Origin: Kineococcus endophyticus
Lineage (GTDB): Bacteria; Actinomycetota; Actinomycetes; Actinomycetales; Kineococcaceae
NCBI RefSeq assembly: GCF_040796495.1
Contig: NZ_JBFNQN010000013.1
Location: forward strand, 1-64,000
DNA: 64,000 bases
Reading direction: 5' to 3'
The first letter of the stretch is position 1. Each line of letters begins with the position of its first letter. Below the pieces are notes generated by a model. The model ran no database searches, was not told where the DNA came from, and saw only the letters and a program-made list of their open reading frames with translations. Below are positions 1 to 64,000 of the stretch, piece after piece. The position numbers and the translations under genes were made by a program.

Positions 1-287
1 GTGCGCGTGGCACCCCGGTGGCCATCCGATGATCCTCAGGGTGCACGACGGCAAGGTGGTGTGGACGTGTTCCACGGTGGGCACGGTGGCGTGTTGCCTC
101 GGCGACCTGTGCTCGGGCAGCCCTGCGACATCGTCCTGACTTCGTCACGACTGCGAGGTCGACGGCCGCTCGAGACCGCGCACAACGCGGGATGACCGTG
201 CGCCCGCGCGCACCGCGGGATGACCGTGCGCTCCGCGCGCACCGCGGGATCCGCGCGCACCGCGGGATGACCGTGACGTCGCCCAGA
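1..287. other. No convincing gene; repeat-bearing leader of the window
   Basis: A frame open from the left edge (bases 2-139, stop TGA at 137-139) could be the last 45 codons of a gene starting outside the window. Its translation matches no family I recognise, and 45 open codons are unremarkable at this GC. The rest is low-complexity GC-rich DNA with a short repeat at 187-275. I see no RNA gene here. Confidence 0.3.
187..275. repeat. Short direct repeats, 16-base core
   Basis: The 16-mer GCGCGCACCGCGGGAT occurs three times, at 206-221, 235-250 and 253-268. A truncated copy (GCGGGAT) lies at 189-195. Two full copies and the truncated one continue into GATGACCGTG. The GATGACCG part reappears in the hairpin at 288-320. 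Spacing is irregular (29 and 18 bases), so this is decayed repeat DNA and not an ordered array. Confidence 0.7.
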
Positions 288-320
288 GGGCGCGATGACC
301 GCCTCGCGGTCATCCCGCCC
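288..320. terminator. Hairpin at the 3' end of the 310-573 minus-strand ORF
   Basis: GATGACCGC (294-302) pairs perfectly with GCGGTCATC (306-314) around a CTC loop. After one C/C mismatch the stem extends by GGGCG/CGCCC (288-292 with 316-320). It overlaps the stop codon of the minus-strand ORF. There is no T-run, so a terminator role is inferred from structure and position only. Confidence 0.45.
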
Positions 321-573
321 TGCGTAGCACCTGGCGTCGTAGAGGCCCTGACCAGATCCGGGCCATGCGCTCGTTCGCTTCGGCGCACCGTCGCGCGTAG
401 CCAACCGGTGGATCTTCGAAGCCGTCCGGCAGCCCTTCGACCTCCCAGGCCCGCCACTGTGCGGCACCCTCACCCCACAAGTGAGCCATGCGACGGCGGC
501 CCGGAGGTGTCCAACGCCACCACCAACGGGGTACTCCGGGACCACCGATCACCGGCTCACCAGCTCGCGACAT
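310..573 (-). CDS. Small hypothetical protein, 87 aa
   Basis: Unrecognised 87-residue protein, rich in Trp and Arg. It starts at ATG (571-573) with a weak purine stretch (GGGAAG on the minus strand) about ten bases upstream. There is no signal peptide or membrane segment. The last codons run into a strong hairpin that would suit a terminator, which slightly supports a real transcription unit. The surroundings are repeat-rich and mostly non-coding, so it may be a chance ORF or a gene remnant. Confidence 0.35.
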   Translation of the reverse strand: MSRAGEPVIGGPGVPRWWWRWTPPGRRRMAHLWGEGAAQWRAWEVEGLPDGFEDPPVGYARRCAEANERMARIWSGPLRRQVLRRAG

Positions 574-936
574 CCCGTGATCTTCCCGCCGAAGGCGTCT
601 GATGTCGACGCCTGCCGATCATGCGGCCATCGCCATGACCGTGAAGTCGGGCCGCCCCGGGTGGGCCGCGGCCTGGCTCCAGCCGTGCTGCTCCCGTGGC
701 CGGGGTCCGCCCGTCGACGCGCGTACCCGGTGTGGGCCGCCGGGCGGCGCAGGGATCCACGCCGCGCGGCACCAGCTGGGGCAGCGCGGCGGGCTCCGAA
801 GACCGAAGTGTCACCACCACGAGGTCTGGAAGTGTCACCAACGGCTTGATGCAGAAGTGTCACCGATGTCCTGGGACACGACAGTGCGATGCCGCGGCCT
901 TGACCCGCCCTTCGAACTCGTGTTCGACTGACGACC
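574..936. other. Non-coding stretch with possible insertion-sequence end
   Basis: No frame here gives a recognisable protein. The left part is featureless GC-rich DNA. The right part carries the spaced GAAGTGTCACC repeats listed separately. The first credible gene to the right starts at 937. Confidence 0.5.
805..890. mobile_element. Possible IS-end remnant (IS481-like terminal repeats)
   Basis: The 11-mer GAAGTGTCACC occurs three times, at 805-815, 829-839 and 854-864, that is every 24-25 bases. The last copy continues into GATGTCCTGGGACAC. Repeated GTGTCA blocks ending in CGATGTCCT...GACAC are, from memory, typical of IS481-family ends in actinobacteria. No transposase ORF is present, so this would be a solo end or relic. 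The family assignment is a recollection and was not searched. Confidence 0.35.
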
Positions 937-2004
937 GTGCGGTGGTCAGGTCAGCAGCTCGACGGGACGGGCGCGTCCACGCCCGCGCTACCGGGCATGG
1001 CGTCGGTGCGCGGGTTCCTGCGCACGGTCACCACCCCGGAGTTCGCCGGCGTGCGGTTCCACGAGGTCACCGCGAAGACCGTGCTGAACCGGGTGCCGGC
1101 GGACTCCGCGATGCCCTTCCGGTGGACCGTGAACCCGTACCGGGGCTGCACGCACGCATGCGTCTACTGCTACGCCCGCAACACCCACACCTACCTCGAC
1201 CTGGACACCGGCGAGGGTTTCGACCGCGACGTCGTCGTCAAGGTCAACGCGGGGGAGGCGTTGCGGCGCGACCTGTCCCGGCCGTCCTGGCGCGGTGAGC
1301 ACGTCGCCCTCGGCACGAACACCGACCCCTACCAGCGCGCCGAGGGCCGGTACCGCCTCATGCCGGAGATCATCGGCGCCCTCGTCGAGACGCGCACGGA
1401 GTTCAGCGTCCTGACGAAGGGGACACTGCTGCGCCGCGACCTGCCGCTGCTCGTCGACGCGGCCTCGCGGGTGCGGCTGGGGCTGGGCGTCTCCCTGGCG
1501 GTGTACGACGACGAGCTGCAGCAGGCGCTCGAACCCGGAACGCCCAGCGCGGCCGCCCGGCTGGCGCTCGTCCGGGCCGTGCGGGACGCCGACCTGCCGT
1601 GCGGGGTGATGCTCGCGCCCGTCCTGCCCTGGCTCACCGACTCCGTGCCCGCGCTCGACGACGCGCTCGCGCGGCTGGCCGCAGCCGGCGCGACCGGTGT
1701 CACGGTGCTGCCCCTGCACCTGCGTCCGGGGGCCAAGGACTGGTTCGCGCAGTGGCTGCACCGGCACCGGCCCGACCTCGTCACCCGGTACGCCGATCTC
1801 TACGGTCGCGGTGCCTACGTCCCGGCCGCCTACCGGGAGTTCCTCGCCGACCGGGTGGCGCCGCTGCTGCGCCGGCACGGGCTCGCGCCCGCCGGCAGCG
1901 GCGCCGTCGTGCGCGGTCAGGAGGGGGAGTTCCCCCTCGGGTCGCTGCCCGTCCCCGCCCCGGTGTCCCCCCTGGTGGAGCAACCCGCGCTGTTCGAGGC
2001 TTGA
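937..2004 (+). CDS. Radical SAM protein, Rv2578c family
   Basis: A 355-residue radical SAM protein of unknown substrate, similar to the mycobacterial Rv2578c / SplB-like group. The CxxxCxxC motif for the 4Fe-4S cluster lies in RGCTHACVYCYA, about residue 70. The following GTNTDPYQ and LTKGTLLRRDLPLL segments match the family. I chose GTG at 937 because the resulting N-terminus (MRWSGQ) is usual for the family; ATG at 997 would remove it. It is a single gene, not tightly coupled to its neighbours. The family link is firm, the reaction unknown. Confidence 0.85.
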   Translation: MRWSGQQLDGTGASTPALPGMASVRGFLRTVTTPEFAGVRFHEVTAKTVLNRVPADSAMPFRWTVNPYRGCTHACVYCYARNTHTYLDLDTGEGFDRDVVVKVNAGEALRRDLSRPSWRGEHVALGTNTDPYQRAEGRYRLMPEIIGALVETRTEFSVLTKGTLLRRDLPLLVDAASRVRLGLGVSLAVYDDELQQALEPGTPSAAARLALVRAVRDADLPCGVMLAPVLPWLTDSVPALDDALARLAAAGATGVTVLPLHLRPGAKDWFAQWLHRHRPDLVTRYADLYGRGAYVPAAYREFLADRVAPLLRRHGLAPAGSGAVVRGQEGEFPLGSLPVPAPVSPLVEQPALFEA

Positions 2005-2072
2005 CTTCTCCGAGGCGCTGTGGTGCAAGGGGTTCGGGGGGCGAATCACCCGTCTGGCCCGCCCCGGGACCG

Positions 2073-2100
2073 TTCAGGCCGACGGTGTCCGGGCCGATGC
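2073..2100 (+). promoter_or_regulatory. Sigma-28-like promoter variant before the roadblock/GTPase module
   Basis: TTCAGG (2073-2078), a 14-base spacer, then GCCGATGC (2093-2100). This matches the CTCAAG-N14/15-nCCGAT motif found before the pilus genes, with two changes in the -35 part. It lies 65 bases before the GTG at 2166. As a single inexact match it is tentative. Confidence 0.4.
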
Positions 2101-2165
2101 AGTAGGGGACAGCACCGGGCGGCGGATCGACCGCGGTCCGCGCCCTCACAACCGGAAGGAATGAC

Positions 2166-2534
2166 GTGACCAACGTCGACGCCACCCTCAAGGCCTGCCT
2201 CGAGATCGACGGCGCCACCGCCGCCGCGCTGGTCGACTACGAGTCGGGCATGTCGCTCGGCCAGGCCGGTGGCGGCGCCATCGACCTCGACGTCGCCGCC
2301 GCCGGCAACACCGACGTCGTCCGCGCCAAGCTCCGCACGATGCAGCGCCTCGGCCTCAACGAGCAGATCGAGGACATCCTCATCACGCTCGGCACCCAGA
2401 TCCACCTGATCCGCCTCATCCAGTCGCAGTCCGGCCAGGGCCTGTTCCTCTACCTGGTCCTCAAGAAGGACTCCTCGAACCTCGCCATGGCCCGTCGCCA
2501 GCTGACGATCCTCGAGCGCGACCTGGCCATCTGA
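2166..2534 (+). CDS. Roadblock/LC7 domain protein (MglB-like)
   Basis: A 122-residue cytoplasmic protein made of one roadblock/LC7 fold. Such proteins dimerise and often act as partners or GTPase-activating proteins of small Ras-like GTPases, as MglB does for MglA. The start is GTG at 2166, preceded by a GGAAGGA ribosome site. It is the first gene of a three-gene unit (roadblock, GTPase, roadblock). No membrane segment is visible. In streptomycete conservons similar genes accompany a sensor kinase and a DUF742 gene; neither is present here, so this is a reduced module. The cellular role is inferred only. Confidence 0.8.
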
Positions 2535-2614
2535 GCCTGTCCACCCAGCACGACCCAGCTCGATCCAGCACGACCTGAACAGCACCGCCGGTCCACCCCA
2601 CCCCCAGGAGTCCC

Positions 2615-3214
2615 GTGAGCACCCCAGTCCGCAAAGTCGTCGTCACCGGACCCTTCGGGGCGGGCAAGACGACCTTCGCCACGACCGTCACCCAGGGCCT
2701 GGGGGGCGGGACGCTGACGACCACCGAGACCGGGGTCAGCGACGAGACCGCCGCGCTGAAGTCGTCCACGACCGTCGCGCTCGACCACACGAGCTTCGTC
2801 GTGCCGCCCGGACCCGGCAGCGCCTGGGCGCCCACCCGCGTCAACCTGTTCGGAACCCCCGGGCAGGAGCGCTTCGCCTTCATGTGGGAACTGCTGGCGC
2901 AGAACATGCACGGCTACCTCGTGCTCGTCGACGCCAGCCGCTCGGTGAGCATCGCGCAGGCGGCGGACATCGTCTCCGCCTTCGCGCGGATCGCCCCGCA
3001 CAGCCCGCGCCTGGTCGCGGTCAGCCGCTGGGCCGACCCCGCCGGCACCTGCACCCAGCTCGCCCACCTGCTGGGCACCACGCCCTCGGCCCTGGTCCCG
3101 TGCGACCCCCGCGACCTCGCCCAGAGCACCGCCGTCCTGCGCCTCCTGCTCGACGGAGTCCACACGCTCGAGAACCTGGGCGCCCCCGTCGTCCCCGTGG
3201 GAGCAGACGCATGA
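2615..3214 (+). CDS. Ras-like GTP-binding protein (CvnD/MglA-like)
   Basis: A 199-residue small GTPase. The P-loop GPFGAGKTT is at residues 12-20, and the G3 motif FGTPGQERF at about 79-87. The usual G4 guanine-specificity motif (NxxD) is not conserved: the aligned stretch reads AVSRWADP. The start is GTG at 2615 with CAGGAG just upstream. The next roadblock gene overlaps its stop by four bases (ATGA), so the two are probably translationally coupled. By family knowledge it is a switch protein controlled by its roadblock partners. The target is unknown. Confidence 0.8.
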   Translation: MSTPVRKVVVTGPFGAGKTTFATTVTQGLGGGTLTTTETGVSDETAALKSSTTVALDHTSFVVPPGPGSAWAPTRVNLFGTPGQERFAFMWELLAQNMHGYLVLVDASRSVSIAQAADIVSAFARIAPHSPRLVAVSRWADPAGTCTQLAHLLGTTPSALVPCDPRDLAQSTAVLRLLLDGVHTLENLGAPVVPVGADA

Positions 3215-3597
3215 TCGTGAAACAGCACGCCCTGCGCGTGAGCGGCGCCCTCAAGCGCGACATCGACGGCCTGCGGCGGGTGCTCATCGCCCGCACCGAC
3301 GGCCTCGCCTTCCACGACGACGGTCCCGACTCCGACCACGAGTCGGCGGCCGCGATCGTGGCGACCGTGCTCGGGATCGCCCAGCGCGCCGCGGCGTCCA
3401 ACGCGCTGGGCGCCTTCGTGCAGACCACCGTCAAGGGCACCGACGGCTGCCTCGTCGTCTACGGGATCAACGCCGGCCACGTCCTGGCCGTCGTCACCGA
3501 CCCCTCCGTCAACCTCGTGCTCCTCGACCGGCTCGCGCTGCGGCTCGTCGCCGACCTCGCGGGCGCCGAGACCGGCGCGCCCGCCCGCATCGGCTGA
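3211..3597 (+). CDS. Second roadblock/LC7-like protein
   Basis: A 128-residue protein with a roadblock/LC7-like layout: a long N-terminal helix, an Ala-rich central helix and a final strand-helix. It is weakly similar to the 2166 protein. The start is ATG 3211, overlapping the GTPase stop as ATGA. Having a roadblock protein on each side of the GTPase suggests that two partners act on one switch, possibly as a heterodimer. No membrane anchor is seen. The fold assignment is moderate; the function is inferred from context. Confidence 0.65.
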   Translation: MIVKQHALRVSGALKRDIDGLRRVLIARTDGLAFHDDGPDSDHESAAAIVATVLGIAQRAAASNALGAFVQTTVKGTDGCLVVYGINAGHVLAVVTDPSVNLVLLDRLALRLVADLAGAETGAPARIG

Positions 3598-3648
3598 CCC
3601 GCGGCCGACCTCCCGCCGGAGCCCGGGGGAGTCCGGTCCGGGAGTCCG

Positions 3649-3654
3649 TAGGAT
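3649..3654 (+). promoter_or_regulatory. Putative -10 element of aspS
   Basis: TAGGAT lies 45 bases before the aspS start. The same TAGGnT hexamer precedes alaS, the aroK-aroB fusion, efp, pyrR and mihF in this window. No clear -35 is visible. Confidence 0.45.
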
Positions 3655-3699
3655 CGTCCGTGCGCACCACCGCGCACTGACGATCGAGAGGACAACCCC

Positions 3700-5495
<1,796 letters not shown>

Positions 5496-5499
<4 letters not shown>

Positions 5500-6140
5500 T
5501 CCGCTTCGCGGCCCTGTGCGCCGTCGCCTTCGCGGCCCTCGCGGTGGCGGTGACGACGGGGGCGGTCCCGGGCGACGCGTCCGTGTCCGCCGCCGCCGTG
5601 GAGTCCGCGCAGGCGAGTTCGGTGACGACCCGGGTCGCCCAGGTGGTGGAGGCGGTCACCCAGCCCGTGTGGGTGTACCTCGCCGGGCTCGTGGGCGTCG
5701 TCCTGGCCCACCGCGCCGGACGGCGGCGGCAGGCGCTCGCGGCCCTCGTCGCCGGGGCCACGGCCTCGGTGGCCTCGCCCGTGCTCAAGGCCCTGCTCGA
5801 CCGCGGGCGGCCCGCCCTGGAGGCGGGGCTGACGACGGCCGGCGGGGGGTCGTTCCCCTCGGGGCACGCCCTGGCGTCGGCGACGGTCGTCCTCGCGGCC
5901 GTCCTGCTGCTCGCCCCGCCCGAGCGGCGGGGCGTCGTCGCGGTGCTCGGGGCGACCGTGCTGGTCGTGGTCTCGATCGACCGCATCTGGCTCGGCGCGC
6001 ACTGGCCGACCGACGTCCTGGGCTCGTGGCTGCTCGCCGGTGCCCTCGTCGGGGCGGCCGCCGGGTGGGCCCGCCGTTCACAGCAGCAGGCTCACGGTGG
6101 TCGTGCGCCGCGCGGAGCCGGTCTCCCACACGGCCGGTAG
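5496..6140 (+). CDS. PAP2-family membrane phosphatase
   Basis: A 214-residue integral membrane phosphatase of the PAP2 superfamily. All three signature parts are visible: [13 protein letters not shown] in the [10 protein letters not shown] segment, and the R-x5-H-x3-D motif in [12 protein letters not shown]. Around five to six hydrophobic segments are present. Likely substrates are lipid phosphates such as undecaprenyl diphosphate or phosphatidic acid. It starts at GTG 5496, overlapping the aspS stop by GTGA. The last 63 bases overlap the convergent small gene on the minus strand. Confidence 0.8.
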
Positions 6141-6344
6141 GGCCGCGGGCGAGACGACGGCCGGGACGACGGCCTGCCGGGCCCCCGTGGGCACCGTCGG
6201 CGCCTCGCTGGTCGTGGTCGGGGCTGCGGAGGCCGCGGTCGCTCCGAGCGTGCCGGCGGCGCCCAGGCCGGCGATGAGGCCCGCGGCGAGCAACCGCCCG
6301 TGCAGTCCGTGCGAGCTGCGGGGACGGGAAGGTCGTGTCGTCAT
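6078..6344 (-). CDS. Small putative secreted protein, 88 aa
   Basis: An unrecognised protein with a good Sec-type signal peptide: basic N-terminus (MTTRPSRPRSS), hydrophobic core LLAAGLIAGLGAAGTLG and an Ala-rich cleavage region ending about residue 40. A Thr/Pro/Val-rich tail follows. I chose the internal ATG at 6342-6344 because it begins the signal peptide; the frame opens further up at 6410. No good Shine-Dalgarno is seen. The 3' end overlaps the PAP2 gene on the other strand. Confidence 0.45.
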   Translation of the reverse strand: MTTRPSRPRSSHGLHGRLLAAGLIAGLGAAGTLGATAASAAPTTTSEAPTVPTGARQAVVPAVVSPAALPAVWETGSARRTTTVSLLL

Positions 6345-6462
6345 GACAGCGACTGTGGCTCGGCGGACTGTCCGGTTCCGGTGCGCTCCCTGTGCGGCCG
6401 GCAGGAGCACGGGAACGGCCCCCGGCGACGTGCGGCGGGGGCCGTTCGCGGGGGGCGTCCCC

Positions 6463-8580
6463 TCAGGTGGTGGACGCGGTGGACGCCTCGGTCAGGCCGC
6501 CGGTGAGGTCGTACAGCGTCGTGCCGTCCACGGTCGTGGCCGTGAAGTTCTCCTCGACCCAGGCGGCGATCTGCGCGGCTGCGTCGCTGCCCCCGGTGCG
6601 TGTGGAGGCCATCGACCGGCTGGCCACGTAGTAGTGGACGTCACCGGCGGCCACGTACGCCTGGAACTGCTCCAGCGTCGGCGCCGGGTCCGTCCCGTTG
6701 AAACCCCCGACGGCCATGACGGGTTCCTGCGTGGCGAGCTGGTACCCGGCGGCGTTGTTGGATCCGGTCGTGGCCGCGACCCAGCGGTACCGCCCGGCGT
6801 CGGTCGCCAGGAGCGAGGTCAGCGCGGCGCCGGGCGTGGTGGCGCCCAGCAGACCGCCGCCTCCACCCCGACCCCCGGCGGAACCGCCCGCGGACCCGCC
6901 GGCGCGACCGGTCCGGGCCCCGCCGGTGCCGAACGGGTTCTGCGGCCCTGACGCGAACCCCGTCCCCGGTGCCGTCCCACCCCCGGGCGTGCGGCCCTGC
7001 GTGAACATCGAGGAGAACTGCCCCCCACCGGGGCCACCGCGTCCGCCGCCCATGGCGAAGGCCCCCGAGGCGCTCGGGCCGGCCGAGACGATCGCACCGG
7101 TGTGCGGGGTCGCGGCGGTCTGCACGGAGTAGGAGACCGGGCCCGCCAGGACGGCGACGGCCGCGGCGACGGCCCCGGCCCCGCGCAACCGCCGCGCGGT
7201 GGTCCCCCCGCGCACGAACGCCGCCGCGGCCAGCGCGGCCGTCCCCACGACGCCGGTGACGAGGACCACCCACCGCAGCCACGGCAGGAACTCCGCGCTG
7301 CGGCCGAGCAGGACGAACGCCCACCCCGCGGTGACCGCGACGACCACCGCGAGGACGGGCAACGCCCACCGGGAGGACCGGCGACGCCACAGGTCCGTGG
7401 TGCCGAGCGCCACGAGGGCGGCGACGGCCGGGGCCAGCGCGACCGTGTAGTACGGGTGGATGATCCCGGACATGAAGCTGAAGGCGACGAAGGTGACCAC
7501 GAGCCACCCGCTCCACGCGAGGTAGGCGGCGCGGCGGGTGTCGGTGCGGGCGGACCGGCGGGTGAGGACGAACCCGACCGCGGCGAGCGCGAACGCCGCC
7601 GGCAGCAACCACGAGATGTTCCCGCCGAACTCGCTGTCGAACATCCGGGCGATGCCCGTCTCGCCCCAGCCGTTCCCGGCGCCCACGCTGCCGGTCTCGT
7701 CCCCCGTGAGCCGGCCGAACCCGTTGTAGCCGAACGTGAGGGACAGGAAGGAGTCGTCCTGCGAACCCCCGACGTAGGGCCGCCACGAGGACGGCACGAG
7801 TTCGACGACCGCGACCCACCACCCGGCAGACAGCAGCAGCGCCGCGGCGGCGCGGAGCAGGTGGAGGACCCGGCGGCCCACCGGGTGCGGGGCGGCCCAC
7901 AGGTAGGTCAGCCCGAGCCCGGGCAGGACGAGGAACACCTGCAACTGCTTGGCGAGGAAACCCAGTCCGACGAACACCCCGGCCCAGACGAGGAACCGCG
8001 CCCGGCCGGTGTCGACGGCCTTCAGGACGCCCCAGGTGGCCGCCACCATGAGGAGCACCAGCAGTGCGTCGGGGTTGTTGAAGCGGAACATCAGGGTCGC
8101 GACGGGGGTGGTGGCCAGGAGGAACCCCGCGATCAGGCCGGTCGCGGGGGAGGTCCGCCGCCGGACGGTCGCGTGCAGCAGACCCACGGCCGCGACGCCC
8201 TCCAGCGCCTGCGGCACGAGGACGGACCAGGACGACAACCCGAACAGCCGGACCGACAACCCGGTGATCCACAGGGCCGCCGGTGGTTTGTCGACGGTGA
8301 TGGCGTTCGAGGCGTCGGAGGAACCGAAGAACCACGCCTCCCAGGACCGGGAACCCGCCTGCGCGGCGGCCGCGTAGAACGGGTTCGCCCACCCGGAGGC
8401 GGACAGCCCGACGAGGTACAGGACGGCGGTCGCCGCGAGCAGACCGAGCAGGGTGGGCCGCACCCACCGGGGGTCCTGCTCCCGCCCGCGCCAGGTGGTG
8501 CGGGCCAGGCGCCGGACGCGGTCCGGGGTCGCGCTGCCGGTGCTGCGGGCCCAGCCGAGGGCGTCGGAGGTGGTGCTCAC
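6463..8580 (-). CDS. PMT/ArnT-type membrane glycosyltransferase
   Basis: A 705-residue polytopic glycosyltransferase of the GT39/PMT_2 group that transfers sugars from a polyprenyl-phosphate donor on the outer side of the membrane. Many membrane helices fill residues 45-480. Family-like segments are AITVDKPPAALWI near residue 95 and FRFNNPDALL. A Gly-rich, low-complexity loop of about 90 residues (near 500-590) precedes a conserved extracellular C-terminal domain containing GSNNAAGYQLAT. This layout is common in actinobacterial members. It overlaps the upstream GT2-GtrA gene by ATGA, which would supply the lipid-linked sugar. Confidence 0.85.
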   Translation of the reverse strand: MSTTSDALGWARSTGSATPDRVRRLARTTWRGREQDPRWVRPTLLGLLAATAVLYLVGLSASGWANPFYAAAAQAGSRSWEAWFFGSSDASNAITVDKPPAALWITGLSVRLFGLSSWSVLVPQALEGVAAVGLLHATVRRRTSPATGLIAGFLLATTPVATLMFRFNNPDALLVLLMVAATWGVLKAVDTGRARFLVWAGVFVGLGFLAKQLQVFLVLPGLGLTYLWAAPHPVGRRVLHLLRAAAALLLSAGWWVAVVELVPSSWRPYVGGSQDDSFLSLTFGYNGFGRLTGDETGSVGAGNGWGETGIARMFDSEFGGNISWLLPAAFALAAVGFVLTRRSARTDTRRAAYLAWSGWLVVTFVAFSFMSGIIHPYYTVALAPAVAALVALGTTDLWRRRSSRWALPVLAVVVAVTAGWAFVLLGRSAEFLPWLRWVVLVTGVVGTAALAAAAFVRGGTTARRLRGAGAVAAAVAVLAGPVSYSVQTAATPHTGAIVSAGPSASGAFAMGGGRGGPGGGQFSSMFTQGRTPGGGTAPGTGFASGPQNPFGTGGARTGRAGGSAGGSAGGRGGGGGLLGATTPGAALTSLLATDAGRYRWVAATTGSNNAAGYQLATQEPVMAVGGFNGTDPAPTLEQFQAYVAAGDVHYYVASRSMASTRTGGSDAAAQIAAWVEENFTATTVDGTTLYDLTGGLTEASTASTT

Positions 8581-9890
8581 GCCTGCGCCTCCCCGGCGGT
8601 CGTGCCGGTGTCACCGGGGCGGTGGTGCCGGCGGGTGCGGAACACCCAGGAACGCAGCAGCAGGAACCGCACGACGGTGGCCACGAGGTTCGCCGCGGTC
8701 AGCACGCCGAGTTCGAGGGCCTGGTGGGCGTCGGGCCGGGCGGCGTGCAGGGCCAGCAGGCTCCCGGAGGTGATGCCCCAGCCGAGCAGGAACACCAGCA
8801 GACCCTGCGCCTGGTGCCGGGCCGCCCCCTGGGACCCGCGGACGCCGAACGTCAGCCGGCGGTTCAGCGCCGTGTTGCCCACGGCGGTCACGAGGAGGGC
8901 CAGGAAGTTCGCGACCTGCGCCCCCACGACGGTCTGGAACGCGAGGTACAGCAGCGCGTACGCGAGCGTGCTGGCCACTCCGACGCCGACGAACCGGGTG
9001 AGCTGGCCGGCCAGGGAGGTGGGGACCCCCGCCACCTGCGCCGGCTGCGGGCCGCGGCCCAGGCTCGCCCGGACCTCCTTCAGCGGCAACCGTCCCGAAC
9101 CGATCGCGGCCGCCAGCCGGCGGATGCCGCGCAGGTCGGCCAGCGCGGTCGCGACGATGTCGACGGTGCTGTCGGGGTCGTCGACCCAGTCGACGGGGAT
9201 CTCCTGGATCCGCAGGCCCGCGCGCTCGGCCAGGACGAGGACCTCGGTGTCGAAGAACCAGCCGGTGTCCTCCACCAGGGGCAGGAGCTGGGCGGCGACG
9301 TCGGCGCGGATGGCCTTGAACCCGCACTGGGCGTCGGTGAACCGGACGCGCAACGTGCCGTGCAGCAGGAGGTTGTAGCAGCGCGAGACGACCTCGCGCT
9401 TGGCGCCGCGCACGACGTGCGCACCGCGCGCCAGCCGCGAGCCGATGGCCAGGTCGGAGTGCCCGGACAGCAACCCCGCGACGAGCGGCAGCAGGGCGGC
9501 CAGGTCGGTCGACAGGTCGACGTCCATGTAGGCCAGGACCTGGGCGTCCGAGGCGGACCAGACCTGCTTGAGGGCCCGGCCGCGACCCTTCTCCTCCAGC
9601 CGCACGTGCCGGACGTCGGGCAGTTCGGCGGCCAGGGCCGCGGCGACCTGCGGGGTGGCGTCGGTGCTGGCGTTGTCGGCGACGGTGATGCGGGTGCGGA
9701 ACGGGAAACCCGCCACGTGCGCGTGCAACCGGCGCACGCAGGGTTCGAGGTCGACCTGCTCGTTGTAGACCGGGACCACGACGTCCAGGACGGGGGTCGT
9801 GGTGGAGGACGTCCAGGCGTCGGCGGCCGGTCGTGGGGCCGGCGGCCGCACCGGGCTGACACCCGTGGAGCCGGAGGTGGTCGCTGTCAT
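8577..9890 (-). CDS. GT2 polyprenyl-phosphate glycosyltransferase fused to GtrA
   Basis: A 437-residue two-domain protein. The N-terminal part (about 30-270) is a GT2 glycosyltransferase of the dolichyl-phosphate mannose synthase type: DVVVPVYNEQ, ADNASTDAT, and the YMDVDLSTD metal/nucleotide site. The C-terminal part (about 300-425) is a four-helix GtrA domain associated with flipping lipid-linked sugars. Such fusions make polyprenyl-phosphate sugar and present it outside the cell. The stop overlaps the start of the PMT-type gene by four bases. The two-component genes lie upstream in the same orientation. Confidence 0.88.
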   Translation of the reverse strand: MTATTSGSTGVSPVRPPAPRPAADAWTSSTTTPVLDVVVPVYNEQVDLEPCVRRLHAHVAGFPFRTRITVADNASTDATPQVAAALAAELPDVRHVRLEEKGRGRALKQVWSASDAQVLAYMDVDLSTDLAALLPLVAGLLSGHSDLAIGSRLARGAHVVRGAKREVVSRCYNLLLHGTLRVRFTDAQCGFKAIRADVAAQLLPLVEDTGWFFDTEVLVLAERAGLRIQEIPVDWVDDPDSTVDIVATALADLRGIRRLAAAIGSGRLPLKEVRASLGRGPQPAQVAGVPTSLAGQLTRFVGVGVASTLAYALLYLAFQTVVGAQVANFLALLVTAVGNTALNRRLTFGVRGSQGAARHQAQGLLVFLLGWGITSGSLLALHAARPDAHQALELGVLTAANLVATVVRFLLLRSWVFRTRRHHRPGDTGTTAGEAQA

Positions 9891-9962
9891 GGGACCACCG
9901 TCGGTGGCCGACCTCGACCGGGGGTGAGGTGGCGCTGTGGTGGCACTGTGAGACAGGGCGTG

Positions 9963-11456
9963 TCAGGTCGTCGGCAGGGTGACGCGGAAGGCCGTGCGCC
10001 CGGGGCGGCTGTCGACGGTCACCGTGCCGTGGTGCGAGGCCACGACCGCCTGGACGATGGCCAGCCCGAGGCCCGTGCTGCCCGCGGCGCGCGAACGGGA
10101 GGAGTCGCCCCGCGCGAAGCGCTCGAAGACGTCGGGCAGCAGGTCGGCGGGGATGCCCGGCCCGTCGTCCACGACGTCGACGTGGGTGCGCCCGCCGTCG
10201 GGCACGATCCCGACCGTCACCGTCGTGCCGGGCGGGGTGTGGGCGCGGGCGTTGGCGAGCAGGTTGGTCAGGACCTGGTGCAGCCGACCGGGGTCGCCGA
10301 CGACCTCGACGGCCTCCTCGGGCAGGTCCAGGCGCCAGGTGTGGTCGCGGCCGGCGACCTGGGCGTCGCTCACGGCGTCCAGGACGGTCATCGTCAGGTC
10401 GACGGGTTCGCGGTCCAGGGGCCGGCCGGAGTCGAGACGGGCCAGGAGCAGGAGGTCCTCGACGAGGCCGGTCATGCGCACCGCCTCGGACTCCACGCGG
10501 CTCAGGGCGTGCCGGACGTCGGCCGGCACCTCGTCGCCGCTGCGGCGGGTGAGTTCGGCGTAACCCCGGATGGCGGCCAGTGGGGTGCGCAGCTCGTGCG
10601 AGGCGTCCGCGACGAACTGGCGGACGCGCTGCTCGGAGGCGTGCCGTGCCTCCAGCGCCGACCCCACGTTGTCGAGCATGCGGTTGAGCGCGGCGCCCAC
10701 CTTGCCGACCTCGGTGGCCTCGTCGGTGTCCGGCACGCGCAGCGACAGGTCGACCTCGCCGCGGTCCAGCTCGAGCTCGGAGACGCGGCCGGCGGTCGTC
10801 GCGACCCGTTGCAGCGGAACGAGGTCACGACGGACGAGGAACGACCCGGCGACCGCGGCGAGGGCGACGCCACCGAGGACCGCCGCGGCCTCGACGCCGA
10901 CGACCGTGAGCAGCGTGCGGTTCACGTCGGCGAGCGGGACGCCGGAGACCTGGACCTCCCCGGACCCGGTGACGCGCGCCGAGACGAGGTACTGGCCCAG
11001 ACCCGGCAGGTCCCGACGGTGCGTGCCACCGGGGAACACCGTCGAGAGCTCCGCCGTCTGCGCGGTCGTGAGGGTGACGATGCACGGCGACCCGAGGTCG
11101 GACCGGCTCGCGTCGAGCACGCCCGACCGGGCCTGGAGCTGCCCGTCGAGGAAGACGGCGTTCAGCGAACCGTCCACCTGCCCCGGACCGCCGAAGTCCG
11201 AGCCGCCGCCGCAGGCGTTCGCCTCCGAACCGGGAGGGGGCCGGTACCCGTCCCCGTCCCGGTCGCCACCGGTGAAGCGTGTGCTCAACCGGCCCGTCTG
11301 GTCCAACCGGGCCTCGGCCTGGTTCATGAGCGACAGGTAGAGCGCCACCGTGGTCACGACCCCGATGACGAGGGCGACGGCGACGAGGAGGGCGCTGGTG
11401 GTCAGGACCAGCCGGCTGCGCAGCGACCGGCCGCGCAGGCGGGAGGAGGGGACCAC
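9963..11456 (-). CDS. Sensor histidine kinase
   Basis: A 497-residue membrane sensor kinase. TM1 is about residues 17-38 and TM2 about 178-203, with an extracytoplasmic domain between. A HAMP segment, the HisKA box DASHELRTPL (phosphorylated His at about 287) and a HATPase domain with the N, G1 (DDGPGIP) and G2 (TGLGLAI) boxes follow. The start is GTG 11454-11456. It lies 25 bases after its response-regulator gene and is its likely partner. The two glycosyltransferase genes downstream in the same direction may be part of the unit. The stimulus is unknown. Confidence 0.9.
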   Translation of the reverse strand: MVPSSRLRGRSLRSRLVLTTSALLVAVALVIGVVTTVALYLSLMNQAEARLDQTGRLSTRFTGGDRDGDGYRPPPGSEANACGGGSDFGGPGQVDGSLNAVFLDGQLQARSGVLDASRSDLGSPCIVTLTTAQTAELSTVFPGGTHRRDLPGLGQYLVSARVTGSGEVQVSGVPLADVNRTLLTVVGVEAAAVLGGVALAAVAGSFLVRRDLVPLQRVATTAGRVSELELDRGEVDLSLRVPDTDEATEVGKVGAALNRMLDNVGSALEARHASEQRVRQFVADASHELRTPLAAIRGYAELTRRSGDEVPADVRHALSRVESEAVRMTGLVEDLLLLARLDSGRPLDREPVDLTMTVLDAVSDAQVAGRDHTWRLDLPEEAVEVVGDPGRLHQVLTNLLANARAHTPPGTTVTVGIVPDGGRTHVDVVDDGPGIPADLLPDVFERFARGDSSRSRAAGSTGLGLAIVQAVVASHHGTVTVDSRPGRTAFRVTLPTT

Positions 11457-11481
11457 CGGTCGTTCAGCTCCTCAGGGGTTC

Positions 11482-12237
11482 TCAGCTGGCCGCGGCGACG
11501 ACGCCGTCGGCCGGCTTGAGGACGTAGCCCGCCCCGCGGACGGTGTGGATCATGGGGTTGCGGCCGGCGTCGATCTTGCGGCGCAGGTAGGAGATGTAGA
11601 GCTCGACGATGTTGGCCTGGCCGCCGAAGTCGTAGTTCCACACGCGGTCCAGGATCTGGGCCTTGGACAGCACGCGGCGCGGGTTGCGCATGAGGTAGCG
11701 CAGGAGTTCGAACTCCGTCGCGGTGAGGCGGATCTCCTCGCCGGCACGCGTCACCTCGTGGCTGTCCTCGTCGAGGACCAGGTCGCCGACGGACAGGACG
11801 GGTTCGGCCTTGGCGGCCGCGAGGCCGGAGCGGCGCAGCAGGCTGCGCAGCCGGGCCACGACCTCCTCGAGGCTGAACGGCTTGGTGACGTAGTCGTCCC
11901 CGCCGGCGGTCAGCCCGTTCACGCGGTCCTCGACGGCGTCCTTGGCCGTCAGGAAGAGGACGGGGACGTCGGTGGCGTCGGCGCGCAGGCGGCGCAGGAC
12001 CTCGAGGCCGTCGATGTCCGGCAGCATGATGTCGAGGATCACGGCGTCGGGACGGAAGGAGCGGGCGGCGCGGACCGCGTCCAGGCCGTTGGCGGCCGTC
12101 TGCACCTCCCAGCCCTCGTAGCGCAGGGTCATGCTCAGCAGCTCGGACAGCGTCGACTCGTCGTCGACGACGAGCACGCGCAGGGCCGTGCCGTCGGGGC
12201 GGGTGAGGTCCGAGCGCCGGTTGGTGGTCGCGGTCAT
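11482..12237 (-). CDS. OmpR-family response regulator
   Basis: A 251-residue DNA-binding response regulator. The receiver domain (20-135) shows the acidic pair DD 25-26, the phosphorylation site D69 in VILDIMLPD and the conserved Lys in LFLTAKD. The C-terminal winged helix (about 150-245) ends in IHTVRGAGYVLK. I chose ATG 12235-12237, next to GGAG, because it starts just before the receiver; the frame stays open to 12348. It is the first gene of the kinase/glycosyltransferase group. It resembles the TcrA/MtrA-type regulators of actinobacteria. Confidence 0.9.
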   Translation of the reverse strand: MTATTNRRSDLTRPDGTALRVLVVDDESTLSELLSMTLRYEGWEVQTAANGLDAVRAARSFRPDAVILDIMLPDIDGLEVLRRLRADATDVPVLFLTAKDAVEDRVNGLTAGGDDYVTKPFSLEEVVARLRSLLRRSGLAAAKAEPVLSVGDLVLDEDSHEVTRAGEEIRLTATEFELLRYLMRNPRRVLSKAQILDRVWNYDFGGQANIVELYISYLRRKIDAGRNPMIHTVRGAGYVLKPADGVVAAAS

Positions 12238-12400
12238 GACTCCATCGTCGGACCTGACCCTGCCAGATGTCCTGGGAAACCCTGAGTTCAACCTGTGTGT
12301 CCTCGCTGGAGCGGACCATCGGGCGCCCAGTGGTACCTGGTCCCTCACCAGCGCTCATAGGTGATGATGATGGCCCTGGGTGCCGAAAAGCCGGTGGGGG

Positions 12401-12877
12401 TCACGACGCAGTCAGCTGACCGTCGGGCAGCGGCCGCACCAGGTCCAGCACCCGCTGCACGGCGGGCCGCGCGGTCGAGGTCGAGCACGGCACCCCCGCC
12501 CGGGCGCACAGCGCCCGCAGCTCCTCCACGAAGCGCAGCGCGGTGCTGTCCAGCGCCGTCACCGCCCGCACGTCCAGGTGCGCCCGCCGCGGACCTGCCG
12601 CCAGCGTCCTCCGCACGGTCGCCAGGGCGGAGGTGAGGTCGTCGGCCAGCGCCAGGTCGACGTCCCCGGACAGGACGACCTCGAGCCGGTCGTCCCCGAG
12701 CCGGACGGTGACGCCGGCCCCGGCGGCGTGACGCTCGACCTCCTCGGGCCACGGGCAGGAGGTCCCGGGGAGCTCGGCGCCGTGCCGCTCGCGGGCCGGG
12801 GCGGCGGGGACCCGCGTGACGGTCACGGTGGGGTGCTCGGGGAACGTGGTGCGTGTCGGCTGCGTCGTGTGGTCCAC
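12401..12877 (-). CDS. STAS domain protein (anti-sigma factor antagonist-like)
   Basis: A protein of about 158 residues with a C-terminal STAS domain (from about residue 60) like SpoIIAA/RsbV. These bind or release anti-sigma factors and are regulated by phosphorylation of a Ser in the D-S motif, here ALDSTALRF. No kinase partner gene is next to it. The start is uncertain: GTG 12875-12877 gives 158 residues, GTG 12824-12826 gives 141, and neither has a clear ribosome site. It faces away from rarA across a 115-base gap. Confidence 0.65.
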
Positions 12878-12980
12878 GTGGTCACGGTCGGTGCCGTCCG
12901 TGGGTGCGACCGCAGACGCAGCTGTGAGGGGACTGCGGACCCGGCCGCGACACGGTGGGGGTCGTGTCGGCGGGAGCACG

Positions 12981-12986
12981 TACGGT
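12981..12986 (+). promoter_or_regulatory. Putative -10 element of a leaderless rarA transcript
   Basis: TACGGT ends seven bases before the GTG start at 12993. That spacing puts the transcription start at or next to the start codon. No ribosome site is visible, which fits leaderless initiation, a common actinobacterial arrangement. Confidence 0.5.
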
Positions 12987-12992
12987 GCCGTC

Positions 12993-14399
12993 GTGGCCGA
13001 CCTGTTCACCTCCGCCGAGTCCACCGCCGACGGGCCCGGCACGGGCGACCGGCGGCCCTCCGTCCTGGCCGGTGCGCCCCTCGCCGTCCGCATGCGGCCG
13101 CGCTCGGTCGACGAGGTCGTCGGGCAGCAGCACCTGCTCGGCCCGGGCTCCCCGTTGCGGCGGCTCGCCACCGACGGCGACCTCGGCCGCGCCGGCCCGG
13201 CCTCCGTCATCCTGTGGGGCCCGCCGGGCACGGGGAAGACGACGCTGGCCACCGTCATCGCCTCCTCCGGTGGCCGGAAGTTCGCGGAGCTGTCGGCCGT
13301 GACGGCGGGGGTCAAGGACGTCCGGACGGTCGTGGAGGCCGCGCGCACCGACCGCGACCTGTACGGCCGGCAGACCGTGCTCTTCCTCGACGAGATCCAC
13401 CGCTTCACCAAGGCCCAGCAGGACGCCCTCCTGCCGGGGGTGGAGAACCGCTGGGTCGTCCTCGTGGCGGCCACCACCGAGAACCCCAACTTCTCCGTCG
13501 TCACCCCGCTGCTGTCCCGCTCGCTGCTGCTGACGCTGCAACCCCTGACGGCCGACGACGTGCGCGGACTCGTGCGCCGGGCCCTGGAGGACCCGAGGGG
13601 ACTCGCGGGGGAGGTCCGCGTCGAGGACGACGCCCTCGAGCACCTCGTGCGGGTCGCCGACGGGGACGCCCGCCGCGCCCTGACGGCGCTGGAGGCCGCC
13701 GCGGGGGCCGCCCTCGACGGTGCCGGTGAGGGTGCCGGCGACGGTGGCGAGGCGGTGGTGACCCTCGCGGACGCCGAACGGGCCCTGGACCGCGCAGCCG
13801 TGCGGTACGACCGGCAGGGCGACCAGCACTACGACGTGGCCAGCGCGTTCATCAAGTCCATGCGCGGCTCCGACGTCGACGCCGCCCTGCACTACCTGGC
13901 GCGCATGATCGAGGCGGGGGAGGACCCGCGCTTCATCGCGCGCCGCATCGTCATCTCCGCCAGCGAGGACGTGGGGATGGCCGACCCCTCCGCGCTGCAG
14001 ACCGCCGTGGCCGCGCTGCACGCCGTCGCCCAGATCGGGATGCCGGAGGCCCGGATCGTCCTGGCCCAGGCCGTCGTCCACAACGCGACCGCGCCCAAGT
14101 CCAACGCGGCCTACAACGGCGTCAACGCCGCCATCGCCGACGTCCGCGCCGGCCTCGGTGGGCCCGTCCCGCCGCACCTCCGCGACGCCCACTACTCCGG
14201 CGCCGGCAAGCTCGGGCACGGCAAGGGGTACGTCTACACGCACGACGTGCCGGCCGGCGTCGCCGAGCAGCAGTACGCACCGGACGCGCTGGTCGGGAAG
14301 GACTACTACGTCCCCACCGACCGCGGGTTCGAGGCGGCGGTGCGGGAACGACTGGCGCGACTGCGCCGGATCACCCGAGGGCGAGGGGGGACGGCGTGA
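12993..14399 (+). CDS. rarA: Replication-associated recombination protein A (AAA+ ATPase)
   Basis: A 468-residue AAA+ ATPase of the RarA/MgsA/WRNIP1 family that acts at stalled replication forks and is related to clamp-loader subunits. It shows the N-terminal family motif [14 protein letters not shown], Walker [10 protein letters not shown], Walker [10 protein letters not shown], an Ala-rich helical region and the C-terminal tetramerisation domain ending [11 protein letters not shown] chose GTG 12993 because a -10 hexamer is placed for leaderless translation and the start falls just before the conserved region. The next gene overlaps its stop as GTGA. Confidence 0.92.
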
Positions 14400-14941
14400 A
14401 CGTCACCGGACTGCTGCGGGCGGGGTTGCGGGTGCTGGTCCGCGAGCTGGAACGTCGGAGCGCGGCCCCGCGCACCGTCCCGCCGACACCGGAGCACGCC
14501 ACCGACCGTCCCCGGCCCCGCCGCGGACGCGGAGCCCGCGAGGCCCGGCCCGACCGTGTCCGGCTGGAGTACGCACCGCGGGCCGACGGCCGGCCCGACC
14601 CCGGCGAGGTCGTGTGGGCGTGGGTGCCGTTCGAGGAGGACGACGGCCGCGGCAAGGACCGTCCCGTCCTCGTCGTCGGCCGCGACGGGGACCAGCTCGT
14701 CGGCTTCATGATGACGAGCAAGGACCACGTCCACGGCGGTGGCGGTGGCGGTGGCGCCGACGGGGGGGTGTGGCTCGACGTCGGCACGGGAGCGTGGGAC
14801 CGGCAGCGACGGCCCAGCGAGGTGCGCCTGGACCGCGTGCTGCGCGTGGCCCCCCGCGACGTGCGTCGCGAGGGTGCCGCCCTGGACCGCGCCCGGTTCG
14901 AGGAGGTCGCCGAGAGGGCCCGTCGCCTGCACGGTTGGTGA
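14396..14941 (+). CDS. PemK/MazF-like protein
   Basis: A 181-residue protein whose C-terminal two thirds (about 60-175) resemble the actinobacterial PemK/MazF-like group: [29 protein letters not shown], and a conserved C-terminus with [10 protein letters not shown] and [10 protein letters not shown]. Classical MazF/PemK are RNases encoded with an antitoxin. No antitoxin gene is adjacent. Instead it starts at GTG 14396 inside the rarA stop (GTGA). It may be a domesticated housekeeping member. A Gly run (GGGGGGGAD) is inserted after SKDHVH. Family match is good; toxin activity is doubtful. Confidence 0.65.
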
Positions 14942-14947
14942 CCCACG

Positions 14948-17281
14948 TCACCGGCGACGCCGCGGGCCGCGGTGCGCCGGGTGCGCCGGTGCCGGCCGGG
15001 CGGCGACGTCCGGGTCCAGGGGTGGCACGGGGAAGGTGGCCGGCTCGTCCCGGGCGAGCGTGAACTCCCGGCCGTGGTGGCGGGCGTGGACGGGACCGCC
15101 GTCCACGAGGCGGTAGGTGGCCTGTGCGCCGCGCACGGACACCTCGACGCACGAGCCCCGGTGCCGCGTGCGGAAGCGCAGCCCCCGCAGCCCGTCCGGC
15201 AGCCGCGGCGCGAAGGACAGCTCCCCACCGGCGTCGCGCATCCCGCCGTACCCGGCCACGAGCGCCAGCCAGGCCCCGCCCAGGGAGGCGATGTGCAGCC
15301 CGTCGGCGGTCTTGCCGCGCAGGTCGTGCAGGTCGACGAAGGCGGCCTCGTGCGCGTACGCGGCGGCCAGGTCCAGGTGCCCGACCTCGGCGGCCACGAC
15401 GGCCTGCACGGCCGCCGACAGCGAGGAGTCCCGCACGGTGACGCCCTCGGCGTGCTCGAAGGCGTCCCGCTTCTCCTGCCACGTGAACGCCTCGGGCCTC
15501 AGGTACAGGGCCAGGACGAGGTCGGCCTGCTTCACGACCTGCCGTCGGTAGAGGCTGAAGTAGGGGAAGGAGTCGGCCAGCGGGTACTGGTCGGGCCGGG
15601 TGCCCTCGAAGTCCCACCGCTTGCGCTGGGTCGCCCCCTCGTCCTGGGCCGGCACCCCGGTCACGGGGTCGCGCGGCAGGTGGACGGCGTCGGCGAGCCG
15701 GGCGAACTGCGCCAGTTCGGCGTCGTCGACCCCGAGGGCCTCGGCCTGCGCCGGGAACTGCTTCGTCAGCTCCACCGCGGCCCGCAGGTTCGCCTGCGCC
15801 ATGAGGTTCGTGTAGGCGTTGTCGTCGACCAGGGCGCTGTACTCGTCCGGGCCGGTCACCCCGTCGACGTGGAAGCGGCCCTCGGCGTCCTCGCGCCCCA
15901 GCACGACCCACGTCCTCGCCGTCTCGACGACGAGGTCGACGAGGGCCTCGCGGGCCAGCTCCTCGTCGCCGGTGGCGTGCAGGTGGCGCACGGCGGCGTC
16001 GGCGATGTCGGCCCCCAGGTGCACGGCGGCGGTCCCCGCCGGCCAGTACCCCGAGCTCTCCCGTCCGCTGATCGTCCGCCAGGGGAAGCTGGCGCCGGCC
16101 AGGCCGAGCTCCCGGGCGCGTCCGCGGGCGGCGGGCAGCATCCGGTGGCGCCACCGCAGCGCCTCGGCGGCCGCCTGCGGCCAGACGTGGTTGAGCACCG
16201 GGAGCACGAACACCTCGGTGTCCCAGAACGTGTGGCCGTCGTACCCGGTGCCCGTCAGGCCCTTGGCGGGGATGCCCCGGTCGGTGCCCTGGGCGGCCGC
16301 CTGGAAGACGTGGAAGAGCGCGAACCGCACGGCCTGCTGCAGGTCCTCGTCACCGTCCACCTCCACGTCGGCGTGGTCCCAGAACTCGTCGAGGACCGCC
16401 CGCTGCTCCCGGCACAGGCCGTCCCAGCCCACGCGGACCCCGTCGGCCAGCAGCCCGGCCAGCCGTTCGTCGAGGTCGTCCCGCTCGGACTCCGGCGCCC
16501 ACCCGAGGGAGACGACCTTGCGCAGCCGCAGCATCTCCCCGGCGTCCAGCCGGGTGCGGACCACCGTCACCACCCGGTCGCTCAGGGCGTGGCTGCGCAC
16601 GTCGGCCGCGGCGGGGGCCAGCACGTCGTGCTCGACGTGCGCGGCGACGGCCAGCCCGGACCCGTCGGTGCGCTGGCGCAGCCGCCCGCCGCGGTGCCCG
16701 GCCGACGCGACCGCCTCGTGCAGGTCCTCGCTGGCCAGGACGGCCGACCGCACCTCCACGTCCACCGGGGACCCGTCGGCGCGCACGCTGTACTCCAGGG
16801 CCACCAGCCCCGGACGGTCCAGCGGGACGAGCCGCTGCGAGCCCACCACGACGCCGTGCCCACCCGGGGACGTCCAGCGCAGGTGCCGGTGCAGCGTCCC
16901 GCTGCGCAGGTCCAGCACCCGCTCGTGCTCGATCAGCTCACCGGTGCGCACGTCCAGCGGCTCGCCGTCGACTAGCAGCTCGACCCGCGTCGGGTCCAGC
17001 ACCGGCACGAGACGTTCCTGAACCGTCGGGTACCCGTAGCTGTACTCGGGGTAGGTGAGGGGCCACAGCTCGAAGGCTCCGCTGAGGTACGTCCCGCGGG
17101 TCCCGGCCGGGTCGCCCTCCTCGAGCGAGCCCCGCACGCCGCAGCGGCCGTTGGACAGGGCGAACAGCGACTCCACCTGGGCCAGCCGGTCCAGGTCCAG
17201 CGGACCCTCGCGGACCGCCCAGGCGTGCGGGGCCGCCAGGCCCGGTCCGGTGTCGTCGGGTCGTTCGTCCGCGGTCGGCAC
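14948..17281 (-). CDS. Glycoside hydrolase family 65 phosphorylase
   Basis: A 777-residue GH65 enzyme of the maltose/trehalose/kojibiose phosphorylase group, which splits an alpha-disaccharide with phosphate into glucose 1-phosphate and a sugar. The N-terminal beta-sandwich (about 30-270) is followed by a helical barrel. The catalytic general acid is expected at the Glu in GVTGPDEYS, and HIASLGGAWLA belongs to the phosphate-site region. The start is GTG 17279-17281 with GAGGA seven bases upstream; the frame is open far beyond it but has no coding character there. The gene stands alone, so the exact disaccharide cannot be told. It is probably cytoplasmic. Confidence 0.85.
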   Translation of the reverse strand: MPTADERPDDTGPGLAAPHAWAVREGPLDLDRLAQVESLFALSNGRCGVRGSLEEGDPAGTRGTYLSGAFELWPLTYPEYSYGYPTVQERLVPVLDPTRVELLVDGEPLDVRTGELIEHERVLDLRSGTLHRHLRWTSPGGHGVVVGSQRLVPLDRPGLVALEYSVRADGSPVDVEVRSAVLASEDLHEAVASAGHRGGRLRQRTDGSGLAVAAHVEHDVLAPAAADVRSHALSDRVVTVVRTRLDAGEMLRLRKVVSLGWAPESERDDLDERLAGLLADGVRVGWDGLCREQRAVLDEFWDHADVEVDGDEDLQQAVRFALFHVFQAAAQGTDRGIPAKGLTGTGYDGHTFWDTEVFVLPVLNHVWPQAAAEALRWRHRMLPAARGRARELGLAGASFPWRTISGRESSGYWPAGTAAVHLGADIADAAVRHLHATGDEELAREALVDLVVETARTWVVLGREDAEGRFHVDGVTGPDEYSALVDDNAYTNLMAQANLRAAVELTKQFPAQAEALGVDDAELAQFARLADAVHLPRDPVTGVPAQDEGATQRKRWDFEGTRPDQYPLADSFPYFSLYRRQVVKQADLVLALYLRPEAFTWQEKRDAFEHAEGVTVRDSSLSAAVQAVVAAEVGHLDLAAAYAHEAAFVDLHDLRGKTADGLHIASLGGAWLALVAGYGGMRDAGGELSFAPRLPDGLRGLRFRTRHRGSCVEVSVRGAQATYRLVDGGPVHARHHGREFTLARDEPATFPVPPLDPDVAARPAPAHPAHRGPRRRR

Positions 17282-17400
17282 GGGTAGGTCCTCACTGGTC
17301 GGGGACGGGCTCCGGGAGGGGCCGGGACGGTCATCGGAACAGCCCTGGCCGGCGACCGCACCTCCGAACCCGCCCGCACGGGCCCGAGGGGCCGGACGGG

Positions 17401-17406
17401 TAGGGT
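17401..17406 (+). promoter_or_regulatory. Putative -10 element of alaS
   Basis: TAGGGT lies 61 bases before the alaS ATG, in the 186-base gap to the divergent GH65 gene. It has the same TAGGnT form as the -10 candidates of aspS, efp and pyrR. Confidence 0.45.
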
Positions 17407-17467
17407 CGAGGGCTGAACGGCACGGCACCACCCCCCACGCACCACCCAGAGCAGGAGGCATCAGGAG

Positions 17468-20149
17468 ATGCAGACGGCAGAGATCCGTCGCCGGTGGCTC
17501 GACTTCTTCGAGCGCAAGGGCCACACCGTCGTCCCGAGCGCCTCGCTGGTCTCGACCGACCCCAGCCTCATGTTCACCGTGGCCGGGATGGTGCCCTTCA
17601 TCCCCTACCTCACCGCCCAGGTGCCCGCCCCCTACAAGCGGGCCACCAGCGTGCAGAAGTGCCTGCGCACCCTCGACATCGAGGAGGTCGGCAAGACCAC
17701 GCGCCACGGCACGTTCTTCCAGATGAACGGCAACTTCTCCTTCGGCGACTACTTCAAGCGCGAGGCCATCACCTTCGCCTGGGAGCTGCTGACGACGCCC
17801 GAGGCCGACGGCGGCCTCGGGTTCGACCCCGAGCGCCTGTGGACGACCGTCTACCTCGACGACGACGAGGCCTTCCAGCTCTGGCGCGAGATCGGCATGC
17901 CCGCCGAGCGCATCCAGCGCCGCGGCAAGAAGGACAACTACTGGAACACCGGTCAGCCCGGACCCGGTGGCCCCTGCTCGGAGATCTACTTCGACCGCGG
18001 CCCCGAGTACGGCGCCGAGGGTGGCCCGGAGGCCGACGAGGACCGCTACATCGAGATCTGGAACCTCGTCTTCATGCAGTACCAGCTCTCCGCGGTGCGC
18101 TCGAAGACGGACTTCGACGTCGCCGGTGAGCTGCCCGCCAAGAACATCGACACCGGCATGGGTCTGGAGCGCGTCGCGTTCCTCAAGCAGGGCGTCGACA
18201 ACATGTACGAGATCGACGAGGTCCGGCCCGTGCTGGACTACGCGGCGCTCGCGGCCGAGAAGGACTACGGCGCGAACCACGACGACGACGTCCGCATGCG
18301 CGTCGTGGCCGACCACGTCCGCAGCGCGCTCATGCTCATCGGCGACGGCGTCACCCCGGGCAACGAGGGCGCCGGGTACGTCCTGCGCCGCCTCATCCGC
18401 CGCGCCGTCCGCGCGATGCGCCTGCTCGGCTTCGAGGACGAGGCGCTGCCGATCCTGCTGCCCGCCTCGATGGAGGTCATGAGCGCCTCCTACCCCGAGC
18501 TGCGCACCGACTTCGACCGCATCGCGAAGGTCGCCTACGCCGAGGAGCAGGCGTTCCGCCGCACCCTCGTCTCGGGCACCGCGATCTTCGAGACCGCTGT
18601 GGCGCAGACGAAGTCGGCCGGTGGCGCGACCCTGTCGGGTGAGCGCGCGTTCGCGCTGCACGACACGTACGGGTTCCCGATCGACCTCACCCTGGAGATG
18701 GCGGCCGAGGCCGGCGTCTCCGTCGACGAGGCCGGGTTCCGCACGCTGATGGCCGAGCAGGTGGGCCGCGCGAAGGCGGACGCGAAGGCCAAGAAGACCG
18801 GCGGGATCGACCTGACGGTCTACCGCTCGACGCTGGAGAGCCTGCCCGCGCCCGTCACGTTCACCGGGTACGAGGTGGCCTCCGGCGAGGCGCGCGTCGC
18901 CGTCGTCCTGCAGGGCGGGGTGAGCACGCCGTCCGCCCCGGTCGGCACCGACGTCGAGGTCGTCCTGGACCGCACGCCGTTCTACGCCGAGGGCGGTGGG
19001 CAGCTCGCCGACCACGGCACCCTGACCACCTCCGGCGGCGCCGTCGTCACGGTGACCGACGTGCAGCAGCCCGTCCGCGGGCTGTACGTGCACAAGGGGT
19101 CGGTGACGAGCGGCGAGCTCGTCGCGGGCGACGCCGTGCACGCCGTCGTGGACGCCGCGCGCCGGCGCTCCATCAGCCGCGCCCACACCGCGACGCACCT
19201 GGTGCACCAGGTCCTGCGCGAGCACCTCGGCGACACCGCCACCCAGGCCGGGTCGCAGAACGCCCCGGGCCGGCTGCGGTTCGACTACTCCTCGACGACC
19301 CAGGTCGCCGGGCAGGTCGTCCGCGACATCGAGGGCGTCGTCAACGAGCGCATCCACGACGACCTGCCCGTGGCGGCCGAGGTCATGGACCGCGAGGCGG
19401 CCCTGAACTCCGGCGCGATGGCGCTGTTCGGGGAGAAGTACGGCGACCGCGTGCGCGTCGTCTCCATCGGCGAGGACTGGTCCAAGGAGCTGTGCGGGGG
19501 CACGCACACGCTGACGTCCCAGCAGGTCGGGCTCGTCTCGATCCTGTCGGAGAGCTCCATCGGCTCCGGCGCCCGCCGCATCGAGGCGCTCGTGGGCGCG
19601 GACGCGTTCGACTTCCTGACGCGCGAGCACCTGCTCGTCAACCAGCTCACCGACGTCGTCAAGGCGCGCCCGGAGGAGCTGCCCGACCGGATCGGCTCCC
19701 TCCTGACCCGTCTGTCGGACGCCGAGAAGGAGATCGCCAAGCTGCGCGGGGGGCAGGTCCTCGCCCTCGCACCGACGATCGCCGCGAACCCGACCGACAA
19801 GTTCGGCGTCCAGGTCGTGACCCACGACGCCGGCGCCGCGGCGGCCGACGACGTGCGCACGCTCGTGCTCGACGTCCGCTCGCGCCTCGGTGACGAGAAG
19901 CCCGTCGTCGTCGCCATCACCGGCGTGGCCAAGGACCGGCCCGTGGTCGTCGTGGCCACCAACGCCGAGGCGCGCCGCTGGGGCGTCAAGGCCGGTGAAC
20001 TGGTCCGCACGGCGGCCCAGACGCTCGGCGGGGGCGGCGGCGGCAAGGACGACCTCGCCCAGGGCGGCGGCCAGGACGTCTCCAAGGTCGGCGAGGCCCT
20101 CGCCGCGATCAGCGACTTCGTCGGCGCCCGGGTCACGGGATCGGTGTGA
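17468..20149 (+). CDS. alaS: Alanyl-tRNA synthetase
   Basis: An 893-residue class II synthetase of full length. The order is the catalytic core (1-245) with GTFFQMNGNFSFGDYFK, the tRNA recognition region, the editing domain with HTATHLVHQVL and CGGTHT zinc/active-site motifs (about 560-690), a short coiled coil and the Gly-rich C-Ala domain ending near GGGGGGKDDLAQGGG. The start is ATG 17468 after AGGAGATGC. It leads the conserved actinobacterial block alaS-ruvX-mltG-aroE, with ruvX following after 40 bases. Confidence 0.96.
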   Translation: MQTAEIRRRWLDFFERKGHTVVPSASLVSTDPSLMFTVAGMVPFIPYLTAQVPAPYKRATSVQKCLRTLDIEEVGKTTRHGTFFQMNGNFSFGDYFKREAITFAWELLTTPEADGGLGFDPERLWTTVYLDDDEAFQLWREIGMPAERIQRRGKKDNYWNTGQPGPGGPCSEIYFDRGPEYGAEGGPEADEDRYIEIWNLVFMQYQLSAVRSKTDFDVAGELPAKNIDTGMGLERVAFLKQGVDNMYEIDEVRPVLDYAALAAEKDYGANHDDDVRMRVVADHVRSALMLIGDGVTPGNEGAGYVLRRLIRRAVRAMRLLGFEDEALPILLPASMEVMSASYPELRTDFDRIAKVAYAEEQAFRRTLVSGTAIFETAVAQTKSAGGATLSGERAFALHDTYGFPIDLTLEMAAEAGVSVDEAGFRTLMAEQVGRAKADAKAKKTGGIDLTVYRSTLESLPAPVTFTGYEVASGEARVAVVLQGGVSTPSAPVGTDVEVVLDRTPFYAEGGGQLADHGTLTTSGGAVVTVTDVQQPVRGLYVHKGSVTSGELVAGDAVHAVVDAARRRSISRAHTATHLVHQVLREHLGDTATQAGSQNAPGRLRFDYSSTTQVAGQVVRDIEGVVNERIHDDLPVAAEVMDREAALNSGAMALFGEKYGDRVRVVSIGEDWSKELCGGTHTLTSQQVGLVSILSESSIGSGARRIEALVGADAFDFLTREHLLVNQLTDVVKARPEELPDRIGSLLTRLSDAEKEIAKLRGGQVLALAPTIAANPTDKFGVQVVTHDAGAAAADDVRTLVLDVRSRLGDEKPVVVAITGVAKDRPVVVVATNAEARRWGVKAGELVRTAAQTLGGGGGGKDDLAQGGGQDVSKVGEALAAISDFVGARVTGSV

Positions 20150-20189
20150 GGGCTGCCGTCTCGTGTGACCACCGGGTGGTGACCTCGCG

Positions 20190-20729
20190 GTGAGACCGGG
20201 CGTACGACTCGCCGTCGACGTCGGCAGCGTCCGCGTCGGCCTGGCGGCGTGCGACCCTGCAGGCGTGATCGCCTCACCGCTGCGGACGCTCGTCCGCGAC
20301 GCCGAGCACGACGCCGACGTGGCCGAGGTCGCCGCCGAGGCGCGCGCGCGCGGTGCCGTGGAGGTCGTCGTCGGGTGGCCGCTGTCCCTCGACGGATCCG
20401 AGGGCCCGGCAGCCTTGCGCGCGGTGGAGTACGCCGACAAGATCAGGCGGTCCGTCCCCGGCGTCACCGTCCGGCTCGTCGACGAGCGGCTCAGCACCGT
20501 CGACGCGCACCGGGCGCTGCACGCGGCCGGGAAGAAGGAGAGGCAGTTCCGGGCGGTCGTCGACCAGGCGGCCGCCGTGGTCCTGCTGCAGGCAGCGCTC
20601 GACGCCGAGCGTGCAGGACACACGCCCGGACGGGTGGTGGAGGGACCGAAGGCACGCCGCAAACCGCGGCACCGCGGGCAGGGTGGGGCACGGACGCCGG
20701 ACCCCGGCGCCACGGAGGACGAGGGCTGA
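20190..20729 (+). CDS. ruvX: Putative pre-16S rRNA nuclease / Holliday junction resolvase-like YqgF
   Basis: A 179-residue protein of the RuvX/YqgF family with an RNase H-like fold; it matures 16S rRNA 5' ends in E. coli. The motifs visible are LAVDVGSVRVGLA (first acidic residue), VVGWPLSLDGSEG, LVDERLST and the final acidic residue in VVDQAAAVVLLQ. A basic, disordered tail of about 35 residues follows the domain. The start is GTG 20190. Its stop overlaps the mltG start by one base (TGATG). The position between alaS and mltG is conserved in actinobacteria. Confidence 0.9.
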   Translation: MRPGVRLAVDVGSVRVGLAACDPAGVIASPLRTLVRDAEHDADVAEVAAEARARGAVEVVVGWPLSLDGSEGPAALRAVEYADKIRRSVPGVTVRLVDERLSTVDAHRALHAAGKKERQFRAVVDQAAAVVLLQAALDAERAGHTPGRVVEGPKARRKPRHRGQGGARTPDPGATEDEG

Positions 20730-21832
20730 TGATGGACCTGATGGATCTTCCCGGCACGCACAACGGGGAGCCGGGCCGGCGGCGCGGTCTGCGCCGTCGT
20801 CGTGCGCTCGTCGCCATCGTGGCCGCGCTCGCCGTCATCGGCGGTGGCACGTGGGCGGCCTGGGGCACGCTGGGGCCCGTGGTCGCCCGGTTCACCGAGA
20901 GCGACGACTACGAGGGGACCGGGACGGGGGCGGTCGACGTCCGCATCGCCTCCGGCGACAGCGGCCGGACGATCGGGGCCAACCTGGCCGAGGCCGGCGT
21001 GGTCAAGTCCAGCAGCGCCTTCGTCGCCGCGTCCAGGGCGCAGCCGAAGATGGCCGGCATCCAGCCCGGCACGTACCGCCTCAAGGAGCACATGTCGGCC
21101 GCCGCCGCGGTCTCGCTCCTCCTGGACCCCGCCGCGAAGGTCACCACCCGGCTCACCGTGCCCGAGGGCCTCACCGTCAAGCAGGTCCTCGCGCTCGTGG
21201 AGAAGACCGTCGGGCTCCCCGCGGCCGACCTGGAGAAGGCGCTGGCCGACCCGGTCGCCCTCGGGCTGCCCGCCGCGGCGAACGGCAACGCCGAGGGCTA
21301 CCTCTTCCCGGCCACCTACTCCGTGAACCCCGGCGAGAGCGCCGCGGACGTCCTCAAGGCGATGGTCACGCAGGCGAACGCGGAGCTGACGAACCTCGGC
21401 GTGCCGCCCGAGCGGATGCACGACGTGGTCGTCGAGGCGAGCATCGCCCAGAAGGAGGCGCGCAGCGCCGAGGACATGGCGAAGGTGACGCGCGTCCTGG
21501 ACAACCGGATCGCGATCGGGATGCCCCTGCAGCTGGACTCGACGGTCAGCTACGCCGTCGGCGCGACGGGGAAGGTCACGACGACGGCCGCCCAGCGGGC
21601 GACCGACTCGCCGTACAACACCTACCTGCACCCGGGCCTGCCGGCCGGTCCCATCAGCAACCCCGGCGCGGACGCGCTGCGTGCTGCGCTCAGCCCCGCC
21701 GACGGCACGTGGCTGTACTTCGTCACGGTGGACCTGCAGACGGGGGAGACGCGCTTCGCCACGACCATCGCGGAGCACAACGCCAACGTGGCGCTCTTCC
21801 AGCAGTACCTGAAGGACCACCCGGAGCAGTGA
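20729..21832 (+). CDS. mltG: Endolytic murein transglycosylase MltG
   Basis: A 367-residue YceG/MltG family protein that cuts nascent peptidoglycan strands near the membrane. It has a short cytoplasmic tail, one membrane helix (about 25-45), a LysM-like part and the catalytic domain with Glu in EASIAQKEARS and the LQLDSTVSYA segment, then the YNTYLHPGLPAGPISNPG signature. The start is ATG 20729, overlapping the ruvX stop, with GGAGGACGAGG upstream; a second ATG follows directly. Many actinobacterial MltGs have longer cytoplasmic tails. The aroE GTG overlaps its stop. Confidence 0.92.
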   Translation: MMDLMDLPGTHNGEPGRRRGLRRRRALVAIVAALAVIGGGTWAAWGTLGPVVARFTESDDYEGTGTGAVDVRIASGDSGRTIGANLAEAGVVKSSSAFVAASRAQPKMAGIQPGTYRLKEHMSAAAAVSLLLDPAAKVTTRLTVPEGLTVKQVLALVEKTVGLPAADLEKALADPVALGLPAAANGNAEGYLFPATYSVNPGESAADVLKAMVTQANAELTNLGVPPERMHDVVVEASIAQKEARSAEDMAKVTRVLDNRIAIGMPLQLDSTVSYAVGATGKVTTTAAQRATDSPYNTYLHPGLPAGPISNPGADALRAALSPADGTWLYFVTVDLQTGETRFATTIAEHNANVALFQQYLKDHPEQ

Positions 21833-22689
21833 GGGCAGCGGTCTGCGGGTCGCCCATCGCGCACTCGCTCTCCCCGGCGCTGCACCGCGCCGCGTACGAG
21901 GCGCTCGGGCTGACCGGCTGGAGCTACGACCTCCTGGAGGTCGACGAGGAGCGGCTGCCGGCCGTCATCGGGTCGCTCGACGCCTCCTGGGCCGGGCTGA
22001 GCCTGACGATGCCGCTCAAGCAGGCCGTCGTCCCGCTCGTCGACGAGGTCAGCGACTTCGCGCGCGCCGTCGGGTCGGTCAACACCGTCGTCGTCACCCC
22101 GCGGCAGGACCGGCGGAACACGCCGGGGCGGCGCGGGGTGCGGTTGCGCGCCGAGAACACCGACGTGATGGGGCTCGTCACCGCCCTGGCCGAGGCCGGG
22201 GCTGAGCGGGTCACCCGCGGGGTCGTGCTGGGCGGGGGAGCGACGGCGAGGTCGGCCGTCGTCGCCCTGCTCCAGGCCGGCTGCCCCCGGCCCGTCGCCG
22301 TCGTCCGGTCCCCGGACCGAGCCGCCGAACTGCGCGGGGTCGCCGCGCGCCTCGGTGGGGAGGTCGAGATCCGCGACTGGTCCGAGCTCGCGGTGGCGCT
22401 GACGGCCGAGGTGGTCGTGTCCACCGTGCCCATCGGCGGGTCGCAGGCCATGACCGACGGGTTGCTGGACGCGTTCCGGCCGGTGTGGTGGCCGCTGCTG
22501 CTCGACGTCGTCTACGCGCCGTGGCCGACGCCGCTGGCCCAGCGCTGGGGCGGGCCCGTCGTGGGCGGCTTCGAGATGCTCCTGCACCAGGCCGTCGCCC
22601 AGGTCGAGCTCATGACCGGGCGCGAGGGTCCCGTCGAGGCCATGCGGGCGGCCGGGCTCGCCGCGCTGGCCGACCGCGCCCGGGCCTGA
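21829..22689 (+). CDS. aroE: Shikimate dehydrogenase
   Basis: A 286-residue enzyme that reduces 3-dehydroshikimate to shikimate with NADPH. The substrate-binding half shows GSPIAHSLSPALHRAAYE and the catalytic Lys in LTMPLKQAV. The NADP half shows VLGGGATARSAVVAL, and GGFEMLLHQAV near the end is the usual C-terminal signature. The start is GTG 21829, overlapping the mltG stop (GTGA). In many actinobacteria aroC, aroK and aroB lie close downstream. Here the pilus locus intervenes, aroK-like and aroB lie 14 kb away, and aroC is not in the window. Confidence 0.92.
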   Translation: MRAAVCGSPIAHSLSPALHRAAYEALGLTGWSYDLLEVDEERLPAVIGSLDASWAGLSLTMPLKQAVVPLVDEVSDFARAVGSVNTVVVTPRQDRRNTPGRRGVRLRAENTDVMGLVTALAEAGAERVTRGVVLGGGATARSAVVALLQAGCPRPVAVVRSPDRAAELRGVAARLGGEVEIRDWSELAVALTAEVVVSTVPIGGSQAMTDGLLDAFRPVWWPLLLDVVYAPWPTPLAQRWGGPVVGGFEMLLHQAVAQVELMTGREGPVEAMRAAGLAALADRARA

Positions 22690-22696
22690 TCAGCCC

Positions 22697-23344
22697 TCAG
22701 CCCGCGGTGAAGGCGGCCTTCGCGAGGTCCAGGGTGAACGTGACGTCCGGGGTGTCGTCGACCGTGCCGTAGTCGCTGTCGTCGGACGGGCGGGTCACCT
22801 GCGCGGTGATCTTCGCCGGTCCGGCCCCGAAGGCGCTGTCGCGGGGGAAGGCCTCCCAGTCCTCGACCGTCCCGCCCGGCCGGACCTCCTGCGCGCTCGG
22901 CTGGTCGCGCGTGCAGTGGGCGCTGCTGGCTCCCGCGCCGGCGCCGGAGAGGCGCATGGAGGCGCTCTGCCACTTCGTCAGGTCCACCGGCCCCGGGCAC
23001 GCCCACGTCACCGTCTGGCGGGAAAGGTTGGTCCAGGTGAGGTGGACCCGGACCTCGTCCTGACCGACCTCGGCCCGCGTCGCGGTCAGGGACCACTGCT
23101 CGGACGGTTCCTGCGTGAGCTGCGCCGCGGGGGCGCTCCCGTCCAGCTGGTACGTGCCCACGGCCGGGAGGTTCTTGGACGCGGCGTCGATCGCGCGCGC
23201 GTCCTTGGCCGAGCCGACGAGGAGGGTCGCGATGTAGACGAGGACGCCCACGGCGCCGATCCCCACGACCGCGGCCACCCAGCCGAGCCAGCTGCCGGGG
23301 GTGCGGGAGGGGGAGGTGGGGGTCAGCAGGTCCTGGTCGGTCAC
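22697..23344 (-). CDS. Membrane-anchored hypothetical protein, 215 aa
   Basis: An unrecognised protein with a short cytoplasmic N-terminus, one membrane helix (about 18-44, WLGWVAAVVGIGAVGVLVYIA) and an extracytoplasmic domain of about 170 residues. That domain contains two Cys (in TWACPGP and SAHCTRDQ) and looks like an immunoglobulin-like sandwich of the DUF4352 kind, with alternating strands and a final TPDVTFTLDLAKAAF segment. It converges on aroE (7-base gap) and diverges from pilT. No role can be assigned. Being next to the pilus locus may be chance. Confidence 0.7.
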   Translation of the reverse strand: MTDQDLLTPTSPSRTPGSWLGWVAAVVGIGAVGVLVYIATLLVGSAKDARAIDAASKNLPAVGTYQLDGSAPAAQLTQEPSEQWSLTATRAEVGQDEVRVHLTWTNLSRQTVTWACPGPVDLTKWQSASMRLSGAGAGASSAHCTRDQPSAQEVRPGGTVEDWEAFPRDSAFGAGPAKITAQVTRPSDDSDYGTVDDTPDVTFTLDLAKAAFTAG

Positions 23345-23433
23345 GGGCCCAGTGTCCGTCGTCCCCCTGGGAGATCACCCGCGGGGCCCGCGACGGCGCA
23401 CCACCCGATCGGGTCAAGGCCGTGATCGCCCGC

Positions 23434-23462
23434 CTCAAGCGCCCCCGGGGCCCGGCCGATGA
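23434..23462 (+). promoter_or_regulatory. Sigma-28-like promoter before pilT
   Basis: CTCAAG (23434-23439), 15-base spacer, GCCGATGA (23455-23462), ending 67 bases before the pilT ATG. The -10 part is one base from the sigma-28 consensus GCCGATAA. The same motif with 14-15-base spacing precedes pilA1, the minor pilin genes and pilM. Confidence 0.65.
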
Positions 23463-23529
23463 GCACTGGAGAGCGTCGGCAGACGGCTGTTCGCTCTGTC
23501 GTGCTCGAGGTCGGGCTGTGGGGAGCGAG

Positions 23530-24933
23530 ATGGACAACGCTGGACAGGGCGGGCAGCCCGTGGAGCCGTACGTCCCGACGAACATGCGGGCCGCGGGGGC
23601 CGACGGCGTGCCGTCGGCGCGCCCGAACATCAGCGCGCTGCTGAAGCAGCTGGAGAGCGACCAGGCCGTCATCGCGGCCCCCGCCCAGCCCGAGGGCTTC
23701 GCGCTCGCCCCCGCCGTCGACGAGCGTCCGCGGCACTCCTCCGCTCCCGCCGCTGCCCACGTCCCGGTGCAGGCCGCGCCGGTCGAGCCCGTGGCGGCCC
23801 AGCTGGCGCCCGCGGTGGACGAGTACGAGGTCTCCCCGCTCGTGACGAGCGGCGGCGAGGACCTCGACGTGCCCGTCCGCGTCAACGACGTCCTCATCAG
23901 CGCCCTCGAGATGGGCGCGTCCGACGTCCACCTGACCTCCGGAGCCCACCCCACCGTGCGTCTGTCCGGTGAGATGACGGCGATGGACGAGTACCCGAAG
24001 ATGACCTCGAAGAAGCTGCAGGAGGCGGTCTACGCCATCCTCACGCAGAAGCAGCGGGAGGTCTTCGAGTCCAACCTGGAACTCGACTTCGCCTACCAGG
24101 TGCCCGGGCACTCCCGGTTCCGCGTGAACGTCTACCGCCAGCGCGAGTCCGTGGGTGTCGCCTTCCGGCGCATCCCCTTCGAGATCAAGCCCCTCGAGGA
24201 CCTCGGCGTCCCGCCCGTCGTCGGGTCGTTCGCCGGCCTGCAGCGCGGTTTCGTCCTCGTGACCGGGCCGACCGGATCGGGGAAGTCGACGACGCTCGCC
24301 TCGATCGTCGACCTCGCGAACCGGACCCGCAAGGACCACATCATGACGGTCGAGGACCCCATCGAGTTCCTCCACCGCCACAAGAGCTGCATCGTCAACC
24401 AGCGCGAGGTGGGGGAGGACACCAAGTCCTTCGCCAACGCCCTCAAGCACGTGCTGCGCCAGGACCCCGACATCATCCTCGTCGGCGAGATGCGCGACCT
24501 CGAGACCATCTCGGTCGCCCTCACCGCCGCCGAGACCGGTCACCTGGTCTTCGGCACGCTGCACACCTCGAGCGCCGCGTCGACCATCGACCGCGTCATC
24601 GACGTGTTCCCGCCGCACCAGCAGACCCAGATCCGCACCCAGCTCGCCGGGGCCATCCAGGGCGTCGTCTGCCAGACCCTGTGCAAGCGCGCCGACGGCC
24701 GCGGCCGCGTCGTCGCCACCGAGGTCATGGTCGCCACCCCCGCCATCCGGAACCTCATCCGCGAGGGCAAGACCCACCAGATCGGCTCGGCCATGCAGGC
24801 CGGTGCGCAGTTCGGCATGCACACGCTCGACCAGCACCTGGCCGAACTCGTGCGCACCCGTCAGATCACGTTCGAACACGGCCTGGAGAAGTGCTCCGCC
24901 GCCGACGAGTTCCGTCGCCTGACCGGGCGCTGA
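23530..24933 (+). CDS. pilT: Type IV pilus retraction ATPase PilT
   Basis: A 467-residue secretion ATPase that powers pilus retraction. It has a PilT core with INDVLISALEMGASDVHLT, Walker A GPTGSGKST (about 247-255), the Asp box, Walker B DIILVGEMRD (about 314), the His box GHLVFGTLHT, and AIRNLIREGKTHQ, which is characteristic of PilT and not PilB. About 110 Ala/Pro-rich residues precede the core, an N-terminal extension absent from proteobacterial PilT. I chose ATG 23530 after GGGAGCGAG; the frame is open to 23422. pilC follows after 13 bases. No PilB gene is present in the window. Confidence 0.92.
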   Translation: MDNAGQGGQPVEPYVPTNMRAAGADGVPSARPNISALLKQLESDQAVIAAPAQPEGFALAPAVDERPRHSSAPAAAHVPVQAAPVEPVAAQLAPAVDEYEVSPLVTSGGEDLDVPVRVNDVLISALEMGASDVHLTSGAHPTVRLSGEMTAMDEYPKMTSKKLQEAVYAILTQKQREVFESNLELDFAYQVPGHSRFRVNVYRQRESVGVAFRRIPFEIKPLEDLGVPPVVGSFAGLQRGFVLVTGPTGSGKSTTLASIVDLANRTRKDHIMTVEDPIEFLHRHKSCIVNQREVGEDTKSFANALKHVLRQDPDIILVGEMRDLETISVALTAAETGHLVFGTLHTSSAASTIDRVIDVFPPHQQTQIRTQLAGAIQGVVCQTLCKRADGRGRVVATEVMVATPAIRNLIREGKTHQIGSAMQAGAQFGMHTLDQHLAELVRTRQITFEHGLEKCSAADEFRRLTGR

Positions 24934-24946
24934 GGAAGGACGAGAC

Positions 24947-26203
24947 ATGGCCACGATGACCAAGGCGCCGGCGCGGACGGGGCAGAAGACGTTCGACTAC
25001 TCGGTGCGTGACCGCTCCGGCAAGCTCATCACGGGGCAACTCGAGGCGTCGGACGTGCAGGCGGTCGTCAGCCGCCTGAAGAGCCAGGGCATGGCCCCGG
25101 TGTCGGTGAAGGAGTCCAGCGCCGGCAAGGGCATGCAGATGGAGATCAGCCTGCCCGGCGGAAACCGGGTCAAGCTGAAGGACCTCGCCCTGATGTCGCG
25201 GCAGTTCGCCACCATGGTGAGCTCGGGACTGACTCTGCTGAAGGCGCTGTCGATCCTGGCCGACCAGACCGAGAGCACGAAGCTCGCGGCCGTTCTCCAG
25301 GAGTGCCGCGCGGACGTGGAGTCCGGGACCGCCCTGTCGACGACCTTCGCCAAGCACCGGGACGTCTTCCCACCGCTCATGATCAACATGGTGCGCGCCG
25401 GCGAGGTCGGCGGATTCCTCGACCAGGTCCTCCTTCAGTTGGCGGAGAACTTCGAGAGCGAGGTCGCGCTGCGGGCCAAGGTGAAGTCCGCGATGACCTA
25501 CCCCGTCGTGGTGTTCGTCATCGCCATCATCGCGGTCGTGGCGATGCTGTTGTTCGTCGTGCCCGTCTTCGCCAAGATGTTCTCGGACATGGGTGGTGTC
25601 CTGCCGCTTCCGACGCAGATCCTTGTGTGGATGTCCCACGGGATGACGTATGCCGCGCCGGTGGGTGTCGTCCTGGTGATCCTCTTCCCGGTCCTGTGGA
25701 AGAAGGTCAAGGACCGCCGCAAGGTGCGCGAGTTCGTCGATCCCCTCAAGCTCAAGGTGCCGGTCTTCGGGATGCTTGCCCAGAAGATCGCCTTGTCCCG
25801 GTTCACCCGCAACCTCGGCACGATGCTCAAGTCCGGGGTACCGATCCTGCAGTCGTTGGAGATCGTCGGTGATGCGAGCGGCAACGTCGTCATCGAACGG
25901 GCGGCCAAGGACGTCATGGAGAGCGTCCGGTCCGGCCGGCCCCTGGCTGCACCCCTCGCGGAGCACGCCGTCTTCCCGGCCATGGTGGTGCAGATGATGA
26001 GCGTCGGTGAGGACACCGGTGCGCTCGACGCCATGCTGTACAAGATCTCTGAGTTCTACGACCAGGAGGTCGAGGCGACGACCGAGGCTCTGACAAGCCT
26101 CATCGAGCCCATCATGATCGCCTTCCTGGGGGGCATCGTCGGCGCGATGATCGTGGCCATGTACCTGCCCATCTTCAAGGTCATGGACCTCGTCCAGGGC
26201 TGA
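24947..26203 (+). CDS. pilC: Type IV pilus inner-membrane platform protein PilC
   Basis: A 418-residue GspF/PilC family membrane protein that couples the cytoplasmic ATPases to the growing pilus. Two repeated cytoplasmic domains (about 70-195 and 275-400) each precede hydrophobic segments; strong helices are at about 185-215, 225-255 and 380-410. The first repeat contains LMSRQFATMVSSGLTLLKAL and the second FTRNLGTMLKSGVPILQSL. The start is ATG 24947 with GAGGAAGGA upstream. A strong terminator follows the stop, so pilT-pilC form one unit. Confidence 0.93.
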   Translation: MATMTKAPARTGQKTFDYSVRDRSGKLITGQLEASDVQAVVSRLKSQGMAPVSVKESSAGKGMQMEISLPGGNRVKLKDLALMSRQFATMVSSGLTLLKALSILADQTESTKLAAVLQECRADVESGTALSTTFAKHRDVFPPLMINMVRAGEVGGFLDQVLLQLAENFESEVALRAKVKSAMTYPVVVFVIAIIAVVAMLLFVVPVFAKMFSDMGGVLPLPTQILVWMSHGMTYAAPVGVVLVILFPVLWKKVKDRRKVREFVDPLKLKVPVFGMLAQKIALSRFTRNLGTMLKSGVPILQSLEIVGDASGNVVIERAAKDVMESVRSGRPLAAPLAEHAVFPAMVVQMMSVGEDTGALDAMLYKISEFYDQEVEATTEALTSLIEPIMIAFLGGIVGAMIVAMYLPIFKVMDLVQG

Positions 26204-26218
26204 CCACGACCCCTTCCC

Positions 26219-26258
26219 GACGGCCCGTGAGCTCCGTGCTCACGGGCCGTCGTCGTTC
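26219..26258 (+). terminator. Intrinsic terminator after pilC
   Basis: GACGGCCCGTGAGC (26219-26232) pairs perfectly with GCTCACGGGCCGTC (26238-26251) around a five-base loop, followed by GTCGTTC. It separates pilT-pilC from the pilin genes. Confidence 0.85.
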
Positions 26259-26303
26259 CCCCGCAAAGGCATTCACCCAGTCGTGTGATCGGGCGTCCGG
26301 TCG

Positions 26304-26331
26304 CTCAAGGTCTCGCGGGCCTGGCCGATGA
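26304..26331 (+). promoter_or_regulatory. Sigma-28-like promoter before pilA1
   Basis: CTCAAG (26304-26309), 14-base spacer, GCCGATGA (26324-26331). The pilA1 ATG is 66 bases further on. It stands between the pilC terminator and the pilin gene, as expected for a separate promoter. Confidence 0.65.
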
Positions 26332-26396
26332 CATAGGTACAAGAGCCGATGCGCACCCGCGAGCGGCTCCGGAACTCACTGAAGGGGAGCATTCGA

Positions 26397-26831
26397 ATGC
26401 TCGCTCGCATCCGCAAGGCCATGGACGAGAAGGACCAGGGCTTCACCCTGATCGAGCTGCTCGTCGTCATGATCATCATCGGGATCCTGGCCGCGATCGC
26501 CATCCCGACGTTCCTGAACCAGCGCAACAAGGGCTACGACACGCAGGCGAAGAGCGACATCCGCGCCGCCCAGACGGAGATCGAGACCGCGTTCACCGAC
26601 ACCCAGGCTTACCCGGCCACCGGCAAGGTCACCTACACTGGTACCGGCGCCAAGCCGGCGGACGCAATCTGGATCAAGAAGTCCGCGAGCACGGACGGGG
26701 ACATCGTCTACAAGCTGACTGGCAGCGACTACTGCGCTGCGGTCAAGTCCAAGTCGGGGTCCTTCTTCAAGGTGACCAACACCGACTCCGGTGTTGTCAA
26801 GGTCGACCAGGCCACCAACCCCTGCGCCTGA
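26397..26831 (+). CDS. pilA: Type IV pilin (probable major pilin)
   Basis: A 144-residue class III prepilin. The prepilin peptidase site is G15|F16 in KDQGFTLIELLVV, with the conserved Glu five residues in, followed by the hydrophobic stalk helix ending AIPTFLNQR. The globular part is small, with a C-terminal pair of Cys (113 and 143) likely to form the D-loop disulfide. I chose ATG 26397, directly after AGGGGAG, rather than the frame opening at 26349. Its own sigma-28-like promoter and a GAAA-loop terminator right after the gene suggest a separately abundant transcript, as expected for the major pilin. Confidence 0.92.
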   Translation: MLARIRKAMDEKDQGFTLIELLVVMIIIGILAAIAIPTFLNQRNKGYDTQAKSDIRAAQTEIETAFTDTQAYPATGKVTYTGTGAKPADAIWIKKSASTDGDIVYKLTGSDYCAAVKSKSGSFFKVTNTDSGVVKVDQATNPCA

Positions 26832-26847
26832 CGACAGGCCAGTCAAG

Positions 26848-26880
26848 CGGCGCCCGGGAAACCGGGCGCCGTTTGATGTT
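26848..26880 (+). terminator. GNRA-loop terminator between the two pilin genes
   Basis: CGGCGCCCGG (26848-26857) pairs with CCGGGCGCCG (26862-26871) around a GAAA loop and is followed by TTTGATGTT. It probably limits read-through from pilA1 to the second pilin gene, giving a high pilA1 to pilA2 ratio. Confidence 0.85.
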
Positions 26881-26895
26881 TCCGGAGGAGGAGAC

Positions 26896-27327
26896 GTGTT
26901 TTCTCGCGAGGACAGTGCGGACTCGGAAGGGTTCACGCTCATCGAGCTGCTCGTCGTCATGATCATCATCGGAGTACTGGCAGCGATTGCGGTGCCCACA
27001 TTCCTCGCCCAACGGACAAAAGCGTTCGACTCACAGGCCCGCGCCGACGTCCGGGCAGCCCAGAACGAGATTGAGACCTACCGCGCGGGCTCGCAAACGC
27101 TCCCGGACTCGGTGACGTGGGCGACATCCTCTCCGGCGGGAGCAACAACCGTCACCGTCAAGCGGTCCAAGGACGTCCCGGCCGACGCGTCTTCCCTGCT
27201 CTACCTGTCCAGCGGTGACTCCTACTGCGTCTCCGTGCACTCGCGCTCCGGCAACTGGCTCGCCATCGCGAGCGACCGGGCTGGGGTCAACGTCCAGACC
27301 GCAGCCTGCAGTTCGGCGACGGGCTGA
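26896..27327 (+). CDS. Second type IV pilin (pilin paralogue)
   Basis: A 143-residue prepilin very similar to the first at the N-terminus: cleavage site G12|F13 in SEGFTLIELLVV, then a stalk helix almost identical to that of pilA1. The globular part differs, but keeps the SYC...C arrangement (Cys 111 and 138). The start is GTG 26896, directly after the strong GGAGGAGGAG site. It has no promoter of its own that I can see and lies behind a terminator, so it is likely made at a lower level by read-through. It may be a minor or alternative pilin. Confidence 0.88.
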   Translation: MFSREDSADSEGFTLIELLVVMIIIGVLAAIAVPTFLAQRTKAFDSQARADVRAAQNEIETYRAGSQTLPDSVTWATSSPAGATTVTVKRSKDVPADASSLLYLSSGDSYCVSVHSRSGNWLAIASDRAGVNVQTAACSSATG

Positions 27328-27361
27328 GGTTGACCCGAACGAGGGCTAGCGTGACTGCCCG

Positions 27362-27390
27362 CTCAAGGCGCGCACGGGGCTTTCCGATCA
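27362..27390 (+). promoter_or_regulatory. Sigma-28-like promoter before the minor pilin genes
   Basis: CTCAAG (27362-27367), 15-base spacer, TCCGATCA (27383-27390), ending 64 bases before the ATG at 27455. The -10 is further from GCCGATAA than in the other copies, but the -35 and the spacing are exact. Confidence 0.6.
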
Positions 27391-27454
27391 CCAATGCACG
27401 ACCCACGCGCAGCTGCACGGCGGCGCGTCCCACCTCGACACCCAGGAGTCGACC

Positions 27455-28669
27455 ATGCCGCGTCTGCGCCCCGCGGACGACCGCGACGCCGGCTTCTCGC
27501 TCGTCGAGGTCGTCGTCGCTCTACTCCTCCTCTCGCTCGTCGCGGCCAGCAGCGCGGCCTTCTTCCTGCGCAGCTCCATCGCGTCCAGCGAGCAGCAGCG
27601 CAACCAGGCCGCCTCGGCTCTCGCGACGCAGGCTATGGAGACGGCACGGTCCGTGCGACCCGCGTACCTGGTGCAGGGCCGGAACACGGCGCTGGTCCAG
27701 GCCCAGTGGACCGCCTCAAGCAGCCCGCAGAAGTCGGACACGTTCCCGACTTCTGACGCCGCCGCGAATGCATCCGCGACGCCGATGCTGCCGATGACCA
27801 CTTCGACGACCGTGTCGGGCGAGACCTACTCCGTCTCGACGTTGGTCGGGGTCTGCTTCCGCCTCCGCGCCGTGAGCTCGGACACGTGCACCAAGGCCGG
27901 TGCCGGGAACGCCAACACGACCCCGTCGGGCTACGTGAGGATGTACCGCGTCATGGTGGACGTGTCCTGGTCCACCGGCAACGCGAACCGCTGCAGCAGT
28001 GGGACGTGCACGTTCCGGACCTCGAGCCTGGTGGACCCCACCGCCGAACTGCGCTGGAGTGTGACGCCGGCGCCGGTCATTGAGCCCAGCACTCAGGGGA
28101 CGACCGCGCAGACGACCTCGTCTGCCATCACGCTGGACACGCTCGTCAACGCCGGCAACACGGACCAGAACTCCCGTCTGGTGGTCAGCTCCGTGAACGA
28201 CGGAGGAGGCGTCTTCAAGATCGATGGCGTCCCCTACAGCTCCCCCACTAAGGTCGTGGGCAGCACGCTGACCTTCACACCGCCTCTCAACACGGTGGGG
28301 ACGTACAGCGTGCGCTGGTTCGTGCGCAACGCAGACGGGCAGGCGTCCAAGACGGTCGCCATCACCATTCCCGTCGCCCCGGTCGCGAGCGCGGACTCGA
28401 TCACCGTCTCCAGGACCCTCTTGGCCGGCACCACCATCGATCCGTTGGCCAACGACAAGCCGAACTCGGGCACGTCCGTCCTGGTGACCACGCCCGTGCG
28501 CACAGGAGGGTCTTGCGTGTTGACGCGCATCGGCACTAGCAACAAGTTCTCCGTCTCGACCCCGAAGGTCACGGACAGCTGCAGTTTCACGTACACGGTG
28601 CAGGGCGCCGGAACGAACAGTGCCCTCGTCACGACCGCGACCGCCCTCACGATCAACGTGATCGCGTGA
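27455..28669 (+). CDS. PilV-like minor pilin with C-terminal beta-domain extension
   Basis: A 404-residue prepilin-like protein. The N-terminus carries a cleavage site G13|F14 in DAGFSLVEVVVALLLL and a stalk helix, as in PilV-type minor pilins that prime pilus assembly. It is far longer than a usual PilV: after about residue 205 come roughly 200 Thr/Val/Ser-rich residues that read as two immunoglobulin- or cadherin-like modules (TFTPPLNTVGTYSVRW and DPLANDKPNSGTS segments). These would project from the pilus tip. The next gene overlaps its stop by GTGA. Confidence 0.75.
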   Translation: MPRLRPADDRDAGFSLVEVVVALLLLSLVAASSAAFFLRSSIASSEQQRNQAASALATQAMETARSVRPAYLVQGRNTALVQAQWTASSSPQKSDTFPTSDAAANASATPMLPMTTSTTVSGETYSVSTLVGVCFRLRAVSSDTCTKAGAGNANTTPSGYVRMYRVMVDVSWSTGNANRCSSGTCTFRTSSLVDPTAELRWSVTPAPVIEPSTQGTTAQTTSSAITLDTLVNAGNTDQNSRLVVSSVNDGGGVFKIDGVPYSSPTKVVGSTLTFTPPLNTVGTYSVRWFVRNADGQASKTVAITIPVAPVASADSITVSRTLLAGTTIDPLANDKPNSGTSVLVTTPVRTGGSCVLTRIGTSNKFSVSTPKVTDSCSFTYTVQGAGTNSALVTTATALTINVIA

Positions 28670-29334
28670 GCGCGATAGCGCGCCGGCTGCGCGACGACCA
28701 GGGCATCACTCTGGTCGAGACGCTCGTGGCGATGATGATCTTCACGGCGTGCTTCGCGGTGTTCATCAGCGGTCTCATGGTCATGGTGCGGGACACCTCG
28801 CGCACCCAGAACGTGACGGATGCGGCGAACCAGATGCGCAAGGCCTTCAGCACCATGGACACGCAGGCGCGGTACGCGGAGTCCGTCAACCAACCCGGCG
28901 TCGTCGGCACCTCCTGGTACGTCGAGTTCAGAGATCCGGTGGTCAACGCCGAAAACCCTGAGTGCACGCAGTGGCGCTACGACGTCAGTGCCGGCACTTT
29001 GTCCACGCGGAGCTGGGACTCCACCGTCGTCGTGGCCACCCCCTGGACCGTCCTCGCTCGGGGACTGTCCACCGACCCGGGGTTGCTCACCGACAGCACC
29101 CGCCAGCCGTTCACGACAACCTTCGCTGCCTACTCCCAGGCGGACAACGCCGATCAGACGAGGCAGCGGATCACCGTGCGGCTGTCGTCCCCCCGACCGG
29201 TGGGCGACGGATCGTCGCGGACCACTGCGGAGCAGCTCACGACGACCTTCACGGCCCTCAACAGCGACACCGACTCCGACAGCAACAAGGGGTCCGCGGT
29301 GTGCGCACCCACCACCAGCAGGACAGGAGCATGA
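28666..29334 (+). CDS. PilW-like minor pilin
   Basis: A 222-residue prepilin-like protein with cleavage site G13|I14 in DDQGITLVETLVAMMIF and the conserved Glu at position five of the mature protein. The remainder looks like the PilW/GspJ group of minor pilins. The start is GTG 28666, overlapping the preceding stop. The following gene overlaps its own stop by ATGA, so the three minor pilin genes are probably translated together. It would form part of the pilus-priming complex. Confidence 0.8.
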   Translation: MSAIARRLRDDQGITLVETLVAMMIFTACFAVFISGLMVMVRDTSRTQNVTDAANQMRKAFSTMDTQARYAESVNQPGVVGTSWYVEFRDPVVNAENPECTQWRYDVSAGTLSTRSWDSTVVVATPWTVLARGLSTDPGLLTDSTRQPFTTTFAAYSQADNADQTRQRITVRLSSPRPVGDGSSRTTAEQLTTTFTALNSDTDSDSNKGSAVCAPTTSRTGA

Positions 29335-30863
29335 CGATGCGGATCATCGTGCGCGCCGCGCGCCGTCGCTTCGCGACGTCGCAGGCGCACTCCGAGGAGG
29401 GGGCGGCACTGCTCCTGGTCATGACCTCGATCCTCGTCACGACTGCCCTGAGCATCCTCATCCTCGGCCTCGTCATGAGCCAGATGCTGCCAACGCAGTT
29501 CCAGGCGAAGCGGGTCCAGACGATCGCCACTGCCCAGGCCGGCATCGACGCGGCGACGTCACAGATCCGGACGGCGATCGGCTCGACGAACAACGGGACG
29601 TCCTTCGGTGGCAAGAACCTCCTGCCCTGTCACCTCGCCGGGTCGTCGAACGGTCAGACCTACGACGTCACCATCACGTACTACGACAGCGATCCGACGG
29701 AACTGCCGGTCGCCGAGCAGGCGGTCCACAGCATCTCCTGCACACCCGGGTCGGGAACGCAGTTCGTACCCTCGCACGCCCTCCTGCTCTCCAAGGCTGT
29801 CGGCGCTTCGATCCGCGGTACGACGCTGGGGAACCGCTCCCTCCAGAGCATCTACTCCTTCGAGCTGGACAACGGCAACATCCCGGGTGGTCTCATGTGG
29901 ACCGCGCCCGCCAAGTCGTACTGCCTGAAGGCGGACTCTGCCACGGCTGGGGCCCAGGTGAAGTACATCTCCGCCGCGGACTGCGTCTTCAACGACCCAC
30001 TCCAGATGTTCGTCTACAACACCGACTACACGCTGGTCCTCGCAAGCACGCTGAAGACGACGCCCCTGTGCATCCAGGGCAGCACCACGGGCAATGTGAC
30101 CGTCGCTCTGCAGGTCTGCAACGGTGGGACGCCCTCCCAGTTGTGGAGCTACGAAGGTGGCGCGCACTTCCGCGGTCAGAACAGCGGCAACACGAACTAC
30201 GGCAGCTACTGCTTGAGTGCCGGGTCCAACATGAGCAACCTCGTCGGCAAGCCGTTGATGAACACGACGCAGTGTCCGGGGGACTCGGAGTGGGGGTCGT
30301 TCGCTCCCGACCCGTCCGTCGGCGCCGGGGCGGCCAGCTACAACACCAAGCAGATCGTGAACTACTACGAGTTCGGTCGATGCATGGACGTCACCAACGA
30401 GACCATCAGCTACAACCTGATGATCGTCTACCCGTGCAAGCAGGACCCCTCAGGGGGGACGAAGTTGAAGTGGAACCACAAGTGGTACTACCAGGAGAAG
30501 CTGACCAGTCCTCAGACGATCACCGTGCTCGTCAACAACGACACGTCTCAGACGTACTGCTTGACCGCGGCCTCTGCATCCACTCCTGACACCTCGGCGT
30601 ACGTCACGTTCAAGGCCTGCTCCGGTGCGGCCAACCAGCAGTTCGTGCGCGCGTACAAGACGCCCGACTACTCGGACAGCTACACCTTCACCGACTTCTC
30701 CGGGCGGTGCCTGGCGATCGGGCCCAAGTGGAACAACGGCAACTACTCGACGATCGTGTCCGCGACGTGCAACGGTGGCTCGGCACAGAAGTGGAATGCG
30801 CCTCAGCTCATCAGTGACCCGGGTGTGAGCGGGACGCGGGAGATCGTGGGGTCGACCCCGTGA
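29331..30863 (+). CDS. PilX-like minor pilin with ricin-type lectin domains
   Basis: A 510-residue protein. The N-terminus (EEGAALLLVMTSILVTTALSILIL, cut likely after G24) is of the PilX/GspK kind that often lacks Glu5. Residues about 200-500 contain repeated CL...C...Q-W modules: PSQLWSYEGG, QTYCLTAASAS, GRCLAIGPKW and AQKWNAPQ. These are marks of ricin B-type beta-trefoil lectins, probably two domains. A carbohydrate-binding minor pilin at the tip would make an adhesin. The start is ATG 29331, overlapping the previous stop; pilD overlaps its end. The lectin assignment is by motif, not by search. Confidence 0.75.
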   Translation: MTMRIIVRAARRRFATSQAHSEEGAALLLVMTSILVTTALSILILGLVMSQMLPTQFQAKRVQTIATAQAGIDAATSQIRTAIGSTNNGTSFGGKNLLPCHLAGSSNGQTYDVTITYYDSDPTELPVAEQAVHSISCTPGSGTQFVPSHALLLSKAVGASIRGTTLGNRSLQSIYSFELDNGNIPGGLMWTAPAKSYCLKADSATAGAQVKYISAADCVFNDPLQMFVYNTDYTLVLASTLKTTPLCIQGSTTGNVTVALQVCNGGTPSQLWSYEGGAHFRGQNSGNTNYGSYCLSAGSNMSNLVGKPLMNTTQCPGDSEWGSFAPDPSVGAGAASYNTKQIVNYYEFGRCMDVTNETISYNLMIVYPCKQDPSGGTKLKWNHKWYYQEKLTSPQTITVLVNNDTSQTYCLTAASASTPDTSAYVTFKACSGAANQQFVRAYKTPDYSDSYTFTDFSGRCLAIGPKWNNGNYSTIVSATCNGGSAQKWNAPQLISDPGVSGTREIVGSTP

Positions 30864-31648
30864 GCATCGTCGTCGGTGGGTGTGCCCTGTTGGGTCTCCT
30901 CATCGGGTCGTTCCTCAACGTCGTGGTCCACCGGGTTCCGCTCGGTCAGTCGGTCGTCCGGCCGGCGAGCTCGTGCCCGGGGTGCGGAGCTGCCATCCGG
31001 CGGCGTGACAACGTCCCCGTGCTGTCGTGGCTGCTGCTTCGAGGTCGGTGCCGAGACTGTCGGACTCGCATCAATGTCCGCTACCCCCTCGTGGAGCTGC
31101 TCACCGGCGCGCTCTTCGCGGCCGTCGCGGCACTGGTCGGCCCGACGTGGGCGCTGCCCGCCTACCTCTACCTGGCGGCGGTCGCCGTCGCTCTGGCCCT
31201 CATCGACCTCGACGTGCGCCGACTCCCCGACGTCATCGTGCTGCCGTCCTACGGCGTGGCGCTAGCGCTGCTGGCGATGGCCAGCGCTGGGACCGGCGAC
31301 TGGTGGGCGTTCCTGCGGGCTCTCATCGGGGGTGCGTCGCTGTTCGCCTTCTACGTCCTCATCGTGGTCGTCAAACCCGGCGGAATGGGCTTGGGCGACG
31401 TCAAGCTGGCCGGCGTGCTCGGTCTGTACCTGGCCTGGTGGGGCTGGGACGCCCTCGCCGTGGGGGCGTTCCTGGCCTTCCTGATCGGCGGTCTGGTGGC
31501 CATCCCCCTCGTGCTCTTCGGTGGCGCCGGTCGGCGTTCCAAGATGCCTTTCGGGCCGGCCATGTTGGCGGGGGCCTTGGTGGCCCTGTTCGTCGCCGAA
31601 CCCGTCGTCACCTGGTACACGGGCCTGTTCGGGCTCGGCCAGGCCTGA
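30860..31648 (+). CDS. pilD: Prepilin peptidase / N-methyltransferase PilD
   Basis: A 262-residue bifunctional membrane enzyme that cleaves prepilins and methylates the new N-terminal Phe. The methylase part near the N-terminus has two zinc-type CxxC pairs (C39/C42 and C64/C67). The aspartyl protease Asp residues are in LIDLDVRRLPD (about 116-124) and in GMGLGDVKLAG. About seven to eight membrane helices are visible. The start is GTG 30860, overlapping the lectin pilin stop. It closes the minor pilin unit. Confidence 0.92.
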   Translation: MSIVVGGCALLGLLIGSFLNVVVHRVPLGQSVVRPASSCPGCGAAIRRRDNVPVLSWLLLRGRCRDCRTRINVRYPLVELLTGALFAAVAALVGPTWALPAYLYLAAVAVALALIDLDVRRLPDVIVLPSYGVALALLAMASAGTGDWWAFLRALIGGASLFAFYVLIVVVKPGGMGLGDVKLAGVLGLYLAWWGWDALAVGAFLAFLIGGLVAIPLVLFGGAGRRSKMPFGPAMLAGALVALFVAEPVVTWYTGLFGLGQA

Positions 31649-31677
31649 AACGACCAGCAATACCCCGCGCAGAGGGT

Positions 31678-31706
31678 CTCAAGGGCCCTTTCGCGACACC
31701 CGATAG
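31678..31706 (+). promoter_or_regulatory. Sigma-28-like promoter before pilM
   Basis: CTCAAG (31678-31683), 15-base spacer, CCCGATAG (31699-31706), in the 109-base gap between pilD and pilM. It ends 51 bases before the pilM GTG. Confidence 0.65.
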
Positions 31707-31757
31707 ATCACCTGAGGTTCCCCGACGGAACCCGACTGAACCCACGAAGGAGGCGTC

Positions 31758-32804
31758 GTGCCCGCTAGGAACGCGGTCGGTCTCGACATCGGTACCTCGA
31801 GCGTGCGCGCCGCTGAGCTGTCCTACGGACGCGACGGCATCACGCTCGAGAAGTTCGGGCAGGTCGCCCTCCCCCCGGGCGCCGTGGTGGACGGCGAGGT
31901 CGTCGACCGCGACGCCGTCCGCACCGCCCTGAAGTCCCTCTGGAAGGGCAGCGGCTTCACGGCCAAGCGCGTCGCCCTCGGGGTCGCGAACCAGCGGGTC
32001 GTCGTCCGGCAGATCGACCTGCCGTGGATGACCCGTTCCGAGCTCAAGGAGTCGCTGGCCCTGCAGGTCCAGGACTACCTCCCCATGGCGGTGGAGGACT
32101 CGGTGCTGGACTTCCACGTCACCGAGGAGCTCAACGGACCCGAGGGCCGGCAGCTGCGCGGACTCCTCGTCGCCGCAGCACGCGAAACGGTCATGTCGAA
32201 CGTGGCGGCTGTCCAGGACGCCGATCTGCGTGTGACCTCGGTCGACCTGACGTCCTTCGCGGTGCTGCGCAGCGCAGGTCGCCAGCACAGCGAGGTCGCC
32301 ACGGAGGCCCTCCTCGACATCGGATCGCGCGTCTCCAACCTCGTCATCCACTCCGGAGGGACCCCGCGGTTCGTCCGCATCCTCCTGTCCGGCGGGCAGG
32401 ACGTCACGGACGCCGTCGCCGAGCGGCTGGGTGTTCCCGCAGCCTTGGCGGAGGCCATCAAGCGGGGGACGGCCGGTGACCTCAACCCCCAGGAGGCGGA
32501 ACTCGCCGCCTCCGCGGTGCAGTTGATGACCGAAGTCTTCGTCGACGAGATCCGCAGCTCGCTGGACTACTACGGCGCGTCCAACGCGCAGTTCCCGGTC
32601 GAGCGCATCCTCCTGTCCGGTGGCGGGTCCCTCCTGCCTGGTCTGGCCTCGCACCTGGAGCAGGTCACCCGTCGCTCCGTCCACGTCGCCGACGTCCTCG
32701 GCGGTGTCCGCGTCGGCCGCACCGGTCTCGACGACGACCAGCTCGCCGCGATCCACCCGCTGGCGGCCGTGCCCGTCGGCCTGGCCCTCGGAGTCATCTC
32801 ATGA
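31758..32804 (+). CDS. pilM: Type IV pilus assembly protein PilM
   Basis: A 348-residue actin-like (FtsA/PilM) protein that forms a cytoplasmic ring and binds the N-terminal tail of PilN. The first phosphate motif GLDIGTSSVRAAEL is at 6-19, the second in LLDIGSRVSNLV at about 190, and the adenosine motif RILLSGGGSLLPGL near 280. The start is GTG 31758 after a GAAGGAGG site. The next gene overlaps its stop by ATGA. It begins the pilM-N-O unit. Confidence 0.92.
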   Translation: MPARNAVGLDIGTSSVRAAELSYGRDGITLEKFGQVALPPGAVVDGEVVDRDAVRTALKSLWKGSGFTAKRVALGVANQRVVVRQIDLPWMTRSELKESLALQVQDYLPMAVEDSVLDFHVTEELNGPEGRQLRGLLVAAARETVMSNVAAVQDADLRVTSVDLTSFAVLRSAGRQHSEVATEALLDIGSRVSNLVIHSGGTPRFVRILLSGGQDVTDAVAERLGVPAALAEAIKRGTAGDLNPQEAELAASAVQLMTEVFVDEIRSSLDYYGASNAQFPVERILLSGGGSLLPGLASHLEQVTRRSVHVADVLGGVRVGRTGLDDDQLAAIHPLAAVPVGLALGVIS

Positions 32805-33502
32805 GCCTGCAGATGCAGACCACGGGCACGCAGTTCAGCGTGGCCCGCGTCAACCTGCTGCCGGCGGAAGTCGACGCCGCACGTGGCGGCCGCACGCTGA
32901 AGGTGGGACTGGCCGCCGGGCTCGCGGTCGTCGGTGCCTTCATCGCGGCCGGGTGCGTCGTGACCGCCGGGCACGTGACCCAGGCGCAGGACGCTCTGGA
33001 CGCAGAACAGGCCAAGACCACGCAGCTCCAGCGTGCGCAGGCGGCCTACGCGGAGGTGCCCGAGGTCCTCGGGCAGCTCCGGACAGCGCAGGCGGTCGAC
33101 GCCGTCGTGTCGGGTTCGGGTCTGGACAGCTACGCGCTCCTCGACCGCGTCGCGGCGACGACCCCGGACGGGGTCCAGTTCACGAGCATCGCCCTGAAGT
33201 CGCAGGCAACGGCCTCCACCACGACTGCCGCCGGCGCGACGGCCGCGGCAACAGCGGCTGCGGGGGCCGACCCCCTGGCGGTGTCCGGTCGAGGAACCCT
33301 CTCGGTCACGGGGCAGACGACGGACCAGGCGCTCGTCGTCGCGTGGATGAGCCAGACGGACGCGACAGACGAGTTCGCCGACGTCCGCCTCGCCAGTTCG
33401 ACGCTCGACCCCACCACCAAGCTGATCACCTTCACCGCCACCGCAACCGTGACCGTGGACGAGACCACGGCGGCCGCTTCCACCGGAGGTGCCACCTCAT
33501 GA
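32801..33502 (+). CDS. pilN: PilN-like pilus assembly protein
   Basis: A 233-residue bitopic protein. The cytoplasmic tail contains RVNLLPAEVDAAR, the INLLP-type motif that docks into PilM. One membrane helix (about 35-58), a coiled coil (about 60-100) and a small periplasm-side ferredoxin-like domain interrupted by Thr/Ala-rich linkers follow. The start is ATG 32801 in the pilM stop; pilO overlaps its end in the same way. It links the PilM ring to the envelope complex. Confidence 0.9.
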   Translation: MSLQMQTTGTQFSVARVNLLPAEVDAARGGRTLKVGLAAGLAVVGAFIAAGCVVTAGHVTQAQDALDAEQAKTTQLQRAQAAYAEVPEVLGQLRTAQAVDAVVSGSGLDSYALLDRVAATTPDGVQFTSIALKSQATASTTTAAGATAAATAAAGADPLAVSGRGTLSVTGQTTDQALVVAWMSQTDATDEFADVRLASSTLDPTTKLITFTATATVTVDETTAAASTGGATS

Positions 33503-34140
33503 GCACGCCCGTCTCGGACACCCGTCCGCGCACCGCACTCTGGATCGGTGGCGCCGGTGCCCTCGCGCTCCTGGCCATCATCGCCAGTTATTTCCTGTTC
33601 ATCGGGCCGCAGCGAGCGCAGGCGTCCGACCTCGCGACCGAACGCGTCGCGGCACAGGAGAAGAACGCTCAGATCGTCGCGGAGACCGACCGTCTGAAGA
33701 CGCAGTTCGCCACGCTCGGAGAGCGCAAGGCCGAGCTCGCCGCACTGCTGGCCAAGTTCCCGGCCGAAGCGGACGTGCCCGCGCTGATGACCCAGCTCTC
33801 CGCCTACAGCAGCGCGTCCGGGGTCACCATCACCGAGCTGACGACGGGCACGCCCGCCCTTCACGCCGGCACGTCCGGCGCGGAGCAGGCCTCGGGCCTG
33901 ACGATCGTCGACGTCCCGGTCACGCTGACGATCGCCGGCTCCTTCAGCGGCACCGAGCTCTTCCTCAAGAACGTGCAAGCCGACATGCAGCGCTACTTCA
34001 CGGTGACCTCGGTCACCGCCACGACCGGCTCCGAGATCGCCGGCGGCTCCGTGAGCACGCAGGTCGAGGGCGTCGTCTACGTCGTGCGCGATCCCGCGGC
34101 GACGACCACCACCGCGTCGACCGGAGGGACCACCTCGTGA
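33499..34140 (+). CDS. pilO: PilO-like pilus assembly protein
   Basis: A 213-residue bitopic protein with one membrane helix (about 13-35), a coiled coil (about 40-85) and an extracytoplasmic ferredoxin-like domain (about 95-195) with the PilO-like segment SAYSSASGVTITEL. It pairs with PilN in diderm systems. The start is ATG 33499, four-base overlap with pilN. The gene after it overlaps in turn by GTGA. It ends in a Thr-rich tail. Confidence 0.88.
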   Translation: MSTPVSDTRPRTALWIGGAGALALLAIIASYFLFIGPQRAQASDLATERVAAQEKNAQIVAETDRLKTQFATLGERKAELAALLAKFPAEADVPALMTQLSAYSSASGVTITELTTGTPALHAGTSGAEQASGLTIVDVPVTLTIAGSFSGTELFLKNVQADMQRYFTVTSVTATTGSEIAGGSVSTQVEGVVYVVRDPAATTTTASTGGTTS

Positions 34141-35285
34141 GCGGCCTGTTCTCGTCCGGACCCGACGACCAGGGGGAGACCCTCCCGGCCTTCGACGACA
34201 CCGAGACCCCGCGCGGGTCCAAGCGGGCCCTCCTGGCGGGAGTGGCCGCGCTGGCCGTGCTCGCGGGCGGGGGTGGAGGCCTCTTCTGGCTGGCTGGGAG
34301 CCCGGTCGCCGACGCGTCGGCCGTGACGCAGCCGAGGGGATCCGCGGCTGCGGACACGCCCTCGCCGACGTCCGGGGAGGCCACGTCGCCGTCCATCGCG
34401 CTGAGCGGTCGGGAGATCGTGGCCGCCCCTGCCGACGACAGCGGCGTCTCCGCCGAGGACCCGACCGCTGCCCCGACGTCGGCGGCCTCTTCGTCCACCA
34501 CCACCACCACGACCTCGTCGTCGGCAGCGCCGAGCGCCCGTCCGGCGACGGGGAGCGGTGGGCGGACCCAGGTGACCCCAGCCCCGGCTCAGACCACGAA
34601 GCCGACGACCAAGCCGGTGCCGGCGCCGTCCACGGCCGCCCCGTGGCAGCCCGGTCAGGCCCGCTTCGAAGAGATCCCGGAGGGCAGCACCGACGGGACC
34701 GGGCGGTTCACGCTGGCCGTGGACAGCCGCAACCCCGTGACCGGCACCCTGGCTGCCGGGGGGCGTGTCCCCTCCACGTCCACCGTGTACCAGCCGCACG
34801 GCACGACGAGTCGTCGGGACATGACCGAGGCAGAGAAGGCGGCGTGCCAGGACCAGGTGCGCACGGCGGCGACCAGTGAGGCCGCCGCAGCCGTCAACCG
34901 GGCGTCCGACAACTGCACCACGACCGTGGCGTACGTCTGGCGGTCCGTGTTCGTCCCCTCCAGCCAGGCCGCTCTGGCCGCGAAGGGGCAGGAACGCACG
35001 GGGTGGCTCGTCGCGGCCGGTACGACCCTCCCGGACGCCGTCATGGGCAAGGTCACCGGAACCGTCCGTCTTCTTGCTCAGCGCGACAAGCTGTTCCTCG
35101 TGCAGGTCAACCGCGACCAGGCCGTCTGGATCGCGGCGGGGGCTGCAGTGCCGGGCACCCCGCTCGTCCTCACCGGCGTCGGTCTCTCGGAGATCGAACG
35201 TGGCGATGTGGCGGTCTTCACCAACGGCGGAACCAAGTACTTCACAGCTGTCGGCGGCGGCGAAGACGTCGGCGTCTCCTTCTGA
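34137..35285 (+). CDS. PilP-position membrane protein with Ser/Thr/Pro linker
   Basis: A 382-residue protein of unknown family. A short cytoplasmic tail and one membrane helix (about 30-54) are followed by about 120 Ser/Thr/Pro/Ala-rich residues suited to crossing the cell wall. An outer domain (about 190-382) with two Cys (in KAACQDQ and DNCTTT) ends in a small beta domain with LLAQRDKLFLVQVN. It sits exactly where diderm clusters have pilP and overlaps pilO by GTGA. PilP normally contacts the PilQ secretin, which a monoderm lacks, so a different outer partner is likely. The CWB2 gene just downstream is a candidate. Confidence 0.7.
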   Translation: MSGLFSSGPDDQGETLPAFDDTETPRGSKRALLAGVAALAVLAGGGGGLFWLAGSPVADASAVTQPRGSAAADTPSPTSGEATSPSIALSGREIVAAPADDSGVSAEDPTAAPTSAASSSTTTTTTSSSAAPSARPATGSGGRTQVTPAPAQTTKPTTKPVPAPSTAAPWQPGQARFEEIPEGSTDGTGRFTLAVDSRNPVTGTLAAGGRVPSTSTVYQPHGTTSRRDMTEAEKAACQDQVRTAATSEAAAAVNRASDNCTTTVAYVWRSVFVPSSQAALAAKGQERTGWLVAAGTTLPDAVMGKVTGTVRLLAQRDKLFLVQVNRDQAVWIAAGAAVPGTPLVLTGVGLSEIERGDVAVFTNGGTKYFTAVGGGEDVGVSF

Positions 35286-35319
35286 CACCAGTCCCTCGAC
35301 ACGTCCTCCGGAGTTCACC

Positions 35320-36762
35320 ATGATTCGCAAGCCCCGCGCCGCCGCGTTGCGCGCAGCGGCCGTGCTCGCCCTCGCCGGCCTCGTCGGCGGCGCGGTGGCG
35401 ACGTCGGCCGGAGCCTCGCCCATCTCCTTCGCCGGTTCCTTCGGGACCGACCGCTACATGACGTCCGCGTTCGCGGACGGCGATCCGACGGCGACGGCCT
35501 ACCTCGTGTCCGGGGAGTCCTTCCCCGACGGCCTCGCCGCCGGCGCGGTCGCCGGGCAGACCGCTGGGAACGTCTACCTCACGCAGCGGAACGTCATCCC
35601 GGCCTCGGTGCGCGAACGCCTCGTCTACGCCACGAAGATCGTCGTCGTGGGTGGTGAGAACGCAGTCGGTCCGGATGTCGTGACCTGGTTGCAGCAGAAC
35701 ACTCGCGCATCGCTGTCCCGCGTCAGCGGTCCGGACCGCTACGACACGGCCGCGGCCCTGTCCGCGAGTTCCTTCGCCACGCCGGCCGCCGGTTCCGCGG
35801 GCGTCGCCAACGTCCTGGTGGCGACCGGCTCGGACTGGCCGGACGCGCTGTCCGGCAGCGCCGCCGCGGCACAGGCGAAGTCGCCGCTGCTGCTCGTGCC
35901 GGGTACCTCGATCCCGGCCTCCGTGGTCGCGGAGCTCCAGCGCCTCAAGCCGGCGGCGATCACCGTCGTCGGCGGCTCCGGGCGCGTCTCCGACGGGGTC
36001 CTGCAGCAACTCAAGTCCTTCACGCCTGGCCCGGTCACCCGCGTCGCCGGCGGCGACCGCTACGACACGGCGGTCAAGCTCAGCGCCAGCTTCTTCCCGA
36101 CCGCCGAGCACGTGATCGTGTCCTCCGGTGACACCTTCGCCGACGCGCTGGCGGCAGGCGCGCGGGCCGGTCGCGCCGAGGGCCCCCTCCTGCTGGTCGG
36201 ACGCACGTGTGTCACCGAGGGGACCAACCTCGAGATCGAGCGTCTGCAGCGCAACGTCCCCGAGGACGACGCCGTGCTGGAGTCCTTCGGCGGGCCGGAC
36301 CGCATCGACGCAGAAGCCCTCAAGCGCACGAATTGCCAGCCGGCTGGAACTGCGGCCAAGACCTACCTCGATTCGCTCCCGTACGTCGAGGGAAGCGCGC
36401 GCACCCGCGGCGACCACGCCACCATCGGGGGACACTTCTTCCCGCGCTCCACGGCGTTCGACACCGACCCGCGGAACTCGGACTACGCCAGCTGGACGCT
36501 CGGTGGGAAGTACGGGCGCTTCACCGCCACGGTGGGCGTCGCCGACGGAAACGCCAGCGGCCTCGCGTCCACCATCCAGGTGTTCGGGGACGAGAAGCTT
36601 CTCGCGACCGCACCCGTCACGGCGGGACAGCCGGCGAACCTGTCGGTGGACGTCCGCGGAGTCACCCGTCTGAAGCTCGTCACGACCACGCCCAACGCGG
36701 CGAAGGCCCCCGTCGACCCGGCAGCGAACCTCCTGTACTTCGGGGACGGCGCCGTCAGCTGA
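35320..36762 (+). CDS. Secreted CWB2-repeat protein with NPCBM-like domain
   Basis: A 480-residue exported protein. The signal peptide covers about residues 1-32. Three cell wall binding 2 (CWB2) repeats follow (about 38-125, 130-220 and 225-320), each with the family phrases FGTDRY / SGPDRYDTA / [18 protein letters not shown]-type segments and ITVVGG-type strands. The last 130 residues ([11 protein letters not shown] to FGDGAVS) look like an NPCBM carbohydrate-binding module. The start is ATG 35320 with CCGGAG seven bases upstream, 34 bases after the previous gene. It likely binds wall polymer around the pilus. The terminator after it ends the locus. Confidence 0.85.
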
Positions 36763-36769
36763 CCCACCC

Positions 36770-36816
36770 ACGACGATGGCCCGCACCCCCCACCCGGGGG
36801 TGCGGGCCGTCGTCGT
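36770..36816 (+). terminator. Terminator at the end of the pilus locus
   Basis: A 21-base stem (36770-36790 with 36796-36816, one G-T pair) around a CACCC loop. The core CCCGCACCCCC pairs with GGGGGTGCGGG. It lies eight bases after the CWB2 gene stop. Confidence 0.85.
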
Positions 36817-36825
36817 CCCCGGCCC

Positions 36826-36831
36826 TAGGAT
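36826..36831 (+). promoter_or_regulatory. Putative -10 element of the aroK-aroB fusion gene
   Basis: TAGGAT lies 40 bases before the start at 36871, just after the pilus-locus terminator. This suggests that the aromatic genes have their own promoter. Confidence 0.45.
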
Positions 36832-36870
36832 CGAGGCGCCCCCCGCCCCCGTCCCTCCAGGAGTCCGAAC

Positions 36871-38397
36871 GTGATCGTCCTCGTCGGCTTCATGGGCGCG
36901 GGCAAGACCACCGTCGGCCGGCTGCTGGCCGACCGCCTCGGCCTCCCGTTCGTCGACACCGACCTGGTGATCGAGGACCGCGAGCGCCGGACCATCCCGC
37001 AGATCTTCGAGGCCGACGGCGAGAGCGCCTTCCGCGACGTCGAGCAGGCCGTCGTCGCCGACGTCCTGTCCGGGCCCGAGGCCGTCGTCTCGCTCGGTGG
37101 GGGCGCGTGCGGCCGCGAGGGGACCCGCGAGGTGCTGCGCGACCACACGGTCGTCCACCTCGACGTCTCGTTCGAGCAGGCGAAGCGGCGCACGGCGGGG
37201 GACACGTACCGGCCGATGCTGCGCCGGCCGGACCTCGCCGACCTGCACGCCACCCGCCGCGAGGTGTTCCGGTCCCTCGCCGACGTCGACGTCGCCACGG
37301 ACGGCCGCCGCGCCGAGGTCATCGCGCTCGAGGTCCTGGACGGCGTGACCGGCCAGGAGGGTGTGCTCGTGGCGCCTCCGGGCGGGACGTACCGCGTCCA
37401 GGTCCGGCGCGGTCTGCTGGCCGAGGCCGGGGCCCACCTGCCTCCGGCCCGCTCGACGTTCGTGGTCGCCCGAGCGGACGACCCCGCCCTGGAGTCGTTG
37501 CGCGGCAGCCTGTCCGGAACCGTCCACGTCGTGGAACTGCCCGCCGGGCCGGTCAAGACACTCGCCGCCTACGAGCAGTTGGCGCTGCAGGCCGCCGACG
37601 CCGCCTTGCACCCCGACGACCTCGTGCTGGCGGTGGGAGACGAGGGCGTCGTCGACGTCGCGGGGTTCCTGGCCGCCACCTACAACCGGGGGACCCGCTG
37701 GGCCGTCGTCCCGCGTTCGCTGGAGGCCCTGGTCGACTCCTCCGTCGGTGGGAAGGTCGCCCTCGACCTGCCGCAGGCCCGCAACCTCCTGGGCGCGGTG
37801 CACCAGCCGGTGGCTGTGCTGAGCGACCCGGACGGCGTCACGCCCGCGACGGACCCGCGCTTCGGGGCCGGAGTCGCCGAGGCGGTCAAGACGGCCCTCG
37901 TCGCCGACCCCTCCGACCTGGGCCTGCTGCTCGAGCAAGCTCCGTTGGTCCTGGCCGGCGACGTCGAGGCGGTGGCGGCCCTCGTCCGTCGCGCGGTCGC
38001 GACGAAGGCGCGGATCGTCACGGCGGACGAGCGCGAAGCGGCAGGCCGGCTGCACCTCAACTACGGCCACACGTTCTCGCACGCCTTCGAACAGCTCGGC
38101 GTGGACCGGGACGCGCTCCCGCTGGGTCTCATGGCCGCGGCGCACCTGGCCCGGCGCCTCGGGTTCCTCGACGACGCCGGCGTCGCGCTGCACCGCACCG
38201 CCCTCCACGCGTTCGGCCTGCCGACAGCGCACCGGTTCGACCTGGCCGACCTGAAGCCGTTGTGGTTGCGGGACAAGAAGTTCAAGGACGGTGTCCGGTT
38301 CGTGCTGCTGCACGCCCCGGGCCGGCCCGAGGCGGGAGTTCCCGCCACCGACGACGCACTCACCGGTGCGCTCGACGACCTCGCGGAGGACAGATGA
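36871..38397 (+). CDS. aroK: Shikimate kinase fused to a degenerate 3-dehydroquinate synthase domain
   Basis: A 508-residue fusion. Residues 1-160 are a shikimate kinase: P-loop GFMGAGKTT (6-14), DTD for substrate, FRDVE, the GGG loop and the RPMLR lid. Residues 172-500 are a dehydroquinate synthase-like domain. Compared with the intact AroB next door it keeps the expected metal ligands E337 and H400 (NYGHTF) but has D414 instead of the third His. The GGG nucleotide motif reads GDEG (256-259) and KTGIN reads KVALD (295-299). The kinase should be active; the second domain may be inactive, regulatory or altered in substrate. The start is GTG 36871; aroB overlaps its stop by ATGA. Confidence 0.88.
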
Positions 38398-39482
38398 CCA
38401 GCACCGACACCGTCCGTATCACCGTCGAGGGAGACACCCCCTACGACGTCCTCATCGGCCGCGGCCTCCTCGGGGAACTGCGGGACCTGCTCGGCCCCAA
38501 GGTCGCCAAGGTCCTCGTCGTCCACCCGCGGGCCCTGCGCTCGACGGGTGAGGCCGTCCGCGACGACCTCGTCTCCCAGGGGCTCGAGGCCGTGCTCGCC
38601 GAGGTGCCGGACGGGGAGGAGGCCAAGTCGGCCGAGGTGGCCGCGTTCTGCTGGACGGTCCTGGGGCAGTCGGACTTCACACGCAGCGACGCCGTCGTCG
38701 GCGTCGGCGGGGGCGCGGTGACCGACCTCGCGGGTTTCGTCGCCGCCACCTGGCTACGGGGTGTCCGCGTCGTGCAGGTGCCGACGACGCTGCTGGCCAT
38801 GGTCGACGCGGCCGTGGGCGGCAAGACGGGGATCAACACGGCCGAGGGGAAGAACCTCGTCGGTTCGTTCCACCCGCCGGCCGGCGTCCTGTGCGACCTC
38901 GACGCCCTCGACACCCTGCCGCCGCACGACCTGCGCGCGGGTCTGGCCGAGGTCGTGAAGTGCGGGTTCATCGCCGACCCGCGCATCCTCGAGCTCGTCG
39001 AGCAGGACGTCGCGGCGGCCACCGACCCGCACTCGCCCGTCCTGGCCGAGCTCGTCGAGCGTGCGGTGCGGGTGAAGGCGCGGGTCGTCTCGGAGGACCT
39101 CAAGGAGTCCGACCTGCGGGAGATCCTCAACTACGGCCACACGTTCGCCCACGCCGTGGAACTCGTCGAGCGCTACCAGTGGCGGCACGGTGCGGCCGTC
39201 AGCGTCGGGCTCGTCTACGTGGCCGAACTGGCCCGGATGGCCGGTCGCCTGTCGGCCGCGGACGCCGACCGGCACCGTTCGGTCCTGCAGTCGCTCGGTC
39301 TGCCGACGACCTACCGGGGTGACCGGTGGCCGCAGCTGCTGGACGCGATGAAGCGGGACAAGAAGTCGCGCGGCTCCCTGCTGCGGTTCGTCGTGCTCGA
39401 CGGGATCGGGCGTCCCTCGCGGCTCGAGGGGCCCGACCCGGCGATGCTGCAGGCGGCCTACGCGGAGGTCAGCGCCGACTGA
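38394..39482 (+). CDS. aroB: 3-dehydroquinate synthase
   Basis: A 362-residue enzyme that converts DAHP to 3-dehydroquinate with NAD and a divalent metal. All family residues are present: [18 protein letters not shown] (144-148), metal ligands E186, H249 (NYGHTF) and H265 (RHG), and KRDKKSRG near the end. The start is ATG 38394 in the fusion gene's stop codon. It is clearly the functional copy beside the degenerate domain of the preceding gene. It ends 11 bases before the convergent pilin-like gene. Confidence 0.95.
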
Positions 39483-39492
39483 CCGCCCGTGG

Positions 39493-40221
39493 TCACGCGC
39501 ACGGCGTGCTGCTCTGCCCACCCGCGGGGGTGAACCACACCTGCGGGCCGACGACGGGGGCACCGCGCAGGCAGAACGTCTTGTCGTCCGCGCTGACGAC
39601 CTGCACGTCGTCGACGCCGGACGACAGGGAGAGGGCGCTGAGGTCCACGGTGTAGCGGCCGTAGAGCTGCCGGTACTGCCCCTGAGCGGCGGCGACGTCG
39701 GAGACGTCCTCCGTGACGCGTCCCTCGGCCCAGTCGACGGCCTTCGCGTGGACGGTCGGGTACGCCTGCCAGCCGCCGAGGCCCAGGGCGGCCAGGACGC
39801 CCAGGGCGACGAGGCGACCGGCGCCGGAGCGGCGGCGGCGGCTCGTGACCACCGACTGGCTCGAACCGGAGCGGCGGGAGTGGGACGCGTACTGGGCGGC
39901 CGTCTGTCCACCGGGGTTGTAGACCGGCGCGCGCGACCGGCTCACGGTGAACGGGTCCATGGGGGCCGGCGACGTGCGGGGTCGCGGTCCCGGGGAGGCG
40001 GGTGCGGCCGTCGGCACCGGAACGGCGGGTGCGGCGTCGGGGGTCACGTCCGGAGCGGTCGGCCCGACCGCGGGGGCGGTGGCCTCGGCGTCCTCTGGGT
40101 TGTGCGGGACGGCTTCGCGGACGTAGTCCAGTTGCTCGCCCGGCGTCCGCTTGTAACGGCGACGTTCCAGGTGGCGCGGTGCCCGTGCGGGGGCCTCGAC
40201 GTCCTGCGGCTCTGCGGTCAT
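39493..40221 (-). CDS. Pilin-like membrane protein without prepilin site (long form)
   Basis: A 242-residue protein. A basic, Pro/Ala-rich cytoplasmic region (1-133) precedes one membrane helix (134-152) and a small outer domain. The outer part reads like the globular end of the pilins in this window: a helix with AAAQGQYRQLYGRYTVDLSAL, then strands and a Cys pair (217 and 241) ending STPCA, as pilA1 ends NPCA. There is no GFTLIE-type cleavage motif, so it would stay in the membrane. The start is ATG 40219-40221 after GAGGAGGG. A sigma-28-like motif lies just upstream. The function is unknown; a pilus accessory role is inferred. Confidence 0.7.
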   Translation of the reverse strand: MTAEPQDVEAPARAPRHLERRRYKRTPGEQLDYVREAVPHNPEDAEATAPAVGPTAPDVTPDAAPAVPVPTAAPASPGPRPRTSPAPMDPFTVSRSRAPVYNPGGQTAAQYASHSRRSGSSQSVVTSRRRRSGAGRLVALGVLAALGLGGWQAYPTVHAKAVDWAEGRVTEDVSDVAAAQGQYRQLYGRYTVDLSALSLSSGVDDVQVVSADDKTFCLRGAPVVGPQVWFTPAGGQSSTPCA

Positions 40222-40243
40222 GGTGCCCTCCTCTCCTGATCTC

Positions 40244-40272
40244 CCATCGGTTGCGGACGGCACTGCCTCGAG
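40244..40272 (-). promoter_or_regulatory. Sigma-28-like promoter variant before the long pilin-like gene
   Basis: On the minus strand: CTCGAG (40272-40267), 15-base spacer, ACCGATGG (40251-40244), 22 bases before the ATG. It differs from the pilus motif by one base in the -35 (CTCAAG). Confidence 0.5.
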
Positions 40273-40314
40273 GTGTCCGGCCGAGCCCTCACCCGTTCGG
40301 TCGTCCCGGGACGC

Positions 40315-40683
40315 TCAGCCGCACGGGTGGGTGCTCCAGGAGTCGTCCGACGAGTAGAACAACGCGGTGCGCGTCGACTCGTCGTACGCCCCGGCGCAGA
40401 AGGCGTCGGCGCCCGCGCTGACGATGGCGACGTCCGTGCGCGCCGTGGGCACCGCGAGGTCGTGCAGGGACGTCGAGTAGGTGCCGTGCTCGTCCTTCCA
40501 CGCGGCCTGTGCCGTCGCGACCCGCTGCAGGTCGGCGTGCAGGTCCTGCGCGGCACTGGAACGGCGGCCGTCGACGACGATGGGCAGGGCGACGGCGACG
40601 GCCAGTCCGAGGGCCGTCACGCCCCCCACGGCCACGACGACGGCCCGGCGGGGTCCCTGAGGGGTCGGCGCGGTGCGACTCAC
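40315..40683 (-). CDS. Pilin-like membrane protein without prepilin site (short form)
   Basis: A 122-residue protein: basic N-terminus, one membrane helix (14-37), then a helix AAQDLHADLQRVATAQAAWKD, the phrase GTYSTSLHDLAVP and a C-terminal Cys pair (96 and 121) ending THPCG. The order matches the outer domain of the 39493-40221 protein and the type IV pilins. It has no prepilin cleavage motif. The start is GTG 40681-40683 with AGAGGGG upstream. It is a tandem paralogue of its neighbour in the same orientation, with a separate sigma-28-like motif. Confidence 0.7.
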   Translation of the reverse strand: MSRTAPTPQGPRRAVVVAVGGVTALGLAVAVALPIVVDGRRSSAAQDLHADLQRVATAQAAWKDEHGTYSTSLHDLAVPTARTDVAIVSAGADAFCAGAYDESTRTALFYSSDDSWSTHPCG

Positions 40684-40726
40684 AGCGGGCCCCTCTCCTC
40701 GGACGACTGACGAAGGTGTCCACGAG

Positions 40727-40755
40727 TGATCGGGCGCACCGCGGCGTGCGCTGAG
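40727..40755 (-). promoter_or_regulatory. Sigma-28-like promoter variant before the short pilin-like gene
   Basis: On the minus strand: CTCAGC (40755-40750), 15-base spacer, CCCGATCA (40734-40727), 43 bases before the GTG at 40683. The -35 differs from CTCAAG at two positions. Confidence 0.45.
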
Positions 40756-40895
40756 CCGCCCCGGCGGGGTCCACTCGTGTGCGCGGTGGGGCTCCTCCGT
40801 CCGGCGCAACGACGGCCGGGGCGCGGTGAGCGGACCGTGACGGGCACCCCGTCCGGTCGCCACGCCTGTGCGCGGGGACCGCTGTGCGGCCTCGG

Positions 40896-40901
40896 TAGGA
40901 T
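40896..40901 (+). promoter_or_regulatory. Putative -10 element of efp
   Basis: TAGGAT lies 69 bases before the efp start. The 287-base gap 40684-40970 holds this element, the minus-strand pilin-like promoter and a 12-base tandem repeat; nothing else is visible. Confidence 0.45.
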
Positions 40902-40944
40902 GCCCCAGGCCCACCCGCGCCCGGACCCGGGCAGCGGGAGTGAA

Positions 40945-40968
40945 GACTGAGAGACGGACTGAGAGACG
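40945..40968 (+). repeat. Perfect 12-base tandem duplication in the efp leader
   Basis: GACTGAGAGACG is present twice in direct succession (40945-40956 and 40957-40968), ending two bases before the efp GTG. It supplies the only purine-rich ribosome-site-like sequence for efp, a weak GAGAG. Confidence 0.8.
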
Positions 40969-40970
40969 AC

Positions 40971-41534
40971 GTGGCATCGACGAACGACCTGAAGAACGGC
41001 ACCGTGCTGAACCTCGACGGCAACCTCTGGTCGGTGGTCGAGTTCCAGCACGTGAAGCCCGGCAAGGGCGGTGCCTTCGTCCGGACGAAGCTCAAGAACG
41101 TCCTGTCCGGCAAGGTCGTCGACCGCACCTTCAACGCGGGCAGCAAGGTCGACACCGCGACGGTCGACAAGCGCGACATGCAGTACCTGTACAAGGACGG
41201 CGAGGACTTCGTCTTCATGGACTCCGCCACCTACGACCAGCTGCACGTCAGCGCGGCGACCGTCGGTGACGCGGCCAACTACATGCTCGAGAGCACCGAG
41301 GCGATCGTCGCCACGCACGACGGCACCCCGCTCTACGTCGAGCTCCCGACCTCGGTCGTCCTCGAGATCACGTACACCGAGCCGGGCCTGCAGGGCGACC
41401 GCTCCACCGGTGGCACCAAGCCGGCGACCGTCGAGACCGGGTACGAGATCCAGGTCCCGTTGTTCCTCGAGACCGGCACGAAGGTCAAGGTCGACACCCG
41501 CACGGGCGACTACCTCGGCCGCGTCAACGACTGA
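40971..41534 (+). CDS. efp: Translation elongation factor P
   Basis: A 187-residue EF-P, which relieves ribosomes stalled at polyproline stretches. It has the usual three beta-barrel domains. The tip loop that reaches the peptidyl-transferase centre reads VKPGKGGAF, with the Lys that is modified in some bacteria. The C-terminal signature [23 protein letters not shown] is intact. The start is GTG 40971. The nusB ATG overlaps its stop by one base (TGATG). The aroB-efp-nusB-bldD order is classic for actinobacteria, here with extra genes inserted between. Confidence 0.96.
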
Positions 41535-41944
41535 TGGCCGCTCGCCGCAAGGCGCGCAAGCGCGCGCTGGAGGTCCTCTTCGAGGCCGACCAGCGCCGCC
41601 TCGCCCCCCTCGACGTCCTGCGGGACAAGATCCAGCGGGCCGACCCGCCCGTCGGTGAGTACGCCGTCACCCTCGTCGAAGGGGTCGTCTCGCAGCAGGC
41701 CCGCATCGACGAGGTCCTCTCGACGTACTCGATGGGCTGGACCCTCGACCGGATGCCGGCCGTCGACCGCGCCCTCCTGCGCCTGGGCGTCTGGGAGATC
41801 CTGCACGCCCCCGACGTCCCCGACCACGTCGCGGTCAGCGAGGCCGTCGAGATCGCGCAGGAGTTGTCGACCGACGAGTCACCGAAGTTCGTCAACGGCC
41901 TGCTCGCGCGGATCGCGGAGCTGAAGGAGACGCTCTCCGCCTGA
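41534..41944 (+). CDS. nusB: Transcription antitermination factor NusB
   Basis: A 136-residue all-helical protein that binds boxA RNA with NusE (S10) and supports rRNA antitermination. It starts [21 protein letters not shown] and contains RMPAVDRALLRLGVWE and VAVSEAVEIAQEL, all typical of the family; FVNGLLARI closes it. The start is ATG 41534, coupled to efp. A hairpin repeat 66 bases after the stop may serve as its terminator. Confidence 0.95.
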   Translation: MAARRKARKRALEVLFEADQRRLAPLDVLRDKIQRADPPVGEYAVTLVEGVVSQQARIDEVLSTYSMGWTLDRMPAVDRALLRLGVWEILHAPDVPDHVAVSEAVEIAQELSTDESPKFVNGLLARIAELKETLSA

Positions 41945-41979
41945 CCCGCGAGCGCCACCCCTACGGGGTCGGTGGTGGG

Positions 41980-42059
41980 CTCGTTGCCTCCTCGAGGTCC
42001 TTGCGTTCGTCCTCGTTGCCTCCTCGAGGCCGATCATCGACTTCGGGGAGGCAACGAGG
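41980..42059. repeat. 49-bp hairpin element copy A, with a duplicated arm
   Basis: The element is 42011-42059: arm CCTCGTTGCCTCCTCGAGG pairs with the last 19 bases (two G-T pairs) around an 11-base loop. An extra copy of the left arm (CTCGTTGCCTCCTCGAGG) stands 31 bases earlier at 41980-41997. It lies between the 3' ends of nusB and the convergent DUF559 gene, so it could terminate both. Confidence 0.8.
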
Positions 42060-42061
42060 GC

Positions 42062-42997
42062 TCACCTCATCGACCGCTCAGCGGTCTCCAGGGTGGACGC
42101 GAGCTGCCGCAAGAACGCGCCCGGGTCCTCGAGGAAGTCGGCGGGCGCGATCGACAGGAGCAGTACTCCAGCGGCGGAGTAGCGGCGTTGCTTCGCCTGC
42201 GTCCGGCGGAGGTCCGCCGGGGTGGAGTGCCAGCGAACGCCATCGATCTCCAGCGCGACCCGGTGCCTGGGCCAGTACGCATCGGCCTCACCGATCAGTT
42301 CGCTCGCGATGACGACTGCCTCGTTCCACAGCGGTTGAGGAAGCCCGGAACCCACGATCAGCTCGCGGGCCTTCCCCTCCGCCGAGCTGCGGACCCCGGC
42401 CGAGACCTCCGTCAGCACTCGCCGTGCCGTCGCGCTGCGCTGGGTCGGGCCGTTGAACACCTCGTCGCGCAAGTGCGCCAGGCTGCAACGCCTCTGGTGG
42501 AGTGTGGCGCCGAAGATCTCCCGCACTCGATCGAGGTCAGCGCCGTGCCTGGCCGCGTCCGCCGCCGCCCGGGCCGGGTCGACGACGGGAAGGCCGCGTC
42601 GGTGGAGGACCCGAGGCTCCCGTTGGCTGCGCTCGATGGTCACGAAACCGGACGACAGTCGCTTCTGCGTCCAAGGGATGAGGACGAGCACCTGGTCGTC
42701 CACGGCGATGCGGTCACCGGTGATGCCGAGGAGGTCCAGCGCGTGCAGACCGCTGAGCGCTGCGCCTGCCCCTGCGTAGGCGAGGGCGGCTCGACGCAAC
42801 TGACCCTGCGCGACGGGCCCGCGATGGCCCGCCACGACGCCTGGCAGCACGCTCTGCCACGGTCCTGCGTGAGCCCAGCGGGTGATCGTCCGCAGAGGCA
42901 TCCCCACGGCTCTGAGCTCGGCGTGCGTCGCGATGCCGTCGTTGCGTCGAAGAAGGGCGTCGACGTCGGCTGCGTCGAAAGAACGTCGTCGGGGCAT
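42062..42997 (-). CDS. DUF559 / AbiEi-like protein, putative Vsr-type nuclease fold
   Basis: A 311-residue protein of a type abundant in actinobacteria. The N-terminal part (about 8-70, DALLRRNDGIATHAELRAVG) is the winged-helix AbiEi antitoxin-like region. The C-terminal part (about 200-305) resembles the DUF559/Vsr endonuclease-like fold: the conserved EADAYWP and VALEIDGVRWHS segments hold candidate catalytic acids. I chose ATG 42995-42997, which opens MPRRRSFDAADVD; the frame continues to 43135. It is bracketed by hairpin repeats and splits the usual nusB-bldD pair. No partner toxin gene is adjacent. Biochemical role unknown. Confidence 0.7.
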   Translation of the reverse strand: MPRRRSFDAADVDALLRRNDGIATHAELRAVGMPLRTITRWAHAGPWQSVLPGVVAGHRGPVAQGQLRRAALAYAGAGAALSGLHALDLLGITGDRIAVDDQVLVLIPWTQKRLSSGFVTIERSQREPRVLHRRGLPVVDPARAAADAARHGADLDRVREIFGATLHQRRCSLAHLRDEVFNGPTQRSATARRVLTEVSAGVRSSAEGKARELIVGSGLPQPLWNEAVVIASELIGEADAYWPRHRVALEIDGVRWHSTPADLRRTQAKQRRYSAAGVLLLSIAPADFLEDPGAFLRQLASTLETAERSMR

Positions 42998-43108
42998 GGA
43001 CCTGATGCTGTCCGCCGGCGCCGTTCCCGCTGCCGAGTGAGGAGCAGCCTGTGGACGAAACGGGGCGCTGAAGAGCTGTGGACACCGGTGTGACCCGTGC
43101 CGGGGGCG

Positions 43109-43157
43109 CCTCGTTGCCTCAACGAGGTCAGTCATCGTCCTCGGGGAGGCAGCGCGC
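43109..43157. repeat. 49-bp hairpin element copy C
   Basis: It is identical to copy A (42011-42059) at 39 of 49 positions without gaps and in the same orientation. It begins CCTCGTTGCCTCAACGAGG. Most stem pairs are kept, with mismatches at pairs 1, 3, 13 and 14. It lies upstream of the DUF559 gene, so the gene is flanked by two copies. Confidence 0.75.
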
Positions 43158-43217
43158 GCAACGGATGTCCTCGGGGAGGCAGCGCGCGCACCGGATGTCC
43201 TCGGGGAGGCAACGCGC
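43138..43217. repeat. 30-bp tandem repeat, 2.7 copies
   Basis: The unit starts TCCTCGGGGAGGCAGCGCGC and ends GCAACGGATG. Copies are 43138-43167, 43168-43197 (one change) and a partial third, 43198-43217. The unit is an expansion of the right arm of hairpin copy C, mirroring the duplicated left arm of copy A. It is not a CRISPR array, as there are no spacers. The gap 42998-43285 holds only these repeats. Confidence 0.8.
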
Positions 43218-43285
43218 TGCCGAGGGCGGGGGAACGCAGAACGGCCCAGCCCACGAGGGGCCGGGCCGGTCGGGCGGTCGGAGGG

Positions 43286-43780
43286 TCAGCCGTGCTCGAC
43301 GGCGCGGCGGGCGTCGGCGTTCAGCACGCCCCAGGCGATGAACTCGTCGCACAGCGTCGTCGCGGGGACGTCGTAGATGACGGCGAGGGTGCGCAGGTCG
43401 TCGGCGCGGATCGACAGGACCCGGCCGTTGTAGTCGCCGCGCTGGGACTGGATGGTCTTCGCGTAGCGGTCCAGGGGGCCGGCCTTCTCGGCGGGGACCT
43501 CCTGGAGGCGCTCGAGGTCGAGCACGAGCCGCGGCGGCGGCTCGGAGCTGCCCTGCGGGGCGCCTTCGGGGAGCAGGGCGGAGACGGGGACCCCGTAGAA
43601 GTCCGCCAGTTCAGCCAGTCGCTGGACGGTCACCGCACGGTCGCCGCGTTCGTAGGAGCCCACGACGACGGCCTTCCACCGTCCCTCGGACTTCTCTTCG
43701 ACGCCGTGCAGGGACAGCCCCTGTTGGGTACGGATGGCGCGAAGACGCGATCCGAGTGCGCGGGAGTAGTCCGATGCCAT
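43286..43780 (-). CDS. bldD: BldD-type developmental regulator
   Basis: A 164-residue homologue of the Streptomyces master repressor BldD. The N-terminal helix-turn-helix (about 8-70) contains LRAIRTQQGLSLHGVEEKS and VVGSYERGDRAVTVQRLAELADFYGVP. The C-terminal domain keeps the cyclic di-GMP signature RxD-x8-RxxD: R114-G-D116, eight residues, R125-A-D-D128. It should therefore dimerise on c-di-GMP. I chose ATG 43778-43780; the frame opens at 43816. It is divergent from pyrR, its usual neighbour in actinobacteria. Confidence 0.93.
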   Translation of the reverse strand: MASDYSRALGSRLRAIRTQQGLSLHGVEEKSEGRWKAVVVGSYERGDRAVTVQRLAELADFYGVPVSALLPEGAPQGSSEPPPRLVLDLERLQEVPAEKAGPLDRYAKTIQSQRGDYNGRVLSIRADDLRTLAVIYDVPATTLCDEFIAWGVLNADARRAVEHG

Positions 43781-43883
43781 ACGAGAATCGTCACGGAGCG
43801 TGAACGCCTTCGTCAAGCTGACCTGCCGTTTCGCACCCGGTTTCAGGGAATCACCACCCTCTCGGCACCAAAACCGTTACTCC

Positions 43884-43905
43884 TTGTGAGCGTTTGATCT
43901 CACAA
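43884..43905. promoter_or_regulatory. Perfect inverted repeat TTGTGAG-N8-CTCACAA
   Basis: The half sites are 43884-43890 and 43899-43905. It lies 104 bases upstream of bldD and 167 bases upstream of pyrR, in their shared 291-base gap. It looks like an operator for a dimeric regulator and does not match the BldD box as I remember it. The regulator is unknown. Confidence 0.45.
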
Positions 43906-43970
43906 CGACAACGCGGTGGGTGAGGTCCAGCGGCGCGTTGCCCCCGGACGTGTCGTCCAGCGTGCTCCTG

Positions 43971-43976
43971 TAGGGT
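43971..43976 (+). promoter_or_regulatory. Putative -10 element of the pyr operon
   Basis: TAGGGT lies 95 bases before the pyrR GTG, upstream of the PyrR-binding loop, so the loop would be in the transcribed leader. No clear -35 is visible. Confidence 0.45.
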
Positions 43977-44036
43977 CGCCGGTGACCACCGCGCCACGCG
44001 CACGCTCCGTGCAGGGCCGGTGAAGACGTCCTTTAA

Positions 44037-44066
44037 GGATCCGTCCCGTGAGGCGGGGAAGGAGGT
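44037..44066 (+). promoter_or_regulatory. PyrR-binding loop over the pyrR ribosome site
   Basis: The leader contains UCCCGUGAGGC (44044-44054), which fits the PyrR-binding consensus UCCnGnGAGGy: CC and GG close a CGUGA loop, and the outer CCG (44041-44043) pairs with CGG (44054-44056). The Shine-Dalgarno GGAAGGAGG follows at once (44057-44065). There is no terminator/antiterminator pair. The layout therefore fits translational repression by PyrR with UMP, as known for mycobacterial pyrR leaders. Confidence 0.75.
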
Positions 44067-44071
44067 CAGCA

Positions 44072-44632
44072 GTGAACGCTGTCCCCGAACGGCCGGACGC
44101 CCGGGTGCTCCTGGAGGCTCCGGACATCGCCCGTGCCGTGACGCGCATCGCGCACGAGCTGCTCGAGACCAACAAGGGCCCGGACGACCTCGTCCTGCTC
44201 GGCATCCCGACGAGGGGAGTGCCGCTGGCCCGCCGGCTCGCGGCCCGCCTCGCCGAGGTCGAGGGGACGACCGTCCCGACGGGCTCGCTCGACGTGACCA
44301 TGTACCGCGACGACCTGCGTCGGCACCCCACCCGCGCGCTGCTCCCGACGGAGCTGCCGGCCGGGGGCATCGACGACAAGGTCGTGGTCCTCGTCGACGA
44401 CGTCCTGTACTCCGGGCGCACCATCCGCTCCGCGCTCGACGCGCTCAACGACCTGGGCCGGCCGCGCGCGGTGCGCCTCGCGGTCCTCGTCGACCGCGGC
44501 CACCGCGAGCTGCCGATCCGCGCCGACCACGTCGGCAAGAACCTGCCGACGTCGTCGTCCGAGCGGGTCAGCGTCCTGCTCACCGAGCTCGACGGCCGCG
44601 ACGCCGTCCTCATCACCGGTGGGGGGAACTGA
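44072..44632 (+). CDS. pyrR: PyrR regulatory protein / uracil phosphoribosyltransferase
   Basis: A 186-residue bifunctional protein that binds pyr leader RNA when UMP is high and has uracil phosphoribosyltransferase fold and activity. The PRPP motif [15 protein letters not shown] and the RNA-binding stretch [10 protein letters not shown] are present. The start is GTG 44072 after GGAAGGAGG; GTG 44048 also lies in frame but sits inside the binding loop. The pyrB start overlaps its stop (TGATG). It is the first gene of pyrR-B-C-x-carA-carB-F. Confidence 0.95.
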
Positions 44633-45591
44633 TGCGCCACCTGCTGTCCGCGGCCGACCTGGACCGCGACGCCGCCGTGCACGTCCTGGACGTCGCCGAG
44701 GAGATGGCGGCCACCCAGCGCCGCGTCGTCAAGAAGCTGCCGACGCTGCGCGGGCGAACGGTCGTCAACCTCTTCTTCGAGGACTCCACCCGCACGAGGA
44801 CGTCCTTCGAGGCCGCCGCCAAGCGGCTGAGCGCCGACGTCATCAACTTCTCGGCCAAGGGCTCGAGCGTCTCCAAGGGCGAGAGCCTGAAGGACACGGC
44901 GCTGACGCTGGAGGCCATGGGCGCCGACGCGGTCGTCGTCCGGCACGGCTCCTCCGGTGCGCCGCACCGCCTCGCGCACGCGGGCTGGACGCGCGGGGCC
45001 GTCGTCAACGCCGGGGACGGCACGCACGAGCACCCCACCCAGGCCCTGCTCGACGCGTACACGATGCGCCGCCACCTGCGCGGCGGCACCGGGGACCTCG
45101 CGGGCGCGAAGGTCGTCGTCGTGGGCGACGTGCTGCACTCGCGGGTCGCACGTTCCAACGTCCTCCTGCTGCACACCCTCGGCGCGCACGTCACGCTCGT
45201 CGCGCCGCCGACGCTGCTGCCCGTCGGCGTCGAAGCGTGGCCGTGCGAGACCTCGCACGACCTCGACGCGACGCTGCTGCGGGGCGAACCGGACGCGGTG
45301 ATGATGCTGCGCGTGCAGGCCGAGCGGATGGACGCGTCGAAGGGGTCGTTCTTCCCCTCCGCGCGGGAGTACAGCCGCCGGTACGGCCTCGGGCGCGAGC
45401 GGCTCGGCATGCTCCCCGACGACACGATCGTCATGCACCCCGGCCCGATGAACCGCGGGCTGGAGATCTCCGCCGAGGCGGCCGACTCGGTGCGCTCCAC
45501 CATCGTCGAGCAGGTCGGCAACGGCGTCGCCGTGCGGATGGCCGTCCTCTACCTGTTGCTGGCCGGCGAGCTCCCGGGAGGGGACGCGTGA
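44632..45591 (+). CDS. pyrB: Aspartate carbamoyltransferase catalytic subunit
   Basis: A 319-residue enzyme that joins carbamoyl phosphate and aspartate in the second step of UMP synthesis. The carbamoyl phosphate motif [20 protein letters not shown], and [11 protein letters not shown] are in place. The length is standard. No pyrI regulatory subunit gene accompanies it, as is usual for actinobacteria. The start is ATG 44632 and its stop overlaps the pyrC GTG. Confidence 0.96.
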
Positions 45592-46874
45592 AGACCCTGA
45601 TCCAGAACGTCACGGTCGGGGGCGGGCAGACCGACCTCCTGCTCGCCGACGGGGTGGTGGCCGCCGTCGGACCGGGCCTGTCCGCCGACGACGCGACCGT
45701 CCTCGACGCGACGGGTCTGCGGGCCCTGCCCGGCCTCGTCGACCTGCACACCCACCTGCGCGAACCGGGCCGCGAGGACGCCGAGACCGTCGAGTCCGGC
45801 ACCCGCAGCGCCGCCCGCGGCGGCTACACGTCGGTGTTCGCCATGGCCAACACCCTCCCCGTCGCCGACACCGCGGGTGTCGTCGAGCAGGTGCAGCGCC
45901 TGGGCGAGGAGGCCGGCTGGGTCGACGTCCGCCCGGTCGGGGCCGTCACGGTGGGCCTGGCCGGGCAGCAGCTCGCCGAGCTCGGCGCCATGGCCGACTC
46001 GCGCGCCGCCGTCCGCGTCTTCTCCGACGACGGGCACTGCGTCTCCGACGCCGTCCTCATGCGGCGCGCGCTGGAGTACGTCAAGGCCTTCGACGGCGTC
46101 ATCGCCCAGCACGCCGAGGAACCTCGGCTGACCGAGGGTGCGCAGATGAACGAGGGCACGGTCTCTGCCGTCCTCGGCCTGCGCGGCTGGCCGAGCGTCG
46201 CGGAAGAGGCGGTCATCGCCCGCGACGTGCTGCTCGCCGACCACGTCGGCTCCCGGCTGCACGTCTGCCACCTGTCCACCCGGGGCTCGGTGGAGATCGT
46301 CCGCTGGGCCAAGCAGCGCGGTGTTCAGGTCACGGCCGAGGTCACGCCGCACCACCTGCTGCTCACCGACGAGCTGGTCCGCGGCTACGACCCGGTCTAC
46401 AAGGTGAACCCGCCGCTGCGGACGCAGGCCGACGTCGAGGCTGTCCGCGAGGGGCTCGCCGACGGGACGATCGACATCGTCGCCACCGACCACGCCCCGC
46501 ACCCGGTCGAGGCCAAGGACTGCGAGTGGTCCGCGGCGGCGATGGGGATGACCGGGCTGGAGACCGCGCTGAGCGTCGTGCAGCACACGATGGTCGACAC
46601 CGGGCTGATGGGCTGGGACACGCTGGTGGACCGGATGTCGAGCGCCCCGGCGCGCATCGGCCGCCTGGCCGGGCACGGGCTGCCGCTGGAGGTCGGGAAC
46701 CCCGCGAACCTGGTGCTCGTCGACCCCGCCGCGCGCTGGACGGTCGACCCCGCGGCGATGGCCACGGCCGGGCGGAACTCCCCGTTCCGCGGGATGGAAC
46801 TGCCCGGGAAGGTCGTCGCGACGTTCCTGCGCGGCCGGCCCACGGTGCTCGACTCCGAGCTGGTGACGCCGTGA
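45588..46874 (+). CDS. pyrC: Dihydroorotase
   Basis: A 428-residue class I dihydroorotase, an amidohydrolase that closes carbamoyl aspartate to dihydroorotate. Metal ligands are visible in [10 protein letters not shown], in the QHAEE and CHLSTRGS segments and in TDHAPHP. The start is GTG 45588, overlapping the pyrB stop (GTGA). The next, membrane-protein gene overlaps its end in the same way. Confidence 0.95.
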
Positions 46875-47401
46875 AGTGGATCGCGACGATCCTGCTGATC
46901 CTGGCCCTGCTCCTGTTGTGGCGCATGATGTTCATGGGCTACCGGGGTCGGGCGCTGCAGCAGAAGAAGGAGTTCCCGCGGCCCCTGGGCAGCCGGGACT
47001 GGAAGGGTCTGCGCGACGCCGTCGACGGCGTCTACGTCTCCACGACGGACGCCGAGAACGCCCTCGACCGCATCGCGGCGCACGGGCTCGGCACGCGCAG
47101 CGCGGTCTCGATGGGTTTCGTCGCCGAGGGCGTGGGCCTGCTGCGGCAGGGCGCCCGCTCGTTCGTGATACCGACCGCCGACATCGTCGGCGTGGGGCAC
47201 GGCCCGGGCATGGTCGGCAAGTGGATGGGACGGGAGAAGGGTCTCGTCGTGCTGCGCTGGAAGCTGGGCGAGCGCGTCGTGGACACAGGGATCAAACCGC
47301 GGCACCCCGCCGAGGGCGCCAGGTTCGCGGAGCAGGTGGAGGAACTCGTGCGCACGAAGGACCAGCAGAAGCCCACGGACGGTTCGGGAGGAGCCCAGTG
47401 A
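46871..47401 (+). CDS. Membrane protein between pyrC and carA (Rv1382-like)
   Basis: A 176-residue protein with one N-terminal membrane helix (about 2-26, [22 protein letters not shown]) and a cytoplasmic domain of about 140 residues, beta-rich and PH-like in pattern ([34 protein letters not shown]). An equivalent gene lies between pyrC and carA in many actinobacteria, Rv1382 in M. tuberculosis being the one I recall. The function is unknown; constant linkage suggests a role with the pyrimidine pathway or simple co-transcription. The start is GTG 46871; both ends overlap their neighbours. Confidence 0.85.
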
Positions 47402-48612
47402 CCACCACGACGCGCAGGACCCCCGCCGTCCTGGTCCTCGAAGACGGCCGCACCTTCACCGGCGAGGCGTACGGCCGCGTCGGCACCACGGTGGGCGAGG
47501 CCGTGTTCTCCACCGGCATGACCGGGTACCAGGAGACCCTCACCGACCCCAGCTACCACCGCCAGGTCGTCGTCATGACGGCCCCGCACGTCGGCAACAC
47601 CGGCTACAACGACGAGGACCAGGAGTCGGCGCGCATCTGGGTCGCCGGGTACGTCGTGCGCGACCCCGCGCGGGTCCCGTCGAACTGGCGGTCGCGCCGG
47701 GGCCTCGGCGAGGAACTCGACGCGCAGGGCGTCGTCGGCATCTCCGGGGTCGACACCCGCGCCCTCACCCGGCACCTGCGCGAGCGCGGTGCGATGAAGG
47801 TCGGCGTGTTCTCCGGCGAGGCCGCCACCCGGCCGGCCGCCGACCTCCTCGATGAGGTTCGCAACGCCCCCGACATGGAGGGCACCGACCTCGCCTCCCT
47901 CGTCAGCACGGACGAGCAGTACGTCGTCCCGGCGGTGGGGGAGCGCCGGTTCTCCGTCACCGCCGTCGACCTCGGCATCAAGTCGATGACCCCGCAGCGC
48001 CTCGCCGAGCGCGGCATCGAAGTCACCGTCGTGCCCTCGACCGCCACGCTGGAGGACGTCCTCACCTCCGGCCCCGACGGCGGCGCCCCCGACGGCGTGT
48101 TCTTCTCCAACGGCCCGGGCGACCCGGCCGCGGCGACCCACGAGATCGAGGTCCTGCAGGGCGTGCTCGAACGCCGCATCCCGTTCTTCGGGATCTGCTA
48201 CGGCAACCAGCTGCTCGGCCGCGCCCTCGGTTACGGCACCTACAAGCTCAAGTACGGCCACCGCGGGATCAACCAGCCCGTCATGGACCTGACGACCCGC
48301 AAGGTCGAGGTCACCGCCCACAACCACGGGTTCGCCGTCGACGGCGCCGCGGGGGAGGTCCGCGACACCCCCTACGGCCGCGCCGAGGTCAGCCACGTCG
48401 GGCTCAACGACGGCGTCGTGGAGGGGCTGCGCTGCCTCGACGTGCCGGCGTTCTCCGTGCAGTACCACCCCGAGGCGGCGGCCGGTCCGCACGACGCCTC
48501 GTACCTGTTCGACCGGTTCGTCGACCTCATGCAGGGCACGCCCGCCGCGCAGCTCGTCGACGACCAGGGCGCGACCGACACGACTGAGCCGACCGTAGAG
48601 AAGGACGCCTGA
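47398..48612 (+). CDS. carA: Carbamoyl-phosphate synthase small (glutaminase) subunit
   Basis: A 404-residue subunit that hydrolyses glutamine and passes ammonia to CarB. The N-terminal half begins [15 protein letters not shown]. The class I amidotransferase half has the nucleophile Cys in [12 protein letters not shown], then the [16 protein letters not shown] signature and the catalytic His-Glu in [10 protein letters not shown]. The start is GTG 47398, overlapping the previous stop. The carB ATG overlaps its stop by one base. It supplies both the pyrimidine and the arginine routes. Confidence 0.96.
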
Positions 48613-51600
48613 TGCCCCGCCGTTCCGACCTCTCCTCGGTCCTCGTCATCGGGTCCGGCCCGATCGTCATCGGCCAGGCCGCCGAGTTCGACTACTCCGG
48701 CACCCAGGCCTGCCGCGTCCTGAAGTCCGAGGGTCTGCGCGTCATCCTCGTGAACTCCAACCCGGCCACGATCATGACCGACCCGGAGATGGCCGACGCG
48801 ACCTACGTCGAACCCATCACCCCCGCCACGGTCGAGGCCATCATCGCCAAGGAGCGCCCCGACGCGGTCCTGGCGACCCTCGGCGGCCAGACCGCCCTGA
48901 ACACCGCGATCGCGTTGTACGAGAACGGCGCCCTGGAGAAGTACGGCGCCGAGCTCATCGGCGCCGACGTCGACGCCATCAAGCTCGGCGAGGACCGACT
49001 GCTGTTCAAGGGCGTGGTCGAGCGCTGCGGCGCCGAGTCGGCCCGTTCGCACCTGTGCCACTCCATGGACGAGGTCCTCACCGCGGCCGGGGACCTGGGC
49101 TACCCGGTCGTCGTGCGCCCCAGCTTCACCATGGGCGGCCTCGGTTCCGGGTTCGCCTACGACGAGGAGGACCTGCGCCGCATCGCCGGCCAGGGCCTGC
49201 ACCACTCCCCGGTCACCGAGGTGCTCCTGGAGGAGTCGATCCTCGGCTGGAAGGAGTACGAGCTCGAGCTCATGCGCGACCGCGCCGACAACGTCGTGGT
49301 CGTCTGCTCGATCGAGAACTTCGACCCGGTCGGGGTGCACACGGGCGACTCGATCACCGTCGCGCCCGCGATGACCCTCACCGACCGCGAGTTCCAGCGC
49401 ATGCGGGACATCGGCATCGCCGTCATCCGCGAGGTCGGCGTCGACACCGGCGGCTGCAACATCCAGTTCGCCGTGAACCCCGTCGACGGCCGCATCATCG
49501 TCATCGAGATGAACCCGCGCGTCTCGCGGTCCTCGGCCCTGGCGTCGAAGGCGACGGGTTTCCCCATCGCCAAGATCGCGGCCCGGCTCGCCGTCGGCTA
49601 CACCCTCGACGAGATCCCCAACGACATCACCTCGGTGACGCCGGCGAGCTTCGAGCCCACGCTCGACTACGTCGTCGTCAAGGTGCCGCGGTTCGCGTTC
49701 GAGAAGTTCCCGGCCGCCGACCCCACCCTCACCACGACGATGAAGAGCGTCGGGGAGGCCATGGCCCTGGGCCGCAACTTCACCGAGGCGCTGCAGAAGG
49801 CGTTGCGCAGCACCGAGAAGCGCGGTGCGGCGTTCAGCTGGGCCGGCCCCGTCGGGGACCGCGCGGACCTGCTGCGCCGCGTGGAGCAGCCGACCGACGA
49901 ACGCATCGGCCTGCTCATGCAGGCCATCCGCGCCGGCGCGACGCCGGAGGAGCTGTTCGCGGCCACCAAGATCGACCCGTGGTACCTCGACCAGCTGTTC
50001 CTGCTCGACGAGATCGCCGTCGAGGTCCGCGAGAGCGACGAGCTGACGCCCGAGCTGCTGCGCCACGCCAAGCGGCACGGGTTCTCCGACGCGCAGATCG
50101 GCGAGCTGCGCCACCTGCACGAGGACGTCGTCCGCGGCGTCCGGCACGCGCTCGGCATCCGGCCCGTCTTCAAGACGGTCGACACGTGCGCGGCGGAGTT
50201 CGCGGCCAGCACGCCGTACCACTACTCCTCCTACGACACCGAGGACGAGACGCAGCCGCGCGAGAAGCCGGCGATCGTCATCCTCGGCTCCGGGCCGAAC
50301 CGCATCGGGCAGGGCGTCGAGTTCGACTACTCCTGCGTCCACGCCAGCTTCGCCCTCTCCGAGGCCGGCTACGAGACCGTCATGGTCAACTGCAACCCTG
50401 AGACGGTCTCGACCGACTACGACACCTCCGACCGCCTGTACTTCGAGCCGCTGACGCTCGAGGACGTCCTGGAGGTCGTGCACGCCGAGATGCGCTGCGG
50501 CCCGGTCGCCGGCGTCGTCGTCCAGCTCGGCGGGCAGACGCCGCTGGGGCTGGCGGCCAAGCTGGAGCAGGCGGGCGTCCCGATCATCGGGACCTCGCCG
50601 GCCGCCATCGACCTCGCCGAGGAGCGCGGAGCGTTCGGCCGGGTGCTGGAGAAGGCGGGCCTCGTCGCCCCCAAGCACGGGACGGCCTCGAGCTTCCCGC
50701 AGGCCAAGGCGATCGCGGCGGAGATCGGGTACCCCGTGCTCGTCCGCCCGAGCTACGTCCTCGGCGGCCGTGGCATGCAGATCGTCTACGACGAGGCCTC
50801 CCTCGAGCAGTACATGGCGACGGCGACCGAGGTCTCCGCCGAGCGCCCGGTGCTCGTGGACCGGTTCCTGGACAACGGCGTCGAGATCGACGTCGACGCC
50901 CTGTTCGACGGCGAGGAGATGTACCTCGGCGGGATCATGGAGCACATCGAGGAGGCCGGGATCCACTCCGGGGACTCCGCGTGCGTCATCCCGCCGGTGA
51001 CGCTCGGCGCCTCCGAGCTCGAACGCGTCCGCACGGCCACCGAGGCCATCGCCCGCGGCGTCGGGGTGCGGGGCCTGCTCAACGTCCAGTTCGCCCTGGC
51101 GGCCGACATCCTCTACGTCCTGGAGGCGAACCCGCGGGCCTCGCGGACCGTGCCGTTCGTGTCCAAGGCGACGGGCGTCCCGCTGGCCAAGGCCGCGGCG
51201 CGGCTCATGGCGGGCACCCCGATCCGTGAGCTGCGGGCGCAGGGGCTGCTGCCCGCGCACGGCGACGGCGGGCTGCTGCCCGCGGAGTCGCCCGTCTCCG
51301 TCAAGGAGGCGGTCCTGCCCTTCGCACGGTTCCGCACCGCGCAGGGCGTGGTCGTCGACTCGCTGCTGGGGCCGGAGATGCGGTCCACCGGTGAGGTCAT
51401 GGGCATCGACGTCGACTTCCCGACGGCGTTCGGCAAGTCGCAGACCGCGGCGTACGGCGGTCTGCCCACCGGCGGCACGGCGTTCATCTCCGTCGCCGAC
51501 CGCGACAAGCGCGCCATGATCTTCCCGATCAAGCGCCTGGCCGACCTCGGGTTCACGCTGGTGGCCACCGAAGGCACCGCGCAGGTGCTGCGGCGCAACG

Positions 51601-51929
51601 GCATCGCCAGCACCGTCGTGCGCAAGCTGTCCGAGGGCACCAGCGAGGACGGCGAGCTGACGATCGTCGGCCGCATCGCCGCCGGCGAGATCGCGATGGT
51701 CGTCAACACCCCCTCGGGCGACCAGGCCCGCGCGGACGGGTACGAGATCCGGGCGGCGGCGACGTCGGTCGGGTCCCCGATCATCACCACGATCCAGGAG
51801 CTCTCGGCGGCCGTGCAGGCGATCGAGGCCACCCTGGACGCCGAACGCCACGGCGAGGGGTTGCGGGTGGCGTCGCTGCAGGAGCACACCGCCCGGCTCG
51901 TGGGGGCCTGGGAGGGTTTCCGGGCATGA
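48612..51929 (+). CDS. carB: Carbamoyl-phosphate synthase large subunit
   Basis: A 1105-residue enzyme of normal length with two homologous ATP-grasp halves. The first starts [21 protein letters not shown], the second [20 protein letters not shown] at about residue 555. Phosphate and metal loops are seen in [17 protein letters not shown] and in [17 protein letters not shown]. The C-terminal MGS-like allosteric domain (about 955-1090) holds [22 protein letters not shown] and would bind UMP or similar effectors. pyrF overlaps its stop by ATGA. Confidence 0.97.
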
Positions 51930-52786
51930 GCGGCGGCGAGGGTCCTCAGCGGTTCGGGGCGCGGCTCGCGGAGGCGGTCACCGCGCACGGTCCGCTGTGC
52001 GCGGGGATCGACCCGCACACGCCGTTGCTCGCGGCGTGGGGCCTGACCGACGACGCGGACGGTGTGGAGCGGTTCGGCCGCATCGTCGTCGAGGCCCTCG
52101 CCGAGCACGTCGCCTGCGTCAAACCGCAGGCGGCGTTCTTCGAGCGGCACGGCTCGCGTGGGGTCGCCGCGCTCGAGCGGGTCGTCGCCGACGCCCGCGC
52201 CGCGGGGCTGCTGACCATCGTCGACGCCAAGCGCGGCGACATCGGCTCGACCATGGCGGGGTACGCCGACGCCTTCGTCGGCGACTCCCCACTCGCGGGG
52301 GACGCCGTGACCGTCTCGCCGTACCTCGGGTTCGGTTCGCTGCGTCCGCTGCTCGACCTCGCCGCGCAGCACGGGCGGGGCGTCTTCGTCCTCGCACTGA
52401 CGTCGAACCCCGAGGGGGCCGCCGTCCAGCACGCCGTGGGCGCCGACGGACGCCCGGTGGCCCGTGCCGTCGCCGAGGCGGCCGCCGCCGAGAACGCGGG
52501 CGCGACCCCCTACGGGGACGTCGGGCTCGTCGTCGGGGCGACCGTGGGGTCCGCGGTCAGCGACCTCGGGATCGACCTGGCCGCCGTCAACGGGCCGCTG
52601 CTCGCGCCGGGGGTCGGTGCCCAGGGGGGCACCGCGGAGGACCTGCGGCAGGTCTTCGGCGACGCCCGCCGGCTCGTGCTCGCCGCCAGCTCACGGGAGG
52701 TGCTCGCCGCCGGTCCCTCGACGACGGCTCTGCGCGACGCCGCCCGTCGTTCGGCGGACGCGCTCACCGCAGCGCTCGCGGGGTGA
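51926..52786 (+). CDS. pyrF: Orotidine 5'-phosphate decarboxylase (type 2)
   Basis: A 286-residue enzyme for the last step of UMP synthesis. It belongs to the long actinobacterial class: [20 protein letters not shown], and the catalytic D-K-x-x-D set in [21 protein letters not shown] and [10 protein letters not shown] mark the phosphate site. The start is ATG 51926 in the carB stop. It is the last gene of the pyrimidine unit; pyrD and pyrE are not in the window. In related genomes mihF often follows closely, but here about 8.5 kb intervene. Confidence 0.95.
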
Positions 52787-52826
52787 CCTGCCGGGCGCTC
52801 ACCGGGTGGTGTGCGGCGCCGGTGCC

Positions 52827-52832
52827 TACGAT
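52827..52832 (+). promoter_or_regulatory. Possible -10 element upstream of the 93-aa ORF
   Basis: TACGAT overlaps the start of a 20-codon open frame (52831-52893), whose stop overlaps the ATG at 52893 as TGATG. If transcription starts near 52839, the tiny frame would not be fully included; if it starts further up, it could act as a coupled leader. Confidence 0.25.
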
Positions 52833-52892
52833 GGCCGACGTGCTGCTGCCCCACGCCCCGACGTCGGCCCGGACCACCGGACCGGTCCGCTG

Positions 52893-53174
52893 ATGCCGTC
52901 GCGCATGATCGCCCGCGGCCTGGCCGCGCTGACCGTCACGGCCGTCGAGGTGGGGCACGACGAGCTCGAGGCGCGTCGCCAGGTGGGGGCCTTCCTGCAG
53001 AACCTCGCCCTCGACCCCGTCGTGGTGCTGCACGAGGCGGTCGCGGCGGTCGCTGAACTCGCGCCCGCCGAGATGCAGGAGGCGAGCGGTGAACGGCAGC
53101 TCCTCGCCGCGCTCGAGGCGCGGTCCTGGCTGGAGCGCATGACCGTCGACAGCGCGCGCGGCGTCCCGCTCTGA
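52893..53174 (+). CDS. Small hypothetical protein, 93 aa
   Basis: An unrecognised, mostly helical, soluble protein (MPSRMIARGLAALTV..., later VVLHEAVAAVAELAPAEMQ). It starts at ATG 52893, which overlaps the stop of a tiny upstream frame; another ATG lies four codons in. There is no good ribosome site, so coupling or weak expression is possible. It is followed by hairpin element B. The amino-acid composition is natural for a protein, but the family is unknown. Confidence 0.5.
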   Translation: MPSRMIARGLAALTVTAVEVGHDELEARRQVGAFLQNLALDPVVVLHEAVAAVAELAPAEMQEASGERQLLAALEARSWLERMTVDSARGVPL

Positions 53175-53190
53175 GGTTCGTCCCGGTTCG

Positions 53191-53239
53191 GATCGTTGGG
53201 TCCTCGCTGCCGATGAATGGGAGCGAGGGGCCAACGATC
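53191..53239. repeat. 49-bp hairpin element copy B
   Basis: GATCGTTGGGTCCTCGCT (53191-53208) pairs with AGCGAGGGGCCAACGATC (53222-53239), with one G/G mismatch and one G-T pair, around a 13-base loop. It is the same length as copies A and C and identical to A at 31 of 49 positions, with paired changes that keep the stem. It lies 16 bases after the 93-aa gene and may terminate it. Confidence 0.7.
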
Positions 53240-53350
53240 GGACCCTCGGGGGGCGGCGCAACGGCCAGGTGTTCACCCTGAGGTTCCCAGTTGGTTGCTG
53301 AGCGTGGCTAGGGTGCCCCGGTCCGTGTGATCGACCGGAAGGCACCCGCC

Positions 53351-55183
53351 ATGCACCGCCCGACGACCCGTCCGTCCCGCCGCCGGCTGCTGACCGGGGG
53401 AGCGCTGTCGCTCCTGCTCGCCGGGCCCCTCACCACCCTCCCCGCCTCGGCCGCGACGTGCCCGGCGCCCACCCGCACGATCGGTGCCGTCCAGGGCGCC
53501 GGGGACACCACGCCGCTGGCCGGTCAGCAGGTCACCGTCGCCGGCACCGTCGTCGGCGACACCCCCGGCCTGGGCGGCTTCCACCTCCAGGACGGCGGGG
53601 ACCGCGACCCACGGACGTCCGACGGCGTCTTCGTGTACGCCCCGGGCGCCCAGGTCGACCTGGGGGACACCGTCGCGGTGACGGGCACCGCCGGCGAGTT
53701 CGGCGGGCAGACCCAGGTCTCGGCCGCCGGCACCGCGGGGGTCACCGTCTGCCGCGACGGGTCGGCGAAGGACCTGCCGCGTGCCGCGCGCCTCGCGCTG
53801 CCCGCCGACGACGCAGCCCGCGAACGCCTCGAGGGGATGCTCGTCGCCCCCGCCGACCGCCTCACCGTCAGCGAGGTGTACGGCCTCACCAGCTACGGGG
53901 AACTCACCCTGTCCGCAGACGGCCTCCTAGTGCAGCCCACCGAGCTCGCCCGCCCCGGCACCCCGGCCGCGCAACGCATCGCCGCGCGCAACACCGAGCG
54001 CAGCATCGTCCTCGACGATGCCCGCACCGCCCGCACCAGCACCACCGCCCGGCCCTACCTCAGCCCGACCACGCCCGTCCGCGTCGGCGACACCGCCCGC
54101 CTGCGCGAACCCGTCGTCCTCGGGTACGGGTTCGACGCCTGGCGCCTGCAGCCGGCCGACGGGACCGCCGACGGTCTGCTCGCCCCCCAGGACACCCGCC
54201 GCGACCGTCCCGACCGCGTCGGTGGGGACGTGCGCGTCGGTGCGTTCAACGTCCTGAACTACTTCCTGACCTTCACCGGCCCGAACGCCCGCGGCGCCGA
54301 CGACCAGGCCGGGCTCGACCGCCAGGCCGGCAAGATCGTCCCCGCCGTCCAGGCGCTGGGGGCGGACGTCGTCACCCTCATGGAGATCGAGGACACCGAC
54401 TCCACGGGCCTCACCCCCGGCGACGCCGACACGGCGCTCGCGGACCTCGTGCGTCGGCTCAACGCGAGCGGCGGGGCCGGGCACTGGTCCTACGTGCCGA
54501 TGCCGAAGGAGCTGTACGGCACCGACCGGGACGTCATCCGCAACGCGATCGTCTACCGGGACGACGTGGTGGCCCCGGTCGGCGCCCCGGTCGGTCTCGT
54601 CGACGAGACGGTGTGGGACAACGCCCGCGAACCCCAGGCGCAGACCTTCGAGCGCACCGGCCGGAGCGCGGACCGTCGGGGGAAGGACCGCTTCACGGTG
54701 GTGGCCAACCACTTCAAGTCCAAGGGCTCCGGCGACGCCGCGACCGGGGACAACGCCGACACGGGCGACGGGCAGGGGGCCTGGAACGGGGACCGGGTCC
54801 GGCAGGCCGCCTCCCTGGCGGGCTTCGTCGACGCCCTGCGCCGCACCACGGGCGACCCGGACGTCCTCGTCCTCGGCGACCTCAACTCCTACACGCAGGA
54901 GGATCCGGTGGAGGAGCTGCGGCGCAACGGGTTGACCGACCTCGGCAGCCGGTTCGACCGGGGCCGGTACAGCTACGTCTTCGACGCCCTGTCCGGGTCG
55001 CTGGACCACGCCCTGGCCACGCGCGAACTCACCCGCAAGGTGACCGGCGCGGCGCACTGGAACGTGAACTCGGTCGAGTCCGGTGCCTACCAGTACGACG
55101 GCGACCCGGCCCTGTACGCGGCGGACCCCTTCCGCTCCAGCGACCACGACCCGGTCGTCGTGGGGCTCGACCTGCGCGACTGA
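53351..55183 (+). CDS. Secreted ExeM/NucH-like extracellular nuclease
   Basis: A 610-residue exported nuclease. The signal peptide has a twin-arginine look (SRRRLLTGG at 9-17, then a hydrophobic core and ASAAT), so Tat export is likely. An OB-fold/lamin-tail-like region (about 40-290) precedes an endonuclease/exonuclease/phosphatase domain (about 295-608) with RVGAFNVLNYF, LMEIEDTDS, LVLGDLNSYTQEDP and the catalytic SSDHDPVVVGLDL. It probably degrades external DNA for nutrients. I chose ATG 53351 with GGAAGG upstream; GTG 53327 is in frame. A TAGGGT hexamer at 53309-53314 may be its -10. A strong terminator follows. Confidence 0.88.
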   Translation: MHRPTTRPSRRRLLTGGALSLLLAGPLTTLPASAATCPAPTRTIGAVQGAGDTTPLAGQQVTVAGTVVGDTPGLGGFHLQDGGDRDPRTSDGVFVYAPGAQVDLGDTVAVTGTAGEFGGQTQVSAAGTAGVTVCRDGSAKDLPRAARLALPADDAARERLEGMLVAPADRLTVSEVYGLTSYGELTLSADGLLVQPTELARPGTPAAQRIAARNTERSIVLDDARTARTSTTARPYLSPTTPVRVGDTARLREPVVLGYGFDAWRLQPADGTADGLLAPQDTRRDRPDRVGGDVRVGAFNVLNYFLTFTGPNARGADDQAGLDRQAGKIVPAVQALGADVVTLMEIEDTDSTGLTPGDADTALADLVRRLNASGGAGHWSYVPMPKELYGTDRDVIRNAIVYRDDVVAPVGAPVGLVDETVWDNAREPQAQTFERTGRSADRRGKDRFTVVANHFKSKGSGDAATGDNADTGDGQGAWNGDRVRQAASLAGFVDALRRTTGDPDVLVLGDLNSYTQEDPVEELRRNGLTDLGSRFDRGRYSYVFDALSGSLDHALATRELTRKVTGAAHWNVNSVESGAYQYDGDPALYAADPFRSSDHDPVVVGLDLRD

Positions 55184-55198
55184 ACGGCACCTGCCCCC

Positions 55199-55238
55199 GA
55201 CGGCCCCGGACACGAGCGTCCGGGGCCGTCCTGCGTTC
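55199..55238 (+). terminator. Terminator after the nuclease gene
   Basis: GACGGCCCCGGAC (55199-55211) pairs perfectly with GTCCGGGGCCGTC (55218-55230) around ACGAGC, followed by CTGCGTTC. It isolates the nuclease from the transporter genes. Confidence 0.85.
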
Positions 55239-55417
55239 CCGGCAAACTGCTCACCCGCGCCGCCTCTGGTGAGGCAATCCTCAACTCCGTCTCGGACATG
55301 TAACAACTGTGTGACGAGGGTGGGGCGGATTTGGTGAGCACTCAGGCATGTCCTAGCGTCTGCCCTCGCACGCCCGAGCAGGACCTTCCAGGACCGTACG
55401 CCGGAACGAGGACGTAG

Positions 55418-57160
55418 ATGTCGCCGATGACGCAGCCCGCAGTGCCCCAGGACGACCCCGCACGGGAACCCGCGCAGGACCGGTCCCTCCGTCCCACCCG
55501 GCGGACCTTCGCCCTCGCCTCCGTGGCGACGGCGGGTCTGGCCACGCTCTCGGCGTGCGCCGAGAGCCAGCGCGACGAGGGGGGTTCGGGCGGTTCCAGC
55601 AGCGGCAGCGGGCGGGACACGTTCGTCTTCGGCGGCTCCGCCGACCCCGACTCCCTCGACCCCGTGTTCGCCTCCGACGGCGAGACGTTCCGCGTCACCC
55701 GGCAGATCTTCGAGGGGCTCGTCTCCACCAAGCCGGGCACGACCGACCTCGCGCCCTCGCTGGCCACGAAGTGGGAGACGTCGGACGACGGGAAGTCCTA
55801 CACCTTCACCCTCCAGGAGGGCGTGAAGTTCTCCAACGGCAAGCCGTTCGACGCCGCGGCCGTCGTCGCGAACTTCGAGCGCTGGTACAACCTGCGCGGC
55901 GTGGCGCAGGGCGAGGACCTGGCCTACTACTACCGCTCGATCTTCCGCGGGTTCAAGACGAACGACGACCCCGCGCTGGGCACGTCCCTCTACGCCGGTG
56001 CGACCGCGAACTCCGACGGCACCGTGACCGTGAACCTCACCAGCCCGTTCGCCGGGTTCCTCGCCTCCCTCACCCTGCCCGCGTTCGCGATGCAGGAGAC
56101 GGAGGCGGCCGAGGCCGGCGGTGGGAACGGCGCGAACGGCGCCGACCCGCGGCAGAGCGACTACGCCACCAAGGGCCCGGTCGGCACCGGCCCCTTCACG
56201 TTCAGCGCGTGGGAACGGGGCCAGCAGGTCACCCTCAAGCGCAACGAGGAGTACTGGGGCGACAAGGCCAAGGTCGCGACGGCCGTCGTCCGCGTCATCG
56301 GTGACGGCACGGCCCGCCGGCAGGCCCTCCAGAACGGCGACATCGACGGGTACGACCTCGTCGCGCCCGCCGACGTCGAGACGCTGAAGTCGGCCGACTT
56401 CCAGATCCAGAACCGGCCGGCGTTCAACATCCTCTACCTCGGCATCAACCAGGCCTACGCCCCGCTCGGCGACCTCAAGGTCCGGCAGGCGATCGCGCAC
56501 GCCATCGACAAGGAGGCCGTCATCAAGAACGCCCTCCCCGAGGGCACCAAGCCGGCCACGCAGTTCATGCCGGACAACGTCATCGGCTGGAACGAGTCCG
56601 TGACGACGTACGAGTACGACGTCGCCAAGGCCAAGCAGTTGTTGGCCGAGGCCGGGCAGAGCGCGATCAACATCCCCTTCAACTACCCGACGGGCGTCTC
56701 CCGGCCCTACATGCCGAACCCCGAGACCATCTACAACGCCATCAACCAGCAGCTGACCGCGGCCGGCATCACCACGACGCCGGTGGCCGAGCAGTGGACG
56801 CCGAACTACCTCGGCACCGTCCAGGGCGGGACGCAGCACGGTCTGCACCTGCTGGGGTGGACGGGTGACTACAACGACCCGGACAACTTCATCGGCGTGT
56901 TCTTCGGCGCGCAGACGAACGAGTGGGGCTTCAACGACCCCGGCCTGTTCGAGGCGCTCGCCAAGGCCCGCACCGTGACGACCGAGTCCGAGCAGGAATC
57001 GGCCTACCAGGACATCAACGAGCAGATCATGACGCTGCTGCCGGGCATCCCGATGGCCAGCCCCGTGCCCTCGCTCGCGTTCGCGCCGGGCGTGGACGGG
57101 TACACCGCCAGCCCGGTCCAGGACGAGGTGTGGAACACCGTCTCGGTCTCCGGCTCCTGA
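55418..57160 (+). CDS. Peptide/oligopeptide ABC transporter substrate-binding lipoprotein
   Basis: A 580-residue SBP_bac_5 family protein that binds peptides or similar solutes outside the membrane. The N-terminus combines a twin-arginine motif (TRRTFAL, residues 27-33) with a lipobox ending LSAC47, so it looks like a Tat-exported lipoprotein. A Gly/Ser linker follows, then the family start GGSADPDSLDPVF and the phrases LATKWETSDDGKSYTFTL and VRQAIAHAIDKEAVI. The start is ATG 55418; ATG 55427 is an alternative. It heads a five-gene transporter unit. Confidence 0.9.
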   Translation: MSPMTQPAVPQDDPAREPAQDRSLRPTRRTFALASVATAGLATLSACAESQRDEGGSGGSSSGSGRDTFVFGGSADPDSLDPVFASDGETFRVTRQIFEGLVSTKPGTTDLAPSLATKWETSDDGKSYTFTLQEGVKFSNGKPFDAAAVVANFERWYNLRGVAQGEDLAYYYRSIFRGFKTNDDPALGTSLYAGATANSDGTVTVNLTSPFAGFLASLTLPAFAMQETEAAEAGGGNGANGADPRQSDYATKGPVGTGPFTFSAWERGQQVTLKRNEEYWGDKAKVATAVVRVIGDGTARRQALQNGDIDGYDLVAPADVETLKSADFQIQNRPAFNILYLGINQAYAPLGDLKVRQAIAHAIDKEAVIKNALPEGTKPATQFMPDNVIGWNESVTTYEYDVAKAKQLLAEAGQSAINIPFNYPTGVSRPYMPNPETIYNAINQQLTAAGITTTPVAEQWTPNYLGTVQGGTQHGLHLLGWTGDYNDPDNFIGVFFGAQTNEWGFNDPGLFEALAKARTVTTESEQESAYQDINEQIMTLLPGIPMASPVPSLAFAPGVDGYTASPVQDEVWNTVSVSGS

Positions 57161-57188
57161 TGGGCGCAGCCGCACCGCAGGGGGCGGC

Positions 57189-58193
57189 GTGCTGACGCTC
57201 GTCGTGCGCCGCCTCGGCCTGCTCGTGGTCGTCCTGTTCGGGTTGTCGCTGCTGCTGTTCGCCTGGGTCCGGGCCCTCCCGGGGGACCCGGCCCGGGCGC
57301 TGCTGGGGGAGAAGGCGACCCCGGCCGGCATCGCGGCGGTCAACGAGCGCTACGGGTTCGACCAGCCCGTCTGGCAGCAGTACGTCACCTACCTGGGACG
57401 GTTGCTGCGCGGGGACTTCGGGGCCTCCATCAACACCGGCGAACCCGTCGTCCAGACGTTCACCGAGCGGTTTCCCGCGACGATCGAACTGTCGGTGGCG
57501 GCGCTGCTGCTGGCGATCGTCGTGGGCATCCCGCTGGGGTACCTCGCGGCACGCCGTCGCGGTGGCTGGCTCGACAACCTCGTCGTCGGCGGTTCGCTGC
57601 TCGGGGTCGTCGTCCCCGTGTTCTTCCTCGCCGTCATCCTCAAGTACGTCCTGGCCATCGAGCTCGGCTGGTTCCCCACCTCGGGACGGCAGAACGCGCG
57701 CATCGACGCCACCCACATCACGAACTTCTACGTGCTGGACGGGTTGCTGACGCGCGAGTGGGACGCGAGCTGGGACGCCGTCGTGCACCTCGTGCTGCCC
57801 GCGCTGGCCCTGGGGTCGATCCCGCTGGCCATCATCGTGCGCATCACCCGGGCCTCCGTGCTCGACGTGCTCGGCGACGACCACGTGCGCACGGCCCAGG
57901 CCAAGGGATTGCCGCGCGCGGTCATCAGCCGCCGGCACGTCCTGCGCAACGCGCTGCTGCCGGTGTCCACGACGCTGGGCCTGCAGGCGGGCGCGTTGCT
58001 GTCGGGGGCCGTGCTCACCGAGACGGTGTTCTCCATCAACGGCATCGGCAGCTACCTGTTCGACGCCGTGACCCAGCTCGACTACCCGGTGCTGCAGGGG
58101 TTCATCCTCTTCATCGCCGTCGTGTACGCACTCGTGAACCTCGTGGTGGACGTCAGCTACGGGTTCATCGACCCGAGGGTGAGGGTGTCGTGA
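57189..58193 (+). CDS. Peptide ABC transporter permease, OppB/DppB type
   Basis: A 334-residue inner-membrane permease with six helices. The N-terminal signature RRLGLLVVVLFGLSLLLFAWVRALPGDPA and the EAA loop around RITRASVLDVLGDDHVRTAQAKGLP are typical. An external loop rich in charged residues lies between helices 1 and 2. The start is GTG 57189, 29 bases after the binding-protein gene. It would form the channel with the next gene product, which overlaps its stop by GTGA. Confidence 0.92.
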   Translation: MLTLVVRRLGLLVVVLFGLSLLLFAWVRALPGDPARALLGEKATPAGIAAVNERYGFDQPVWQQYVTYLGRLLRGDFGASINTGEPVVQTFTERFPATIELSVAALLLAIVVGIPLGYLAARRRGGWLDNLVVGGSLLGVVVPVFFLAVILKYVLAIELGWFPTSGRQNARIDATHITNFYVLDGLLTREWDASWDAVVHLVLPALALGSIPLAIIVRITRASVLDVLGDDHVRTAQAKGLPRAVISRRHVLRNALLPVSTTLGLQAGALLSGAVLTETVFSINGIGSYLFDAVTQLDYPVLQGFILFIAVVYALVNLVVDVSYGFIDPRVRVS

Positions 58194-59119
58194 CCGCACT
58201 GGACGCGCTGACGCCGACCGGACCCGGTCCGGACGCGGCGGCGGCCACCGGCGAGGACGGGGTCGGTCCCTGGCGTTCGGCGTGGCGGCGGTTGCGCCGC
58301 AACCCCGCCGGGATCGTGGGAGCCGTCATCGTCCTGGTCTTCGTGCTCGTCGCCGTCGCGGCGCCGCTGCTGGCGCCGTACCGGCCCGCGACGTCGGAGT
58401 GGTTCGGCGAGGTCACCCCGACCTCCGTGCCCGGGCCCAGCGCCGACCACGTCCTGGGCCTGGACTCCTTCGGGTCCGACCTGCTGACGCAGCTGCTCTA
58501 CGGGGCGCGCTCGTCGCTGGTCATCGGCGTCGTCTCCACGGCCGTCGGCCTCGCCGCCGGTGCGCTGCTCGGCATCCTCGCGGGCGGGATCGGCGGCAAG
58601 GTCGACACCGTCGTCATGCGGATCGTCGACGTCCTGCTGTCGATCCCGAGCCTGCTGCTGGCGGTGTCCGTCGCGGCCGTCCTCGGCCGGAACTCCTGGT
58701 CGATCATGCTGGCGATCTCGGCGGCGCAGGTGCCGATCTTCGCGCGCCTGCTGCGCGCCTCCCTGCTCGCCCAGCGCGGTCAGGACTACGTCGTCGCGCT
58801 GCGCTCGCTCGGGTTGCGCCGCCGCCGCATCGTCGTGGGCCACATGCTGCCGAACTCCCTCGGCCCGGTGCTCGTCCAGGCCACGCTGACGCTGGCGACG
58901 GCGGTCATCGAGGTGGCGGCCCTGAGCTTCCTCGGCCTCGGCGACCCGAACCCCGCGGTCGCCGAGTGGGGGCGCATGCTCGTCACCGCCCAGGCCCGGC
59001 TCGACCAGGCGCCGCAACTGGCGCTCTACCCCGGTCTCGCCATCGCCGTCACCGCGCTGGGGTTCACCCTGCTCGGCGAGGCGCTGCGCGAGGCCCTGGA
59101 CCCGAGGAGTTCGCGATGA
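58190..59119 (+). CDS. Peptide ABC transporter permease, OppC/DppC type
   Basis: A 309-residue permease. It has the OppC N-terminal cytoplasmic segment (WRRLRRNPAGIVGAVIVLVFV), the HVLGLDSFGSDLLTQLLYGAR signature and the EAA loop near RLLRASLLAQRGQDYVVALRSLG. Six membrane helices are predicted by eye. The start is GTG 58190. The first ATPase gene overlaps its stop by ATGA. Confidence 0.92.
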   Translation: MTALDALTPTGPGPDAAAATGEDGVGPWRSAWRRLRRNPAGIVGAVIVLVFVLVAVAAPLLAPYRPATSEWFGEVTPTSVPGPSADHVLGLDSFGSDLLTQLLYGARSSLVIGVVSTAVGLAAGALLGILAGGIGGKVDTVVMRIVDVLLSIPSLLLAVSVAAVLGRNSWSIMLAISAAQVPIFARLLRASLLAQRGQDYVVALRSLGLRRRRIVVGHMLPNSLGPVLVQATLTLATAVIEVAALSFLGLGDPNPAVAEWGRMLVTAQARLDQAPQLALYPGLAIAVTALGFTLLGEALREALDPRSSR

Positions 59120-60108
59120 CGTTGCTCGAGGTCGAGGACCTGCGGGTGACGTTCTCCCGCAAGGGCTCGCCGGACTTCACCGCCGTCGACGGGGTCTCCT
59201 TCGACGTGGCCGCCGGCGAGGTCGTCGGCCTCGTCGGGGAGTCCGGCTGCGGGAAGTCCGTCACGTCGCTGGCCGTCATGGGCCTGCTGCCGCGGCGCTC
59301 GGCCCGCGTCTCCGGGGCCGTCCGCTTCGACGGGGACGACCTGCTGGCGGCCTCGCCCGCGCAGCTGGCCCGCCGCCGCGGCAAGGACCTGGCCATGGTG
59401 TTCCAGGACCCCATGACGTCGCTGAACCCCGTCCTGACGCTGGGCCGGCAGCTCACCGAGGTGCTGCGCACGCACACGGACCTGGACCGGGCCGCGGCGA
59501 AGAAGGAGGCCGTCGAACTGCTCGGGCGCGTCGGGATCCCCGACCCCCGGCGCCGGGTGGGGGAGTACCCCCACCAGCTGTCCGGCGGGATGCGCCAGCG
59601 CGTCCTCATCGCCATCGCGCTGGCGTGCTCGCCGCGGCTCATCATCGCCGACGAGCCCACGACGGCCCTCGACGTGACGATCCAGGCGCAGGTCCTGGAC
59701 CTGCTGACGGGTCTGGTGCGGGAGTCGGGCACGGCGATGGTCCTCATCACGCACGACCTCGGGGTCGTGGCCGGCACGTGCGACCGCGTCAACGTCCTGT
59801 ACGCCGGCAAGGTCGTCGAGCAGGCCCCGCGCGGGGAGCTGTTCGCCCGGCCCCGGCACCGCTACACGACGGGGCTGCTCGCCGCGGTCCCGCGCGTGGA
59901 CGCCCCCGAGGGCACCGCCCTGCAGCCCGTGCCGGGCACGGTGCGTGACCGGCTGCCGTGGAGCACGGGGTGCGCGTTCGCCCCGCGGTGCGCGGCATCC
60001 GACGAGGCCTGCCGGTCGGGCGAGATCGCGCTCGACGCCGCCGGTCGGGCCGGGCACCCCGCCCGCTGCGTCCACCCCGCCGACGCCGACCTGGAGGTCT
60101 CGCGATGA
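59116..60108 (+). CDS. Peptide ABC transporter ATPase, OppD/DppD type
   Basis: A 330-residue ATPase with Walker [12 protein letters not shown]-loop [14 protein letters not shown] signature LSGGMRQR, Walker [13 protein letters not shown] and H-loop ITHD. The C-terminal oligopeptide extension with a Cys cluster ([19 protein letters not shown]) is typical of OppD and may hold an iron-sulfur cluster. The start is ATG 59116. It is coupled to the next ATPase gene by a four-base overlap. Confidence 0.93.
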
Positions 60109-61184
60109 CGCACCCGACGCCGCAACCCCCGGCGGACGACGCCCTGCTGTCCGTGCGCGACCTGCAGGTCCACTACCCGATCCGCTCGGGGATCCTGCAG
60201 CGCCGCGTGGGGGCCGTGAAGGCCGTCGACGGCGTCTCGTTCGACGTCGTGCGCGGGACCACCTACGGCCTGGTCGGGGAGTCCGGCTGCGGCAAGTCGA
60301 CGCTGGGCCGGGCCGTGCTGCGCCTGGAGGAACCGACCGCCGGGACGGTCCACCTCGACGGCCGCGACGTCCTGGCGCTCGGCGCCGAGGAGCTGCGCCG
60401 GGAGCGCAAGCGCATGCAGATGGTCTTCCAGGACCCCCTCGCCAGCCTCGACCCGCGCCAGACGGTCGAGAGCGCCCTGACCGAGCCGCTCGCCGTGCAC
60501 GGCGCCCCCGGCGGACCGTCGGCCTGGCGCACCCGCGTGCGCGGCCTGCTCGACCGCGTCGGACTGCCGGCCGGAGCCGGGGCGAAGTACCCGCACGAGT
60601 TCTCCGGCGGCCAGCGCCAGCGCGTCGGCATCGCCCGCGCGCTCGTCCTGGACCCCGCCCTGCTCGTCGCCGACGAACCCGTCTCCGCCCTCGACGTCTC
60701 CGTCCAGGCGCAGGTCCTCGTCCTGCTCGAGGAGCTCCAGCGGGACCTGGGCCTGACGTACCTCGTCATCGCCCACGACCTCGCCGTCGTCAAGCACGTC
60801 TCGACGACGGTCGGCGTCATGTACCTCGGCGGCCTCGTCGAGGAGGGGCCGAGCGGCGAGCTGTACGACCGGCCGCTGCACCCGTACACGCGGGCGCTGC
60901 TGTCGGCGGCGCCCGTGCCGGACCCCGTCGCGGAGGCCCGCCGGGAGCGCATCCGCCTCGTCGGGGACCTGCCGAGCCCGGCCGACCCGCCGACCGGCTG
61001 CCGCTTCCGCACCCGCTGCCCGTGGGTCCAGGAGACGCGCTGCCACGACGAGCGTCCGCAGCTGCGCGTGCTCGACGGGCACCCCCCGCAGCACCGCGTG
61101 GCGTGCCACTTCGCCGAGGAGATCGAGGCCGGCCGGCTGCTGCCGCACCGCGGTGCCGACCCCGTCCCGGTCGGTCCCCGGTGA
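60105..61184 (+). CDS. Peptide ABC transporter ATPase, OppF/DppF type
   Basis: A 359-residue second ATPase with Walker [12 protein letters not shown]-loop [13 protein letters not shown], signature FSGGQRQR, Walker [13 protein letters not shown] and H-loop IAHD. The Cys-containing C-terminal extension ([21 protein letters not shown]) matches OppF. It pairs with the OppD-type protein. The start is ATG 60105. It ends the transporter unit; mihF follows after 106 bases with its own promoter. Confidence 0.93.
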
Positions 61185-61209
61185 GTCCCCGGTGATCGCG
61201 GACCCGCCG

Positions 61210-61239
61210 TTGCAGGCCCGTGACCTGGCTGGATAGGTT
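61210..61239 (+). promoter_or_regulatory. mihF promoter
   Basis: TTGCAG (61210-61215), 18-base spacer, TAGGTT (61234-61239). It is the best housekeeping-type promoter I see in the window and lies 51 bases before the mihF GTG. AGGTGATGAA forms the ribosome site. Confidence 0.65.
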
Positions 61240-61290
61240 CACCCGGACCGCCGGCACCCGTCTGCGAGCGCAACGACCCGAGGTGATGAA

Positions 61291-61623
61291 GTGGCTCTGC
61301 CTCCCCTGACCGCCGAACAGCGCGCCGCCGCCCTGGAGAAGGCCGCGGCGGCCCGCCGCGAGCGGGCCGAGGTCAAGCACCGCCTCAAGTACACGGGCGG
61401 CAGCCTCGAGGAGGTCATCAAGGAGGGCCAGGAGAACGAGGTCCTCGGGAAGATGAAGGTCTCCGCGCTGCTGGAGTCCCTGCCGAACGTGGGCAAGGTC
61501 CGCGCGAAGCAGATCATGGAGGAGATCGGGATCTCGGAGTCGCGGCGCGTGCGCGGACTCGGCGCCCACCAGATCGCCGCCCTCGTCGAGCGCTTCGGGT
61601 CCACCGCCGGGAGCGCGTCCTGA
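61291..61623 (+). CDS. mihF: Actinobacterial integration host factor
   Basis: A 110-residue nucleoid protein specific to actinobacteria. It bends DNA through a helix-two-turn-helix region (about 60-105) with [32 protein letters not shown]. The N-terminal helix is charged, with [18 protein letters not shown]. It differs from proteobacterial IHF in fold. The start is GTG 61291 with a good ribosome site. The gmk reading frame begins within its stop codon. Confidence 0.95.
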
Positions 61624-62210
61624 ACGTCCGGTCGTCCCAGCCCCACCGCCTCACCGTCCTGGCCGGGCCCACCGCGGTGGGCAAGGGCACCGTCTCCGCC
61701 GACCTGCGGGCGCGCTACCCGGACGTCTGGATCTCCGTCTCGGCCACGACGCGCGCCCAGCGCCCGGGTGAGGTCGACGGGGTCCACTACCACTTCGTCT
61801 CCGAGGAGACGTTCGACGGCTACGTCCGCGACGGCCAGCTGCTGGAGTGGGCGCGCGTGCACGGCCGGCACCGCTACGGCACCCCGCGCGGGCCCGTCGA
61901 GGAGGTCCTGGCCTCGGGTCGCCCGGCGCTGCTGGAGATCGACCTCGCCGGTGCGCGGCAGGTCCGGCAGGCCACGCAGGGCACCGACCTGGAGGCCGGT
62001 TTCGTCTTCCTGGCCCCCCCGAGCTGGGACGAACTGGTCCGCCGCCTCGTCGGCCGCGGCACCGAGACCGAGGAGGAGCGCGAGCGCCGGTTGGCGACCG
62101 CGCGGGTCGAGCTGGCCGCCGAACCGGAGTTCGACGTGACCATCTACAACGACGACGTGCAGCGCGCCACGGACGAGCTCGTAAGATGGATGGGTCTGCC
62201 GGTCAGCTGA
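61620..62210 (+). CDS. gmk: Guanylate kinase, apparent CTG start
   Basis: A 196-residue kinase that converts GMP to GDP. The P-loop GPTAVGKGT is at residues 16-24; the GMP-binding part [21 protein letters not shown] and [10 protein letters not shown] follow, and [15 protein letters not shown] is typical. No ATG, GTG or TTG lies in frame before the P-loop: the first, GTG 61677, would begin in its middle. The frame reaches back to CTG 61620, which overlaps the mihF stop as CTGA, in the same geometry as the many ATGA/GTGA overlaps here. I therefore call CTG as the start. Confidence 0.88.
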
Positions 62211-62240
62211 CCGGCTCTTTCGACGCGAGGAGAACTGATC

Positions 62241-62504
62241 GTGGCTGGAACCGTCGCGGCGCCCGAGGGCATCACCAACCCGCCCATCGACGACCTGCTG
62301 ACGGTCGCCGACTCCAAGTACGCCCTGGTGATCTACGCGGCCAAGCGCGCGCGCCAGATCAACGCGTACTACTCCCAGCTGGGCGAGGGCCTGCTGGAGT
62401 ACGTCGGCCCGCTGGTGGAGACCCACGTGCAGGAGAAGTCCCTGTCCGTGGCCATGCGTGAGATCAACGAGGGTCTGCTGACCTCGGAGCCCATCGAGCA
62501 GTGA
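62241..62504 (+). CDS. rpoZ: RNA polymerase omega subunit
   Basis: An 87-residue omega subunit that chaperones the beta-prime subunit. It shows the actinobacterial form: [32 protein letters not shown], then a linker and [18 protein letters not shown]. The start is GTG 62241 after GAGGAGAACTGATC. The coaBC gene overlaps its stop by GTGA. Its place after gmk is conserved widely. Confidence 0.95.
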
Positions 62505-63790
62505 GCGACACTCCCGCCCCCGGCACCCGGGCGCCCCGCGTGGTCCTGGGGGTCGCGGGCGGGATCGCCGCCTACAAGGCGGCGCTGCTCCTGCGGGAGC
62601 TGAGCGAGACCGGGCACGACGTCACCGTCGTGCCCACCGCCGCCTCCGAGCGGTTCGTCGGGCGCGCGACGTGGGAGGCCCTGTCGGGCAAGCCCGTCGC
62701 CACCGACGTCTGGAGCCACGCCGACCAGGTGCCGCACGTCCGGCTGGGCCGGCACGCCGACCTGGTCGTCGTCGCCCCTGCCACCGCGGACCTGCTGGCG
62801 CGCGCCGCGCACGGCCTGGCCGACGACCTGCTGACGAACGTCCTGCTGACGGCGACGTGCCCCGTCCTGCTGGCCCCGGCGATGCACACGGAGATGTGGC
62901 TCAACCCGGCGGTGCAGGCGAACGTCGCCCTGCTGCGCTCGCGCGGGGTCACCGTCCTCGACCCCGCCTCCGGCCGCCTCACGGGTGCCGACTCCGGTCC
63001 GGGGCGGCTGCCCGAACCGGCCGACATCGCCGCCGCGTGCCGCCGCCTCCTCGGATCGGGGTCCCGTCCCCGCGACCTGGCGGGCCGACGCGTCGTCGTC
63101 TCCGCCGGCGGCACCCGCGAACCGCTGGACCCCGTGCGCTTCCTCGGGAACCGGTCCTCGGGCCGGCAGGGCGTCGCGCTGGCCGCTGCGGCTGCCGCCC
63201 GCGGCGCGCACGTGACGCTCGTGACCGCCCACGTCGAGGGGCCCGCGCCCGCCGCGGTCGACGTCGTCTCGGTGCAGACCGCCGCGGAGCTGGCCGACGC
63301 CGTGCAGTCGCGGGCCGCCGCGTCCGACGTCGTCGTCATGGCCGCGGCGGTCGCCGACTTCCGGCCCTCGGCGCGGGCGAGCGCGAAGATCAAGAAGTCC
63401 GAGGACCCCTCCCGCGACCCCGTCGTCGTGCTCGAGCGCAACCCCGACGTCCTCGCCGGACTGGTCGCCGACCGGACGGGGGCGGCGCCCGTGCTCGTGG
63501 GCTTCGCCGCCGAGACGGGGGACGAGACCGGTTCCGTCCTCGACCACGGCCGCGCCAAGCTCGCCCGCAAGGGCTGCGACCTGCTCGTCCTCAACGAGGT
63601 CGGGGAGACCAAGGGGTTCGCGACGCCCACCAACGCCGTGACGATCCTGGGCCGCGACGGCAGCGAGCGCGAGGTCGCCGAGACCAGCAAGGACGTGGTG
63701 GCCGATGCGGTGTGGGACGCGGTCGTGCCTATGCTTCCTCCCGTCGTCCCGACACCCGATCCCGCCGCTGACCCTGCCTCTGGAGCCTGA
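62501..63790 (+). CDS. coaBC: Coenzyme A biosynthesis bifunctional protein CoaBC
   Basis: A 429-residue enzyme for two steps of coenzyme A synthesis: ligation of cysteine to 4'-phosphopantothenate (CoaB) and its decarboxylation (CoaC). The flavin-dependent CoaC half (1-185) has [11 protein letters not shown], the active-site His in the QVPHVRLG segment and PAMHTEMW. The CoaB half (about 190-420) has [21 protein letters not shown] and the KIKKSED Lys motif. The start is GTG 62501, overlapping the rpoZ stop. Confidence 0.95.
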
Positions 63791-64000
63791 GTGACCACCC
63801 CCTTGCGCCTGTTCACCTCCGAATCGGTCACCGAGGGGCACCCGGACAAGATCTGCGACCAGATCTCCGACGGGATCCTCGACGCGCTGCTGGAGCAGGA
63901 CCCGCGCAGCCGCGTCGCGGTCGAGACGATGGTGACGACCGGGCTCGTGCACGTGGCCGGTGAGGTCACCACCGAGGCCTACGCCGACATCCCGACCATC
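63791..64000 (+). CDS. metK: S-adenosylmethionine synthetase, 5' part
   Basis: The first 70 codons of methionine adenosyltransferase, cut by the window end. The N-terminal motif [23 protein letters not shown], with the ATP-site His in EGHPDK, is diagnostic, and [16 protein letters not shown] matches the family. The start is GTG 63791, immediately after the coaBC stop with no gap, so the two are probably co-transcribed. No SAM riboswitch lies in front of it. Confidence 0.95.

Follow-up and report, generated by a model that had tools for sequence, protein, structure and literature searches.

Results

The DNA analysed here, which we call the window, is a 64,000-nucleotide stretch of the Kineococcus endophyticus genome, and it carries a pilus locus on the plus strand. 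pilT (23530-24933) encodes a PilT/PilU family ATPase and is followed by pilC (24947-26203; T2SSF, PF00482, 223 bits), the prepilin gene pilA1 (26397-26831; PF07963) and a second prepilin gene, pilA2 (26896-27327; PF07963). The minor-pilin unit contains a minor prepilin gene (27455-28669), which matches PF07963, scores over the cut-off of a prepilin-domain model and falls below that of the PilV model, together with a ricin-type lectin-domain frame whose true start is unsure (28962-30863; PF00652, 58 bits). The prepilin peptidase gene pilD (30860-31648; PF06750, PF01478) precedes pilM (31758-32804; PF11104, 164 bits) and pilN (32801-33502; PF05137, 35 bits). At the place expected for pilO, an open frame (33489-35285) had no Pfam or NCBIfam match over cut-off. 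The joint presence of pilT, pilC, prepilins, pilD, pilM and pilN is that of a type IVa pilus locus, and a PilB-like candidate lies elsewhere, on contig C11. PilM of the window is 77% identical to that of K. indalonis and 76% identical to that of K. vitellinus, the only two named matches, which marks the host as Kineococcus-like. We considered whether the window pilT could be PilB, and this was ruled out by NCBIfam (TIGR01420, the PilT/PilU model, 488 bits against a cut-off of 319).

With its ricin-type beta-trefoil domain, the product of the lectin frame could be an adhesin at the pilus tip. A frame that overlaps it (28820-30586) had no family match.

A pattern scan of the window found four matches to CTCAAG-N14/15-NCCGAT, all on the plus strand, which we call predicted class A promoters. 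They precede pilT (23434-23460; CTCAAG, 16 bases, CCGAT), pilA1 (26304-26329; CTCAAG, 15 bases, CCGAT), the minor-pilin unit (27362-27388) and pilM (31678-31704); pilA2 itself lacks such a site. The mean chance expectation for this pattern is 0.05 sites, none of 100 dinucleotide shuffles reached four, and the looser form TCAAG-N14-16-CCGAT was also found four times against 0.11 expected. CCGAT ends 69, 67, 66 and 53 bases before the start codons of pilT, pilA1, the minor prepilin gene and pilM, respectively.

A preliminary description of this DNA had reported four such sites, had estimated well under one chance occurrence of TCAAG-N14/15-CCGAT and had placed each site 50-70 bases before the first gene of its unit; our counts and distances bear out all three statements, and Pfam and NCBIfam matches back its gene names (pilT, pilA1, minor pilin and pilM). 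It had also called the sites exact copies. This holds for the two short blocks but not for the inner 15-16 bases, which differ among the four sites, and the pilA1 site is one base shorter. Because the inner bases vary, the sites are shared two-block signals and not duplicated DNA. The start positions it gave (23434, 26304, 27362 and 31678) were correct, and its end positions overshoot CCGAT by two bases. Lastly, it had likened the -10 half to the FliA/WhiG consensus. The sigma-28-type -10 consensus is reported as GCCGATAA (PMC8325347), and CCGAT resembles it, but the window sites lack the trailing AA and have CTCAAG in place of TAAA as the -35 block. The distance between the blocks is fixed to within one base, with CCGAT 15-16 bases from CTCAAG at four of four sites.

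The assembly as a whole (5.04 Mb) contains 26 matches to CTCAAG-N14/15-NCCGAT, compared with one for the reversed-pattern control. For each of the 22 sites outside the window, we looked at the likely gene that comes next. Three encode chemoreceptors, one a PAS-domain protein and five c-di-GMP enzymes (GGDEF and/or EAL). One site each lies before a second PilT-family ATPase gene, before a response regulator gene ahead of flhA, and inside the flagellar operon. The remainder precede genes for an LGFP-repeat amidase, an alginate-lyase-like protein and six others, or look intragenic or gene-less (two sites, L015 and L024). Motility, pili or c-di-GMP account for 12 of the 22. Since 116 diguanylate cyclase domains are reported for K. 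radiotolerans (PMC2587704), the share of c-di-GMP genes is notable but not extreme. When CCGAA was allowed in place of CCGAT, only 10 matches were found genome-wide against 4 in the reversed control, with 4 of the 10 in the flagellar island. The surroundings of rsiG, whiG and the genome's own fliA showed no class A site.

At 8 of the 26 sites, a coding-like frame has a possible start codon exactly 9-10 bases after CCGAT, compared with 154 of 8000 random positions that were not limited to gene starts. Four of these eight frames have no earlier start codon, and in the other four the start is a choice. This geometry fits leaderless transcripts that would start where the -10 block places them.

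To gauge conservation, we surveyed 12 pilus loci, one of them the window, for the relaxed pattern [CG]TCAAG, 15-16 bases, CCGA within 200 bases upstream of each gene. Class A was found before pilM in 12/12 loci (11/12 with the strict pattern) and before pilA1 in 12/12 (6/12 strict). Before pilT, the relaxed pattern was present in 9 of 11 testable loci, a count that leaves out L063, whose contig ends within pilT. The minor prepilin gene had it in 5 of 10 testable loci, the other two having given no prepilin match. Before pilC and pilD, the same search found class A in 0/12 loci each. Rows for pilA2, which cross-match pilA1, were left out, and the fetched loci stop at pilM and so do not include pilN. 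In two genomes of another family, strict sites precede PilB-like, pilT, pilA and pilM genes (G033) and pilT, a pilA copy and pilM (G015). G026 has five sites, none before a clear target and one within an EF-G-like frame (read by eye). G049 has six. A PilT2 orthologue follows one of them, and another lies within a long frame, about 870 bases ahead of that frame's GGDEF-EAL match.

We also built a weight matrix from 38 pilus-locus sites in the 12 genomes. Matrix and relaxed patterns were made after sites had been seen; no flagellar-island site was used in training, though some were known beforehand. Because the 38 training sites were picked by pattern, their spacing carries no weight as evidence. 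At thresholds of 12, 14, 16 and 18, the matrix found 22, 16, 13 and 13 sites in a region of 139 kb that includes the flagellar island, compared with 2, 2, 2 and 1 in the reversed control of that region. In 320 kb of control DNA it found 5, 4, 0 and 0 (reversed control 7, 4, 4 and 1). At thresholds 16 and 18, 13 sites around the flagellar island stand against 0 in the control DNA. Chance as the origin of the sites is ruled out by the shuffles, the genome-wide count and this matrix test.

Two sigma factors of the FliA/WhiG family are encoded in the genome. The first, WhiG, scores 438 bits against the equivalog model NF004935 (cut-off 343), and its gene is near genes read as rpsB, pyrH and frr. 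The second, a FliA candidate, lies just under its family cut-off (187.8 against 189.6), and its gene is near flagellar hook-associated and flagellin genes. In region 4, the aligned stretches of both keep ESR-x-x-Q. All 12 genomes of the family encode a WhiG-type sigma factor (TIGR02479, 281-285 bits) and a second one (175-191 bits), and the attempt to separate WhiG from FliA by co-occurrence within the family failed for this reason.

The flagellar genes carry two promoter classes. Class A (CTCAAG, usually a gap of 16, CCGAT) is found before pil genes, flgB and flhA, and class B (CTCAGG, a gap of 15, CCGATG) before fliC and flbD. All eight genomes examined have YT[CA]AGG-N15-CCGAT, and not CTCAAG, upstream of a flagellin gene. 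We tallied both classes within 250 bases upstream of the best orthologue of each gene. fliC had class B in 7/8 genomes and class A in 0/8; the eighth has class B before another flagellin copy. flbD had class B in 7/7, 84-94 bases upstream, with class A farther out (208-239 bases) in four. fliS had class B in 2/8. Class A was found before flgB in 7/7 genomes (class B in 0/7), before the gene divergent from flgB in 7/7, before flhA in 3/3, fliQ in 2/3 and the response regulator gene in 1/2. Neither class was found in these 250 bases before fliD, fliF, flgE, flgK or motA. Only 1/8 genomes has class A before fliA, so class A does not visibly feed class B. In the sequence of K. endophyticus itself, four class B sites lie in the 139 kb flagellar island, one of them with no recognised flagellar gene after it, compared with one in 542 kb outside. 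No class B site was found in the 12 pilus loci.

The gene divergent from flgB encodes a 695-residue protein (L043:5945-8032, minus strand; G000:C8:64945-67032) whose only Pfam match is below cut-off.

The preliminary description had proposed that the pili are controlled by a sigma-28-type factor. This is supported by the two sigma-28-family genes and by the enrichment of the motif before flagellar and chemotaxis genes; the description had named the absence of either as a refutation. It had further named the motility/sporulation sigma factor as the one responsible, and here the family is right but the singular is not. With two candidates present, and with fliC, the usual FliA target, carrying the other promoter class, the sporulation-type WhiG is likelier than FliA to act on the pil genes. 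FliA is the usual sigma factor for flagellar filament genes, which likewise points to WhiG for class A.

FliA could instead read both classes on its own, as variants of strength or timing, with the pili being ordinary FliA-dependent motility genes and WhiG and RsiG governing something else. We regard this as unlikely. The two classes do have the CCGAT block and TCA[AG]G in common, fliA lies within the flagellar island, and the pili of Actinoplanes have been called sigma-FliA-dependent. However, the classes split by gene wherever they were found, most clearly at fliC and flgB, and class B is missing from every one of the pilus loci surveyed.

A survey of 198 genomes of the order, in which sigma type was assigned by bit score alone, also for the proteins of 235-268 bits in families f9 and f10, bears on the same question. 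Motif and control counts were 294:27 in the Kineococcus family itself (n = 12). Outside it, 37 genomes with both sigma factors gave 526:85, 17 with just the WhiG type 137:13, five with just the FliA type 58:6 and 127 with neither 617:312. Because the last group shows a two-fold background, we dropped the order-wide counts at face value and made comparisons within families. In f9, two genomes with only the WhiG type gave 18:0 and six with neither gave 17:16 (Fisher P = 2.8e-4). In f17, two complete genomes with only FliA gave 20:3 and eleven with neither 54:19 (P = 0.26). In f8, three genomes with WhiG and RsiG and no FliA found (76-94% complete) gave 41:0, and one with FliA and RsiG and no WhiG found gave 9:0.

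The excess in FliA-only genomes would favour FliA as the sole reader, but it is due to two genomes of lower completeness (24:2 and 9:0), in which whiG may be missing on that account, and the enrichment in f9 genomes with the WhiG type only speaks against that reading. Alternatively, both sigma factors might read class A through overlapping specificity, with shared or sequential control. An excess in genomes with either sigma factor alone, and the ESR-x-x-Q common to region 4 of both, agree with such an overlap, which we nevertheless think improbable, as a full overlap could hardly keep two promoter classes so sharply apart. Given the two-fold coding background in genomes with neither sigma factor, the motif might also be no promoter, but a site for protein binding or a product of chance or coding. 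This we hold to be very improbable given the genome-wide excess over the reversed control, the conserved position before unit-leading genes only, and the possible start codons at a fixed distance downstream. Together, the order survey, which is thin with one family contrast of two and six genomes, and the two-class split lean towards WhiG as the reader of class A.

K. endophyticus also encodes an RsiG-family protein, which scores 74.9 bits as a whole against PF22802 (cut-off 27), with 60.8 and 24.5 bits for its halves, the second being below cut-off. No PF22802 protein was found in 14 control genomes. Within the Kineococcus family, 11/12 genomes have RsiG (E up to 1e-6), and none was found in the twelfth, a 700-contig assembly. 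WhiG aligns to the sigma chain of PDB 6pfj (388 bits), and RsiG aligns over both of its motif stretches to the chain named AmfC protein, which we take to be Streptomyces RsiG. These stretches, EADLSYARRLIQGRLD and EQELSADRHRVQEAMD, lie in one frame and are both exact to E(X)3S(X)2R(X)3[Q/H](X)3D, reported as the c-di-GMP-binding motif of RsiG (PMC8325347).

Discussion

We consider it probable, from sequence comparison, that the four sites in the window are -35/-10 promoters of the sigma-28 family for type IVa pilus units, with WhiG reading class A under RsiG and c-di-GMP and FliA reading class B. A sigma-28-family factor would then start four pilus transcription units from these sites, and class A would define a genus-wide regulon of pil genes, the flagellar basal-body operon, flhA, chemoreceptors, c-di-GMP enzymes and the second PilT. 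At high c-di-GMP, the twin-motif RsiG would lock WhiG inactive. As c-di-GMP falls, WhiG would be freed, and the pilus units, basal-body operon and chemoreceptors would be switched on together. The c-di-GMP enzymes within class A would provide feedback, and FliA would add the filament and motor-linked genes through class B. These data suggest that one sporulation-type sigma factor, possibly checked by c-di-GMP, may switch on pili and swimming gear together. The two promoter classes would also let one predict which sigma factor starts which gene.

In the zoospore-forming actinobacterium Actinoplanes missouriensis, the pil and flagellar clusters are reportedly under WhiG-like/FliA-family sigma factors (Kimura 2019 and other work, cited in PMC8325347), and the predicted sigma-28-family control of pilus and flagellar genes in Kineococcus is similar. 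The passage on Actinoplanes places pili and flagella under WhiG-like factors and gives RsiG as absent (PMC8325347), whereas Kineococcus has RsiG. The type IV pili of Rubrobacter radiotolerans are described there as being under RsiG-(c-di-GMP)-WhiG (PMC8325347). Kineococcus resembles Rubrobacter in having WhiG and RsiG, and flagellar-type promoters in several units of the pil cluster and before c-di-GMP enzyme genes. Unlike Rubrobacter, with its single-motif, dimeric RsiG and TAAA as -35 block, Kineococcus has a twin-motif RsiG as in Streptomyces, FliA with a flagellar island, and CTCAAG. Because the Rubrobacter and Actinoplanes cases are published, the idea of pili under sigma-28-type factors is not new, and Kineococcus is a variant of it. 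Among the matches listed in our literature search, no paper dealt with Kineococcus RsiG, WhiG promoters or pilus promoters; what is new here relative to those matches is the pair of promoter classes and the fact that a motile lineage whose pilus locus is of class A encodes a twin-motif RsiG.

Both proteins of the Streptomyces WhiG/RsiG complex in PDB 6pfj have their like in Kineococcus. The Streptomyces switch is reported to govern sporulation, whereas the candidate targets in Kineococcus are pili and flagella. Late flagellar promoters of FliA (sigma-28) are matched by the CCGAT block, by fliA in the island and by class B before fliC, but Kineococcus differs from that system in having a further class, upstream of basal-body and pilus genes. 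The K. radiotolerans genome paper, in the section cited, reports no FlgM and states that regulation of the motility island could not be fully discerned (PMC2587704). According to a 2013 review, what WhiG does in motile simple actinobacteria had not been analysed (PMC4255298). WhiG under RsiG and c-di-GMP is a specific candidate both for the missing FlgM and for motility-island regulation in Kineococcus.

Tentatively, we propose that Kineococcus splits its motility genes, with WhiG (under RsiG and c-di-GMP) as early master through CTCAAG-N16-CCGAT and FliA confined to filament and motor-linked genes through CTCAGG-N15-CCGATG, and that RsiG-WhiG control of pili and motility predates its role in sporulation. 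Published RsiG proteins are single-motif with pili (Rubrobacter) or twin-motif with sporulation (Streptomyces), and a twin-motif protein connected with pili and flagella would link the two cases. If our proposal holds, RsiG-WhiG control of pili and motility would have persisted after the duplication that gave RsiG its second motif, the sporulation role in Streptomyces would be a later take-over, and anti-sigma control would be supplied in a lineage reported to lack FlgM.

Several further genes deserve mention. MshEN domains are linked to c-di-GMP in pilus ATPases, and the unlinked PilB-like ATPase has one (L087:17601-19271, minus strand; G000:C11:47601-49271); a search of the 600 bases upstream of its gene gave no class A site. 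The second PilT-family ATPase, which lies outside the pilus locus (L025:3034-4206; G000:C11:119233), scores 456 bits against a cut-off of 319. Its class A site ends 10 bases before the start codon, and a 75% identical copy in G049 is also preceded by a site. At two other sites, L021 (G000:C9:169599) and L028 (G000:C16:61776), the inner bases are nearly kept in relatives as well, and the genes that follow encode small proteins without a Pfam family. Finally, the LGFP-repeat cell-wall amidase (L014, site G000:C7:187502) and the alginate-lyase-like protein (L009, site G000:C1:412699), both with class A sites, could help in separating clustered cells.
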